This document shows positions 1 through 44,605 of a stretch of 44,605 nt of DNA, piece after piece. A model generated the notes under the pieces. That model was not told the origin of the DNA, ran no database searches, and saw only the letters and a list, made by a program, of their open reading frames with translations. The stretch's first letter is position 1. Every line of letters starts with the position of its first letter. Origin of the DNA: an uncultured Ectothiorhodospiraceae bacterium (GTDB taxonomy: Bacteria > Pseudomonadota > Gammaproteobacteria > XJ16 > Halofilaceae); the NCBI GenBank assembly GCA_913055615.1, contig CAJXKK010000022.1, positions 1 through 44,605 of the forward strand, read 5' to 3'. The translations under genes were made by a program, and so were the position numbers.

Positions 1-546
1 AGCGAGTCGATTGTCGGTGGCTGTTTCGGGACGCTTTGCGGGCATCTGGGTGTCGGTGGATGCGCGTTGATCTGCATCCAGGAGCATGACGGGCATACGC
101 GGGAGCTGCTGGACCCCTTGCTGCGGCGCTTCCCGACTGCACGCGTGACGACGCCGGAACGCCTGCGCTCAGACATATCCGAGCGCGCCTTGCGCGACGG
201 CCTCACCGTCATCAATGCGCGGGAGTCGGAGGCCTTCGTCGAGCGCTGGCTTGCCTGGCTGCCGGAACAAGTACGCACGACACTGCGGCGCTACACATTG
301 CCCGCGTCCGCGGACCGGACCGCTCCGGATTTCGTACCGGCCCTGAGTGTCGACATCTCTCACCATTACGAGCTGAAGCGTGAATGCGCCAAACCGCTGC
401 GTACCCCGTCCGGCAACAACGAAGCGTTTTTCGAACAGGCCTGCGCCGATAACGAAGCCTGGGGGCGACGCCTTGGCGTGGACGCGGCCGAGGTGTTCGC
501 GAGCGCGCCGAGCGGCTCCGGTCTGCCGTGCGCACGGAGCCTGTAG
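1..546 (+). CDS. C-terminal part of an unrecognised protein (5' end outside window)
   Basis: The reading frame is open from the first base of the window to the stop at 544-546, so the gene probably starts upstream. A TTG at 67 could serve as a start but has no convincing ribosome binding site. The visible 181 residues are soluble-looking, without membrane segments, rich in Arg, Glu and Ala, and contain three Cys near the N-terminal edge. I do not recognise a domain. It lies 96 bp upstream of a DMT transporter and a methyltransferase on the same strand and could belong with them. A sulfotransferase-like protein is one possibility, but I see no PAPS-binding motif. Confidence 0.5.
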   Translation, partial: SESIVGGCFGTLCGHLGVGGCALICIQEHDGHTRELLDPLLRRFPTARVTTPERLRSDISERALRDGLTVINARESEAFVERWLAWLPEQVRTTLRRYTLPASADRTAPDFVPALSVDISHHYELKRECAKPLRTPSGNNEAFFEQACADNEAWGRRLGVDAAEVFASAPSGSGLPCARSL

Positions 547-642
547 GGCCATGCGGCGCATAGCGGCACTGCAACGGAGACATGACCTCCCCGGGCGCTC
601 CGACACCTTCGGGGACGGGACGATGGCGGAAAGGAATACGTC

Positions 643-1650
643 GTGACACACGTTGGGGGGCTCTTGCTGGTATGGGGGGCGGTCCTCACCTATGCCGCAT
701 CCAACTCGATCGTGGCCATCCTCACGGATATCGGCAAAGAGAACCCGATCCGCGGCGAGAACCCGATCAGCTTCTGCAACATCCTGTTTGTCGGCAATCT
801 GGTCGCGCTTGTCGTACTGCTGGGGATCTTTGGCCGCGCATGGACCCGAAAGAACCTCGCGACCCTGCGCTGGTCCGACTACATCGCGCTGACCCTCTCC
901 GCCGCGCTCGCATCGGCGGTGGCGCCCGGGCTCTACTTTTATGCGCTCGAGCATACGCAGGTCACCAATGTGGTCCTCGTGGGCCGGGTCGAACCGGTTA
1001 TGATCCTCGCATTCTCGGCCCTGTTTCTGCATGAGCGCCTCGATCGATGGGCACTCGCAGGCGCACTGATCGCATTGGCCGGCGCGGCCCCGGTGGTCCT
1101 GCACAACGGGCAGGCGGCCGCGCTCTCCCTCGGCATCGGCGAGGTCGCCGCGCTGGGCGCATCGCTCGCCTTTACCCTGTCGACGATTCTCTCGCGCTCA
1201 CGCCTGCAGCACGTACCGCTCGGTATCTTCATGATCTACCGTACCGCGCTGGGCACCGCGTTCTTCGTGATGGCGGGGCTCTACATCTTCGGCATCGATC
1301 ACTTCCAGCATCTCTTCGCCCCGATCGTATGGCAGTACGTAGCGATCTACGGACTGGTCATCGCGCTGGGCGGCACGCTGCTCTGGAATCTGGGGCTGAA
1401 GCACAGCCGCACGGGCGATATCTCGCTGGCCACCTCGTTCACTCCCATCGCCGGCGTTTTCTTCGCGATCGTCATCGTGGGCGAGCCACTCACGCCCGTG
1501 CTGATCGCCGGCGGCGTCGTCGTGCTGATCGGTATCCTCGTCGGGCAGTTCGGTGAGCGGATCGTCCACCGGGCGCGCGCCCGCTTCGCCGTGCCGAGTG
1601 ATACCGAAGCGCTCGCGTATGAGGGCAACTGCAACTTCAAGGGACTGTAA
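643..1650 (+). CDS. DMT-superfamily EamA transporter
   Basis: A 335-residue polytopic inner-membrane protein with about ten hydrophobic segments arranged as two EamA-type halves (roughly residues 5-145 and 150-300). Each half ends in the family's 'E...P...' helix: VEPVMILAFSALFLHE in the first and FTPIAGVFFAIVIVGEPLTP in the second. The family exports small metabolites such as amino acids, sugars or drugs; the substrate cannot be read from sequence. Translation probably begins at the GTG at 643, preceded by GGAAAGGA about 9 bases upstream. The stop codon is immediately followed by the ATG of the methyltransferase, so the two are very likely cotranscribed. Confidence 0.88.
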   Translation: MTHVGGLLLVWGAVLTYAASNSIVAILTDIGKENPIRGENPISFCNILFVGNLVALVVLLGIFGRAWTRKNLATLRWSDYIALTLSAALASAVAPGLYFYALEHTQVTNVVLVGRVEPVMILAFSALFLHERLDRWALAGALIALAGAAPVVLHNGQAAALSLGIGEVAALGASLAFTLSTILSRSRLQHVPLGIFMIYRTALGTAFFVMAGLYIFGIDHFQHLFAPIVWQYVAIYGLVIALGGTLLWNLGLKHSRTGDISLATSFTPIAGVFFAIVIVGEPLTPVLIAGGVVVLIGILVGQFGERIVHRARARFAVPSDTEALAYEGNCNFKGL

Positions 1651-2478
1651 ATGGACACAACCAGCCAGCCGGACACCGGTGCCGACGATGCACCGGACAC
1701 CACGACCAACAGCACCGTCACCTGCACCCATGCGCCCGGGTCCGCCGACGGCGGGGCGCCCGGGCAGTGGAGCACACCGGCCGCGGCTTCCCGTCAGGTG
1801 ATGCGCACGGTGTTTACCGACATCTACCGCAATAACACCTGGGGTGGGCTGCACTCGGTCTCCGGTCCGGGTTCCGAACTCGCACAAACCGATCGGATCA
1901 TCCGCGCGCTACCCGCGTTGTTCCGCAGGTTCAACATCCGCAGCATGCTTGATATACCCTGCGGGGATTTCCACTGGATGCAGTGGGTGGACCTGGCCGG
2001 CGTCGATTACATCGGCGCGGATATCGTGCCGGAGATCATCGACCACAACCGCACGGATCGGGCAACGCGGAACGTGCGCTTCGAATCGCTGGACCTGCTC
2101 CACGATCCATTGCCAGCGGTCGACCTGATCCTGTGCCGCGATTGCCTGGTGCACTTCGACTTCGATGCGATCGCGCACACCCTCGACAATATCCGCGCGA
2201 GCGGCTCGCGCTACCTGCTGACCACCACGTTTACCGGCGACCGGACCAACAGCGACATCAGCACGGGGGGCTGGCGGCCGCTCGCGCTGGAGTCCCCACC
2301 CTTCCGGTGGCCACCGCCGCTACAGATCATCCAGGAGGGATGTCACGAAAAAGGCGGCGCCTATGCGGACAAAGCGCTCGCACTATGGCGGATCGAAGAC
2401 ATCGAAACGGCGCAGCCCCAGCGTATCGACCGCGGCTTCGATGTCGCCGACCTCGTTCCCCGGTGCAGGCGCCGGTAA
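1651..2478 (+). CDS. Class I SAM-dependent methyltransferase with a foreign C-terminal tail
   Basis: The 275-residue product has a low-complexity N-terminus (about 45 residues, Thr/Pro/Gly rich), then a class I methyltransferase fold. Motif I is LDIPCGDFHW at about 100-109, followed by an acidic strand end (GADIVPE) and motif IV-like LILCRDCLVHFDF. The block WGGLHSVSGPGSEL before the fold is typical of a family found in sugar or peptide modification clusters; the acceptor is unknown. The start directly follows the DMT stop codon, with AAGGGA upstream. The recognisable domain ends near ALALWRIEDI. The last 25 or so residues run antisense through an alpha/beta-hydrolase relic, so they were probably acquired when a deletion joined the two genes. 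Confidence 0.82.
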   Translation: MDTTSQPDTGADDAPDTTTNSTVTCTHAPGSADGGAPGQWSTPAAASRQVMRTVFTDIYRNNTWGGLHSVSGPGSELAQTDRIIRALPALFRRFNIRSMLDIPCGDFHWMQWVDLAGVDYIGADIVPEIIDHNRTDRATRNVRFESLDLLHDPLPAVDLILCRDCLVHFDFDAIAHTLDNIRASGSRYLLTTTFTGDRTNSDISTGGWRPLALESPPFRWPPPLQIIQEGCHEKGGAYADKALALWRIEDIETAQPQRIDRGFDVADLVPRCRRR

Positions 2479-2642
2479 CGCGGCCGCATCACCATATCCG
2501 GGGCGATCCGGCGCGATCGGGCGGATACCGCGGGAAGCCGCCGCACCGGCGAACAGTGTCGCCTCCGGGGGCGCGATCCAGGGGTGCCGTGACAGTAAAT
2601 GAGCGGACAACCGCGGGGATCACCGAACTCGCACCAGCGCAT
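2383..2642 (-). pseudogene. Alpha/beta-hydrolase fragment, frameshifted and truncated
   Basis: On the minus strand from about 2642, translation gives MRWCEFGDPRGCPLIYCHGT followed by PGSR, the classic N-terminal strand and oxyanion-hole region of an alpha/beta hydrolase. At the C-run near 2566-2570 the frame is lost, and homology continues in another frame as PEATLFAGAAASRGIRPIAP, then DRPGYG. It ends at GLRRFDVF, just before the nucleophile elbow should appear; there a stop follows three foreign residues. The catalytic Ser, Asp and His are all missing, so it cannot be functional. The 3' break coincides with the 3' end of the methyltransferase domain on the opposite strand. Confidence 0.8.
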
Positions 2643-3007
2643 GCGCCGACCATCGGAGCGCTGAATCGATCCCTCACGGGATGCGGTACTCATTGGCGGT
2701 CGCGCCCGGCCGCTTGCCTGAACGTGCGGTCCGCGCGCCCCTTTTCCTGCAGCCAGCTACTCGAACCGAAGGGCGGGTAGCCATCAAACCGCAACGCGGC
2801 ACAACCCGCGCCATGGGGGCCCTGTGCGGCGAGGCGATTCCGCATTTCCGTGCCCTGATGCACACGCCGGGGCTGCACGCGCACCACGAGTTCCGTGTCC
2901 GCGTGCCGCTCTGTCCCTGTCGGGGCGCCACCAGGGAACGCCGGACCAGTCTGACGGTCCAACCGCGACGACAGCATGCAGATGCGAATGCCGAGGGGTT
3001 TCGCGCT
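2643..3007. other. Gene-free stretch upstream of the lipoprotein gene
   Basis: About 365 bases without a supportable gene. Its left edge borders the hydrolase relic. Long open frames cross it on both strands, but their translations are Arg/Pro-rich with no recognisable domain and no ribosome binding sites. A promoter for the lipoprotein gene presumably lies here; I could not identify convincing -35 and -10 boxes. Confidence 0.4.
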
Positions 3008-3595
3008 ATGAAACGACCTGCAGTTCACGCGGGCACGGCCATTCTTGCCGGCGCGCTCCTGGCCGGCTGCGCCGGGCCCTCACCATTGAGCCCCCGCGAT
3101 CAGGCCGCGGTGCCGGCCGGCTCCACACTCGTGCTGGAACGCGCGTTACGGGTCCCCGGCGGCTCGGCGCGGGTGTTCGTACAGGACGGGCGTGTCATGC
3201 ACGGAAGCCTTGGCAGCGGCATGAACCGTTTCCGGCCGCGCTGCAGCTTCAGGCTGGAACGGGTCGGTAACGAGCCGTTGATGAATATCATCGAGCCCGG
3301 CCGTTTCGAGACCGGCACCGCATACAACAGGGCCCACGTCCGCAACCGGATTGGGCAGGGCATGCAGGTGGCCAGCGCGGCCGACGGGATGCAGTTGGCC
3401 TCGCGGGAACGCGGAGGCCCCAACCCGGGCCACCTCACCCACGTCATCGAGATCCCCCTGTCATCACAGCGGCAGCCGCAGGTAGCGGAATTCACCTGTG
3501 AACAGGATCTGCCACCCAACTGGCGCGGTGAACTCGGATTGCATGCGATTCACGAGGCAACAGGCGATATCGTGACGATCGAACCGGCCGACTGA
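3008..3595 (+). CDS. Putative outer-membrane lipoprotein of unknown function
   Basis: A 195-residue protein starting MKRPAVHAGTAILAGALLAG followed by Cys: a type II signal peptide with lipobox LAGC, so the mature protein should be lipidated on that cysteine. I chose the ATG at 3008 because it gives this signal peptide and has GAGGGG about 9 bases upstream; the frame stays open much further upstream but that part looks non-coding. The mature domain is beta-rich. A block containing RFRPRCSFRLERVGNEPLMN and a later Cys (FTCEQD) suggests a disulfide. I do not recognise the family. It converges on the flavin reductase gene with only 16 bases between the coding regions. Confidence 0.75.
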   Translation: MKRPAVHAGTAILAGALLAGCAGPSPLSPRDQAAVPAGSTLVLERALRVPGGSARVFVQDGRVMHGSLGSGMNRFRPRCSFRLERVGNEPLMNIIEPGRFETGTAYNRAHVRNRIGQGMQVASAADGMQLASRERGGPNPGHLTHVIEIPLSSQRQPQVAEFTCEQDLPPNWRGELGLHAIHEATGDIVTIEPAD

Positions 3596-3615
3596 GCGTC
3601 GGCACGGCCGCTCAG
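3592..3615. terminator. Small hairpin between convergent genes
   Basis: CTGAGCG (3592-3598) and its exact reverse complement CGCTCAG (3609-3615) flank a 10-base loop. The stop codons of both converging genes lie inside the stem. There is no U-tract, so it is at best a weak bidirectional terminator or an mRNA end-stabiliser. Confidence 0.4.
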
Positions 3616-4760
3616 CCCGCCTGCAGCGGTGGCACCTGCTGGTGCAGGAACCAGCGCTCCGTAACGACGTGACGGGTGAACCAGTGCGATCGCATCAGCG
3701 GCGGCGCCGCCTTGAGCTTGGCCCATGCGGGCAGGTCGACGGCCGGTCCCTTCGCCTCGGGCGCACGGCTACCGAAACGCTCGTTGATCCGCCTGGCATA
3801 GGTGAGGAGGCTGTCTTCGCCGTAATCGGGTGCGCCGGCGATCACGTCGGCCGCGATCAGGGCCGACTCGACCCCTGGCCGGATACCTTCCCCGCTCTGG
3901 TCGTACGCCAGACCGGCCGCGTCACCGATGAGCATCAGGCCATCGTCGATCAGCGGTCGCTCGGCGCGGCCATACAGCAGATACGCATGCCCCTTGAAGC
4001 GGCCCGGCAGATCCGGCGGCAGGCGGCCCTCGGCCTGCATCTCATCGACGAAGGCCTGCAGGTGCTCTTTCAGCCGGTGGTTGCCTTCCCGCCCGAGCCC
4101 GATATTGAGGTAGTCGCCCTTGCGAAAGACCCAGGCATAGCCCTTGAGATCGCGGCAGAACCACAGCTCGGGGGTATCTTCGCGCACCCTGCATACCTCG
4201 GCCTGCCGGGCGTCCATCTCGAACTCGACTTCCTTGGCCGTGATCGCGGTCTCATGCCTGCCGGGGCCGTCGCCCAGGCGCGCGGCGATGGGGCAGAAGT
4301 GCCCCCCGGCGCCGACGACCAGCAGCGCGCGGTAGTCGCCATTGACGCACCACAGGCCATCCGCGTCGCGTTCCAGCGACTCGAACTTCACGCCCAGCGC
4401 CTTGTCCGCGCCGGTGCGCTGCAGGAGGTAGTTGTCGAACTCCCGGCGCAGGATGCCGTAGCTGACCGGGCTGTCGCCGTGGTGATTATGGACGGCCGGC
4501 TGGCCCATCATGCCGATAAGGAAGCTGTGGATCGGCTGCAGGACGCAGTGCTTCGCGAAGTCCTCCAGGTCCACCTCGAGCTCGGACATGACCGCTGGCG
4601 TAACCCAGCCGGCGCAGGTCTTGTCGCGCGGGAACTCGGCCTTGTCCATCACCAGCGGCCGCAGCCCCCGGCGCTCCAGCGCCCATGCGAGGGTGGAGCC
4701 GGACGGACCGCCGCCGACGATGATCACGTCGTGGGTCCGGTTGTCCACGGCGCCGCTCAT
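3612..4760 (-). CDS. FAD-dependent oxidoreductase, geranylgeranyl-reductase type
   Basis: A 382-residue flavoprotein. The N-terminal Rossmann motif is DVIIVGGGPSGSTLAWALER (GGGPSGS at 16-22). The second FAD contact, LIGDAAGLAYDQSGEGIRPG, begins at about 277. This pattern, with the intervening PRDKTCAGWV block, matches the geranylgeranyl reductase / FixC-like family, which reduces isolated double bonds in lipids or hydroxylates aromatic compounds. The ATG overlaps the stop of the upstream cyclopropane-fatty-acid synthase by 4 bases (ATGA), implying translational coupling. My inference is a role in membrane lipid modification, for example reducing or oxidising a methylated acyl chain; the substrate is not shown by sequence. 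Confidence 0.82.
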   Translation of the reverse strand: MSGAVDNRTHDVIIVGGGPSGSTLAWALERRGLRPLVMDKAEFPRDKTCAGWVTPAVMSELEVDLEDFAKHCVLQPIHSFLIGMMGQPAVHNHHGDSPVSYGILRREFDNYLLQRTGADKALGVKFESLERDADGLWCVNGDYRALLVVGAGGHFCPIAARLGDGPGRHETAITAKEVEFEMDARQAEVCRVREDTPELWFCRDLKGYAWVFRKGDYLNIGLGREGNHRLKEHLQAFVDEMQAEGRLPPDLPGRFKGHAYLLYGRAERPLIDDGLMLIGDAAGLAYDQSGEGIRPGVESALIAADVIAGAPDYGEDSLLTYARRINERFGSRAPEAKGPAVDLPAWAKLKAAPPLMRSHWFTRHVVTERWFLHQQVPPLQAG

Positions 4761-6091
4761 CCCGCGGACTCCTCCGGGTACGCCGGAGCTGTATGGAGGC
4801 GCTTGCGATTGCGCGGGATTTCGTTGTTCTGCGGATGCGCGAGCACCATCTGGAACAGTTGCAGCGAGCTGGCCCGAAAGGCGGCGATCGACCCCGACAG
4901 ATACAGCCGCCAGGCCCGCACAAAGTGCTCGTCGTACATCGCGCGGACCTCGTCGATGTTGTCCTCGTAGCGCGCCAGCCAGTCCGTCAGCGTCTCGGCG
5001 TAGTGCAGGCGCAGGTTTTCGATATCCAGCACGGACAACGGCCCGGCCTCGGCGAGGCCGGTCAGCTGCGTGATACTCGGCGGATAGGCGCCGGGGAAGA
5101 TGCGCTTCTCGATCCAGGCGTTGATGCCGGCCGGGCGGTTGCGCCCGATCGTGTGGATGAGCGCGAGCCCGTCTTTGCGCAGATGGTTGCGGATCAGGCG
5201 CGCCACCGTGGCGTAGTTGTCGGTCCCGACATGCTCGAGCATGCCGACCGAAACAAAGGCGTCATACTCGCCGGAGATATGGCGGTAATCGTCGAGCACG
5301 TACTCGACGCGATCCTCCAGGCCCTCGCGCGCCGCCTGCTCGCGGGCGTACTCGACCTGCTCCCGGGAGATGTTGAACGCGCGCACGCTGACACCGTATT
5401 CCCGGGCCATGTAGCGCGCCAGACCACCCCAGCCGCAGCCCAGTTCCACGACCCGCTGGCCGGGCTTCAGGTCGAGCTTGCGGCAGACGTGTTCGAGCTT
5501 CGCGAGCTGCGCCTGTTCGAGCGTGAGATCGGGCTCTTCGTAATAGGCGCAGGTGTACTGCATCGCCGCCGTGTCGAGCCACAACCGGTAGAACTCGTTG
5601 CCGAGGTCGTAATGGTGCTGGATATTCCCCTTCGCCGCCCGCTCACTGGCCGCCCTGGGAGTCGCGCGGCCACGCGCAAGCCAGCGCGCCGAGGCCGACA
5701 TGCGTTCCTGCTGGCGTTCGAGATGAGCGGCGACCTCGGTGAGGAAGCCGGCAAGGTCGCCGTCGACGTCGACGCGCCCGGCGCTGTACAGGTCGCCGAA
5801 GGCCAGGTTGGGATTGCTCAGCATGCCGTAGAGGGCCTTGCGGTCGCCGATACGCAGCGTGAACCGCGCCGCGGCGCCGGCCACGGGGCCGATCAGTTCG
5901 CCATTCCAGAGCTCAATCGCCACCGACGGGCCGCCGGCGAGATTGAGCAACTGCTCGGCCACCCAGCGTTCGGGCGCGCGCGGACTGCTTACCGAGCGCT
6001 GGTGCCCCGAGGGCAGGGACAGAGGGTTCGCCCGGTGCTCGGGCTCCGAGGCCGAGACCGACTCCTGCTGGATAGACGTATGGTCATCCAT
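4757..6091 (-). CDS. cfa: Cyclopropane-fatty-acyl-phospholipid synthase family methyltransferase
   Basis: A 444-residue SAM-dependent enzyme that adds a methylene (or methyl) group across double bonds of phospholipid acyl chains at the membrane surface. It shows YDLGNEFYRLWLD, the cysteine of MQYTCAYYEEPD (near 181), SAM motif VVELGCGWGG (about 214-223), the SVGMLEHVG catalytic Glu/His block, HTIGRN and PGAYPPS, all aligning with known Cfa features. The long N-terminal half holds the family's extra domain. I prefer the ATG at 6091 (MDDHTS), which has AGGGG 7-8 bases upstream, over an ATG seven codons earlier. The overlapping reductase gene suggests the product is further processed, as in 10-methyl or furan fatty acid pathways. 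Confidence 0.9.
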   Translation of the reverse strand: MDDHTSIQQESVSASEPEHRANPLSLPSGHQRSVSSPRAPERWVAEQLLNLAGGPSVAIELWNGELIGPVAGAAARFTLRIGDRKALYGMLSNPNLAFGDLYSAGRVDVDGDLAGFLTEVAAHLERQQERMSASARWLARGRATPRAASERAAKGNIQHHYDLGNEFYRLWLDTAAMQYTCAYYEEPDLTLEQAQLAKLEHVCRKLDLKPGQRVVELGCGWGGLARYMAREYGVSVRAFNISREQVEYAREQAAREGLEDRVEYVLDDYRHISGEYDAFVSVGMLEHVGTDNYATVARLIRNHLRKDGLALIHTIGRNRPAGINAWIEKRIFPGAYPPSITQLTGLAEAGPLSVLDIENLRLHYAETLTDWLARYEDNIDEVRAMYDEHFVRAWRLYLSGSIAAFRASSLQLFQMVLAHPQNNEIPRNRKRLHTAPAYPEESAG

Positions 6092-6243
6092 CGTATCGCC
6101 CCTGGACGGCATTCATGGAATGCCGCCACACCGTGTGGAGTCTCGCTGCGGTGGGGAAATCCCTCACCGCCTGTCGCGAAATATCGCGCTATCCAGTGCC
6201 GGTTTCAAGGGTTACGCGGGTTTCGGCCCTCGGTGACGACCCG

Positions 6244-6990
6244 CTACACCCCGTCGCGCTCGGCCTCATAAGCGGCCTTGATCCGCCGGAAATGCTCGAC
6301 GAAGGCGCGCATGCGCTCGGCGTCATAATCGCGCAGGCCGCTGATTACCAGCTTCTTCCAGCCGGCACCGAACGACCGCCCGTCCTCATGCATATCGAAC
6401 CACAGCGTCGCCGTGCCGCGCTTGCCCTCGATCGCGAGCGCCCGGTCGGCGAGGTGCAGCGCGGGCTGCCCGAACGCGAATGTCTCCAGCTCGAAGCCCA
6501 TGCTTTCGTAGATCACAAGCGGGCGATCCGGATGGAACATCACCCCGTGCTCCTCGAGCACCGGGATCATGTAGTGCGGGAAGGTCTTGCCGGAGAAGGC
6601 CACGTATTCACGGATAAACCGCTCGATCACGTCGGCGTCCCGGCAGAGCGCGCCTGAACGCTCCACCTCCAGATACACGCCGCCGTCGGCATCATGGATG
6701 GCGATCGAGTCGGTGTCGGTTGCGGCCTCGGGGAACCAGAGCGATTGGTCCGCCCGCACCATGTCGCGAAACGCGAACGTCATCCGCTCCGACAGACCGT
6801 AGCGGCCGAGCACCAGCGCACACAGCAGGTCGCCCGGCACACAGAAGCGCCGGGCACCGACATCATGCAGCGGGTTGTAATCGCCGGCGACGTCCTTGGC
6901 GAAGGCACTCGCCTGCTCGGCGCCGACGCGTACGCTGCCGTCGGCGCCGGCGGTGAAATACGCCTCCAGAAAGGCGGGGATTGCGGTCAT
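6244..6990 (-). CDS. DUF3581 family protein
   Basis: The 248-residue product matches the DUF3581 pattern: AEQASAFAKDVAGDYNPLHD followed by GARRFCVPGDLLCALVLGRYG near the N-terminus, a hot-dog/MaoC-like signature in which NPLHD sits where dehydratases bind substrate. The length fits the family (about 240-265). The function is unknown; the hot-dog-like block suggests an acyl-thioester ligand, which is inference. Start: the ATG at 6990 gives the usual family N-terminus; an ATG at 7002 is equally possible, and neither has a strong ribosome binding site. It is transcribed in the same direction as the lipid-modifying pair, 152 bases upstream of it. Confidence 0.8.
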   Translation of the reverse strand: MTAIPAFLEAYFTAGADGSVRVGAEQASAFAKDVAGDYNPLHDVGARRFCVPGDLLCALVLGRYGLSERMTFAFRDMVRADQSLWFPEAATDTDSIAIHDADGGVYLEVERSGALCRDADVIERFIREYVAFSGKTFPHYMIPVLEEHGVMFHPDRPLVIYESMGFELETFAFGQPALHLADRALAIEGKRGTATLWFDMHEDGRSFGAGWKKLVISGLRDYDAERMRAFVEHFRRIKAAYEAERDGV

Positions 6991-7140
6991 TGACTCGGGC
7001 ATCCGGTGGTTGGGGGCGCTCGGGAGCGGGATTTTCTTACACTTCGCTGACCGAGTAAAAAAGCGCCGACGACGGCACACCAGTGCGGCAAGGGTCGAGC
7101 GGGCGTCATTGATACTGCGCCGAACACGGGTCACCACCAC

Positions 7141-7512
7141 TCAGCACGAGGGATCGCCGGCCTCGATATCTTCATACATCTCCGCGCGGAAACGCGGCGT
7201 AGAGATGGCAAGGAATACGAGATCAGCCGCGCCCGTGTTGGTGATCCGCTGACTCGCATCCGGCGGGATCAAGACCACATCGCGAGGCCCCACGGCTTCC
7301 GGCGACCGGTCCCCGATCATCACCCGCCCCTCACCCTCAAGGATCACGTACCGTTCGGTTATACCGTGGAGCCGATGCAGGGGCGTGGTTACACCCGGCT
7401 CGACCCGGGCCCGGACGATCGAGGCCGCGTCGTCATCGGCACTGTTCCACCACTCGGTGATGTGGCAGCGCTCTTCCCCGGTCAAACAACTGCGCTCCCT
7501 GCTCGAGAACAA
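7141..7512 (-). CDS. Cupin-domain protein
   Basis: A small (123-residue) single-domain cupin. Cupin motif 1 is visible as PGVTTPLHRLHGITERYVIL with G(E)GRVMIGD after it, and motif 2 as GPRDVVLIPPDASQRITNTG. Only some of the usual metal ligands are present: the His of LHRLH and the Glu of TERYV are there, but the motif-2 His is replaced by Gln (DASQR), so metal binding may differ. No ATG is available in frame; the frame is closed by a stop at 7528-7530. The TTG at 7512 with GGCGGA about 9 bases upstream is the likely start. Function unknown. Confidence 0.75.
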   Translation of the reverse strand: MFSSRERSCLTGEERCHITEWWNSADDDAASIVRARVEPGVTTPLHRLHGITERYVILEGEGRVMIGDRSPEAVGPRDVVLIPPDASQRITNTGAADLVFLAISTPRFRAEMYEDIEAGDPSC

Positions 7513-7649
7513 CAGCGAGATCCGCCGTCACCTCAAGGCGGCTCTGTCCCGGCATCTTATCGGCAAGCTGGTCACCACAAACCGCAATCTCGCCGACTCC
7601 CGTCGCGGGCTGGCCGGAGAACGACTGCCCCCGGCTGAATCCAATCGAG

Positions 7650-8639
7650 TTACGCCGGCGTGTGGGCGCCCTCCGGGAGCAGGTGGCGCTCGCGCAGCTC
7701 GGACCAGAACGCCGCCGGGATCTTCGCCTGCATCAACTCGACATTCTGCGGGATCCGCTCGGGCCGCTTGGCGCCCGGGATGATGCCCGCGACGGCCGGG
7801 TGCGCGGCACTGAACTGCAGCGCCGCCGCCTTCAGATCGACGCCGTGGCGGTCGCAGACGTGGCGCAGGCGGTCGCGCTCCCACAGGGCCTCGGGGCTGG
7901 CGTCCTGGTAGTTGTAATGCGCACCGCCGGCAAGGATCCCGGAACCGAACGGCGATCCCACGACCACCCGGACGCCGCGCTCCAGACAGCACGGGAACAG
8001 CGCCTCGGCGCCGGTCGTGTCCAGCAGGTGATACTGCGTCGCGAGCAGGAACACGTCAGGGTCGGCCTCATCGAGCGCGCGCAGACAGGGCTCAACGCGG
8101 TTCACCCCAAGCCCCCAGCCGCGGATCACGCCCTGCTCGCGCAGCTCGGTGAGCGCCCTGGCCGCACCCTGCATGGCGACCTGGAATTGCCCGGTCCACT
8201 CCGGACCAAGCGCATCCTCGGCGAGATCGTGGATATACACGACATCGAGCCGGCCGACCCCCATGCGCTGCAGGCTGTCCTCGACGCAGCGCTTTGCGGC
8301 GTCCGCGCCGTAATCCAGCCGCCGACGGAACCAGAGGCCATGTACGAACGGCCCGTCGGGCTCCGGGCCTGATGGTGACGGGTTCAACAGACGGCCGACT
8401 TTGGTCGAGAGGAAGTACTCGTCGCGCGGTTTCGTCGCCAGGAATGAACCAAAGCGCTGCTCGGCCAGGCCGGCACCGTAATGCGGGGCCGTGTCGAAAT
8501 GCCGGATGCCCTGCTCCCAGGCGGCCTCGAGCGTCGCGTACGCGGTCCGGTTATCCGTACGCTCGAACATATCGCCCAGCGGCGCGCCGCCGAAGCCGAG
8601 CGGCCCGGGGATGTCGATCCGCGGGGTGTTGCTGGTCAT
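7650..8639 (-). CDS. Aldo/keto reductase
   Basis: A 329-residue NAD(P)H-dependent (beta/alpha)8-barrel reductase. The catalytic tetrad is visible: Asp and Tyr in HFDTAPHYGAGLAEQRFG, Lys in FLSTKVGRLL and His in VVYIHDL. Late in the protein, GIIPGAKRPERIPQNVE is the cofactor-binding loop. The sequence style, with GFGGAPLG near the start and the YHLLDTTG strand, is closest to D-threo-aldose 1-dehydrogenase / pyridoxal 4-dehydrogenase-like enzymes, so the substrate may be a sugar or cyclic hemiacetal. The start at 8639 (MTSNTPR) has GGAGGCG about 12 bases upstream. It stands alone on the minus strand, 259 bases from the next gene upstream. Confidence 0.88.
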   Translation of the reverse strand: MTSNTPRIDIPGPLGFGGAPLGDMFERTDNRTAYATLEAAWEQGIRHFDTAPHYGAGLAEQRFGSFLATKPRDEYFLSTKVGRLLNPSPSGPEPDGPFVHGLWFRRRLDYGADAAKRCVEDSLQRMGVGRLDVVYIHDLAEDALGPEWTGQFQVAMQGAARALTELREQGVIRGWGLGVNRVEPCLRALDEADPDVFLLATQYHLLDTTGAEALFPCCLERGVRVVVGSPFGSGILAGGAHYNYQDASPEALWERDRLRHVCDRHGVDLKAAALQFSAAHPAVAGIIPGAKRPERIPQNVELMQAKIPAAFWSELRERHLLPEGAHTPA

Positions 8640-8803
8640 CGAGAGAGTGCGCCTCCAATGTGGCGGATTCGGGTCAGTACTCGAACAGTCGACGGGTCGC
8701 CCGGTTGATCGACCGTACTCGCGACCATAGGCGCGGCGAACACGACTGCCAAGCCCGGAGGCGTGCATTCGCCGGGCGCGCCCGGAATCATAAAAGAAAA
8801 GAC

Positions 8804-8896
8804 TTGACCCCGTTCGGATGCGTTCGGATTGACCCCGTCGGACGCGACCCCGTCGGCCTCTTCCGGGATGACCCCGTTCGTTCCGTTCGGGGTTCG
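8804..8896. repeat. Cluster of four GACCCCGT direct repeats
   Basis: Within 93 bases GACCCCGT occurs four times (starting near 8806, 8831, 8846 and 8870), each followed by TCGG, CGG or TCG. Three TTCGG or TTCGT words lie between them. The cluster occupies the space beyond the 3' end of the CbiM-like gene, and its left edge reads AAAGACTTGACCCC. The last copy forms a 6-bp hairpin, ACCCCG with CGGGGT. It resembles short intergenic repeats left by REP-type elements, but I cannot tell whether other copies exist in the genome. Confidence 0.5.
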
Positions 8897-8898
8897 GC

Positions 8899-9555
8899 TC
8901 AGCCGATGTAGCGGCGGTCGTCGAATTCCTTGACCCAGGCCGGGCGGTAGACGGCGAGGACGGAGACGATCATGCCGTTGATCACGCCTTCCGGGAGCGT
9001 GAGCAGGGCCATGATCACCCCGAGCTCGTCGCCGACCCGGCTCGCCTCCCAGGCGCCGCTGAGCAACAGCACCCCCGCATTCGCGCCGCGGCTGAAGAGG
9101 CCGGCGACGACCCCTCCGGCGAAGCCACAGCCGAGGAGATAGACGAACAGGTTGGGTGGCAACGTGCGCTCCAATCCGATCCGGATGCCATGGCTCACCG
9201 CGATCGGGAGCACACCGCCGGCGACGAACTCCAGCGGCACGAGCGGCCACGGCGTCAACTCCATCACTCCGACCGTTACGCTGGCGACGAGCGTGACCAC
9301 TACGGCCAGTGGCCAGCCGACCAGCAGCGTGAGCGCGGTCACACCCAGAAAGTGTGCGCTCAACCCCGGCGTGATGCCCGCGCGCACGAGCCAGAAGGCG
9401 ATCAGGACGAGCGTGGCGGCGCCGACCAGATGCTGCGCCGTCGGGCTCGTCACAAGGATGCGCCAGGGCAGGTGGCGCAGCGCCACCAGCAGGGCGATCA
9501 GCCCGACCACGGCGAGCGCGATGGACCACACGAGCGGGAATTCGGGCGCATTCAT
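8899..9555 (-). CDS. COG3235/CbiM-like integral membrane protein
   Basis: A 218-residue protein with six or so hydrophobic segments. The block VRAGITPGLSAHFLGVTALT, then LVGWPLAVVVTL and GFAGGVVAGLFSRGANAG, matches the CbiM-superfamily energy-coupling-factor permease relatives grouped as COG3235. CbiM itself is a Co2+ uptake component; its signature N-terminal metal-binding His is not present here, so metal specificity is uncertain. The start ATG at 9555 (MNAPEF) has GGAG 8 bases upstream. It diverges from the DUF2189 gene, and the intergenic region holds a perfect FNR/Anr box, so oxygen-responsive expression is plausible. No CbiN, CbiQ or CbiO gene is adjacent. Confidence 0.75.
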   Translation of the reverse strand: MNAPEFPLVWSIALAVVGLIALLVALRHLPWRILVTSPTAQHLVGAATLVLIAFWLVRAGITPGLSAHFLGVTALTLLVGWPLAVVVTLVASVTVGVMELTPWPLVPLEFVAGGVLPIAVSHGIRIGLERTLPPNLFVYLLGCGFAGGVVAGLFSRGANAGVLLLSGAWEASRVGDELGVIMALLTLPEGVINGMIVSVLAVYRPAWVKEFDDRRYIG

Positions 9556-9723
9556 GCGATCCACTCCGCGACGCGACGGTCTTCGGGGAGGCCGCCGTGC
9601 TGCTCTTGGTTCGGGCGTTGTTTCGCTCGCGTCATGACCCCGCTTCCGTTGATCCGGCGGCTATTGTAAGACGCCGGCGCAAGCCCGCGGCGTGAACCTC
9701 CAACGGCATCCCGGTGAGCGGCG

Positions 9724-9737
9724 TTGATCCAGATCAA
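9724..9737. promoter_or_regulatory. FNR/Anr-type operator
   Basis: TTGATCCAGATCAA is an exact match to the FNR/Anr consensus TTGAT-N4-ATCAA. It lies 94 bases before the DUF2189 start codon and 169 bases before the start codon of the divergent CbiM-like gene. Placing it at -41.5 would put a DUF2189 transcription start near 9772. A fourteen-base perfect dyad in a divergent intergenic region is unlikely by chance, but the regulator itself is not in the window. Confidence 0.7.
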
Positions 9738-9830
9738 AACCGCGCCATGCTGGATCAGGTCATACTTCTGCGCCATCATGCGGGGATTCCGCACGGGGTC
9801 CCCGGGCGCAAACCCACGGAGGGTCGTGAT

Positions 9831-10625
9831 ATGGAACAGGTGAACGCGGGCGCTTCCGACGTCGAAGCGCCCGATGTATCAAAGATCGGTACATGGCAGG
9901 CCTTCGCCTGGATCGGGGCCGGCATAAGGGATATGCGCTCGGCGCCGCTGCAGAGCGGTTTCTACGGCCTGGTGTTCGCGCTGGTCGGTTATCTGGCGAT
10001 CGGTCTGTTCGGGGACCTGCCCTATCTGGTCACGGCGATGACCACGGGTTTCCTGCTGCTGGCCCCGTTCCTCGCCATCGGCCTGTACCGCATCAGCCAG
10101 CAGCTCGATGCCGGTGAACGCCCGCGCCTGACGGATTCGATGACCGCCTGGCGCCGCAACTACGGCTCGATCGGCCTGTTCGCGGCGTTCCTCGGGTTCG
10201 CATTCATCTTCTGGGAACGGATCTCCGCGATCCTGTTCGCCCTGTTCCATGGGCTCGAACTGCCGGAAGTGGACAACCTCGGCGGCTGGATCTTCATGCT
10301 CAGCGAGGATCCGGTCTTCCTCGTTGTCTATGTGGGCCTCGGCGGCCTCGCCGCCGCCTTCGTATTCGCCTGCAGCGTGGTCTCGATCCCGCTCATGCTG
10401 GATCGGCGGATCGATCCCGTTACCGCGCTGATCACCAGCGTGCGCGCGACTTTGAACAACCGCTTCGCGCTCGCCGTCTGGGCGGTCACCATCGTGGCCC
10501 TCGTCGCCGTCGGCATCGCCACGTGGTTCCTCGGGCTGATCGTGATCATGCCGATACTCGGTCACGCGAGTTGGCACGCCTACCGCGATCTGGTGCAGAC
10601 GGGCGGTCCCGATCGGGCGCGTTGA
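9831..10625 (+). CDS. DUF2189 family membrane protein
   Basis: A 264-residue inner-membrane protein. A short polar N-terminus leads into the family block IGTWQAFAWIGAGIRDMRSA, followed by about six hydrophobic segments (LVFALVGYLAIGLF, GFLLLAPFLAIGLYRIS, and others). The interval AGERPRLTDSMTAWRRN between segments 2 and 3 is characteristic of DUF2189 (COG5473). Family members often sit near respiratory genes, but the biochemical role is unknown. I chose the ATG at 9831 because GGAGGG precedes it at a good distance; the open frame begins earlier but runs through the operator. The upstream FNR/Anr box suggests induction at low oxygen. The downstream esterase follows with almost no gap. Confidence 0.85.
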   Translation: MEQVNAGASDVEAPDVSKIGTWQAFAWIGAGIRDMRSAPLQSGFYGLVFALVGYLAIGLFGDLPYLVTAMTTGFLLLAPFLAIGLYRISQQLDAGERPRLTDSMTAWRRNYGSIGLFAAFLGFAFIFWERISAILFALFHGLELPEVDNLGGWIFMLSEDPVFLVVYVGLGGLAAAFVFACSVVSIPLMLDRRIDPVTALITSVRATLNNRFALAVWAVTIVALVAVGIATWFLGLIVIMPILGHASWHAYRDLVQTGGPDRAR

Positions 10626-10659
10626 GGCCCGTGGACCAGGGGCTGGCGCACTCCGCGCG

Positions 10660-11493
10660 CTGGCCCTGATCGCGACGCTGGGTCTGAGCGGGTGTTCGGC
10701 CCTGGATGTACTGAACGCGACCGCGCCGGTTGCCGACACGCGGGCCGAGTCCGGCATCGCCTATGGGCCGCACGAGCGGCAACGGCTCGACGTCTACCGC
10801 CCCGCGGCGATGCACTCGGGCGGCGCGCCGGTGATCGTATTCTTCTACGGCGGTCGCTGGAGCGATGGCGACCGCGCCGACTACGCCTTCGTCGGCGCCG
10901 CGCTGGCCGAGGAGGGCATGGTGGTCGTGGTCTGCGATTACCGGCTGTACCCGCAGGTGCGCTTCCCCGTATTCGTGCAGGACGGCGCCCGCGCGGTGCG
11001 GTGGACACGCGCGAACGCCGAGCGTTTCGGCGGCGACCCGGGATCCATTTTCCTCATGGGCCATTCGGCGGGCGCCCACATCGCCTCGCTGCCGGCCCTG
11101 GACCCGCGGTATCTGGGCGATGACATCCTGCCCGCCGGCATGATCGGCCTCGCCGGGCCCTACGACTCCCTGCCGCTCGAGGCCGCGGACCTGCGTGCCA
11201 TCTTCGGTCCGCCGGAACGGTTCCCGGAATCCCAGCCGATCGAATACGCACGGGCGGATGCACCGCCACTGTACCTGCTGCACGGCCTGGGCGATGAACC
11301 GGTGCGGCCGAGCAACAGCCGCAACCCGGCACGGGGCATCCGCGAGCGCGGCGGCCGGGTGGAGACCCGTTTCTACGAATCCACCAGCCACGCGGAGATC
11401 GTCGGAGCGATCGCCGGGATAACGGATTTCCTCGCGCCCGTGCGGACCGACATCGTCGATTTCATCGAGCGCAAGACCCCGGAGCGGCACTGA
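10660..11493 (+). CDS. Lipoprotein carboxylesterase/lipase (alpha/beta hydrolase), start unclear
   Basis: The alpha/beta-hydrolase domain shows VIVFFYGGRWSDGDRADY (oxyanion loop with YGG in place of HGGG), VVCDYRLYPQVRFP, the nucleophile elbow MGHSAGAHIA, the acid in HGLGDEPV and the catalytic His in STSHAEIV: an HSL/carboxylesterase-type enzyme. Upstream of the first in-frame ATG (10810) the same frame encodes ALRALALIATLGLSGC, a lipoprotein signal peptide with lipobox LSGC, so the true protein begins earlier. No ATG, GTG or TTG exists in frame before it. The CTG at 10660 or a sequence/frameshift error next to the out-of-frame GTG at 10631 are the options. It likely acts at the cell envelope; substrate unknown. 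Confidence 0.75.
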   Translation: MALIATLGLSGCSALDVLNATAPVADTRAESGIAYGPHERQRLDVYRPAAMHSGGAPVIVFFYGGRWSDGDRADYAFVGAALAEEGMVVVVCDYRLYPQVRFPVFVQDGARAVRWTRANAERFGGDPGSIFLMGHSAGAHIASLPALDPRYLGDDILPAGMIGLAGPYDSLPLEAADLRAIFGPPERFPESQPIEYARADAPPLYLLHGLGDEPVRPSNSRNPARGIRERGGRVETRFYESTSHAEIVGAIAGITDFLAPVRTDIVDFIERKTPERH

Positions 11494-11694
11494 CGGGGAC
11501 CGGTACCCCGGCGCGGGTACAGGCGCGTACGAATCGGCGCCGCCACGGGAGCGGAACTCCGCACCCGAAAACCGGTCACAGCCACGCTGGCGAGCAGGCG
11601 CATCGCCGCCGTGGCCTGGCGCACGCCGGCGGTATCCCGAGCATGCGAAAATGGGTTCGTCTCAGCGCCCCTTCAAACTGGCACCCGGAAGATC

Positions 11695-12051
11695 ATGATG
11701 CTCAAACGACTGAAGGAAGGAATCGACGGACTGCGCGAGCGCGCCGGCGTTCCCGTACGTGCCTGCGCGCAACAGGCCGACGTCGAGCGCAGGGGGCAGC
11801 ACCTGACCCTCTACCACCGGCCCACGTGCCCGTTCTGCATGCGCGTTTTCATCGCGCTGGCACGGCTGGACGTCCCCGTCCCGCGCCGCAACATTACGAC
11901 CGACGCGGCGGCACGCAATGAACTCGTCGCCAGCGGCGGCCGTCAGCAGGTGCCGTGTCTGCGCATCGAGGCGTCCGAGGAGACGCGCTGGCTCTATGAA
12001 TCCGCGGATATCATCGCGTACCTCGAGGAGCAGTTCGGGACGACCGACTGA
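11695..12051 (+). CDS. Glutaredoxin-like / GST N-terminal-domain thiol protein
   Basis: A 118-residue thioredoxin-fold protein. After a basic N-terminal helix of about 38 residues comes LTLYHRPTCPFCMRVFIALA with a CPFC redox motif, then GRQQVPCLRIE, the cis-proline strand that binds glutathione, and ESADIIAYLEEQF, the final helix. This is the layout of glutaredoxins fused to a short leader, or of the N-terminal domain of a glutathione S-transferase. Both active-site cysteines are present, so disulfide reduction is likely. The ATG at 11695 is preceded by GGAAG; a second ATG follows immediately. It is separated by 201 bases from the esterase. Confidence 0.82.
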   Translation: MMLKRLKEGIDGLRERAGVPVRACAQQADVERRGQHLTLYHRPTCPFCMRVFIALARLDVPVPRRNITTDAAARNELVASGGRQQVPCLRIEASEETRWLYESADIIAYLEEQFGTTD

Positions 12052-12446
12052 CCCCGGCACGATAGACCGCGCCGCACACTACCGCGCAAGGTTGTAACCA
12101 ACACCGGCAGCAGCGAAACGGCGGCGCGCGCCATTCAGGCGGCGTGCGCCCGGCCGCCGTTTGCGCGACTCGCGGTCGCTTCCGTGACCGCTCGCGACTG
12201 GAATTGCCGATGGCCGGGCCGCAGAAGGCCAGGACCGGCCCGGGCCCTCACTGCAGTTCACGATCCGGAATCCATTCCGCCCCCGGCTCTTCCGGCATCA
12301 GGTTGTATCCGTTTATTGCTCCCCGCATCTCACCCGGGAAACCCCCAAGCCCGATCGGTTACCGTGGCTGGAACTCCGCTGGCGCGCTGGTGTCTTCCCG
12401 ACAGCCCGATAAGAATCTCGTGGCGGCGGGAAACTGGAGAGACGGC
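12052..12446. other. Gene-free stretch before the MFS gene
   Basis: About 395 bases with no supportable gene. The MFS frame remains open back to 12144, but the extra translation (rich in Pro, Arg, Gly, Ser) has no membrane segment and no ribosome binding site, so I treat it as leader. I looked for a riboswitch core and terminator hairpins and saw none I could defend. Confidence 0.4.
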
Positions 12447-13622
12447 ATGCCGGAAACGGCACGGATGCGGTGGTGGATACTCCCGGCCATCGTGGTCGGC
12501 CAGCTGCTGGCAACCTCGACGTGGTTCGCGGCCAACGCGGTGATCGACTCGCTGCAGGTGCTCTGGACCATGGAAGGCGGCGAGGGACTGTTGACCACGG
12601 CCGTGCAACTCGGCTTCATTGCCGGCACGCTCGTGTTCGCCGTGGGTGGCGTCGCGGACCGCTTCCATCCGGGCAACGTATTCCTCGCCTCGGCCGCGAC
12701 GGGGGCAGCGGCCAACGCCGCCGTGCTGATCGCCCCGGGTGATTTCACGCTGGTCCTGGCGGCGCGCTTCGTGGTCGGTTTCTCGCTCGCGGGCGTCTAT
12801 CCGGTCGGGATGAAGATCGCCGCCGGCTGGTACGGCGGCGGCCTCGGGTGGGCGCTGGGTTTCCTGGTCGGCGCGCTTGTGCTCGGGACCGCATCGCCGC
12901 ACCTGCTGCGCGCCGTCGGCGCCTCCTGGGACTGGCGCCTGGTGATGACGGGCGCCTCGCTGGCCGCGTTGGCCGGCGGGCTCCTCGTCCGCCTCGTGCC
13001 CGAGGGCCCCGACCTCGCGCGTGGCGCACCGGTGCGCTTCCGCGGTGTCCTCGATGCCTTTCGCCAGCGCCGCTTCCGGGCCTCGGCGCTCGGCTATTTC
13101 GGCCATATGTGGGAGCTCTACGCATTCTGGGCCTTCGTGCCGGTCTGGATCGGCGCCCACGGCATGGCTGGCAGCGCGCTATCGGCAACGGCCTTCGCCG
13201 TGATCGCCGCCGGATTTGTCGGCTGCGCCGGTGGCGGCCTGTTCTTGCGCCGACTCGGCGGCGGGCGGATCGCCCTCGGCCAGCTCGGGCTGTCAACCGC
13301 CTGCTGCCTGGTCTCGCCGCTGCTGCTGTACGCGCCTACGCCCCTCTTTGTCGCGTTCCTGCTCTTGTGGGGCATCGCCGTGGTCGGCGATTCACCGCAG
13401 TTCTCGGCGCTGACCGCGTATTTCGCGCCACGGGCGCTGGTCGGCTCCGCACTCACCCTGGTGAACTCCATCGGCTTCGCGATCACCATCGCGAGCCTGA
13501 GCCTGCTGGAATGGCTGCAGCATGTCGTACCGCCCGCTTGGCTGCTGTTCCCGCTGGCGCTTGGGCCCCTGTTGGGCCTGCTGGCGGGGCGCCCGCTCAT
13601 CGCAAGGGGAACCGCACGCTGA
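12447..13622 (+). CDS. Major facilitator superfamily transporter
   Basis: A 391-residue inner-membrane protein with twelve hydrophobic segments in two halves joined by a loop near residue 195 (PEGPDLARGAPVRFRG). Segment 1 contains the block GQLLATSTWFAANAV, and the segment 2-3 loop has the MFS A-motif-like GGVADRFHPGN. Further helices include FVVGFSLAGVYPVGMKIAAG and GIAVVGDSPQFSALTAYFAP, patterns seen in a subgroup of uncharacterised MFS proteins related to nitrate/nitrite or cyanate permeases. The substrate is unknown. The ATG at 12447 has GGAG 8 bases upstream. No partner gene is close enough to suggest an operon. Confidence 0.85.
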   Translation: MPETARMRWWILPAIVVGQLLATSTWFAANAVIDSLQVLWTMEGGEGLLTTAVQLGFIAGTLVFAVGGVADRFHPGNVFLASAATGAAANAAVLIAPGDFTLVLAARFVVGFSLAGVYPVGMKIAAGWYGGGLGWALGFLVGALVLGTASPHLLRAVGASWDWRLVMTGASLAALAGGLLVRLVPEGPDLARGAPVRFRGVLDAFRQRRFRASALGYFGHMWELYAFWAFVPVWIGAHGMAGSALSATAFAVIAAGFVGCAGGGLFLRRLGGGRIALGQLGLSTACCLVSPLLLYAPTPLFVAFLLLWGIAVVGDSPQFSALTAYFAPRALVGSALTLVNSIGFAITIASLSLLEWLQHVVPPAWLLFPLALGPLLGLLAGRPLIARGTAR

Positions 13623-13763
13623 CGGACCGCACTGAACCCGCGTGCCCTCAGCCTCCGGGCACCGACCCATCGACGGCCCAGGAGCCTGTCCGAGAAACCA
13701 TGTACCTGGTGCCCTTTAATGCAAGTTCGTCGTCTTTTCGCCGCGGCCCGTTCGAGCGACCGC

Positions 13764-14411
13764 TCATCGATGGCGCCCGGCCCGGCACCACCTTACGGTC
13801 GAGCAAAGCCGCGGACCCGTCGAATATCCATCCGCGCGCGCGCCGGCCAAGCGCTGTCCACGCATGACGCTGCCGCTGGTCAGGATGAAGTCCGTCTCCA
13901 GTTCGAGCGACACATCGCGCACCGCGTCCGTCAGCGTTGTCTCAACGACCCATTGCCCCGGGGGATCCTGCTTCTCGCCGACGTAGTCGATTACCGCCCA
14001 CGAAATCCGCGCCGCCTGCAGATCGCCTTGCGGCTCGGCGCTCGCGCATCGGCTCTCGGACGCCTCGGTGGCAACGGTGCCGTCCGGGCGGATCACCCGA
14101 ATGCTGCAACGGATGTCGATGCGCCCATCCTGTGCCGTCGCCGGGTTGGTGTAGAAGGCGAGGATCGTCAGGCGCTGGCCGTAGCCGACATAGCGCGCCT
14201 CCGGGAGACTCGGCCGCCCCTTTGGCGGGCGATCCCAGTGCGCCCTCCACTCGGGATCGGCGGTCACCAGTAGCCAACCGCCAAACCCCTCGCTCGTTTT
14301 GCGCGCTGGTGTCTCAGGGAGCGCCAGGCCATCCTCATCGACCCAGACGCCGGCATCCGCCAGCGCCGCCCCGGCGACCAGCACGAATCCCGCAAGCCAT
14401 CCCCATCGCAT
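13764..14411 (-). CDS. Exported protein of unknown function with a C-terminal extension
   Basis: The 215-residue product begins MRWGWLAGFVLVAGAALADA, a Sec signal peptide with a likely cut after ALA. The mature part contains GGWLLVTADPEWRAHWDRPP, GQRLTILAFYTNPA and PGQWVVETTLTDAVRDVSLE: a beta-sandwich pattern shared with hypothetical periplasmic proteins of other Proteobacteria. Relatives that I recall end soon after the equivalent of LELETDFIL. Here about 40 further residues rich in Arg, Cys and Gly follow, which look untranslated or frameshifted in origin. The two cysteines (DIRCSI and ESRCAS) could form a disulfide. Function unknown. Confidence 0.7.
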   Translation of the reverse strand: MRWGWLAGFVLVAGAALADAGVWVDEDGLALPETPARKTSEGFGGWLLVTADPEWRAHWDRPPKGRPSLPEARYVGYGQRLTILAFYTNPATAQDGRIDIRCSIRVIRPDGTVATEASESRCASAEPQGDLQAARISWAVIDYVGEKQDPPGQWVVETTLTDAVRDVSLELETDFILTSGSVMRGQRLAGARADGYSTGPRLCSTVRWCRAGRHR

Positions 14412-14673
14412 GGGCCACCCCCAATCGGATGCGTGAGCACACCACGCTCACCACGAACGACCGCTCCGGCACGCAACCGGCATGTCGGGCGAAGACCGGT
14501 TCCCCGATCAGCCAAGTCTGCAGCCGGACCAGATCGCGGACCTGATGTCCGGCAAGCGCTGACGACCGGGTAGAAAATCCGGACCTGCCCCAGCACTCGA
14601 TGATCCTGCGAAGGAGCCGGGGTGCGCGGTCGTTCAGTCGCTCCGGGCCCTCGATCTCACATGCGTGCGCCGG

Positions 14674-15078
14674 TCACTGCACGAGGAGCAGATAGCGCGC
14701 GTAGCCCGTTTTCACCGGATGCGGCGCCATCCAGATGAGCCCGCGCTCGCGTAACACCGACAGTACACGGCCCAGGGCGTCCGGAGCGAGACCCGTGCAG
14801 CGGCGCAGATCGGCGTGCCCGATCCAGCCGGCCGCGCGTCGCCGGGCGCGCAATTTGTGTATGGCAAAGAGCACGCTGAATTCGGTCGTATCAAGATCTT
14901 CGCGCTGCAGCAGCCATTCCGTCACCGCGTCATTACCCCGCTCGGGGGCCTCGGACGGGGTCGGAGGGGCGGCGGCACCGGCGCGGGCCGACGCGGGCAT
15001 CCTGGATGCAGCGACGGTCCTCAGGGCGGTCTGGCCATCGCTTCCGGGTTGCGTGCGGGTGTGCGGATATTCGGGCAT
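14674..15078 (-). CDS. Small putative winged-helix protein behind a cobalamin riboswitch
   Basis: A 134-residue protein. The first 50 residues are disordered-looking (Pro/Ala/Thr/Arg). The remainder, TTEFSVLFAIHKLRARRRAA then HADLRRCTGLAPDALGRVLS and VLRERGLIWM, reads like a winged helix-turn-helix: helix, turn, recognition helix, then a basic wing. A role as a DNA-binding regulator is therefore inference from pattern. The ATG at 15078 has GGAGGAG directly upstream. It is the first coding region downstream of a promoter and complete cobalamin-riboswitch aptamer on the same strand, so adenosyl- or methylcobalamin should control it. I do not recognise the gene as part of B12 biosynthesis or cobalt transport. 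Confidence 0.65.
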   Translation of the reverse strand: MPEYPHTRTQPGSDGQTALRTVAASRMPASARAGAAAPPTPSEAPERGNDAVTEWLLQREDLDTTEFSVLFAIHKLRARRRAAGWIGHADLRRCTGLAPDALGRVLSVLRERGLIWMAPHPVKTGYARYLLLVQ

Positions 15079-15103
15079 GGCTCCTCCAGATCGAACCGGC
15101 TCA

Positions 15104-15293
15104 AGGAGGAACCAACGCGTTGCGAGGACGGGAGAACGGATTCGTGGTGCCCTGCGAGGGCGAATCCTGCGTGCATCTCGGCCTCGGACCTTTGACGCGA
15201 AGGTTCCGGGCGGCCCCGCCATCAGCGGGCCGATCCTGCGAGGTGTTCGGGCTCAACGGGCGTGCGTGCCCGTCATACCGTTGCGCGACAGCC
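15104..15293 (-). repeat. 190-bp repeat, copy 1 (riboswitch 3' half plus leader)
   Basis: This segment aligns without gaps to 25045-25234 in the same orientation; I count roughly 28 differences in 190 positions (about 85% identity). Flanking DNA does not match. It spans the 3' part of the cobalamin aptamer and about 130 bases of downstream leader. The conserved region therefore is not just the ligand-binding core but includes the expression platform. Confidence 0.85.
15138..15167 (-). terminator. Leader hairpin, candidate expression platform
   Basis: Read on the minus strand, GGATTCG and CGAATCC form a perfect 7-bp outer stem. An inner CCCT-CGC-AGGG hairpin lies between them. GTTCTCCC follows, only weakly U-rich. 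It sits between the cobalamin aptamer and the start codon. In copy 2 the outer stem keeps six of seven pairs. It could be the riboswitch-controlled terminator, but a strong U-tract is lacking. Confidence 0.4.
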
Positions 15294-15352
15294 CCGGATT
15301 CTCACCGGTGTTCCCCTCGTGCGCCCCATATCCTGGGTGCGCGATCAGGACG
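15232..15352 (-). promoter_or_regulatory. Cobalamin riboswitch (aptamer)
   Basis: On the minus strand the conserved core blocks of the cobalamin aptamer occur in order: GGGAACACCGGTGAGAATCC (15315-15296), CTGTCGCGCAACGGT (near 15291-15277) and GAGCCCGAACACCT (15254-15241). The 5' TCCTG at the start of the transcript can pair with CAGGA after the last block to close P1. These match the consensus GGGAA-GGTG-AATCC ... CTGTC-CGCAACGGT ... GAGCCCGAAGACCT. One position of the last block differs (C for G). The switch should turn expression down when cobalamin is bound; whether it acts on transcription or translation here is not clear. Confidence 0.85.
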
Positions 15353-15357
15353 TTACC

Positions 15358-15386
15358 AATATATAGCGCCCTCGGTCAGGCGTAAA
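15358..15386 (-). promoter_or_regulatory. Sigma70-type promoter for the riboswitch leader
   Basis: Minus strand: TTTACG (15386-15381), 17-bp spacer, TATATT (15363-15358). Transcription would begin around 15350, exactly where the P1 stem of the aptamer begins, which supports both calls. Confidence 0.6.
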
Positions 15387-15439
15387 GCCATGGGCGATAT
15401 GCGGCCGCGAAGTGCTCGCGCCGAACCCGAGCGGGCGGA

Positions 15440-15868
15440 TCAGCCCTGCCAGCGCCCCTGGATGTGCGTGATCGGGCGCGGCGCCTGCTCCTCATCGCCC
15501 GGGAACAGTACGCGGTACCAGTGCGCATCGAATACGATCTCGAGCCGGTCGATGCGGCCATCGCGCACGTGCGCCCACTGCGCGACATGGACCGCAAGCT
15601 TCTCAGACATCTGGGTGCCGACCACCATGAAATGGGCGACGTCGTTACCGGCCTCGAATGCCTTGTGGATCTCGACCCGCTGCACGATCGGCGTCGCGAG
15701 TTCGAGGTATCGCATCAGGGCATCGGCCGAGCTGAACGTGTCTATGGGGCCCGAGTACGTGAAATCCTCATCGGCGAGGCAGGCGCGGGCAGTCGCATAA
15801 TCGAACCGGGCGATCGCCTCGATGTAGCGCTCGACGAGTTCGCGGGGGGTCAATGCAGTCGGGGTCAT
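15440..15868 (-). CDS. NTF2-like / SnoaL-type protein
   Basis: A 142-residue single-domain protein with the NTF2-like cone pattern: TPRELVERYIEAIARFDYAT (helix 1 with the usual 'Y..A....D' spacing), ARACLADEDFTYSGPID, then strands HKAFEAGNDVAHFMVVGTQ and DGRIDRLEIVFDAHWYR. Family members include SnoaL-type polyketide cyclases, ketosteroid isomerase-like enzymes and many of unknown role. The start at 15868 has GGAG 8 bases upstream. It is transcribed away from yceH in the same direction, 109 bases downstream of it. No specific substrate can be assigned. Confidence 0.8.
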   Translation of the reverse strand: MTPTALTPRELVERYIEAIARFDYATARACLADEDFTYSGPIDTFSSADALMRYLELATPIVQRVEIHKAFEAGNDVAHFMVVGTQMSEKLAVHVAQWAHVRDGRIDRLEIVFDAHWYRVLFPGDEEQAPRPITHIQGRWQG

Positions 15869-15977
15869 CAAACGCTCCGTCGATCGTGGACCGCCACCCT
15901 GCGCGCCGTGGCCGCGGCAACTGTAGTACAGAGTATAGCCTGCACACTTGCCCCCGCGCGGTACGCCCGCGGGTCCG

Positions 15978-16661
15978 CTACTCGGCGCCTGAAGATCCGC
16001 CGTCTTCGAGGCGGGCGGCGAGGTCCGCCACGATGCGCTCCAGGCGTTCGACACGCTGTGCGAGATCGTCCGCGTCCGGGCCCGCCACAGGCGCCGGGTC
16101 CCCGGCGTTGACGCGCGGGTCTGGCGCCGCCACCGGCCCCGGCTCCCCGGCCTCGCTACCCAGGCGATGCGCCCAGCGCGACTCCCGCTTGCCGGGTTCG
16201 CGCGGCAGGCATTCGACCAGCGCGCCGTCTTCGTGCGCCGCGAGGGTCTGCAGCGTCGATTCGACGGCATCGATGTCGGCGAAGGCGACCATGCGCTGTG
16301 CGCGGTTGCGCAGTTCGCCCGGCGTCTGTGGCCCGCGCAGCAACAGCAGGGCGAGCACCGCGAGCTGCGCCGGCGGCGCCTTGAGGACGCTGCCAGGGGC
16401 GCGCCCGAGGCGATGCTCGAACTTGCTGACCCGGCCGCCGCCGGACGACGCCTGGCGCACGAGACCGCGCCGGGTCAGTGCCGTCACGGCCTCACGCACG
16501 TCCGCTTCCGCCAGCGCCATCACCGGATCGCGATTGCTCTTCTGGTTCGCGGCGGTAACCAGTCCGTTGATCGACAGGGGATACTGGTCCGGCGTGGTCG
16601 CCTCCTTCTCCAGCAAACACCCGAGGACGCGGAGTTCAACCGCAGTGAGATCCCGATCCAT
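15978..16661 (-). CDS. yceH: YceH family (DUF480) protein
   Basis: A 227-residue protein starting MDRDLTAVELRVLGCLLEKE, then TTPDQYPLSINGLVTAANQK, which is the diagnostic YceH/DUF480 N-terminus. The fold is two tandem winged helices (about 1-80 and 90-165). Compared with E. coli YceH there is a Pro/Gly/Ala-rich linker and a terminal heptad-like segment (DLAQRVERLERIVADLAARL) that should form a short coiled coil. Its function is unknown. The ATG at 16661 has a perfect GGAGGT 8 bases upstream; a TTG precedes it by one codon. It diverges from the nitrilase-family gene. Confidence 0.92.
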   Translation of the reverse strand: MDRDLTAVELRVLGCLLEKEATTPDQYPLSINGLVTAANQKSNRDPVMALAEADVREAVTALTRRGLVRQASSGGGRVSKFEHRLGRAPGSVLKAPPAQLAVLALLLLRGPQTPGELRNRAQRMVAFADIDAVESTLQTLAAHEDGALVECLPREPGKRESRWAHRLGSEAGEPGPVAAPDPRVNAGDPAPVAGPDADDLAQRVERLERIVADLAARLEDGGSSGAE

Positions 16662-16849
16662 CAACTGTTACCTCCGTCGTTCGCGCCTTCGCTCCGGCGC
16701 GCTGCGTGGCGGCGGAAATTACCCGCCCGTGTGCGCATGCGCAAGGCGTCGACGCGACCGGCATCGAATGGGCTGAACGGCATGTACTTCGGCAAGCGCT
16801 TCGGTAGTGTAATCTGCCCCCCTGCTGAACGGGGATGCCGGAATCCTGC

Positions 16850-17647
16850 ATGAACGAACCCGCACCACTGACGGTCGCCGCCTTCCAGTACACGGCCCGG
16901 GACGAGGATGCCGCCGCGCGGCTCAAGCGCCTGGACGGGGCGGCCCACGAGGCCGCGGAGCGCGGCGCGCGCCTGCTCGTCACGCCCGAGGTATTCGTGT
17001 CCGGGTACGGCGGGATGCCGGGTCGTATCCACGCGCGCGCCGAACCGGCCGACGGCCCCTCCGCCCAGCGCGCCGCGGCGATCGCCCGCGACCACGGCAT
17101 CGCGATCGTGCTCGGTTACCCCGAGGCCGCCGACGGCGTCGTCTACAACGCCGCGCTTTGCATCGCGCCGGACGGCACCCCGCTCGCCAACCACCGCAAG
17201 CTGGGTCTGTCGGGCACCGACGAGCAGAGCACCTACGCGCGCGGTGATGCCGTGACGCTGTTCGAGCTCGACGGCCACCGCATCGGCGTGCTGATCTGCT
17301 ACGACGTGGAGTTCCCCGAATTGGCCCGTATGGGCACACTCGCCGGCGCCACCACCTTTGCGGTCCCGACCGCACTGGTCTCCCGCTGGCCGGTGGTCGC
17401 CGAGAAGATGATCCCCACACGCGCGCTCGAGAACGGGGTCTGCGTCGCTTTCGCGAATTACACCGGCAGCGAGGATGGGCTCGAGTACCTCGGCTCGAGC
17501 CGTATCGTCGGACCGACCGGTGAGGACCGGATACGCGCGGAGCGGGGAGAAACGGTGATCGTCGCCGCCATTGAACCGTCAGCGGTGGCGACGGCACGCG
17601 CGCGCCTCCCCTATCTTGCGGATCGCCTCACGTTGCCGGATTCGTAA
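16850..17647 (+). CDS. Carbon-nitrogen hydrolase (nitrilase superfamily amidase)
   Basis: A 265-residue cytosolic amidase. The catalytic triad is complete: Glu in LLVTPEVFVSGY, Lys in ANHRKLGLSG and Cys in VLICYDVEFPE. Length and the presence of the second Glu region (EKMIPTRALENGV) fit branch members acting on small amides such as omega-amidase, N-carbamoyl compounds or aliphatic amides; the precise substrate is not visible. Start: I prefer the ATG at 16850 (MNEPAP) with GGAA 7 bases upstream; another ATG lies 15 bases earlier. It is 97 bases upstream of the iron ABC ATPase but the intervening DNA contains a Fur-like box, so it is probably transcribed separately. Confidence 0.9.
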   Translation: MNEPAPLTVAAFQYTARDEDAAARLKRLDGAAHEAAERGARLLVTPEVFVSGYGGMPGRIHARAEPADGPSAQRAAAIARDHGIAIVLGYPEAADGVVYNAALCIAPDGTPLANHRKLGLSGTDEQSTYARGDAVTLFELDGHRIGVLICYDVEFPELARMGTLAGATTFAVPTALVSRWPVVAEKMIPTRALENGVCVAFANYTGSEDGLEYLGSSRIVGPTGEDRIRAERGETVIVAAIEPSAVATARARLPYLADRLTLPDS

Positions 17648-17691
17648 AGACCCGCAGGCTCACTCGCTGATTGCGAACCGTTGCGGTCCGC

Positions 17692-17710
17692 ATTTCTGTT
17701 ATCGTTATCC
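17692..17710. promoter_or_regulatory. Candidate Fur box upstream of the iron ABC ATPase
   Basis: On the minus strand the 19 bases read GATAACGATAACAGAAATG. The first twelve match the Fur hexamer array GATAATGATAAT at ten positions; the third hexamer is poor. It lies 35 bases before the ATPase start codon, where repression of an iron transport gene would be expected. Confidence 0.45.
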
Positions 17711-17744
17711 CCCCTTCGAGACAACGGTAACGTGCCCGGCCATC

Positions 17745-18884
17745 ATGGCGACCCGACCCCTGCCACAGACTCCCGAATCGAGCACCGATCCCGGCGACGG
17801 CGCCGCCGAATCGACCGTGCTGGAGATGCGCGGGATCCGCCACCATTTCGGCGACCTGTGCGCCGTCGACGGCGTCGACCTGGACGTCAAGGCGCGGGAA
17901 GTCGTCTGCCTGCTGGGACCATCAGGCTGCGGCAAGACCACGCTGCTCCGCCTGGCGTCCGGGATCGAGCCCCTCCAGGAGGGCGCGATCCACATCGCGG
18001 GGCGCTCCATGAACCCGGGCGCCGCCGGCCGCGACATTCCGCCTGAGCGGCGCAACGTCGGCCTGATGTTCCAGGACTCGGCACTGTTCCCGCACCTCGA
18101 CGTCCTGGACAACGTGGTCTTCGGCCTCGATGGCCTCGGCGCGCGCGAACGCGGGCGCCGCGGTCACGCGCTGCTGCGCCAGCTCGGCATGGACGAGTAC
18201 GCGCACACCCATCCGCACATGCTGTCCGGGGGCCAACAGCAGCGCGTGGCCCTCGCCCGCGCGCTCGCACCCTCACCGCCGCTGATGCTGCTCGACGAGC
18301 CCTTCAGCGGGCTCGACGCGCGGCTGCGCGACCAGGTGCGCGACGACACGCTGCACACCCTCAAGGAGGTTGGCAAGGGCACGCTGCTGGTCACGCATGA
18401 CCCGGAAGAGGCCATGTTCATGGCCGACCGCATTGCCCTCATGCGCGACGGCCGGATCGTCCAGATGGGCCGGCCCATCGACCTCTACTGCCATCCCGTC
18501 GACCCCTTCGTCGCCACCTTCTTCGGCGACGTCAACCGCATCGACGGTGTCGTCGAGGGCGGTTCCGTGCAGACCATCGCGGGTAGCATCGAAACGCCCT
18601 ACATCGCGGATGGCACGGCGGTCGAGGTGCTGATCCGCCCCGAGGCCATCCACCTTGTCCCCATGGGCGCCCCCGACGAATCCGGTGGGCACGACACCAG
18701 CCACGTAATGGTCTCGCGCCTCCTCGGCCGCACCAGCCTGATCCACGTCTGCGCGCACGGCATGGACGGCGCAGAGGAGCACCTGCACTCGCGGATGCCC
18801 GGCGTCTTCCTGCCGCAAGAGAACCAGCCGGTCATGCTGCAGCTCGACCGCTCCCAGGTATTCGTGTTCCCGCGCAGCGCCTGA
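17745..18884 (+). CDS. fbpC: Fe3+ ABC transporter ATP-binding protein
   Basis: A 379-residue ABC ATPase of the FbpC/FutC iron type. It shows Walker A GPSGCGKTT, Q-loop region NVGLMFQDSALFPHL, signature LSGGQQQRVALARALA, Walker B LMLLDEPFSGLD and the H-loop VTHDPEEA. A C-terminal TOBE-like domain follows (DVNRIDGVVEGGS onward, with VEVLIRPEAIHL). It would power ferric ion import through the permease encoded convergently at 18921-20627. A short disordered N-terminus (about 30 residues) precedes the domain. The ATG at 17745 was chosen because the domain starts soon after; no strong ribosome binding site is visible. A Fur-like box sits just upstream. The gene is unusually separated in orientation from its permease and binding protein. 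Confidence 0.9.
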   Translation: MATRPLPQTPESSTDPGDGAAESTVLEMRGIRHHFGDLCAVDGVDLDVKAREVVCLLGPSGCGKTTLLRLASGIEPLQEGAIHIAGRSMNPGAAGRDIPPERRNVGLMFQDSALFPHLDVLDNVVFGLDGLGARERGRRGHALLRQLGMDEYAHTHPHMLSGGQQQRVALARALAPSPPLMLLDEPFSGLDARLRDQVRDDTLHTLKEVGKGTLLVTHDPEEAMFMADRIALMRDGRIVQMGRPIDLYCHPVDPFVATFFGDVNRIDGVVEGGSVQTIAGSIETPYIADGTAVEVLIRPEAIHLVPMGAPDESGGHDTSHVMVSRLLGRTSLIHVCAHGMDGAEEHLHSRMPGVFLPQENQPVMLQLDRSQVFVFPRSA

Positions 18885-18920
18885 AAGCCGCTACCGGAAA
18901 GCGCGTGCGCTCTGCGTCGC

Positions 18921-20627
18921 TCAATTCCTTGGCCGGGAGCCACCCGGCCGCGATCGGCCCATCGCCCGGCTGAGCAGGATCACGGGCACGATACCGACGG
19001 CGACGATCGCCAGCGACGCCGTCGAGGCCTCGGCCAGGCGCTCATCGGAGGCGAGTTCGTGGGCCCGGATGGCCAGGGTGTCGAAGTTGAAGGGCCGCAG
19101 GATCACGGTCGCCGGCAGCTCCTTCATGACATCGACAAAGACGAGAATACCCGCGGCGAGCAGGCTGCTGCGCATGATGGGTGCGTGGACCAGCCGCAGG
19201 GTCCGGCCCGCCGTCTTGCCGAGCGTGCGCGACGCGGCATCCATGCTGGGCGTGACCTTCTCCAGGCTCGCCTCGATGGCGTTGTAGGCCACGGCGAGGA
19301 AACGCACCACATAGGCGTAGACCAGCGCGACCATCGTTCCGGTCAGGATCAGTCCGGTGCTGATGCCGAAGTGGTCACGGAAGAAAGCGTGGATCGCCTG
19401 GTCCACCGCCCCCAGCGGGATCAGTATGCCGACCGCGATCACGGAGCCGGGAACGGCGTACCCCATCGCCGCGATCCGCGCGGCGAACCGCGTCCCCCCG
19501 CTTTGCTGCAAGCGCACCCCGTAACTCAACAGAAGCGCCAGCGTCACGGCGAGCGTGGCCGAGACGACGGCCAGGATCAGGCTGTTGCCTGCCATGTCGA
19601 TAAAGCGCCCACCGAGCAGGTCATCGCCGTCGTGCAGCGTCATCCACAGAAGGAGCGCCCCCGGGAGGAGGAAACCAACGGCGATCGGTGTCGCGCAGGC
19701 GAACCAGGCGAGTGCCGCCCGCGCACCGCAGAGCGGGAAGCGCGGCAATTCCCGATAGCGCGACGAGGTGTGGAAGTAGCGCGCCCGGCCCCGCGACCAG
19801 CGCTCGGCCAGTACGAGCAGGATCACGAACGTCAGCAGGCTCGCCGCCAGCTGGGCCGCCGCGACGGGCTCGCCCAGGCCGAACCACGTTCGGTAGATCC
19901 CGGTGGTGAAGGTATCCACACCGAAGAAGTGGACCGCGCCGAACTCGTTCAGCGTCTCCATCAGCACGAGCGCCGTTCCGCCGGCGATCGCGGGGCGCGC
20001 CAGCGGGATCGCCACGCCGAAAAGCAGACGCGTGGGCGTGCGCCCCAGGGTCCGGCCGACCTCGAGCACGCAGGCCGACTGCTCCAGGAATGCGGCGCGC
20101 GTGAGCAGATACACGTAGGGATAGAGCACGAGCGCCAGCAGGACGATGGCGCCGCCGAGCGAGCGGATATCGGGGAACCAGTAATCGTGCCGCGTCCAGT
20201 CGAACAACTCGCGCAGGCCCGTCTGCACGGGACCGGTGAACTGCAGGAAGTCGGTGTAGGCGTAGGCGATGACGTAGGTCGGCACGGCCAGCGGCAGCAG
20301 CAGCGCCCACTCGAAGATCCGCCGCCCGGGGAACCGGCACATGACCACGAGCCAGGCGCTACCCACGCCGACAATGAATACCAGTACGCCCACGCCCGTG
20401 GCGAGGATCGCGGTATTGATCAGGTAGCGCGGCAGGACCGTAGCGGCCAGGTGGTTCCAGACCTCGGGCGCCGGCACGAAGACATGGGCCAGAACAGCCA
20501 GGATCGGCAGGGCCACCAGGCCCGCGATCAGCCAGGTGAAGCCGGTCCACGCGCCGAGTTCCGCGAGTGCGCGCCGCCAAAAGGCGCTGAAACGGTACAG
20601 ACTGGCGCTGCTCACGGCCGGTCGCAT
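18921..20627 (-). CDS. fbpB: Fe3+ ABC transporter permease, fused two-domain
   Basis: A 568-residue inner-membrane permease with two internal repeats of the binding-protein-dependent permease domain, about twelve membrane helices in all. The EAA-loop equivalents are EVGRTLGRTPTRLLFGVAIP in the first half and DAASRTLGKTAGRTLRLVHA in the second, which dock to the ATPase. This single-chain duplicated layout is typical of FbpB/FutB ferric permeases. I chose the ATG at 20627 (MRPAVSSASL); a further ATG lies 78 bases upstream but adds an unlikely Cys- and Arg-rich leader. It follows the binding-protein gene on the same strand after a 355-base gap containing a strong hairpin. Confidence 0.9.
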   Translation of the reverse strand: MRPAVSSASLYRFSAFWRRALAELGAWTGFTWLIAGLVALPILAVLAHVFVPAPEVWNHLAATVLPRYLINTAILATGVGVLVFIVGVGSAWLVVMCRFPGRRIFEWALLLPLAVPTYVIAYAYTDFLQFTGPVQTGLRELFDWTRHDYWFPDIRSLGGAIVLLALVLYPYVYLLTRAAFLEQSACVLEVGRTLGRTPTRLLFGVAIPLARPAIAGGTALVLMETLNEFGAVHFFGVDTFTTGIYRTWFGLGEPVAAAQLAASLLTFVILLVLAERWSRGRARYFHTSSRYRELPRFPLCGARAALAWFACATPIAVGFLLPGALLLWMTLHDGDDLLGGRFIDMAGNSLILAVVSATLAVTLALLLSYGVRLQQSGGTRFAARIAAMGYAVPGSVIAVGILIPLGAVDQAIHAFFRDHFGISTGLILTGTMVALVYAYVVRFLAVAYNAIEASLEKVTPSMDAASRTLGKTAGRTLRLVHAPIMRSSLLAAGILVFVDVMKELPATVILRPFNFDTLAIRAHELASDERLAEASTASLAIVAVGIVPVILLSRAMGRSRPGGSRPRN

Positions 20628-20982
20628 CGAAACGGGGTTACACCGGAGGGGGCGGCCGGGTGGGCGCCCGTACGCGTGCATACAACACGCGCCGCCGTGG
20701 TCCATTGCCTACCCGTGGCCCCGGTCATGAACAGGAATCCAGTCATTCGTCGATGAAACGTGGGCGCGTGGACCGACGCGGAACGAATGCTCGCGCATAT
20801 CGGCGGCAGTGGACACGCGCGTGGTCGGTGCTTCGCTATGCGGCGTGGACGCGGTTATCCGGCCAGTGTCGCCGAGCCCCGCGAACGGTGCAAGACACGG
20901 CCCGCCAGCGAGGGTGACAGAGACGGGCGGGGCCGGTCGATCGACCGGCCCCGCCGCCCTCATTGCCGTCTGGAAGCCGGAC
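20628..20982. other. Spacer between iron binding-protein and permease genes
   Basis: About 355 bases without a supportable gene. The only clear structure is the 30-base perfect palindrome at 20926-20955 near the end of the binding-protein gene. The rest shows no domain-bearing reading frame or obvious promoter. Confidence 0.4.
20926..20955 (-). terminator. Perfect 30-base palindrome downstream of the iron-binding protein gene
   Basis: GGCGGGGCCGGTCGA (20926-20940) is followed with no spacer by its exact reverse complement (20941-20955), giving a 13-bp GC stem with a GATC loop. It lies 27 bases past the binding-protein stop codon. The downstream bases (minus strand) are CGTCTCTGTC, not a clean U-tract. 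Such hairpins often cap and stabilise binding-protein mRNA and reduce read-through into the permease. Confidence 0.65.
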
Positions 20983-21996
20983 TCAGCGCCAGCCGACCCG
21001 GTCCATGATCCGGACCGCCGTCGGGTTGTTGCCGCCCAGTTCGCTGACGTTCACATCGTCGATGACGATATCCCGCCCCCAGTCCTGCAGGACCTCGGGC
21101 CGTGGCGCGCCCGGGACCACCGGGTACTCGTTGTTGCCTTTGGCGAACAGGGCCTGAGCCTCGTCGCTGACCATGAACTCGAGCAGCTCCACCGCCGCTT
21201 CCCGGTTGGGTGCGCCGTCGACGATACCTGCGCCGCCGATGTTGGCGTGCGCGCCCCGGCCATCCTGGTTGGGGAAGATCACGCCAACCTGCTCGGCGAC
21301 CTCTCGGTCGTCCGCGTCATCGGAGTGCAGCAGGCGCAGGTAGTAGTAATGGTTCGCCACCGCGAGTTCGCACTCGCCGGCCGCGGCACCGCGGATCTGG
21401 TCGGTATCGCCACCCTGTGGCGAGCGCGCCAGGTTGTCCACGAGGCCCTGTGCCCACTCCGTCGCCTTGTCCTGGCCGTGTTCGGCGATGATCGAGGCCA
21501 TCAGCGACTGGTTGTAGATATTCGACGACGAGCGGATGCAGACCTGGCCCTCGAAGCGGTCGTCGGCCAGATCCTCGTAGCGCTCCAGCTCGGCCGGGTC
21601 GAAATTCTCCTTGTTATAGAACACCAGACGCAGGCGCTGGCTAAGGCCAAACCAGAGCCCTTGCGGATGGCGCAGCCGGGACGGAATGCGCTCGCTCAGG
21701 ACGTCGGATTCCGTCGACTGGAAGATGCCATCTTCCTCGGCGCGCCAGAGCCGTCCGGCGTCGACCGTGATCATGATGTCGGCGGGACTGGCATCGCCTT
21801 CGCGCTTGATGCGCTGGATCAACTCGTCGGAATCGCCCTCCAGGACGTTGACCTCGATGCCGGTCTTCTCGGTGAACAGATCGTAGAGCTGATCGTCCGT
21901 ATCGTAATGCCGCGCCGAGTAGACGTTCACGCTCTCGGCCGCGACTGGCGCGGCCAGCGCGGTCATGGCCAATCCTATAAGCCAGCGGTTCATCAT
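20983..21996 (-). CDS. fbpA: Fe3+ ABC transporter periplasmic binding protein
   Basis: A 337-residue exported protein. The signal peptide is MMNRWLIGLAMTALAAPVAA, cut before ESVNVYSARHY. The mature protein is a type II periplasmic binding fold with iron-ligand candidates: the VYSARHYDTD N-terminal loop and the tyrosine cluster NHYYYLRLL at about 217-225, the position of the paired Tyr ligands in FbpA/FutA. GIVDGAPNREAAVELLEFMV and the C-terminal NNEYPVVPGA segment are also family hallmarks. The ATG at 21996 has GGAGGT 6 bases upstream. A Fur-like half-site lies about 40 bases upstream. It delivers ferric iron to the permease encoded downstream. Confidence 0.93.
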   Translation of the reverse strand: MMNRWLIGLAMTALAAPVAAESVNVYSARHYDTDDQLYDLFTEKTGIEVNVLEGDSDELIQRIKREGDASPADIMITVDAGRLWRAEEDGIFQSTESDVLSERIPSRLRHPQGLWFGLSQRLRLVFYNKENFDPAELERYEDLADDRFEGQVCIRSSSNIYNQSLMASIIAEHGQDKATEWAQGLVDNLARSPQGGDTDQIRGAAAGECELAVANHYYYLRLLHSDDADDREVAEQVGVIFPNQDGRGAHANIGGAGIVDGAPNREAAVELLEFMVSDEAQALFAKGNNEYPVVPGAPRPEVLQDWGRDIVIDDVNVSELGGNNPTAVRIMDRVGWR

Positions 21997-22325
21997 CAGG
22001 GTACCTCCACCATTACCGATAAGGAGCGCTCGACAATAAATGAGAATAACTCCGATTTGCAATCACAAAACGATGACATCTCACGCCGTGGTGATGACGC
22101 TTCACCAATCTGTCGGATCACGCGGGGCTGTACACCCTCTGCGCACGACAGAGCACAACTCGATTGCGAGGTGTGCCGCACGACCGGAACGTGATTGTCC
22201 GCGCAGCTCGCTTTCCGGCTCACGTGGTCATGCATTTTGCGCACCCATCAGTCGCACTTGCCTCGTCAGGTAAAATGCGACGAGGCGGTTGTCCGGGCCT
22301 CTTACGCACGGGATCGGGAGTCGAC
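21997..22325. other. Divergent intergenic region, iron binding protein / BCCT
   Basis: About 329 bases between divergent start codons, noticeably AT-richer near the iron gene. It carries a Fur-like motif at 22036-22054. Close to the BCCT gene, GGTAAAATGCG (near 22266) could contain a -10 hexamer (TAAAAT), without a convincing -35. Confidence 0.4.
22036..22054. promoter_or_regulatory. Candidate Fur box upstream of the iron binding protein
   Basis: ATAAATGAGAATAACTCCG contains TGAGAAT, a strong match to the left half of the Fur 7-1-7 consensus (TGATAAT-N-ATTATCA); the right half is weak. It is 40 bases from the binding-protein start codon. Together with the box near 17700 it suggests Fur control of the whole iron uptake set. 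Confidence 0.4.
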
Positions 22326-23984
22326 ATGGAACCCACTGCGCGGCCGCTGCTGTTCGGCCTGTTCCGGCGCACAAGCCCGCCCGTGTTCGCGGCCTCGGCG
22401 CTGGTCATGTTCGGGCTCGTGGTGTTCGTCCTGCGCGACCCCGCGCGCGCCGAGACCGTGTTCGCGCAGGTGCAGCTGTTCATCGGCGTGCACTTCGGCT
22501 GGGTCTATCGCTTCACGGTCACCGCGGTGCTCGCATTCGCGATCCTGCTTCTGGTCTCACGCCACGGGCGCATTCGCCTCGGCCGCCCCGACGAGAAGCC
22601 CTCTTTCAGCTTCACCGCGTGGTTCGCCATGATGTTCAGCGCCGGCATGGGCATCGGGCTGTTGTTCTGGAGCGTGTCCGAGCCGCTGACGCATTTCCTC
22701 GAACCGCCATTCGCGGACGCCAGGACGCGCGCGGCCGCCGCCGAGGCCATGCGCTACACCTTCTTCCACTGGGGCTTCCACGCCTGGAGCGTGTACGCGG
22801 TGGTCGGCCTGGCGCTGGCCTACTTCGGTTTCCGTCGCGGGCTGCCGCTGACCATCCGCTCGGCCCTGTTCCCGTTGCTCGGGCGGCGCGTGTTCAGCTG
22901 GCCGGGACACGTGATCGACGTGGTGGCGGTCTGCGCCACCATGTTCGGCGTCGCCACCTCGCTCGGGCTCGGCGTGATCCAGCTCAACGCGGGGCTTGCG
23001 TACCTCACCGGCTTCCCGGTAGCCGTCGGCGTGCAGATCGCGATCATCGCGGTGATCACGTCGCTGGCGACAATCTCCGTGGTCCGCGGGCTCGACCGCG
23101 GCATCCGCATGCTGAGCCAACTCAACCTGGCGATCGCCGGGGCACTGCTGGTCGCGGTGCTGCTGCTTGGGCCAACCATATTCCTGTTCGATTTCTTCGG
23201 CCAGACCCTCGGTCAGTACCTGCAGCACATCGTCGGTATGTCGCTCTGGGCGGACGTTCTGCGTGACAGCGACTGGCAGCGCCAATGGACGACATTCTAC
23301 TGGGCGTGGTGGATTTCCTGGTCACCGTTCGTGGGCATGTTCGTCGCGCGCGTCTCGCGCGGGCGCACGATTCGCCAATTCCTGCTCGGCACGGTCGGTG
23401 CCGCTTCCGGGGCAACGCTGTTCTGGTTGAGCATATTCGGCGGCACCGGCATCTGGCTGGAGATGGTCCAGGACGCCGGCATCGCGGCCGATGCCGCCGC
23501 CGACGTCAGCCGCGGCCTGTTCCTGATGCTCGAGCAGCTGCCCTTGTCGACGTTGCTGGCGACGGTGGCCACCCTGTCGCTCGTTACATTCTTCGTCACC
23601 TCGTCCGATTCCGGCAGTTTCGTCATCGACATCATCACCGCGGGCGGTGATCCCGACCCGCCGAAGGCCCAACGGGTGTTCTGGTCGATCATGGAGGGGA
23701 CGATCGCGGCGACGCTGTTGCTCGGCGGCGGACTCGAGGCCCTGCAGACGGCGACCATCGTCTCCGGTCTGCCGTTCGCGATCATCCTGCTGCTGCTGTG
23801 CGCCGGTCTCTGGCGATCCCTGCAGCGTGAGGCCGAGCAGGGTGCACTCGCCGATCCGGACGTCGGCGAGCCGCTGCCGAGCAAGGCCGAAGCGCGCGAG
23901 CGCGAGCGCAAGGCGCAGAGCGGCCGCCCCGCCAACGAACTCGAGCCTGGCGCGGGGGGCCCGGCGGCGGGTGGCAATCCGTAG
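22326..23984 (+). CDS. BCCT-family glycine betaine/choline-type transporter
   Basis: A 552-residue sodium- or proton-coupled osmolyte carrier with twelve membrane helices. Diagnostic blocks: FSAGMGIGLLFWSVSEPLTH (the GMGIGL motif and the substrate-binding Trp), and around residue 320 WTTFYWAWWISWSPFVGMF followed by ARVSRGRTI, the BCCT signature with the aromatic box. FVTSSDSGSFVIDIITAGG marks a sodium-site region. The C-terminus has a charged tail of about 60 residues (Glu/Arg/Ala rich), which in BetP-like proteins senses osmotic stress. The ATG at 22326 has GGGAG 5 bases upstream. The likely substrates are betaine, choline or ectoine; this fits a salt-adapted host. Confidence 0.92.
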   Translation: MEPTARPLLFGLFRRTSPPVFAASALVMFGLVVFVLRDPARAETVFAQVQLFIGVHFGWVYRFTVTAVLAFAILLLVSRHGRIRLGRPDEKPSFSFTAWFAMMFSAGMGIGLLFWSVSEPLTHFLEPPFADARTRAAAAEAMRYTFFHWGFHAWSVYAVVGLALAYFGFRRGLPLTIRSALFPLLGRRVFSWPGHVIDVVAVCATMFGVATSLGLGVIQLNAGLAYLTGFPVAVGVQIAIIAVITSLATISVVRGLDRGIRMLSQLNLAIAGALLVAVLLLGPTIFLFDFFGQTLGQYLQHIVGMSLWADVLRDSDWQRQWTTFYWAWWISWSPFVGMFVARVSRGRTIRQFLLGTVGAASGATLFWLSIFGGTGIWLEMVQDAGIAADAAADVSRGLFLMLEQLPLSTLLATVATLSLVTFFVTSSDSGSFVIDIITAGGDPDPPKAQRVFWSIMEGTIAATLLLGGGLEALQTATIVSGLPFAIILLLLCAGLWRSLQREAEQGALADPDVGEPLPSKAEARERERKAQSGRPANELEPGAGGPAAGGNP

Positions 23985-23997
23985 GGGGCGGCTGTCC

Positions 23998-24978
23998 CTA
24001 GTGTCCGCTGCCGATCAGCACGCCGGCGGCGAACACGAGTGCGCCGCCGAGCACGACCTGGAAGCTGGCGCGCAGGAAAGGGGTATCCATGTAGCGATTC
24101 TGGATCCAGGCGATCGCCCACAGTTCGACGAACACGATCGCGATCGCGGTCACGGTCGCCGTCCAGAAGTCCGGAATCAGGTAGGGCAGCGCATGGCCCA
24201 GTCCGCCGAGGGTGGTCATCACACCCGATGCGACCCCGCGTTTGAGCGGTGAGCCGCGGCCCGATATCTCGCCGTCGTCCGAGGCCGCCTCCGTGAAACC
24301 CATCGAGATACCGGCGCCCACGGAGGCGGCAAGGCCGACGGTGAACGTGGTCCAGGTATTCTGCGTCGCGAAGGCCGTCGCGAAGATCGGCGCCAGGGTC
24401 GACACCGAGCCGTCCATAAGCCCCGCCAGTCCGGGCTGGACCCAGGTCAGCACGAACTGGCGGTGGGCGACGCGGTCCTCCTCCTCGCGCTCGTCCTCGC
24501 CCAGATTGTGCGAGGCCAGCCGATCCGCGGTCTCACCGTGCTTGACCTCCGCGACGGCGAGGTCGCCCAGCAACTTGCGCGTGTCGGCATCGCCCGTGCG
24601 TGCGGCCGCCTTGCGATAAAACGCGGCGGCATCGCGCTCCATCATCGCCGCCTCGTCGCGGATGCGCTCGAGCCCGAGGTTTTCCACCAGCCATACCGGC
24701 CGGCGCGTATAAAAGCCCGAGATATGCTCACGCCGGATCAGCGGGATCACCTCGCCGAAGCGGCGCTTGAACATATCGATCAGGCGCTGGCGATGACCGT
24801 CCTCTTCGGCGGCCATACCATCGAACATCCGGGCGCTGGCCGGGTAGTGCTCACGCAGGCGGTCGGCGTACGTGCGATAGATCTGCGCGTCGTCCTCCTC
24901 GGCATAGATCGCGAGTGCTACGATCTCGCGCTCGCTCAGGTCGTCGAACCGCCGCCGCGGGGAAAAGCCCGGGATCAT
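23998..24978 (-). CDS. mbfA: MbfA-type ferritin-like/VIT1 iron exporter
   Basis: A 326-residue fusion of an N-terminal ferritin-like (rubrerythrin-type) four-helix domain (about 15-170) and a C-terminal VIT1/CCC1 membrane domain (about 180-326). Diiron ligands are seen in YAEEDDAQIYRTYADRL, MAAEEDGHRQRLIDMF, ERDAAAFYRKAA and VAEVKHGETADRL. The membrane part has the family block PGLAGLMDGSVSTLAPIFAT. This architecture matches MbfA, which exports iron under iron excess or peroxide stress in other proteobacteria. The ATG has AAGGA 6 bases upstream. Upstream lies a truncated copy of the cobalamin-riboswitch leader, and CCCCTATACTGGGG, which contains a possible -10 box. Confidence 0.92.
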   Translation of the reverse strand: MIPGFSPRRRFDDLSEREIVALAIYAEEDDAQIYRTYADRLREHYPASARMFDGMAAEEDGHRQRLIDMFKRRFGEVIPLIRREHISGFYTRRPVWLVENLGLERIRDEAAMMERDAAAFYRKAAARTGDADTRKLLGDLAVAEVKHGETADRLASHNLGEDEREEEDRVAHRQFVLTWVQPGLAGLMDGSVSTLAPIFATAFATQNTWTTFTVGLAASVGAGISMGFTEAASDDGEISGRGSPLKRGVASGVMTTLGGLGHALPYLIPDFWTATVTAIAIVFVELWAIAWIQNRYMDTPFLRASFQVVLGGALVFAAGVLIGSGH

Positions 24979-25044
24979 GGGAGTCCTTCACGGTCGCTGA
25001 AAAACGCCCCCAGTATAGGGGACAGCAAGGCCACGATCATGCAA

Positions 25045-25234
25045 AGCAGGAACCAACGCGCTGCGAGGACGGGAGAAAGGATCCGTGGTGCCCGGTGAAG
25101 GCGAATCCGGCGTGCATCTCGGCCTCGGACCCTGGAGGCGAAGGTTCCGGGGCAGCTCCGCCAGCGGCGGGCCGATCCTGCGAGGTCTTCGGGCTCGACG
25201 GCCACGATTGCCCGTCACACCGTTGCGCGTCAGG
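25045..25234 (-). repeat. 190-bp repeat, copy 2 (truncated cobalamin riboswitch leader)
   Basis: This segment aligns gaplessly to 15104-15293. On the minus strand it keeps GCGCAACGGTGTGACGGGC and the block GAGCCCGAAGACCT, which is closer to the B12 consensus than copy 1, plus the downstream leader. The 5' half of the aptamer (GGGAA-GGTG-AATCC) is absent; in its place is the 3' end of the NnrU gene, whose stop codon overlaps the repeat edge. It therefore should not bind cobalamin normally. It runs toward, and ends 66 bases before, the mbfA start codon. A relic of a duplication is the simplest reading. Confidence 0.8.
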
Positions 25235-25808
25235 CGACGACCGACACGCCAATCAGCCAGGTGTGCAGCCAGAGCACGAACGCGACGTAGACCGCGAGCC
25301 CACCCACGACCGCCACGGCATCATTGAAGCCCGTCGCGGGCAGGGTCGGCGCTGGTGCCGGGCGCGACGAACGGCGCTTGACGGCGATCCGGTCCACGAC
25401 CGCCCAGGCGAGGAACGCACCGAAGAGCGCGACATCGACCGCCTGGCCGTTCATCAGCAGATGCGCCAGTGCCCAGATTTTCACCGCCACCAGCATCGGG
25501 TGCTTGACCTTCGCGCGGATCCGCCCCGGCAGGTACGTCGCCAGGAGCAGCGGAAACACGGGTACCAGCAACAGCATGCCCACGTGCCGCAGCCAACCCG
25601 GCGGCGTGTAGAGCACGGACGAGGTCCAGCGGAGGTCGCCGTAGCCCTTGATCAGCAGCACGAGGCCGACGATGGCGACGAGCCCGTACACCGCCTTCCA
25701 GGGTATCGCCCCCATGCGCAGCACCATCTGATTGCGCCAGCCTGGAGCGACGATCGCGACCGAATGGATACCAAAGAACAGGGCGATACCGGCGACGAAT
25801 TCAAACAT
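25230..25808 (-). CDS. NnrU family membrane protein
   Basis: A 192-residue protein with five or so hydrophobic helices. FFGIHSVAIVAPGWRNQMVL near the N-terminus, then GDLRWTSSVLYTPPGWLRHV and AKVKHPMLVAVKIWALAHLL, match the NnrU family (relatives of isoprenylcysteine methyltransferase-type membrane proteins). NnrU is linked to denitrification in some alphaproteobacteria, but most homologues, including those next to isoprenoid or metal genes, are uncharacterised; no nitric-oxide genes are nearby. The start has AGAGGT upstream. The stop codon overlaps the edge of the truncated riboswitch repeat. Confidence 0.85.
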   Translation of the reverse strand: MFEFVAGIALFFGIHSVAIVAPGWRNQMVLRMGAIPWKAVYGLVAIVGLVLLIKGYGDLRWTSSVLYTPPGWLRHVGMLLLVPVFPLLLATYLPGRIRAKVKHPMLVAVKIWALAHLLMNGQAVDVALFGAFLAWAVVDRIAVKRRSSRPAPAPTLPATGFNDAVAVVGGLAVYVAFVLWLHTWLIGVSVVA

Positions 25809-25972
25809 GCTGACCTCTCCGCGAGTCTGGGCGCCGGAGCACGGCTATCCCATCCGCCCGGCGCCGCCATGGTACAGCAGCGCGCGGCGCACGGATCACC
25901 CGCTGGCTCCCCACTGCCGGCACCACGGTGTTAGCGCGCTTATTCACCGACCCGGCGGGCACCATGACCGGA

Positions 25973-28900
25973 TCACCCGTCCGCCGCGCCGCCGCCGAGA
26001 CGGGCGGCGAGATCCTGCTCCAGCGACAGCATGGCCGGGACCAGCACCAGTACCAGCACCGTGGCGAAAGCGAGGCCGAAGACGAGGGAAACGGCCATGG
26101 GGATCAGGAACTGGGCCTGCAGGCTGGTCTCGAACAGCAGCGGCGTCAGGCCCCCCATGGTGGTCAGGCTGGTCAGCAGCATGGGCCGCAGGCGCCGGCA
26201 GCTGGCGCCCACCAGCGCATCGCGCACCGTCATACCCTCACCCCGCAGATCCCGGTAGAAGCTCACGAGGATGATGGAGTTGTTCACCACGATGCCGGAG
26301 AGCCCGAACAGCCCGAACAGGGACAGCACGGTCAGATCGATGCCCAGCAGCCAGTGGCCGGCCAGGGCCCCCACGAGACCGAAGGGGATGGCGGCCATCA
26401 CCACAAGCGGCCAGACGTAGGACGCGAACACCGCTGCCAGCACCAGGTAGATCAGCACCACCGCGAGGATCAGACCGCGCTTCATGTCGCTCAGGGTCTC
26501 GGCCTGGTCTTCGGCGCGGCCGACATACTCGAAATCCACACCATAGCGCTCGCTGATGCGCGGCAGGGCCTCCTGCTGCAGCCGCTCCAGGACACGGTTG
26601 GCGTTGGTGACCTCGCGGTCGACGTCACCCTGGACCTGGACGGCCAGCCGGGCCTCGGCGTGGCGCAGGGCCTCGAAGCCCCGCTGGCTGGTCAGATCCA
26701 CCACGGCCTCGAGAGACACCATCTCGCCCTGCGGGGTCTTCAGCGGCACCCACCCGAGGGCGACCGGGTCATCCCGCAACGCCGCCGACAGGCCCACCCG
26801 GACCTCCATCTCGTCCTCACCCCGGGTGAATATCTGGGCCAGGTCGCCGGCGTAGCCGGCGCGCAGCTGCTCCCCCACCGAGGCCTGCGTCAGCCCCAGG
26901 GCCCGGCCCTCGGCATTGACGCGGTAGAGGAGCTGCTCGCGCCCGTAAGGCATGTCGTCCTCCACCGCCGATACCCCGGCGAAGCCTTCGAGGATCCCGG
27001 CCAGTTCCTCGGCCGCGGCCTTGAGACGGTTCGGCTCCGCCCCGGTCAGACGTATGCCGAGGTCCCGGCCCGGCGGACCACCGCTGCGCGCGGTGAGGGT
27101 GAACGACTCCAGCCCCGACGGGCGCTCCACGCGTTGGCGCCAGCCGTCGATGAAGCCGGTTGTGGTGACGTCCCGCCGCTCGGGGTTGACCAACTCCACC
27201 ACCAGGGCTCCAAACTGGTCGCCACCCTGCGCACCTCCGGCCTGTTCCGCACCGGCGGTGGTGCCGTGGCGGGCCACGGCCAGGCGCACCGGATCGCCCT
27301 CAACGCCCGCGTTGGCATCCGCCAGCGTGTCCTCCAGGTGGCCGAGGAACGCGCTGACATCCTGCCTCGGGGTCCCGGCCACGAACTTGGCATTGGCGTA
27401 GATAATGTTGCCCTCGGGCGAGGGAAAGAAGGAAAACGGCAGACGGCCGCCGGCCAGCAGACCCACCGCAACCAGCAGCAGTGCGACGCCAGCGGCCAGC
27501 GTCGCGCCGCGCCAGGCCACGGCCCGTTCCACCAGACGCCGGAAGGGGCCATCGCGGAAGCGGCCGAAGCCGGCGTCAAAGCGGGCCCGGAAACCTTCCC
27601 CGTTGCGCTCCCGGCTCATGCCGGGGAAGGCCCGCGCTAGGTGGCCGGGCAGCACCAGAAAGGCCTCCACCAGCGACGCCAGGATGACGCAGACCACCAC
27701 GAACGGGATATCGAAGAGGATATTGCCGATGGTGCCGCCCACCAGCATCAGCGGCAGGAAGGCGGCGATGGTGGTCAGGCTCGACGACAGCACCGGTGGC
27801 CACATGCGCCGGGCGGCGTTGACCGCCGACGCCACGGCCGCCTCGCCACGCGCCTGGTAGCGGGCGAGGGCCTCCTCGCCCACCACGATGGCATCATCCA
27901 CGATGATGCCGAGCGTCATGATGAAGGCGAACAGCGAAATCATGTTGATGGAGCCACCGAAGGCGTAGAGCAGCGCCAGCGCGGCCAGGAAGGCCACCGG
28001 GATACCCAGCGCCACCCACGCCGCGACCCGCCCGCGCAGGAACAGGAACAGCACGAGCAGCACCAGCAGGAGGCCACCCGCGCCGTTCTTCACCAGGAGC
28101 ATGATGCGTTCCTGGAGCAGGCTCCAGGACTCGTCGAAGGCCACCAGCCCCACACCCGGCGGCAACGCGGGTCGGGTCTCCTCGACCCAGCGGTTCAGGG
28201 TCCGTGCGGCCTCCAGGGTGTCCCCGGTGCTGCTCCGCTTCAGGTCGAGTTCGACGGCGGGCTGACCATTGTGCGTGACCCGCACCTCGCCATCGCGGTC
28301 CGCCAGATCAATCGCGGCGATATCGCCGAGGGTGACACGACCCGTGCCCGTGCCGCCGCGGATCACGATATCCTCGAAGGCGACGGTCCGGCGCCGCTGC
28401 GCCTCACTGCGCAGTTGGCGCGCCGGCACCGTTTCGCCGACCTCCCCGGCCGGTAGATCGCGGCTCTCGGCGGCTACGCGCTCAGCGATCTCAGGCAGGG
28501 ACAGACCCAGCTCGCGCAGGCGTTCGGGCGGCACCTGGATCGCGATCTTCTGCTCCGGAAGGCCGCGGATATCCACCTTGGCGATGCCCCGATCGAGGAG
28601 CTCGTCACGCATGTCCTGGACGCGCTGGCGCAGCCCGGCCAACTGGTCCGGCCCCTTGTCACCCGCTTTGGCATAGACCAGCACCTTGGCGATGGGGTCG
28701 AAGCGGGTAACCCGGGTAACCTCCGGCTCCTCGGCGTTCTGCGGCAGGTTGCGCACCTGGCCCACACGCGACTTGGCCTGCTCGAGGGCCTCGCCCATGT
28801 CCGTGCCCTGCCGGAACTCCAGGGAAATGCGCGAGATGCCCTGCGCCGAGGTCGAGGTGATGCTGTCCAGATGGTCGAGGTTACGCAGCTCCTGCTCAAG

Positions 28901-29119
28901 GGGCCGTGTAACGCCCTCCTCCATATCGGAGGCGGACGCCCCCTGCCAGCCCACGGTGACCGTGATGCGACCGAGGTCGAAGTCGGGAAAGAACTGTGTG
29001 TTGGTACGATCGAGCGCATAGATCCCGGTGAGGATCATCAGCGCCATGAGCAGATGGGCGGCAACGGGATGGCGGGCGAAGCGTGCCAGCAGTCCGCGGT
29101 CCTCATCTTCTGCGCTCAT
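25973..29119 (-). CDS. RND-family efflux pump inner-membrane transporter
   Basis: A 1048-residue RND transporter with the duplicated 6-helix-plus-periplasmic-loop layout. Proton-relay aspartates are in MTLGIIVDDAIVVGEEALAR (about 408-409). NTQFFPDFDLGRITVTVGWQ at the start and GLFGLSGIVVNNSIILV in the second half are typical of the HAE/AcrB-related group. The subgroup, with DLGIRLTGAEPNRLKAAAEE in the loop, resembles putative multidrug pumps rather than metal pumps: the paired methionines of CusA are not evident. The ATG overlaps the adaptor gene's stop by 4 bases (ATGA). No outer-membrane TolC-like gene is adjacent, so a TolC encoded elsewhere is presumably used. Confidence 0.93.
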   Translation of the reverse strand: MSAEDEDRGLLARFARHPVAAHLLMALMILTGIYALDRTNTQFFPDFDLGRITVTVGWQGASASDMEEGVTRPLEQELRNLDHLDSITSTSAQGISRISLEFRQGTDMGEALEQAKSRVGQVRNLPQNAEEPEVTRVTRFDPIAKVLVYAKAGDKGPDQLAGLRQRVQDMRDELLDRGIAKVDIRGLPEQKIAIQVPPERLRELGLSLPEIAERVAAESRDLPAGEVGETVPARQLRSEAQRRRTVAFEDIVIRGGTGTGRVTLGDIAAIDLADRDGEVRVTHNGQPAVELDLKRSSTGDTLEAARTLNRWVEETRPALPPGVGLVAFDESWSLLQERIMLLVKNGAGGLLLVLLVLFLFLRGRVAAWVALGIPVAFLAALALLYAFGGSINMISLFAFIMTLGIIVDDAIVVGEEALARYQARGEAAVASAVNAARRMWPPVLSSSLTTIAAFLPLMLVGGTIGNILFDIPFVVVCVILASLVEAFLVLPGHLARAFPGMSRERNGEGFRARFDAGFGRFRDGPFRRLVERAVAWRGATLAAGVALLLVAVGLLAGGRLPFSFFPSPEGNIIYANAKFVAGTPRQDVSAFLGHLEDTLADANAGVEGDPVRLAVARHGTTAGAEQAGGAQGGDQFGALVVELVNPERRDVTTTGFIDGWRQRVERPSGLESFTLTARSGGPPGRDLGIRLTGAEPNRLKAAAEELAGILEGFAGVSAVEDDMPYGREQLLYRVNAEGRALGLTQASVGEQLRAGYAGDLAQIFTRGEDEMEVRVGLSAALRDDPVALGWVPLKTPQGEMVSLEAVVDLTSQRGFEALRHAEARLAVQVQGDVDREVTNANRVLERLQQEALPRISERYGVDFEYVGRAEDQAETLSDMKRGLILAVVLIYLVLAAVFASYVWPLVVMAAIPFGLVGALAGHWLLGIDLTVLSLFGLFGLSGIVVNNSIILVSFYRDLRGEGMTVRDALVGASCRRLRPMLLTSLTTMGGLTPLLFETSLQAQFLIPMAVSLVFGLAFATVLVLVLVPAMLSLEQDLAARLGGGAADG

Positions 29120-30417
29120 GCGCCACCGGCCTCATCGGCGACGCGCACGCGCAGACCCTCACTGGCATTGGGCAGCTGGGTGGTCACCACCCGATCGCCG
29201 GAGCGCAGCGCCTCGACCCGCAGCAGCAGCCGGTTGGGCCCGTCGGGGACGGCCTGCTGACCGGCCCGCTCCACGCCCAGCGCGACCAGACGTCCGTCGC
29301 GGACCACATAGATCCGGTCCTGCTCATACAAAGCGGCGGGCGGCAGCGCCACCACACCCGAGCGTGGCGGCAGCTCCGCGATCACCTGGGCGAATCGGCC
29401 GAGGGGCAGCCCTTCAGGCGCCGCGTCCCGGATGCGGAACAGGCCTTCCACCCCGCTGGCCCCGGCCGCGCTGCGGCCGCCGAGGCGGTCAAGGCGGGCC
29501 GACAAGACCCGGCCGTCCACGCGTACCGTGGCGGTGATGCCATCGTCACGGGCCAGCGCCCGGCGTACCGCCGCGACGCGCGGTCCCGGAATGGCGGCCC
29601 GGACCTCGAGGGCGGTCGTGTCGTACATCGACACCAGCGGATCACCCGCGCGGACGCGATCCCCGGGAGCCACCTCCACCGCGGTCACCCGCCCGGCAAA
29701 GGGCGCGCTGATCCCGGTCCGGCCCAGGTCCCGCCGCGCCTGCTCCAGCTGCGCCTGCGCGCGCTGCCGCTGGGCCTGCAGACGATCGATACGGGCATCG
29801 AAGCTTTCGACCTCGCGGCGCTCGCGGTTCAGCGCGAGACGGGCCTGCTCCAGGGCCCGTCGGGCCGCATCCACCTCGTCGGGGGACGCCACGTCCCGCT
29901 CGGCGAGGCGCCGGGCCCGCTCGACGCCGCGCTCGGCGATGGCGACCAGCCCCTGCTGGCGCTCCAGCGCCCGCTCGTTGGCCTTGTGGGTGATCCGCGC
30001 CTCCTCCAGCTGGGCCTCGACCTCAGCCAGATCGGCCCCGCGCTGGTCGACGGTGGCAGCGAGATCACGGCGGTCCAGCGCCACCAGCGCCGCGCCAGCG
30101 GCCACGGCATGCCCCTCGCGCGCCGGCACCGCCTCGACGTCCGCGGTGACACCGGCGGAAAGGGTGCTCGCCCGCGGCGACTCCAGGCGCCCGTAGAGCG
30201 TCAGCGTGGGCGCAATGGAACGGGCCTCAACGGTCCGCGTCTGCACGCGCCACACGCGCTCCTCCTCGGTCCGCGCCGGCGGCTCGGGCCGCGTGAGCAC
30301 CATGGCCGCGAGCAGGGCGGCGCCAATGCCGAGGATGGCCAGCGGCGGCAGCAGATGACGTAACCAGGCAGGGAGGGTCATCGATCCGGATATCGTTGGG
30401 ATGTCGCGAGCAGGCAT
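29116..30417 (-). CDS. RND periplasmic adaptor (HlyD/membrane fusion family)
   Basis: A membrane-anchored adaptor of about 433 residues. A single hydrophobic anchor (PPLAILGIGAALLAAMVL) is followed by a split lipoyl/biotinyl domain: SAGVTADVEAVPAREGHAVA before and GRTGISAPFAGRVTAVEVAP after a long alpha-helical hairpin (about 120-235, rich in Glu, Arg, Gln, Ala). A beta-barrel and membrane-proximal domain follow. It links the RND pump to an outer-membrane channel. The start is uncertain: ATG at 30417 or ATG at 30381; the latter begins right at the anchor (MTLPAWLRH). It is the promoter-proximal gene of the two-gene operon. Confidence 0.9.
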   Translation of the reverse strand: MPARDIPTISGSMTLPAWLRHLLPPLAILGIGAALLAAMVLTRPEPPARTEEERVWRVQTRTVEARSIAPTLTLYGRLESPRASTLSAGVTADVEAVPAREGHAVAAGAALVALDRRDLAATVDQRGADLAEVEAQLEEARITHKANERALERQQGLVAIAERGVERARRLAERDVASPDEVDAARRALEQARLALNRERREVESFDARIDRLQAQRQRAQAQLEQARRDLGRTGISAPFAGRVTAVEVAPGDRVRAGDPLVSMYDTTALEVRAAIPGPRVAAVRRALARDDGITATVRVDGRVLSARLDRLGGRSAAGASGVEGLFRIRDAAPEGLPLGRFAQVIAELPPRSGVVALPPAALYEQDRIYVVRDGRLVALGVERAGQQAVPDGPNRLLLRVEALRSGDRVVTTQLPNASEGLRVRVADEAGGA

Positions 30418-30738
30418 CCTGAGTGACCAGTCCTTATACGTCCAGCATCATCAGCGGGGAATTTGTCCTGCCTGTCGAACGACAAAGACTCAACCGGGGC
30501 GGAGGACGCGCCGCTGCCGCTGGTGGCGGCCTGCCGGACGCTGCGCATGGGGGATCCGCTGCGCTGGCTGGCCGCCGGCTGGCGCGGGAGGTGCCGAGCT
30601 GATCGGGTCGGATGCGCGCGTCTATCCGCTGATCCCGGATATCCACACGCACTGCGTCCGGTTACTGTGACCGAAAACCGGGTCCGTTATGCTGATGCGC
30701 GTACCCCGCAATCGATTGAACTGACGACAGGCCCCGCT
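30418..30738. other. Intergenic region with a possible DUF2189 relic
   Basis: About 320 bases between the divergent adaptor and CoA-transferase genes. It contains no intact gene. The fragment at 30511-30597 looks like a decayed DUF2189 N-terminus and is listed separately. Confidence 0.4.
30511..30597 (+). pseudogene. Possible DUF2189 N-terminal relic
   Basis: One frame reads LPLVAACRTLRMGDPLRWLA then AGWRG. This pattern (short polar lead, then W or PL-x-WL-x-x-GWR) is what begins DUF2189 proteins, including the intact one at 9831-10625 (GTWQAFAWIGAGIRDMR). The homology stops after about 28 residues and no downstream frame continues it. It could be chance. Confidence 0.3.
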
Positions 30739-31944
30739 ATGACCAGCCCACTCGATGGCATCCGGATTATCGATCTTACGGCCGTGATCTCCGGCCCGCT
30801 CGCCACCATGATGCTGGCGGATCAGGGCGCCGAGGTGATCAAGGTGGAAAACCCCGCCAGCGGCGATTTCACCCGTCAGGCGGCCAACCGGCAGGGCGGT
30901 TTTTCCGCTTCATTTCTCAACAACAACCGCAACAAGAAATCCGTCGCGCTGAACCTGAAGGAACAGCGCGGGATCGAGGCCCTGTTGAAGCTGGTCGCCA
31001 GCGCGGACGTGTTGATCCAGAACTTCCGCCCCGGCGTGATCGAGCGGATGGGGCTCGGTGAGGAAGAGCTGCGCAGGGTGGCGCCGGATCTGATCATGGT
31101 CTCCATCAGCGGCTTCGGTGATACCGGTCCCTACGCCCAGCGCCCGGTGTACGACCCGCTGATTCAGGGCCTGTCGGGACTCGCGACGGTGCAGGCCGGC
31201 GCCGACGAACGGCGCCCGCAACTGGTCCGCACGATCCTCCCGGACAAGGTCACGGGCATCACCGCCGCCCAGGCGATCACCTCAGCCCTGTTCGCCCGCG
31301 AACGCACGGGGGAGAGCCAGCACGTACGGCTGTCCATGCTGGACGCCACCGTCGCCTTCCTTTGGAGCTCGGACATGGGGAGCCAGACCTTCGTCCACGG
31401 TAAGCTGCCACAACAGGAGGCCGCCAGTTTCCAGGACCTGGTCTACGAAACCACCACCGGATACATCGCGATCGCGGTGCAGAACGACCGCGAGTGGCAG
31501 GCGATCATCCGTGCGCTCGACCAGCCGCAATGGGCGGAGGATCCGAGGTTCCTGACCGCGGAGTTGCGCCAGCAGAACATCGACGCCCGGCTCGACCTCA
31601 TCCAGTCCGTCATCAGGACCGATTCCGCCGAGCACTGGCTCGCGCGACTCGAAGAACACAACGTGCCCTGCGCACCGGTCCTGACCCGCACCGAGATGCT
31701 CGATCACCCGCAGGTCGAGGCCAACGGACTGGTCGTCCATCACGATCACCCGCAGGCCGGAACGTTACGCCAGGCCCGCGCGCCGGCGCGTTTCTCCGGC
31801 CAGCCAGAGCAGGCCTGGCAGAGCGCGCCGACTCTGGGACAGAACACGGGCGAACTGCTCACGGAATGCGGGTACTCCGAGAAGGAGATACAGCACATGA
31901 TCAAGTCAGGGGTGGCGGGTCCCAGCGGCGACCAACAAAACTAA
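30739..31944 (+). CDS. CaiB/BaiF family (type III) CoA-transferase
   Basis: A 401-residue enzyme transferring CoA between carboxylic acids. It opens with LDGIRIIDLTAVISGPLATM and ADQGAEVIKVENPASGDFTR, the family's CoA-binding start. The catalytic Asp lies in RPVYDPLIQGLSGLA, and EEHNVPCAPVLTRTEMLDHP, then ARFSGQP, complete the signature. Substrates in this family range over formate/oxalate, carnitine, benzylsuccinate and mesaconate; the specific acid is not evident. The ATG at 30739 was chosen because the domain begins at once; no strong ribosome binding site precedes it. No acyl-CoA dehydrogenase or ligase lies next to it. Confidence 0.92.
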   Translation: MTSPLDGIRIIDLTAVISGPLATMMLADQGAEVIKVENPASGDFTRQAANRQGGFSASFLNNNRNKKSVALNLKEQRGIEALLKLVASADVLIQNFRPGVIERMGLGEEELRRVAPDLIMVSISGFGDTGPYAQRPVYDPLIQGLSGLATVQAGADERRPQLVRTILPDKVTGITAAQAITSALFARERTGESQHVRLSMLDATVAFLWSSDMGSQTFVHGKLPQQEAASFQDLVYETTTGYIAIAVQNDREWQAIIRALDQPQWAEDPRFLTAELRQQNIDARLDLIQSVIRTDSAEHWLARLEEHNVPCAPVLTRTEMLDHPQVEANGLVVHHDHPQAGTLRQARAPARFSGQPEQAWQSAPTLGQNTGELLTECGYSEKEIQHMIKSGVAGPSGDQQN

Positions 31945-32289
31945 CCCACCGGACCTCAGGTAACCAGACCGTTTCCAACCGCCCAAGGTACGTCTGTTCG
32001 AATGACGAGTAACAATTCGCCGCCTTTCCTTGCGTGGCGAATGAATTGGTCCCGCTCCCGAAACCGAACACCTCAAAAGCCTGTAGGCCACGTCGCCTTA
32101 TCATTGTCAGGTTTATTTACATAATCCTGCGTGCGGCGAGAGCCGCTTAAAGATTCGTTTTACAAATCATACAGTTATTTTTTGGAGTGCTATTTGCATC
32201 GTGTGTACGAATTGGACAGTTCGATACTCACCGTCTCCGAGTTACCCTTCTTTCAACACAACAATTTCGACAAGCGGGAGATTGCGCCG
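31945..32289. other. AT-richer stretch upstream of the lamin-tail protein gene
   Basis: About 345 bases whose base composition falls clearly below that of the surrounding GC-rich DNA, especially 32100-32290 (runs such as TTTTACAAATC and TTATTTTTTGGAG). No domain-bearing reading frame is visible. It probably holds the promoter of the next gene and marks the left edge of a laterally acquired segment. Confidence 0.5.
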
Positions 32290-33000
32290 ATGACTGTTTA
32301 CCAGACAACAAGGCGGCCGTTTGTGAAGCTGTTTTGGTTAATGATCATAGGCGCTGCATTTCCGACACTGTGCGCAGCAAGCCCGATCCTCAACGAAGTG
32401 GTCGGCAGCACTAGGGGCACCGATGCTGAATTCATCGAGCTTTACGGCACAGCCGACACCCCACTCAACGATCTCAGCATCATCGTCGTCGAGAGTGACG
32501 ACCGAGCCAGCAACGGCACGATTGATTGGCGATTCGACTTCGGTGGGACTGATGTTGTCGGCGACAACAAATTTTTCCTGCTGGGGACGTCACTCATTCC
32601 TGGCCTTTATGGTATTTCCCCGAATGTAATCATCCCGACGAACAGCATTGAGAACAGCAGCTACACCATTGCCCTGATCCAGACGAGCAGCATTTCCGGG
32701 ACCACCATCGGCGGTTCCGAGATCGTGCTGGACGCACTGGGTGTCACGGACGGCGAGACTTCAGACTTCTTTTTCTTCGATGCCCCCGTGATTGGCCCCG
32801 ATGGAGCTTTCCTCCCCGCTGGAGGTCGCCGGATTGTGGATGGTGTTGACACGGACACTGCCGCGGATTGGACGTTCAGTGACTTTGCAAACGGACCCAG
32901 TAACACTCCGACACCGGGTACTTATGCAGTCCCGCTACCCGGCACGCTGGCTCTGCTTGTAGCAGGCTTGATGGGCCTGCAGTTTCGGCGTAAAGCGTAA
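32290..33000 (+). CDS. Exported lamin-tail-domain protein with PEP-CTERM-like anchor
   Basis: A 236-residue secreted protein. The N-terminus has a basic region then FVKLFWLMIIGAAFPTLCAA, a Sec signal cleaved before SPILNE. ILNEVVGSTRGTDAEFIELY is a clear lamin-tail (LTD) domain start; the rest is beta-rich with many Asn, Ser, Thr and Asp. The C-terminus, VPLPGTLALLVAGLMG then a short RRK tail, is a PEP-CTERM-type (VPLP variant) sorting signal: motif, hydrophobic helix, basic end. Such proteins are processed by exosortases and linked to exopolysaccharide. I chose the ATG at 32290 (GGGAG 10 bases upstream). The gene is AT-richer than its neighbours, and no exosortase is in the window. Confidence 0.8.
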   Translation: MTVYQTTRRPFVKLFWLMIIGAAFPTLCAASPILNEVVGSTRGTDAEFIELYGTADTPLNDLSIIVVESDDRASNGTIDWRFDFGGTDVVGDNKFFLLGTSLIPGLYGISPNVIIPTNSIENSSYTIALIQTSSISGTTIGGSEIVLDALGVTDGETSDFFFFDAPVIGPDGAFLPAGGRRIVDGVDTDTAADWTFSDFANGPSNTPTPGTYAVPLPGTLALLVAGLMGLQFRRKA

Positions 33001-33013
33001 GCCCCAGACGGCG

Positions 33014-33041
33014 TCATGCATCCCCGCTCCCACGGGGACGA
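33014..33041 (-). repeat. Solitary hairpin resembling a type I-E CRISPR repeat
   Basis: Minus strand: GTCGTCCCCGTGGGAGCGGG followed by GATGCATG. The TCCCCG-N6-CGGGGA hairpin and its flanks resemble type I-E CRISPR repeats (consensus GTGTTCCCCGC...GCGGGGATGAACC). Only one copy is present, with no spacer array and no cas gene. Lying 13 bases after the lamin-tail gene, it may simply be that gene's transcription terminator. Confidence 0.3.
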
Positions 33042-33259
33042 CCTTTGGCCGGCTGCAGCCGCTCAAACAGGCCCCGAGCACATACGGGCTGTGCTTCGCC
33101 GCTCCACAACGCTCGCGGATGCAGCACGTCGCTACCACCCACTGGCCCGCGACTCCGTCTCCAGCCCGCGGGTCAGGTCTCACATTCCAACTCCCGCTCA
33201 AAACGGCAAACGGCGCGACTGGCGGTCAACATCCACGCAATCAAGGTGGAGGACGGATC

Positions 33260-33892
33260 ATGCTGCTGTACACCTGCAGGACGGCACCCAGCCCACGCCG
33301 GGTCCGGATGTTCATCTCCGAGAAGGGCATCGACGTCCCGATGCAGGAAGTCGACTTGCGTTCCGGTGAACATTTCTCCGCGGACTATCGTCGCAGGAAT
33401 CCCCACGCCACTGTCCCCGTGCTGGATCTCGACGACGGGACCTGCATCAGCGAAAGCGATGCCATCTGCACGTACTTCGAGGCCCTCTATCCCGATCCAC
33501 CGCTGATGGGCTCGGACCCGAAGTCCAGAGCGCGGGTCAGGATGTGGGATCGCCGGGTCGAATTCGACGGCTACCAGGCCGTGGCGGAAGGATTTCGTAA
33601 CCGGGCGCCGGCTTTCAGGGACCGCGCCGTGCCAGGCAGGCACAAGGTACCGCAGATCGAGGCCCTGGCCGAGCGCGGCGCACAGCGCTACCGCGACTTC
33701 CTCGAGGACCTCGACGGGCGCCTCGGCCAGAGCGAGTACGTGGCTCTGGACACCTTTTCGGTTACCGACATTACCGCCTTCGTCACCATCGAGTTCGCCA
33801 GGCGTGCGCTGAAGATAGGGCCGGAGCCTGACCAGGAAAACATCGCCCGCTGGCACGCGGCGCTTAGCCGCCGGCCCACCGTCGAGGCGTGA
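33260..33892 (+). CDS. Glutathione S-transferase family protein
   Basis: A 210-residue cytosolic GST with both domains. The N-terminal thioredoxin-fold half runs [40 protein letters not shown] (cis-Pro strand plus the Glu-Ser-Asp that binds the glutathione gamma-glutamyl group) and [11 protein letters not shown]. The C-terminal half is all-helical, with [20 protein letters not shown] as the N-capping box motif. The N-terminal catalytic position holds Cys or Ser (CRTAPS), as in beta/zeta-like classes. The ATG at 33260 has GGAGG 7 bases upstream. A stress or detoxification role is likely; the substrate is unknown. Confidence 0.9.
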
Positions 33893-33947
33893 TGCTGCTG
33901 GTCGGCTTTGTACGCTGGCCCCGAATATCGGATTCCGCAGGCCGATC

Positions 33948-34211
33948 TCAGGTGGGATCGGGCCACACGAAGTCCGGGCGCAAGGACTCATGCACCGCCC
34001 GGCCGTCATTCGGCTTCTCATTACCCTTCGAGGGATCCAAGAAGGCATGGTAGGTCGCCGGCAGGCTGTCCGGATCGAACCCCATGAGGTTCGGAACCAC
34101 GGCGCGGATTCGCCGTTGTTTGTCGTCGAGCATGATCGGCGCGCCACAACTGGCACAGGTGCACAGTTGCAGCGGTCCGTCCGGGTTATCGGCATTGAAT
34201 CGATGGGACAT
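33948..34211 (-). CDS. Short GFA-like zinc-binding protein, probably truncated
   Basis: An 87-residue product. [20 protein letters not shown] carries a CxC-x2-C cluster, and [20 protein letters not shown] and [11 protein letters not shown] follow. These correspond to the C-terminal part of glutathione-dependent formaldehyde-activating (GFA/DUF636) proteins, which normally run about 120-140 residues and have a further N-terminal zinc-ligand set that is missing here. A ribosome binding site (GAGAGGT, 8 bases before the ATG) is present, so the short form could still be made. Alternatively it is a decaying gene, in keeping with its neighbours. Confidence 0.5.
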
Positions 34212-34589
34212 GATTGGCACCTCTCCGCGGCCAGGAAATCACTCCTTCAGTCCAAAAACCGGCGAGGTGCAAGGCAAACGATCAGTGGGCGATCGCCGCG
34301 CATCGAGGCGATCGCGGTTATCCGCGGGGCCCGCACGGCCTGGCACACCCACCCGCTGGGCCAGACCCTCATCGTCACGCACGGCAGCGGCCGAGTGCGG
34401 CGCGCGGGCGGCCCGGTCGAAGCCATCCAGCCCGGCGACGTGGTCTGGATCCCGCCGGGGGAGAAGCACTGGCACGGCGCCGCGCCGGATACGGCCATGA
34501 CCCACATCGCGGTGCACGAAGCGCTCGACGACGAGATCGTGCAGTGGCTTGAGCCGGTCAGCGACGCAGACTATCAGGGGCCCGCCTGA
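34203..34589 (+). pseudogene. Cupin gene with a decayed N-terminus
   Basis: From about 34325 the frame encodes [20 protein letters not shown] then [20 protein letters not shown] and [17 protein letters not shown]: a complete cupin of the carboxymuconolactone/mandelonitrile-lyase-like type, with metal ligands HTH and the later HWHGA intact. The usual lead-in (a beta strand ending ...[14 protein letters not shown]) is replaced by an Arg/Ser-rich stretch with no homology ([16 protein letters not shown]) and no good ribosome binding site. Any start codon overlaps the divergent GFA-like gene. Most likely the 5' third was lost; if a start is used, the metal site could still form. Confidence 0.6.
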
Positions 34590-34628
34590 TCCGGCACATC
34601 GCCCGACAACCCGCGAGACACCTGCCCG

Positions 34629-34820
34629 ATGCCCTTGCCTGTCACCAGTCTGTACGCGGCGCTCGCCGCGCTCCTGGTCGGTCGCGTCCTGCACGCCCGC
34701 GGACTCGGCCGCTGCCGAGGCGCAACGAATGAGCGCGTATGGGGCATGGCATTGACCTGGCTCGCGTTGCTCGGCATGGCACTGTGGCTGTTGGCGATCA
34801 CCGCTTTCACGCCCTTCTGA
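34629..34820 (+). pseudogene. MAPEG-family gene with an internal deletion
   Basis: The 63-residue frame starts MPLPVTSLYAALAALLVGRV, the usual first helix of MAPEG proteins, and then continues LHARGLGR and NERVWGMALTWLALLGMALW, which is the family's last loop and helix. Full MAPEG proteins have about 130 residues in four helices; here helices 2 and 3 (about 65 residues) are gone while the frame is kept. The junction is in ALLVGR, where the normal helices 1 and 3 have similar LLVLGRLLHA-type sequences, pointing to a repeat-mediated deletion. No function is expected. Confidence 0.65.
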
Positions 34821-34864
34821 TCCAGGAGAAAAGACGAAGGCACCGCGCCCTCGGCACACGTGGA

Positions 34865-35374
34865 TCAGGAAGGCAGGAACAGCGTATACGCGCCCTGCAC
34901 GATGGCAACGAGGCCCAGCGCCCACAGGCTGCATGCCGCCACATCGAACAGGGTGTAGCGCGAGCGTTCGAATTCCGTGACGCCCATCATGGCGGGTACC
35001 AGGCTGCGGATGGCAGGGATGAAACGACCGATGAAGATGGCGAAAAAGCCATAGCGACGCACCATCGCCTCGGTGCGTTCCCAGCGTTGCGCGTTGCGCT
35101 GAATGATGCGCCAGCCATGGACGCGGTGGCCGATGGCGCGGCCCGCGTAAAAGCCCACATGATCGCCCATCGACGAGCCCACCATCGCCATGGCCGCCAT
35201 GACCCAGAGATTGGCCCAGTCATTGGCGTAGAAGACCGAGGTGACGACGACCAGCAGCATGGCGGGAACGAACAGGCCCACGCCGACGCAGGTCTCCATG
35301 AAGGCCAGCAGCGGCACGAGGAACACGGCCTGCTCGCGATGCTCGCTGGCCCAGGCGAGAATGGAGTCGATCAC
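34865..35374 (-). CDS. DedA/VTT-domain membrane protein
   Basis: A 169-residue inner-membrane protein of the DedA (SNARE-associated/VTT) family. Key motifs are MVGSSMGDHVGFYAGRAIGH (the GxxxGD..GY..GR block), IFIGRFIPAIRSLVPAMMGV (conserved Arg residues and Pro) and MVRRYGFFAIF preceding it. DedA proteins act in membrane lipid flipping and proton-motive-force homeostasis. It is on the short side for the family (about 190-220), lacking some C-terminal residues. The start codon overlaps the stop of the DUF1295 gene by 4 bases, implying cotranscription and possible joint action on the membrane. Confidence 0.9.
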   Translation of the reverse strand: MIDSILAWASEHREQAVFLVPLLAFMETCVGVGLFVPAMLLVVVTSVFYANDWANLWVMAAMAMVGSSMGDHVGFYAGRAIGHRVHGWRIIQRNAQRWERTEAMVRRYGFFAIFIGRFIPAIRSLVPAMMGVTEFERSRYTLFDVAACSLWALGLVAIVQGAYTLFLPS

Positions 35375-36246
35375 CGCGCATTACGCCGCGGTGGCCGGGG
35401 CACCAGTACCGGCGTAGCCGCCTTGTAGGCCTCGTAGTCGGCCTGGCCGCCCCATTTCTCATCGGCGCGCCGCTCCAGCATCGGAATGCCGCTGACTTTC
35501 AGCAACAACCAGCAGACAAACAGCGGCGAAAGCCAGCCCAGCCACTGCCAGCCGCTCATCGCCGGCGTAGCCATGACGGCGATCCCCGTCCACAGCACAA
35601 TCTCACCGAAGTAATTCGGATGGCGCGACCACGCCCACAGGCCCTGTCGGATGAAGCGCCCCTGGTTGGCGGGATCGGCCTTGAAGGCGGACTTCTGGCG
35701 ATCCGCGACGGCCTCGATGGCAAAGCCGCCGGCCCAGACAATGAGCCCCAGCGTTGCCCACACGTCCCAACCCGGGGATGCCGGGCCGCTCACCGCAATC
35801 AGTGCCGCCAGCAGCGTCATGAAGACCCATAGCCCCTGGAGGGTCCAGGCCATGAAAAAGCGGGGCCAGTACGGCTTGAGGGTGTCAAAGCGGCCATCCT
35901 TGCCGCTGCGCTTGACCCGCAGGAACAGGAAGCTGCCCAGACGGGCGCACCAGATCAGGACCAGCGCCGTAATCACCCAACCGCGCGCGTCCGGAGTGCT
36001 GAAACCGGCCGCCAGCAGGATCACGCTCGCATAGGTCAGCGCGCCGGTAAGGTCGTAGTAATGCTCGGTCTGGCCCAGATACGAAGGCACGAACACGAGC
36101 CACTGCACCGCAAAGCCGAACAGCGCCAGCGCCGCCAACAGGGGCAGACCGGCGACCGTGTATGCGCCATCGTCGACCACAAAGGCCAAGCCCAGCCCGA
36201 GCAGGGTCGCGATCACACTGACAAGAAAGGCCACGCTGTTGCGCAC
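35371..36246 (-). CDS. DUF1295 family (steroid 5-alpha reductase-like) membrane protein
   Basis: A 291-residue protein with about seven hydrophobic segments. The C-terminal signature GLWAWSRHPNYFGEIVLWTG, then IPMLERRADEKWGGQADYEA, defines DUF1295, the bacterial branch related to steroid 5-alpha reductases and isoprenylcysteine methyltransferases. Central FMAWTLQGLWVFMTLLAALI is also typical. The substrate in bacteria is unknown. I chose the GTG at 36246 (family N-terminus RNSVAFLVS) with GGAG 7 bases upstream; the longer frame upstream is unlikely coding. It is the first gene of a two-gene operon with DedA. Confidence 0.9.
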   Translation of the reverse strand: MRNSVAFLVSVIATLLGLGLAFVVDDGAYTVAGLPLLAALALFGFAVQWLVFVPSYLGQTEHYYDLTGALTYASVILLAAGFSTPDARGWVITALVLIWCARLGSFLFLRVKRSGKDGRFDTLKPYWPRFFMAWTLQGLWVFMTLLAALIAVSGPASPGWDVWATLGLIVWAGGFAIEAVADRQKSAFKADPANQGRFIRQGLWAWSRHPNYFGEIVLWTGIAVMATPAMSGWQWLGWLSPLFVCWLLLKVSGIPMLERRADEKWGGQADYEAYKAATPVLVPRPPRRNAR

Positions 36247-36682
36247 GGGGTACTCCGGTTGAATGGGTCTTGAAGTGGTACCGCCACAAGCCAGCCGACC
36301 TGCTGCATCACAGGATAGACCCGAATCGCATGTAGCTGGGCCGCGAACCGCATGCAATTGGCCGGCATGACCGCAACCGTGTAGCCCGGATGCAGCCCGA
36401 AGGGCGGAATCCAGGACGTTGGTCAGGCCGCCCCCCGGATTCCGCTACGCTCCATCCGGCTCCCAGCACCAGCGTGAGCGCCATTCTACTGTTGGTCCGC
36501 ATACCCGCGGGACGGCTCACTCGGTGCGATCACTTCGCAAAAGCGAGCGCACGGATTCAGGATCCTGGTTGACAACGCGGCCCGATGCCACCGGAGCGAG
36601 TCGCTCCAGCGACCGCAGCCGCTCGGGCGCGGCGGGAGGCTCGGCAGTGACGTGCGGTTATGGCCCTGGCGAGTAACGATGA
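36247..36682. other. Intergenic region with a REP-like inverted repeat
   Basis: About 436 bases between the exonuclease gene's end and the DUF1295 start. It carries the inverted-repeat element at 36381-36461 and a 15-base dyad GGAGCGAGTCGCTCC (36593-36607). No coding region is visible. Confidence 0.5.
36381..36461. repeat. REP-like inverted repeat (GTAGCCCGGATG type)
   Basis: The left arm starts GTAGCCCGGATGCAGCCCGA and continues to GGCGGAATCCAGG. The right arm is CCCCCGGATTCCGCTACGCT followed by CCATCCGGCT, an imperfect reverse complement. GTAGCCCGGATG...GGATTCCG...CATCCGGGCTAC elements are scattered through many gammaproteobacterial genomes between genes. This copy is separated by a loop of about 17 bases and looks intact. 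Confidence 0.7.
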
Positions 36683-38092
36683 TCAGGGATTGAGGTCCTG
36701 CAGGAGGCGACCGTGACGCCGGGTCTGTTGCAGGACTTCGCGCAGGGTCATGAAGCCGCGTGCCTGGAGCATCGGGATCATCGCGCACAGCGCGGCCGCC
36801 GTGACTTCGGCGTCACCCGGCGCGGTGTGCCGCCGCTCGTCCGGGATGTCGATGCCGAGGCGGGCGCACAGCGCGTCGAGGTTGTGCGCCTCGTGGGGGC
36901 CGAACACAACGGCCGAGAGCAGCACCGTATCCAGCACCGGATGGTCGAAACGGGCACCGATCTCGGCCTCGCGGCGTTTGAGGAAGGCCAGATCGAATGG
37001 CGCGTTGTGCGCCACGAGGACGGCATCGCGGGCGAAGTCGTGCAGTCGCCCCACCGCCTCTGCGACCCTGGGGGCATCGGCAACCTGTTCATCCGTGATG
37101 CCGTGCACCCGGCTGGACTGCGGCGGGATCGAGCGCCCCGGGTTCACCAGCGTTTCCATCGCCTCACCGGCGACCGACCGGCCGTTGACCATGCGCACGG
37201 CGGCGATCTGCACGAGTTCGTCGCGTTCCGGCTCCAGGCCCGTGGTCTCCGTATCGAGGACGACGAAGTCGAGGTCGGGGAGCGGCCGATCAGTCACCGA
37301 ACCCTCGTTCTGGCGATCGAGCAGCTCGAAATCGAACACGAGCGGACGCGCGGACGTCGCCGATGGGGCGGGCGCGGTCGATTCCAGCAGCAGCATCTCG
37401 CCGAGGCCCCGGGACAGCGGCCGCAGCCGCACGCCCAGGCAGGGCTCGCCGTTGGTGTCCACAGCGTCGAACGCGGCCTCGCCTGCGGTGGTGGCCGCCT
37501 CTGCGCGAGCGGCCGCGAGCCGTTTGCGATCGATGTAGTCGGTGATCGGCGCACCCAGGCGGGGCGGCGCCAAGCGGCTCAGGAGCGCACCCGCCTGGGC
37601 GTCGTACAGCGCGATGCGATCGTTCGCGCTGACGAGCACCACGGCGACCGGGATCTCGCTCAGCAATGCGGTCAGCCATTCATGCTCGGTCTGCAGGCGG
37701 GCGGTGGCCTGGTCGAGGGCGCCGGCCGCTTCGCCGCCGAGACGTTCGGCCACCGCGCGGGCCGCCGGGCCGAGGTCGCCCAGGTAGCGCGCCTCGAGTT
37801 CGTCTGAGTGCCCCGCATCGGCATGCGTTCGGGCCCGCAGCTGGGCGGCGAGGCGCTGGATCGGCTTGGCGACGTTCTCGTCGAACAGCAGCCAGACGCA
37901 GACGGTCAGGCCAAGGATGGCGAAGGTTGAGACGACCGCCGCGGCGATGAAACCGTTGCCTGCCGCCGGCACGTCAGCGTAGCGATACCCCAGCAGCAGC
38001 CCGCCGGCCACGGCGGCGATGATCGCGCCCGCTAGCAGCGCAAACAGGAGAAAAATCCGCACGCGCAGGCCGAGCCGGGAAATCATGACCAT
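36683..38092 (-). CDS. Membrane-anchored DnaQ-type 3'-5' exonuclease with PAS-like region
   Basis: A 469-residue protein. Two N-terminal transmembrane helices (about 8-32 and 45-68) flank a short periplasmic loop. Then come a HAMP-like stretch (VAKPIQRLAAQLRARTHADA), a PAS-like domain (SEIPVAVVLVSANDRIALYD) and from about 272 a DEDDh exonuclease: FVVLDTETTGLEPERDEL (Exo I), LVAHNAPFDLAFLKRRE (Exo II) and RRHTAPGDAEVTAAALCA (Exo III). The exonuclease residues appear complete. I chose the ATG at 38092. It lies directly after the small membrane protein in a cluster with the symporter and CBS-DUF294 gene. Combining a sensor-like membrane module with an exonuclease is unusual; its substrate is unknown. 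Confidence 0.88.
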   Translation of the reverse strand: MVMISRLGLRVRIFLLFALLAGAIIAAVAGGLLLGYRYADVPAAGNGFIAAAVVSTFAILGLTVCVWLLFDENVAKPIQRLAAQLRARTHADAGHSDELEARYLGDLGPAARAVAERLGGEAAGALDQATARLQTEHEWLTALLSEIPVAVVLVSANDRIALYDAQAGALLSRLAPPRLGAPITDYIDRKRLAAARAEAATTAGEAAFDAVDTNGEPCLGVRLRPLSRGLGEMLLLESTAPAPSATSARPLVFDFELLDRQNEGSVTDRPLPDLDFVVLDTETTGLEPERDELVQIAAVRMVNGRSVAGEAMETLVNPGRSIPPQSSRVHGITDEQVADAPRVAEAVGRLHDFARDAVLVAHNAPFDLAFLKRREAEIGARFDHPVLDTVLLSAVVFGPHEAHNLDALCARLGIDIPDERRHTAPGDAEVTAAALCAMIPMLQARGFMTLREVLQQTRRHGRLLQDLNP

Positions 38093-38096
38093 GCAC

Positions 38097-38624
38097 TCAA
38101 CCGGAGGAAGCGGAACATGCGGTGCGCTGCACGGGATCGTCCGCCGCCACCTGGCGCCATTCGACATTGGCAAGGCCGCCGTCGGGACCAAAGCGGACCC
38201 GCTCGCTCAGGCGGGCACGCAGCCGGCGCTCGCAATCGACCGCCACCAGGGCCTGACGGGGCTGCGACCAGCGACCGTAGAACAGCAGTTTGACCATGCG
38301 GCGCTCCGGGCGCTCGGGGTGCGTGCGAATCGATGCCCGATCGACCGCCGCGAAGCGGTCGACGTACGGCACTAGCCAGGTCCACGGCCGGTAGATCGCC
38401 TGCGATTCGTGTGTATGCGCCACAACCACGCCGTTCGGCAGCTGCTCGCGCGTGCGTTCGTACCAAGTGTACTCGCTGGCGATGGTGACCCCGAGCATCG
38501 CGCCCCCGGCAGCGAGCGGAACGATCCAGCGGCCGAGCCGGCCACCACTCAGGCGGCGCAGCAGCACGGCGATGCCGCCGGCGCCGACGCCTGCGGTGAC
38601 GGTCGCGATCAATTCGAGCAGCAT
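38097..38624 (-). CDS. Small membrane protein of unknown function
   Basis: A 175-residue protein with two N-terminal hydrophobic helices (LIATVTAGVGAGGIAVLLRR and GRWIVPLAAGGAMLGVTIAS) and a polar C-terminal domain containing RPWTWLVPYVDRFAAVDRAS and several Arg-rich stretches. No known domain is recognised. Such a gene is found in the same position between DUF294 and exonuclease genes in several halophilic gammaproteobacteria, as far as I recall, so it likely belongs to this conserved cluster. The ATG has GGAGG 11 bases upstream, slightly far. Its stop is four bases before the exonuclease start. Confidence 0.75.
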   Translation of the reverse strand: MLLELIATVTAGVGAGGIAVLLRRLSGGRLGRWIVPLAAGGAMLGVTIASEYTWYERTREQLPNGVVVAHTHESQAIYRPWTWLVPYVDRFAAVDRASIRTHPERPERRMVKLLFYGRWSQPRQALVAVDCERRLRARLSERVRFGPDGGLANVEWRQVAADDPVQRTACSASSG

Positions 38625-38675
38625 GGATGCCTATCGCCTCCGTTGAAGCGCCCGCGCCGTTTACGGGCGCCCGGA

Positions 38676-40133
38676 TCAGACCACGCTGCGGCCATGGCCG
38701 AGCGTCGATTGCAGGCCCTTCACCACGCGGAATGCGTCACGCAGGTGACGGCGTTCCAGGCGCGGCAGATCTTCCGGGGCCATGTAGTTGTCGGGCGCCT
38801 CGCCCCGATCGACCCGCCCGGCCTGGTGGCGCAGACGGGTCTGCGCGATCGTATCGCAGGCGGCCAGCAAGTCCTCGCCGCCGCGCGGGCTGATCAGCCG
38901 CGCCTGTGCGGCGGCCTCCAGCCGGGCACGCGTGTTGACCGGGCGCAGACGGCCCTGCAGGGCATAGAGCCGCGCGAGGTCGACCACCGGCACCACACCG
39001 CCGTGCTTGAGGTCGAGCTTGCCCCGGTGTTCGCCAGAACGGATCCTGGCGAAGCGGTGCAACAGGCCCAACGGCGGCCCGTGCTTCAGAGCGTTGGATG
39101 TCATGTGGGCCACGAAGATGGTGTTCTGGCTCGCGCGTGCCAGCGTCTCGGCGTGCAGGCCCTCGAACAGTTCGAAGGCACCGCCGATCGGGCGCAGATC
39201 GAACATCACGCTGGCCAGCATCTGTGCTTCCGGGTTGGGGGTTTCGATCCAGTCCCGGAAGTAGCCGCGCCATACCTGCAAGGGCTGCCGCCAGCGCGGG
39301 TTGGTCGCCATCATGTCGCCCGGGCAGTAGTAATAGCCGATCTCGTGCAGACCGTCGCTGACGAAGCGCGCGAGTTCGTCGAAGTAGGCGAGGTCCGCCT
39401 CGCCCACCGCATCGTCCAGTATCAGGCAGTTGTCCTGGTCCGAGACGCCGGTCTGCTCCTGCCGGCCCTGGCTGCCGCAGGCCAGCCACAGGTAGCGCAC
39501 CGGCGGCGCGCCAAGCGCCTGCTCCGCCAGCACCAGCAGGCGCCGCGTCGCCGCGTCGGCGATATCGGTGATCAGGCGCGTCACCACCTCGTGGCGATGG
39601 CCCAGCCCGACCAGCTGCGCGAGCAACTCGGGGATGCGCGCCGTGACCGGCCTCATCTGCGCGGCACTCTCGGCGATCGCGATCTCGTGCACCAGCGTGG
39701 CCGAGGACAGGGCCTGGAAGCGCATCAGATCGGTCTGGGTCACGATGCCGCACAACCGGCCATCCTCGACGATCGGGACGTGGCCGATACGCCGCTCCTG
39801 CATGGCGTGCAGCACATCGGAACCGATCGCGCGCGGTGGCAGGTGTAATGGATCGGCACTCATGACTTCGCTCACGACGGTGTCATGCGACCGATCGCGG
39901 GCGACCACCTTTGCGGCCAGGTCGCGCACGGTGACGATGCCAACGAGACGACCGTCATCGACCACACAGAGCGACGATACCTGCCGGTCGGCCATCAGAC
40001 CTGCAGCCTCGCGCACCGGAGTCTGGGGCGCGCAGGTGAACGACCCCGTGGTCATCAGGTCCGATACGCGGGAAGTCCCGAGGTCGTCGCGCTCGCCCAC
40101 CCGCCGAGTGAATGGTCCGGGGTTTTCGGTCAT
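38676..40133 (-). CDS. CBS-pair DUF294 nucleotidyltransferase-like protein
   Basis: A 485-residue cytoplasmic protein. Two CBS domains come first (about 22-78 and 84-142: RVSDLMTTGSFTCAPQTPVR, VSEVMSADPLHLPP), then a DUF294 nucleotidyltransferase-like domain with GSQGRQEQTGVSDQDN (about 215-230) and a DUF294 C-terminal substrate-binding region. The canonical family member has a cyclic-nucleotide-binding domain before the CBS pair; here only about 20 residues precede it. Members next to symporters of the ActP type are thought to act in signalling of carbon use. The start ATG at 40133 has no strong ribosome binding site. It is 82 bases downstream of the symporter gene. Confidence 0.88.
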   Translation of the reverse strand: MTENPGPFTRRVGERDDLGTSRVSDLMTTGSFTCAPQTPVREAAGLMADRQVSSLCVVDDGRLVGIVTVRDLAAKVVARDRSHDTVVSEVMSADPLHLPPRAIGSDVLHAMQERRIGHVPIVEDGRLCGIVTQTDLMRFQALSSATLVHEIAIAESAAQMRPVTARIPELLAQLVGLGHRHEVVTRLITDIADAATRRLLVLAEQALGAPPVRYLWLACGSQGRQEQTGVSDQDNCLILDDAVGEADLAYFDELARFVSDGLHEIGYYYCPGDMMATNPRWRQPLQVWRGYFRDWIETPNPEAQMLASVMFDLRPIGGAFELFEGLHAETLARASQNTIFVAHMTSNALKHGPPLGLLHRFARIRSGEHRGKLDLKHGGVVPVVDLARLYALQGRLRPVNTRARLEAAAQARLISPRGGEDLLAACDTIAQTRLRHQAGRVDRGEAPDNYMAPEDLPRLERRHLRDAFRVVKGLQSTLGHGRSVV

Positions 40134-40215
40134 GCGGGGCGCTTATGGGGCGACGGCGGCAGACCGGGGCGCACTGACCCCGGCCCGCCGCTCGATGCGC
40201 TCGAGCGCATACTCC

Positions 40216-42006
40216 TCAGTGATCCGCCTGTGCCGCGGCCGCGCCACGTGGCGAACGCACGCTGTCGACGAGATCCTTGATCTCCTGCGGGGTGTCCTCG
40301 GTCATCTTCGAGACGATGAAGGCCACGACGAAGTTCAGCAATGCGCCGACCGCGCCGATGGCGGTCGCCTTCAGGCCCAGGAGCGAGCCGTCGACCGTGT
40401 CCGGGAACTGGTTGGTGCCCTCGATGAACAACCAACCCTTGTGCAGGAAGACGTACACCAGCGTGAAGATGAGGCCGGTGAGCATCCCCGCGACGGCGCC
40501 GCGATTGTTCACGTGCTTGGTGAAGATGCCCATCATCAGCACGGGGAAGATCGATGCCGCCGCCAGGCCGAAGGCGAGCGCCACCGTCTCGGCCGCGAAC
40601 CCTGGTGGGTTCAGTCCCAGATACGTGGCGATCACGACCGACACCGCCATTGCGACGCGGGCACTCAGCAGCTCGCCACGCTCGCTGATGTTCGGGTTGA
40701 TCGCGCCCCGTATCAGGTCGTGGGAGACGGCTCCGGAAATCGCCAGCAGCAAACCCGCGGCCGTCGACAGGGCGGCGGCGAGACCGCCCGCCGCAATCAA
40801 GCCGATCACCCAGCCGGGCAGGTTGGCGATCTCCGGGTTGGCGAGCACGAGGATGTCGCGGTTGAACTTCGTGAGCTCGTTGCCTTCCCAGCCATTTTGC
40901 TCCGCCACCTCCTGCATCTCGGGGTTGTCGGAGTTGTAGTACTGGATCCGGCCATCGCCGTTCTTGTCCTCGAAAGCCAGCAGATTGGTCTGCTGCCAGG
41001 TCTCCATCCAGTCGTACGCGGGGTCGTTCTGGATCGTCTCGACGGCAACGGCCTGGCCACTGGTACCCTCCGGCCACATCAGGTCGGTGATGTTCAGCCG
41101 GGCCATCGCGCCGACCGCCGGTGCCGTGAGATACAGCAGGGCGATGAATACCAGCGCCCAACCGGCGGAGAGCCGCGCGTCAGAGACCTTCGGGACGGTG
41201 AAGAAACGGATGATCACGTGCGGAAGGCCGGCGGTGCCGATCATCAGCGACAGCGTGAACAGCACCATGTTCAGGGTATCGCCGCCGTGGCCCGTGTATT
41301 CGCTGAAGCCGAGGTCGGTAATCACCTCGTCCAGGCGCTCGAGCAGCGGCTGCCCGCTCGCGGTGTGCTCGCTGAACAGGCCGAGCGCGGGAATCGGGTT
41401 GCCGGTCAGCTGCAGCGAGATGAACACAGCGGGAATCGTGAAGGCCAGGATGAGCACGCAGTACTGGGCCACCTGGGTATAGGTAATGCCCTTCATCCCG
41501 CCGAGCACGGCGTAGAAGAACACGACGCCCGCACCGATCAGCAGACCGACGGTGTTGGAGACCTCGAGGAAGCGCGAGAAGGCCACGCCCACGCCGGTCA
41601 TCTGGCCGATCACGTAGGTGATCGATGCGATGATCAGGCAGAGCACGCCCACCATCCGGGCGGTCGGGCTGTAGAAGCGCTCGCCGATGAATTCCGGCAC
41701 GGTGAACTTGCCGAACTTGCGCAGATACGGCGCGAGCAGCATGGCCAGAAGGACGTAGCCGCCCGTCCAGCCCATCAGGAAGGAGCTGTTATCGTAGCCG
41801 ACAAAGGCGATCAGGCCGGCCATCGAGATGAACGATGCCGCGGACATCCAGTCGGCGGCCGTGGCCGCACCGTTGACCACCGGATGGACACCGCGCGAGG
41901 CGGCGTAAAACTCGGCCGTGGAGCCGGCACGCGCCCAGATCGCGATGCCGATATAGAGCGCGAAGCTTCCGCCGACGAACAGCAGGTTGATGACGTACTG
42001 ATCCAT
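40216..42006 (-). CDS. Na+/solute symporter, VC_2705/ActP-type large subunit
   Basis: A 596-residue sodium:solute symporter with about thirteen helices. It opens LLFVGGSFALYIGIAIWARA and has the family's AADWMSAASFISMAGLIAF, GVLCLIIASITYVIGQMTGV and GLLAAALSTAAGLLLAISGA-like (here GLAAALSTAAGLLLAISGAV) blocks, the last being the Na+-binding helix. A polar insert (about 300-370, with KNGDGRIQYYNSDNPEM) is characteristic of the VC_2705 subfamily rather than E. coli ActP. These pair with a small DUF4212 subunit and are thought to import acetate or other small monocarboxylates. The ATG follows the small-subunit stop by 12 bases. Confidence 0.93.
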   Translation of the reverse strand: MDQYVINLLFVGGSFALYIGIAIWARAGSTAEFYAASRGVHPVVNGAATAADWMSAASFISMAGLIAFVGYDNSSFLMGWTGGYVLLAMLLAPYLRKFGKFTVPEFIGERFYSPTARMVGVLCLIIASITYVIGQMTGVGVAFSRFLEVSNTVGLLIGAGVVFFYAVLGGMKGITYTQVAQYCVLILAFTIPAVFISLQLTGNPIPALGLFSEHTASGQPLLERLDEVITDLGFSEYTGHGGDTLNMVLFTLSLMIGTAGLPHVIIRFFTVPKVSDARLSAGWALVFIALLYLTAPAVGAMARLNITDLMWPEGTSGQAVAVETIQNDPAYDWMETWQQTNLLAFEDKNGDGRIQYYNSDNPEMQEVAEQNGWEGNELTKFNRDILVLANPEIANLPGWVIGLIAAGGLAAALSTAAGLLLAISGAVSHDLIRGAINPNISERGELLSARVAMAVSVVIATYLGLNPPGFAAETVALAFGLAAASIFPVLMMGIFTKHVNNRGAVAGMLTGLIFTLVYVFLHKGWLFIEGTNQFPDTVDGSLLGLKATAIGAVGALLNFVVAFIVSKMTEDTPQEIKDLVDSVRSPRGAAAAQADH

Positions 42007-42018
42007 TGTCCCGGCCCC

Positions 42019-42306
42019 TTATTGTTCGTCGAGATTGTATTGGCGGTCGAGTTTGTTCATCACGCGCGCGTAATTGAAAATCAGCACGATGAACACGAGG
42101 ATACTGCCCTGCTGAGCGAACCAGAACCCGAGGTCGGTACCCCCGATCGGAATGCCCGAAAGCAGGGGCCGGAACAGGATGCCGAACCCGAATGACACAA
42201 TCGCCCAGACCGCCAGACTCCAGGCGATCACGCGGATGTTCGCTGCCCAGTACTTGCGGCGCGCTTCCTCGACGGAACCGGCCGCCGGCTCGTTATGCGA
42301 TGACAT
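42019..42306 (-). CDS. DUF4212 small subunit of the Na+/solute symporter
   Basis: A 95-residue protein with two transmembrane helices: ARRKYWAANIRVIAWSLAVW leading into helix 1, then GGTDLGFWFAQQGSILVFIV with FNYARVMNKLDRQYNLDEQ at the end. FWFAQQGSI and the NxLDR end match the DUF4212/TIGR03647 sodium-symporter small subunit, always encoded upstream of the VC_2705 large subunit, as here. The start ATG is 42306. A 15-base palindrome lies 62 bases upstream. Confidence 0.92.
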   Translation of the reverse strand: MSSHNEPAAGSVEEARRKYWAANIRVIAWSLAVWAIVSFGFGILFRPLLSGIPIGGTDLGFWFAQQGSILVFIVLIFNYARVMNKLDRQYNLDEQ

Positions 42307-42368
42307 GAACTGAATCCCTCGTTGTTGTTGGCCCGCTTTGAAGACGCACCGAACTTGCGGGAACCCTA

Positions 42369-42383
42369 CGCATGCTGCATGCG
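42369..42383. promoter_or_regulatory. Palindrome upstream of the symporter operon
   Basis: CGCATGCTGCATGCG is a perfect 7-1-7 dyad, 62 bases before the start codon of the small symporter subunit. Its position fits an operator for a dimeric regulator or the 5' stem of the leader transcript. No regulator gene is nearby, and I cannot assign it to a known protein. Confidence 0.4.
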
Positions 42384-42745
42384 GGTTTTACCTCGACTCA
42401 ATGCCAACAATACGTTTCTCGGCGCCATACGCAAGTAGGTATCGCATCCGGGGCACACGATCCGGGATAATTGGCGTGCCCCTCCGCAACGGCGCTGACA
42501 CCCTGAACGCGTCGCCTGGCGGCCGGTGCGGGCCATCCGTAATCCCATGACAACACGGCTCAATCGGGATCCCGGTCGGCCACTACGGGGGAATGCCGGT
42601 GCCGGTCTTCGCTGCTCACGCCCATGTCGCTGGCAGGCTGCCGCAGAGCGAGACATCATGACATGATGACGGCCCGACAGGATCCGCTTGACCGCCAGGG
42701 GCAGGGTGGGTGGCGGAAAACATACATCGCCACAAGGGACCGGAC

Positions 42746-43663
42746 ATGACCGCTATCACGCTGCTCGACGGCTCCATCGGACAGGAACTCGTCAAGCGCG
42801 CCGGCGACCGGCCGACGCCGCTGTGGTCCACACAGGCAATGATCGACCACCCCGAGCTGGTGCGCGCGGTGCATGACGCCTATTTCGCGGCCGGCGCGAC
42901 GGTGGCCACCACGAACACCTATGCCGTGCTGCGCGACCGGCTGCGGCGCGCGGGCATGGAAGCGCAGCTGGAAGAGCTGACCGATACGGCGCTGGCATCG
43001 GCCCGCGCGGCACGAGACGCGAACGGAGCGGGCCGGGTTGCGGCATCGCTGGGCCCGCTCTTCGCCTCGTATCGGCCGGATATCTGCCCGCCGCCCGAAG
43101 AGGCCGCGGAGATCTATGCCGAACCCGTGCGGCTGATCGGCGACCGGGCCGATCTCGTGCTGATCGAGACGATGTCCTCGGTCGACCAATGCGAGGGCGC
43201 GCTGCGCGCTGCGACCGGACAGCGCCTGCCCGTGTGGCTGGCGGTCACGGTGGATGACGAGGACGGCACACGCCTGCGCTCGGGTGAACCGCTCGGCGAC
43301 CTGGCGCCGCTGGTGGAGCGGTTCGACCCGCAGGCCGTGCTGGTCAACTGCTCGCGGCCCGAGGCGGTGGGCCCGGCGCTGGCAATCATCAAGGGCTTCG
43401 GCCGGCTGTTCGGGGCCTATGCCAACGGTTTTACCCACATCGCCTCGGGCTATCTGAAGGATGCGCCGACCGTCGACGCGCTGGAGGCCCGCACTGACCT
43501 GGACCCTGCGGCCTATGCCGATTTCGCGATGGGCTGGGTCGACCAGGGCGCGACCATCGTCGGCGGCTGCTGCGAGGTGGGTCCGGACCATATCGCCGAA
43601 CTGGCCCGGCGCCTGCGCGGCGCCGGGCACCACCTGGTTCAGGACCCGGTCCGAGCCACGTAA
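42746..43663 (+). CDS. Homocysteine S-methyltransferase family protein
   Basis: A 305-residue TIM-barrel enzyme. LLDGSIGQELVKRAG and the ATVATTNTYAV strand mark the N-terminal half of the homocysteine S-methyltransferase domain. The zinc-binding cysteines are in AVLVNCSRPEAV and TIVGGCCEVGPDHI, as in BHMT, MmuM and MetH domain 1. It would methylate homocysteine to methionine using S-methylmethionine or a betaine-type donor; the betaine link is attractive given the osmolyte transporter, but is inference. The ATG at 42746 has AAGGGA 6 bases upstream. It diverges from the symporter operon and has no methionine-pathway neighbour. Confidence 0.92.
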   Translation: MTAITLLDGSIGQELVKRAGDRPTPLWSTQAMIDHPELVRAVHDAYFAAGATVATTNTYAVLRDRLRRAGMEAQLEELTDTALASARAARDANGAGRVAASLGPLFASYRPDICPPPEEAAEIYAEPVRLIGDRADLVLIETMSSVDQCEGALRAATGQRLPVWLAVTVDDEDGTRLRSGEPLGDLAPLVERFDPQAVLVNCSRPEAVGPALAIIKGFGRLFGAYANGFTHIASGYLKDAPTVDALEARTDLDPAAYADFAMGWVDQGATIVGGCCEVGPDHIAELARRLRGAGHHLVQDPVRAT

Positions 43664-43829
43664 TGCGCGGAGTCGGGTCACGCCTCTCCGGCATGTACGA
43701 CGAAGCGGGCAGGCTGGACTGTTAGGCGTCCCCGTGGGGCGCGAAATCGCCATACCGGATGGGTTGCCCGGACGCCGGCATCCTTCTCAACAACCGGGCG
43801 CGTGAACCAGCCTTATTCGATCGAACGGC

Positions 43830-44498
43830 TCACGCGTCGGGCAATTCGTCTTCGGGCAAGAACGGAATGCCGCGGAATGCCCCTTCGGCGGTGAGGCGCT
43901 GGTCGGTGACGCGGCCCTCGCGATTCATCTTGTTCGCGCGGAAACGGAAAGATCCAGTCGCCGCATCGCGGTCGATCTGTTCGAGTGTCAGCGTGCCATC
44001 GACCTTCCAGCTAAACGCATGACCGGTCTTGCGGTCCGCGGACACCGCACTCACCAGCACCGCAACCGGCGCGGCGTTCGGCCCGACGTCGAGGAAGCCC
44101 TCGGTGACGTCGTAAGTGCCGGGCGCGATGCCTTCACCGAAATGCAACCGCACCGACAGCGACGGTTGTTCCATGCCGTCCACGCTGACGTAGCGCGGTC
44201 CCAGATAGAAAGTCAGTTCGAACGGCCCTTCGGCCCCGCTCGCGGGTTTGTAAAAGGTATCGCCGGTGTACAGCGCCCTCTCCGGCACCTCGCCCGCTCG
44301 CAGCCGCTCGTCGGAGACATCGGTGTCTCCGTCGTCGGCGGGCAGCGCGAAGGCCTCCGCACTGACGGCGCCGCTGACCACCACGCTATACTCGGCCGCC
44401 CCGAGGCCATCGAGGTCGACCCGTTCTTCGGCGTGTACGCCGGCGGTCGTGATGCTTGCCAGCAGACCGATCGTGATTCCCCGCAGTCTCCACTTCAT
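43830..44498 (-). CDS. Exported protein of unknown function
   Basis: A 222-residue product beginning MKWRLRGITIGLLASITTAG, a Sec signal peptide with a likely cut after VHA. The mature domain is acidic and beta-rich (AEYSVVVSGAVSAEAFALPA, GPFELTFYLGPRYVSVDGME, GTYDVTEGFLDVGPNAAPVA, SGSFRFRANKMNREGRVTDQ). Acidic mature proteins are usual in salt-adapted bacteria. I do not recognise the family. The ATG at 44498 is supported by GGGGGT 5 bases upstream; an upstream GTG-like start would add six residues. It converges on the homocysteine methyltransferase gene 166 bases away. Confidence 0.75.
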   Translation of the reverse strand: MKWRLRGITIGLLASITTAGVHAEERVDLDGLGAAEYSVVVSGAVSAEAFALPADDGDTDVSDERLRAGEVPERALYTGDTFYKPASGAEGPFELTFYLGPRYVSVDGMEQPSLSVRLHFGEGIAPGTYDVTEGFLDVGPNAAPVAVLVSAVSADRKTGHAFSWKVDGTLTLEQIDRDAATGSFRFRANKMNREGRVTDQRLTAEGAFRGIPFLPEDELPDA

Positions 44499-44605
44499 TG
44501 GCACCCCCTTCGACAATGGCGGGGCGGCGGCGGGTGAAGGCCCGCGCGGGCCCGTTTCCCCGCTCCGCAGGCGAGTCTACTGTCAGCGCTGGTTGGGTGC
44601 CAGCA

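What the first reader, a model, noticed from the sequence alone, without database searches (positions are those of the whole stretch)
15104..15386. Cobalamin riboswitch controls an orphan winged-helix-like gene
Promoter (TTTACG-17-TATATT), complete aptamer blocks and a leader hairpin stand in front of a 134-residue protein with an HTH-like core. Cobalamin riboswitches usually precede B12 biosynthesis, cobalt transport, btuB-type receptors or B12-independent isozymes; none of those is visible within 10 kb except a distant CbiM-like protein. If real, a small regulator under B12 control would be a new kind of output, spreading the B12 signal in trans.
Basis: partly seen in the sequence, partly recalled or inferred. 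Interest (0 to 1): 0.75.

Follow-up and report, generated by a model that had tools for sequence, protein, structure and literature searches.

The report
B12 riboswitch before a regulator gene
A compact vitamin-B12-sensing RNA switch sits directly in front of a small DNA-binding-type protein gene, and the two are conserved together in three related bacterial species at three different places in the genome, which suggests that the vitamin signal is passed on through a regulator protein rather than straight to B12 genes.

Summary
Rfam Cobalamin (RF00174) matches window 15364-15221 (-) at 33.6 bits (cut-off 31.5), behind a promoter with the stated spacing. The element is compact: it lacks the large P6 accessory region and also scores 31.5 bits against AdoCbl-II (RF01689; cut-off 36.5, not reached). 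Promoter, aptamer core, switching helices, ribosome-binding site and winged-helix gene are conserved together in all three held genomes of the genus, although the gene neighbourhood differs in each. The protein is under purifying selection (dN/dS 0.11 over the winged-helix part) and is predicted to fold as a winged helix. The leader holds mutually exclusive helices, predicted to be nearly equal in energy in two species: one frees the ribosome-binding site, the other hides it. Most likely mechanism: translational repression of the regulator when B12 is plentiful. Ligand binding, direction of control and the regulator's targets are inferred. B12 riboswitches with outputs acting in trans are already known (AspocR and Rli55 in Listeria), so this is a new variant of a known kind. 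A 5'-truncated second copy of the leader lies at 25233-25044 (-), before mbfA.

The parts
15358..15386 (-). Promoter TTTACG-17-TATATT
   Evidence: Single match in the window, none in 100 shuffles; hexamers and 17-base spacing kept in G001 and G002 while the spacer differs
15221..15364 (-). Compact cobalamin riboswitch aptamer
   Evidence: RF00174 33.6 bits, E 5.8e-5; RF01689 31.5 bits, under its cut-off; outer stem 15351-15346 / 15238-15233 stays paired in G002 with a two-sided change
15284..15287 (-). CGCG in aptamer loop L5, proposed partner of L13 (inferred kissing loop)
   Evidence: Complementary to CGCG at 15199-15196; both invariant in three species
15186..15207 (-). P13 hairpin GGAACCUU-CGCGUCA-AAGGUCC
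   Evidence: 7 pairs with one bulge in all three species
15195..15207 (-). 5' strand of the anti-sequestor (GGAACCUUCGCGU)
   Evidence: 11 of 13 positions paired with 15120-15108 in all three species
15108..15120 (-). 3' strand of the anti-sequestor (ACGCGUUGGUUCC)
   Evidence: combined double complementarity reached by 61 of 20000 shuffled linkers
15105..15113 (-). Anti-ribosome-binding-site strand GGUUCCUCC (sequestor), overlaps the anti-sequestor
   Evidence: 9/9 pairs with 15087-15079; 9/9 also in G002 where the partner is GGAGGAAUC
15079..15087 (-). Ribosome-binding site GGAGGAGCC, directly before the start codon at 15078
   Evidence: sequence; conserved position in G001 and G002
14674..15078 (-). 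Gene for a 134-residue winged-helix protein, 50 disordered N-terminal residues
   Evidence: Model pLDDT about 80-94 from residue 51; MarR chains head the Foldseek list; dN/dS 0.24 overall, 0.11 over the domain against G001
25044..25233 (-). 5'-truncated second copy of the leader, probably a relic
   Evidence: 87% identical; no promoter and no 5' half of the aptamer; L13 CGCG is CGCC

Best explanation
A compact cobalamin riboswitch controls, at the level of translation, a transcript for a small winged-helix DNA-binding protein. Without ligand, GGAACCUUCGCGU pairs with ACGCGUUGGUUCC (anti-sequestor), which leaves the ribosome-binding site free and the protein is made. With ligand, the aptamer loop L5 (CGCG) kisses L13 (CGCG), P13 forms and takes away the 5' strand of the anti-sequestor; GGUUCCUCC is then free to pair with GGAGGAGCC and translation stops. 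The regulator is therefore made when B12 is scarce and would carry that signal in trans to genes elsewhere. Shown: aptamer match, conservation, complementarities, near-equal predicted energies in two species, selection on the protein, predicted fold. Inferred: ligand, kissing loop, OFF direction, DNA binding, targets.
For: RF00174 match; promoter, aptamer core, switch helices and gene kept in three species in three neighbourhoods; P13, anti-sequestor and sequestor all stay paired in three species, with pair-keeping changes; ON and OFF platform energies -49.8/-50.3 here and -46.3/-46.5 in G001; the full-leader minimum is the OFF fold here and the ON fold in G001 and G002; double complementarity rare in shuffles; no T-run terminator in the leader after the promoter; winged helix; dN/dS 0.11; L5-L13 coupling is established for the family (PMC9600662).
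Against: Marginal family score, and G002 is under the cut-off. Only three sequences, so covariation is thin. Whole-leader stability is not unusual. In G002 the ON form is favoured by 6.5 kcal/mol without ligand. No target, operator or regulon found. No ligand data.
Confidence: 0.62

Rival explanations
1. The riboswitch is real and controls the gene, but the winged-helix protein is not a transcription regulator acting in trans; it is an auxiliary factor, for example in replication or as a protein partner.
For: No Pfam or NCBIfam model reaches its cut-off; PHROGs gives weak hits to replication initiators; winged helices of TFIIE and RPC62 score as well as MarR.
Against: MarR-family chains head the Foldseek list and MarR_2 is the best Pfam family of two of the three proteins.
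Confidence: 0.2
2. The aptamer acts mainly on transcript level or as a trans-acting RNA, and the downstream ORF is secondary.
For: B12 riboswitches with RNA outputs exist in Listeria (PMC8079631).
Against: The switch helices end exactly on the ribosome-binding site in all three species; no terminator-like site after the promoter on this strand; the ORF is under purifying selection.
Confidence: 0.08
3. The element is a decayed cobalamin riboswitch that no longer binds ligand, kept only as a leader.
For: Low family score beside 114-117 bits for the other two strong matches of the genome; a decayed copy does exist nearby.
Against: The ligand-binding core is identical in three species whose proteins have fallen to 37% identity, and the outer stem keeps pairing through changes.
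Confidence: 0.1

Closest known systems
Cobalamin riboswitch, Rfam RF00174
   Same: Matches the whole model over its cut-off here; conserved core; P13 with a loop complementary to L5; translational switch architecture.
   Different: Lacks the large P6 accessory region; about 80 bits weaker than the other two of this genome; the target is a winged-helix gene rather than B12 synthesis, transport, cobalt transport or isozymes (catalogue in PMC3766115).
AdoCbl-II riboswitch, Rfam RF01689
   Same: Compact size; 31.5 and 30.9 bits over the full model in two species; in this genome nothing else matches it at E up to 1.
   Different: Under the family cut-off of 36.5; RF00174 was the match kept when the families of the clan competed.
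AspocR and Rli55 of Listeria (B12 riboswitches with trans output)
   Same: The B12 signal is relayed to other genes by way of a regulator (PMC8079631).
   Different: There the riboswitch ends transcription of an antisense or sequestering RNA; here it appears to control translation of the regulator itself.
MarR-family transcription regulators
   Same: Winged-helix core by predicted fold; BpsR, RovA and MarR among the top Foldseek matches.
   Different: Under Pfam cut-offs; only the winged-helix part is confidently modelled, so the MarR dimer interface is not seen.

Membership tests
Cobalamin riboswitch RF00174 | Covariance-model match at or above the curated cut-off | tested here: met
   33.6 bits, cut-off 31.5; G001 35.8; G002 29.3, just under
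Cobalamin riboswitch RF00174 | L5-L13 kissing-loop complementarity | tested here: met
   CGCG in L5 and CGCG in L13, invariant in three species; formation of the contact was not tested
Cobalamin riboswitch RF00174 | Binds a cobalamin | not testable with these tools
   needs in-line probing or calorimetry
Cobalamin riboswitch RF00174 | Controls the gene downstream in a ligand-dependent way | not testable with these tools
   helices over the ribosome-binding site support it; needs a reporter
AdoCbl-II riboswitch RF01689 | Covariance-model match at or above the curated cut-off | tested here: not met
   31.5 bits, cut-off 36.5
MarR family regulator | Winged-helix DNA-binding fold | tested here: met
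   AlphaFold2 model; Foldseek and VIA-align matches; no Foldseek match under E 0.001
MarR family regulator | Pfam MarR or MarR_2 match at the curated cut-off | tested here: not met
   MarR_2 16 bits here and 23.4 in G002, cut-off 27; MarR 21.2 in G002, cut-off 24.6
MarR family regulator | Dimer that binds a palindromic operator | not tested
   no complex predicted; a scan with the conserved promoter motif gave only weak matches

The most novel reading that the evidence does not exclude
A B12 riboswitch whose only direct target is a free-standing transcription regulator, made when B12 is scarce, that relays the vitamin signal in trans to a set of genes without riboswitches of their own.
Probability: 0.5. 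Interest if true: 0.65.

Novelty: new variant of a known kind. Interest (0 to 1): 0.52.

Why it matters
Cobalamin riboswitches have been catalogued as controllers of B12 synthesis, B12 and cobalt transport and B12-independent isozymes (PMC3766115). A switch that controls a regulator instead would mean that B12 regulons read from riboswitch positions alone are incomplete. It is directly testable: one reporter and one deletion strain would show whether a set of genes follows B12 through this protein.

Tried and rejected
Relatives of the protein outside the genus: none in 366 other genomes, none confirmed in viral contigs. CbiM-like gene as conserved target: not found in the sister genomes. MetE as target: no MetE N-terminal domain in the three genomes. 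Operator search with the conserved promoter motif in held loci: only two-mismatch matches besides the riboswitch promoters. mbfA as a second riboswitch target: rejected, since the copy before it lacks promoter and 5' half of the aptamer. Survey of outputs: of 80 strong RF00174 matches in the class whose downstream DNA was fetched, 28 first genes were flagged TonB-receptor-like by a motif; of 36 others most were recognised by eye as TonB receptors, CobO, CbiM, CbtA, BluB, MetE, ribonucleotide-reductase or chelatase-like, and several are wrong-frame reads; 16 had no callable gene. I saw no DNA-binding regulator, but these proteins were not scanned with profiles. A covariance model of the leader was prepared (alignment A4) but not built. 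A pair count failed for a wrong string length; pairs were counted by script.

Full report
The observation. On the minus strand a promoter TTTACG-17-TATATT (15386-15358) is followed by a cobalamin aptamer and, about 140 bases after the aptamer match ends, by the start codon of a 134-residue ORF (15078-14674). Rfam RF00174 matches 15364-15221 at 33.6 bits, E 5.8e-5, cut-off 31.5. The promoter pattern occurs once in the window and in no shuffle.

Is it more than chance? The score alone is marginal, and the full leader folds no better than shuffled sequence (z 0.26). Conservation decides. Three genomes of the genus are held, and the family and order searches returned only these three. All three carry the element, at 33.6, 35.8 and 29.3 bits. 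The promoter hexamers (last base of the -35 excepted) and the 17-base spacing are kept while the spacer changes. A core of about 40 bases around GGGGAACACCGGUGAGAAUCCGGGGCUGUCGCGCAACGGU is identical in all three, although the proteins are 75% and 37% identical to this one.

It is a unit. The neighbourhood differs in each species: YceH-SnoaL-[riboswitch-gene] here, NnrU-[riboswitch-gene]-YceH-SnoaL in G001, carbonic anhydrase-[riboswitch-gene]-TRAP transporter in G002 (DUF480/YceH, SnoaL and NnrU of the window by Pfam; the other names by eye). Riboswitch and gene have stayed together while their neighbours changed.

A relic marks one move. A second, 5'-truncated copy of the leader (25233-25044, 87% identical) lies directly after the NnrU stop codon, the place where G001 has its intact copy. 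It lacks the promoter and the 5' half of the aptamer, and its L13 loop is changed from CGCG to CGCC. It is followed by mbfA (rubrerythrin plus VIT1 domains), whose listed relatives in the species genome collection are mostly Rhodobacteraceae proteins, at up to 82% identity. The simplest reading is duplication or relocation of the unit and decay of the old copy; this is inference.

What kind of aptamer. The large P6 accessory region is missing: the RF00174 alignment shows 5 bases where the model has a 55-position stretch. The compact AdoCbl-II model, RF01689, matches at 31.5 bits here and 30.9 in G001, under its cut-off of 36.5, and matches nothing else in this genome at E up to 1. The two other strong RF00174 matches of this genome score 116.5 and 114. 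I call it a compact cobalamin riboswitch. Which cobalamin it prefers cannot be told from sequence here.

How it most likely works. Three helices compete. P13 is GGAACCUU-loop-AAGGUCC with CGCG in its loop, complementary to CGCG in L5. The anti-sequestor pairs GGAACCUUCGCGU with ACGCGUUGGUUCC, 11 of 13 positions in each species. The sequestor pairs GGUUCCUCC with the ribosome-binding site GGAGGAGCC, 9/9; in G002 the partner is GGAGGAAUC, still 9/9. The outer aptamer stem GUCCUG/CAGGAU is GUCCUU/AAGGAC in G002, with a change on both sides of one pair. Constrained folding of the platform gives ON -49.8 and OFF -50.3 kcal/mol here, -46.3 and -46.5 in G001, but -63.2 and -56.7 in G002, where ON is favoured. 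The unconstrained full-leader minimum is OFF-like here and ON-like in G001 and G002. The double complementarity is reached by 61 and 84 of 20000 shuffled linkers. No terminator-like site follows the promoter on this strand. This is the pattern of a translational OFF switch: ligand, kissing loop, P13, release of the anti-ribosome-binding-site strand, start site hidden. Coupling through an L5-L13 kissing loop is established for cobalamin riboswitches (PMC9600662); that it operates here is inference.

The protein. AlphaFold2 on three sequences gives a winged helix with good confidence from residue 51 and a low-confidence N-terminus. Foldseek's list is led by MarR-family regulators, though no match is under E 0.001. 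VIA-align gives Z 8-10 to many winged-helix chains, MarR-type, TFIIE and RPC62 among them. Pfam MarR_2 reaches 16 bits here and 23.4 in G002 against a cut-off of 27, so I do not file the protein as a MarR member. dN/dS against G001 is 0.24 overall and 0.11 over the domain: it is a translated, selected protein. No relative was found in 366 other genomes.

B12 context. Of the two other strong RF00174 matches, one precedes a btuB-like receptor with cobO and bluB further downstream and the other a GcvT/DMSP-demethylase-like gene. No MetE N-terminal domain is found in the three genomes, while two of them have a 1240-codon open frame with a B12-binding domain, consistent with reliance on MetH. A regulator made when B12 is scarce would fit such a cell, but its targets are unknown.

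Novelty. The catalogue of cobalamin riboswitch outputs names B12 synthesis, B12 transport, cobalt transport and isozymes (PMC3766115). In a rough survey of 80 strong matches in the class I saw no regulator gene, by eye and motif only. Trans-acting B12 outputs are known in Listeria (PMC8079631). I rate this a new variant of a known kind: the sensor is known, the direct output appears unusual.

Noticed in passing
window 25044-25233 (-): A 5'-truncated, 87% identical second copy of the riboswitch leader between an NnrU gene and mbfA (rubrerythrin plus VIT1), a gene whose listed relatives are mostly Rhodobacteraceae proteins (up to 82% identity).
   Followed up: partly
L015:6037-7779 (G000 contig C3): A strong cobalamin riboswitch (116.5 bits) stands before a 439-residue GcvT-fold protein whose best NCBIfam model is DMSP demethylase (266.9 bits, cut-off 410); the same pair is in G001 (L103). 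It may be a folate-dependent, B12-independent demethylase under B12 control.
   Followed up: partly
window 8899-9564 (-): A CbiM-like membrane protein (Pfam 35.9 bits) found only in this one of the three genomes of the genus.
   Followed up: partly
G000:C8:43691-43804 (-), L004: A weak RF00174 match (16.5 bits, E 0.072) over model positions 48-166, under the cut-off; possibly chance.
   Followed up: no
window 17571-22062: An ABC uptake system with the ATPase on the + strand and the permease and substrate-binding protein on the - strand; it resembles ferric-iron importers by eye only.
   Followed up: no

Follow-up and report, generated by a model that had tools for sequence, protein, structure and literature searches.

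A segment between nnrU and mbfA (copy 2) is very probably a decaying fossil: a complete cobalamin riboswitch would once have stood directly after nnrU. It was found in the window (the whole stretch of 44,605 nucleotides that was analyzed), which also holds an intact counterpart (copy 1) 10 kb away. The features that define copy 2 and its surroundings are the following.

25230..25808, minus strand: nnrU (PF07298, E=1.8e-52), directly upstream of copy 2 and also of the complete riboswitch in the sister genome G002
25225..25232, minus strand: deletion scar TGACGCGC across the nnrU stop codon, one member of a pair of near-identical 8-mers
25044..25233, minus strand: copy 2, riboswitch remnant between nnrU and mbfA, consisting of the 3' half-aptamer and the expression platform
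23998..24978, minus strand: mbfA iron exporter (rubrerythrin plus VIT1; NF045676, 561 bits against a cut-off of 450; PF02915, PF01988)

The similarity between the two copies was far above chance. On the minus strand, positions 25233-25044 paired with 15291-15104, with 162 of the 186 aligned bases identical and one 1-nt gap in the alignment, and BLASTN of copy 2 against copy 1 returned 87% identity (E=1e-59). The repeat finder reported two blocks, 15103-15210 versus 25044-25151 (90% over 108 bases) and 15208-15291 versus 25150-25233 (85% over 84 bases), the second with its register offset by 1 base from the first. Thus, the match of about 85% described in the first-pass annotation stands, but it is not ungapped. 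Relative to copy 1, copy 2 begins in the middle of the aptamer, and both the promoter and the first half of the aptamer core (GGGAAC-GGTG-AATCC) are missing, in agreement with the earlier statement that the GGGAA-GGTG-AATCC half is absent; Rfam gave no Cobalamin match in copy 2 even at E<=10. Copy 2 lacks the complete core, with half of the aptamer gone, and hence is no member of RF00174; it also has neither a promoter of its own nor a coupling to the Shine-Dalgarno sequence of the next gene. Its overlap with nnrU is limited to the last bases of that gene (stop codon at 25232-25230), and it ends 65 bases before the start of mbfA (24978).

A complete riboswitch stands at exactly the same place in G002, where the gene order is nnrU, riboswitch, a small winged-helix-like gene, yceH (DUF480), an NTF2-like gene, and an MFS gene. 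Copy 2 was 87.6% identical to this complete version. In G002 (L024), TGACGCGC is located at 7403-7410, at the nnrU stop (context CCTGACGCGCTGGG), and TGTCGCGC lies 130 bp away at 7533-7540, inside the aptamer (context 130 bases on, GGCTGTCGCGCAACGG). The junction of copy 2, CCTGACGCGCAACGG, is exactly the product of a deletion between these two 8-mers, of which copy 2 keeps one. Therefore, a deletion between short direct repeats took the promoter and the 5' half-aptamer; recombination or slippage between TGACGCGC and TGTCGCGC would have removed 130 bp containing both. The scar and the arrangement in G002 together make it likely that copy 2 descends from a complete riboswitch and was not inserted as half a copy. 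The first-pass annotation correctly placed the end of nnrU next to the truncated aptamer, but that end did not replace the missing half, as 130 bp were lost and nnrU precedes the complete riboswitch of G002 too.

The two sides of the G002 arrangement are split between two loci in the source genome: at one, copy 2 and then mbfA come after nnrU; at the other, yceH and the NTF2-like gene precede copy 1 and the winged-helix-like gene comes after it. Thus, each side was kept at one place. We suggest that a complete riboswitch originally stood directly after nnrU, as in G002 now, and that a local duplication generated a second riboswitch and winged-helix-like gene, which would have survived 10 kb away as copy 1. 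A tandem duplication of the riboswitch-gene-yceH-NTF2 segment, followed by the loss of one gene copy and the insertion of other DNA, would yield exactly the observed gene order. The original riboswitch would have lost its gene side and also its promoter and 5' half-aptamer, with mbfA now adjoining what is left. The extra losses and insertions that this history needs count against it, as does the rearrangement of the surrounding 10 kb compared with G002, in which the DNA between the copies matches several other places. The stretch 16640-25880 (~9 kb) is a mosaic relative to G002, and its ABC-transporter block and BCCT transporter match two other places (contig C4). The sites shared in a four-sequence comparison do not order the duplication relative to the divergence from G002. 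Of the recent duplication with trimming that had been proposed at first, the trimming is borne out by the deletion scar and the full-length riboswitch in G002, whereas the recency is not, as the copies differ by 13%.

What copy 2 has lost can be read from copy 1, which retains the following features.

15380..15388, minus strand: GCTTTACGC, the first bases of copy 1 common to G002, including the -35 element
15358..15386, minus strand: promoter-like TTTACG-N17-TATATT, retained by G002 and G001 but deleted in copy 2
15221..15364, minus strand: complete cobalamin aptamer RF00174, the match extending into the -10 element
15284..15290, minus strand: L5 loop TGTCGCG, predicted to form a kissing loop with L13 CGCGTCA
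15185..15208, minus strand: P13 hairpin with L13 loop CGCGTCA, the same loop as in G002 and G001
15105..15113, minus strand: anti-Shine-Dalgarno GGTTCCTCC
15079..15087, minus strand: Shine-Dalgarno region GGAGGAGCC of the regulated gene
14674..15078, minus strand: gene for a small MarR-like winged-helix-like protein, genus-restricted

The covariance-model score of copy 1 for RF00174 was 33.6 bits, above the gathering cut-off of 31.5; G002 scored 35.8 bits, and G001 fell slightly under the cut-off at 29.3. In G001 the promoter-like site has the form TTTACC-N17-TATATT. The L5 loop of copy 1 (UGUCGCG) pairs with the P13 loop (CGCGUCA) at 6/7 positions, with one U-U mismatch, and L5:L13, P13, an alternative long helix, and the pairing of anti-Shine-Dalgarno with Shine-Dalgarno can all form in the three full-length relatives (copy 1, G002, and G001), in G001 with some one-sided substitutions. 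No pair of the platform model was altered on both sides, so covariation speaks neither for nor against it. Over the leader stretch including the platform, copy 1 and G002 were 93% identical, compared with 64.7% (330/510) at the four-fold degenerate sites of five neighboring genes, and therefore selection acts on the whole leader of the intact copies, and strongly on the expression platform. The conservation over 130 bases beyond the aptamer that the first-pass annotation had pointed out is thus real, and these bases read as a conserved translational expression platform, inherited by both copies as parts of the same leader, not of riboswitches in unrelated genes. A coding origin of the conserved 130 bases was considered and rejected: the reading frames of the copies differ through the 1-nt gap, and the substitutions follow no clear codon periodicity.

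The intact copies most likely act as translational off-switches in which cobalamin represses translation. With the ligand present, the L5 loop would kiss L13 and fix P13, and GGUUCCUCC would be freed to pair with the Shine-Dalgarno region GGAGGAGCC. With the ligand absent, GGAACC of P13 would pair with GGUUCC, and CGCGU with ACGCG, instead, and translation would proceed. In this, copy 1, G002, and G001 (the last scoring a little under the cut-off) resemble the translational env8 type of RF00174, in which the bulge in the L5-L13 kissing-loop helix matters (PMC10907184): the L5 loop and the downstream P13 loop are complementary, and the anti-Shine-Dalgarno sequence can sequester the Shine-Dalgarno sequence. 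Unlike in the env8 type, the aptamer of copy 1 is weak and short and fronts a genus-restricted gene, and its Shine-Dalgarno sequence lies some 100 bases past P13, not in the P13 loop.

The protein encoded behind copy 1 has 134 amino acids, no Pfam match, and a distribution limited to this genus; the winged-helix-like fold is a guess from weak PDB matches (E 0.2-0.7). The promoter-riboswitch-gene unit (14674-15388) is kept in all three species despite a changing upstream neighbor, which is nnrU in G002, the NTF2-like gene at copy 1, and a carbonic-anhydrase-like ORF in G001.

In copy 2, several parts of this platform have decayed.

25126..25149, minus strand: decayed P13 hairpin, its stem still pairing and its loop changed from CGCGTCA to CGCCTCC
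25079..25108, minus strand: hairpin C (GGATTCG...CGGATCC), pairing kept via G-U
25044..25054, minus strand: GGTTCCTGCTT, the former anti-Shine-Dalgarno, mutated and with its target missing; the homology ends here

Copy 2 has an altered L13 loop, whereas all three intact leaders share the same one; its anti-Shine-Dalgarno sequence carries a C to G change, its Shine-Dalgarno sequence is gone, and the long-range helix has lost one pair, with GGAACC:GGTTCC intact. Copy 2 is accordingly predicted to be incapable of the proposed switching steps. Its unique changes numbered 15 versus 5 in copy 1 (14 versus 5 without the scar base; chi2 4.26, exact two-sided P 0.064), and its fold was not stabler than shuffled sequences (z +0.87, compared with -1.64 for copy 1). 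The plain reading of these changes is that copy 2 was constrained up to the truncation and has probably been drifting since. However, its identity to G002 is far over the neutral level, and its substitutions broke only 2 stem pairs versus 5.3 expected at random (P 0.053), most being rescued by G-U; because of this, the constraint may have ended only recently or may partly persist, which speaks against a simple fossil.

The same two observations, with the intact GGAACC:GGTTCC pairing, are what favor the reading that the retained half was co-opted as a cis-acting RNA element in the mbfA leader or at the nnrU 3' end, for example one stabilizing, terminating, or translationally gating the transcript without sensing cobalamin. 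We consider this co-option improbable; that the platform half was retained as an RNA element with no ligand, to act on nnrU or on a horizontally acquired iron exporter, seems marginally less probable still. The pairing bias may predate the truncation, and the unremarkable fold and the mutated L13 and anti-Shine-Dalgarno sequences argue against a retained role, as does the sequence between copy 2 and mbfA, where one further feature is found.

25000..25024, minus strand: terminator-like hairpin followed by a T run (TTTTT), with TATACT in the loop region

The 35-base stretch containing this hairpin has a predicted energy of -12.4 kcal/mol. TATACT can alternatively be read as a near-consensus -10 element. 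A hairpin that terminates transcription would sever nnrU and copy 2 from mbfA, and a -10 element at TATACT would place the start of mbfA transcription downstream of copy 2. In both cases, the mbfA transcript would mostly lack copy 2. No promoter-like site was seen in or near copy 2, nothing similar to the element was found upstream of mbfA in six other genomes, and the 65-base spacer had no match in the sister genomes. None of the papers searched joins MbfA with a riboswitch; the known control of mbfA, in Bradyrhizobium, is exerted by Irr at the promoter (PMC4902296). The suggestion that the retained part still serves mbfA as an RNA element was therefore not upheld, with the aptamer half, the promoter, and the Shine-Dalgarno target gone and a terminator-like hairpin preceding the gene. 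Neither sister genome (G001, G002) has mbfA itself, and across the class the gene is rare, at about 7 of 369 genomes; it was therefore probably acquired from elsewhere. The MbfA proteins of the other genomes are 57-67% identical to this one, a pattern that suggests horizontal spread.

Returning to the fossil reading, two further origins of copy 2 were weighed. A partial new copy, inserted after nnrU by gene conversion or template switching and never complete there, would fit the 3' limit of the homology, which has no recognizable cause, and the two substitutions and 2-base loop difference common to copies 1 and 2 would fit copying within the lineage. It is nevertheless very unlikely, given that in G002 a complete riboswitch follows nnrU at the very same position and that the junction equals the deletion product of two near-identical 8-mers.

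Least probable of all is a mobile-like or dispersed unit, such as a short interspersed repeat, bringing riboswitch sequence to new genes, although the riboswitch-gene unit does stand behind different neighbors at copy 1, in G002, and in G001. The BLASTN count of copies and following genes suggested in the first-pass annotation gave just two in the source genome (G000; 3.0 Mb, 87 contigs), followed by mbfA (copy 2) and the winged-helix-like gene (copy 1), and the two have unlike boundaries, not the several copies with common boundaries of a dispersed repeat. Among 56 relative genomes, the element occurred only in two other species of the genus (G001 and G002), with one copy each. The 369 genomes of the class yielded no further matches beyond a few dozen bases, and plasmid and phage collections none. 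Within the collections searched, the element occurred in just three genomes, all of one genus, which disposes of the earlier idea of a widespread mobile-like unit.

As a partial aptamer left after the degradation of one copy, copy 2 is similar to the ghost aptamers of singleton glycine riboswitches, which retain a structural role beside a working aptamer (PMC6944388). In contrast to those, copy 2 has no working aptamer beside it, the intact copy being 10 kb away. Copy 2 reads as a pseudogene of a known riboswitch class, and copy 1 is a member of that class with an unusual target gene. The history of this clear pseudogene (duplication, then deletion between short direct repeats) appears readable, with a sister genome showing the prior state, and a remnant of this kind can pass for a novel leader of whichever gene lies downstream. 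Upstream of a genus-specific regulator-like gene, the intact copies define a conserved platform that probably responds to B12, and this putative B12-controlled orphan regulator deserves attention.
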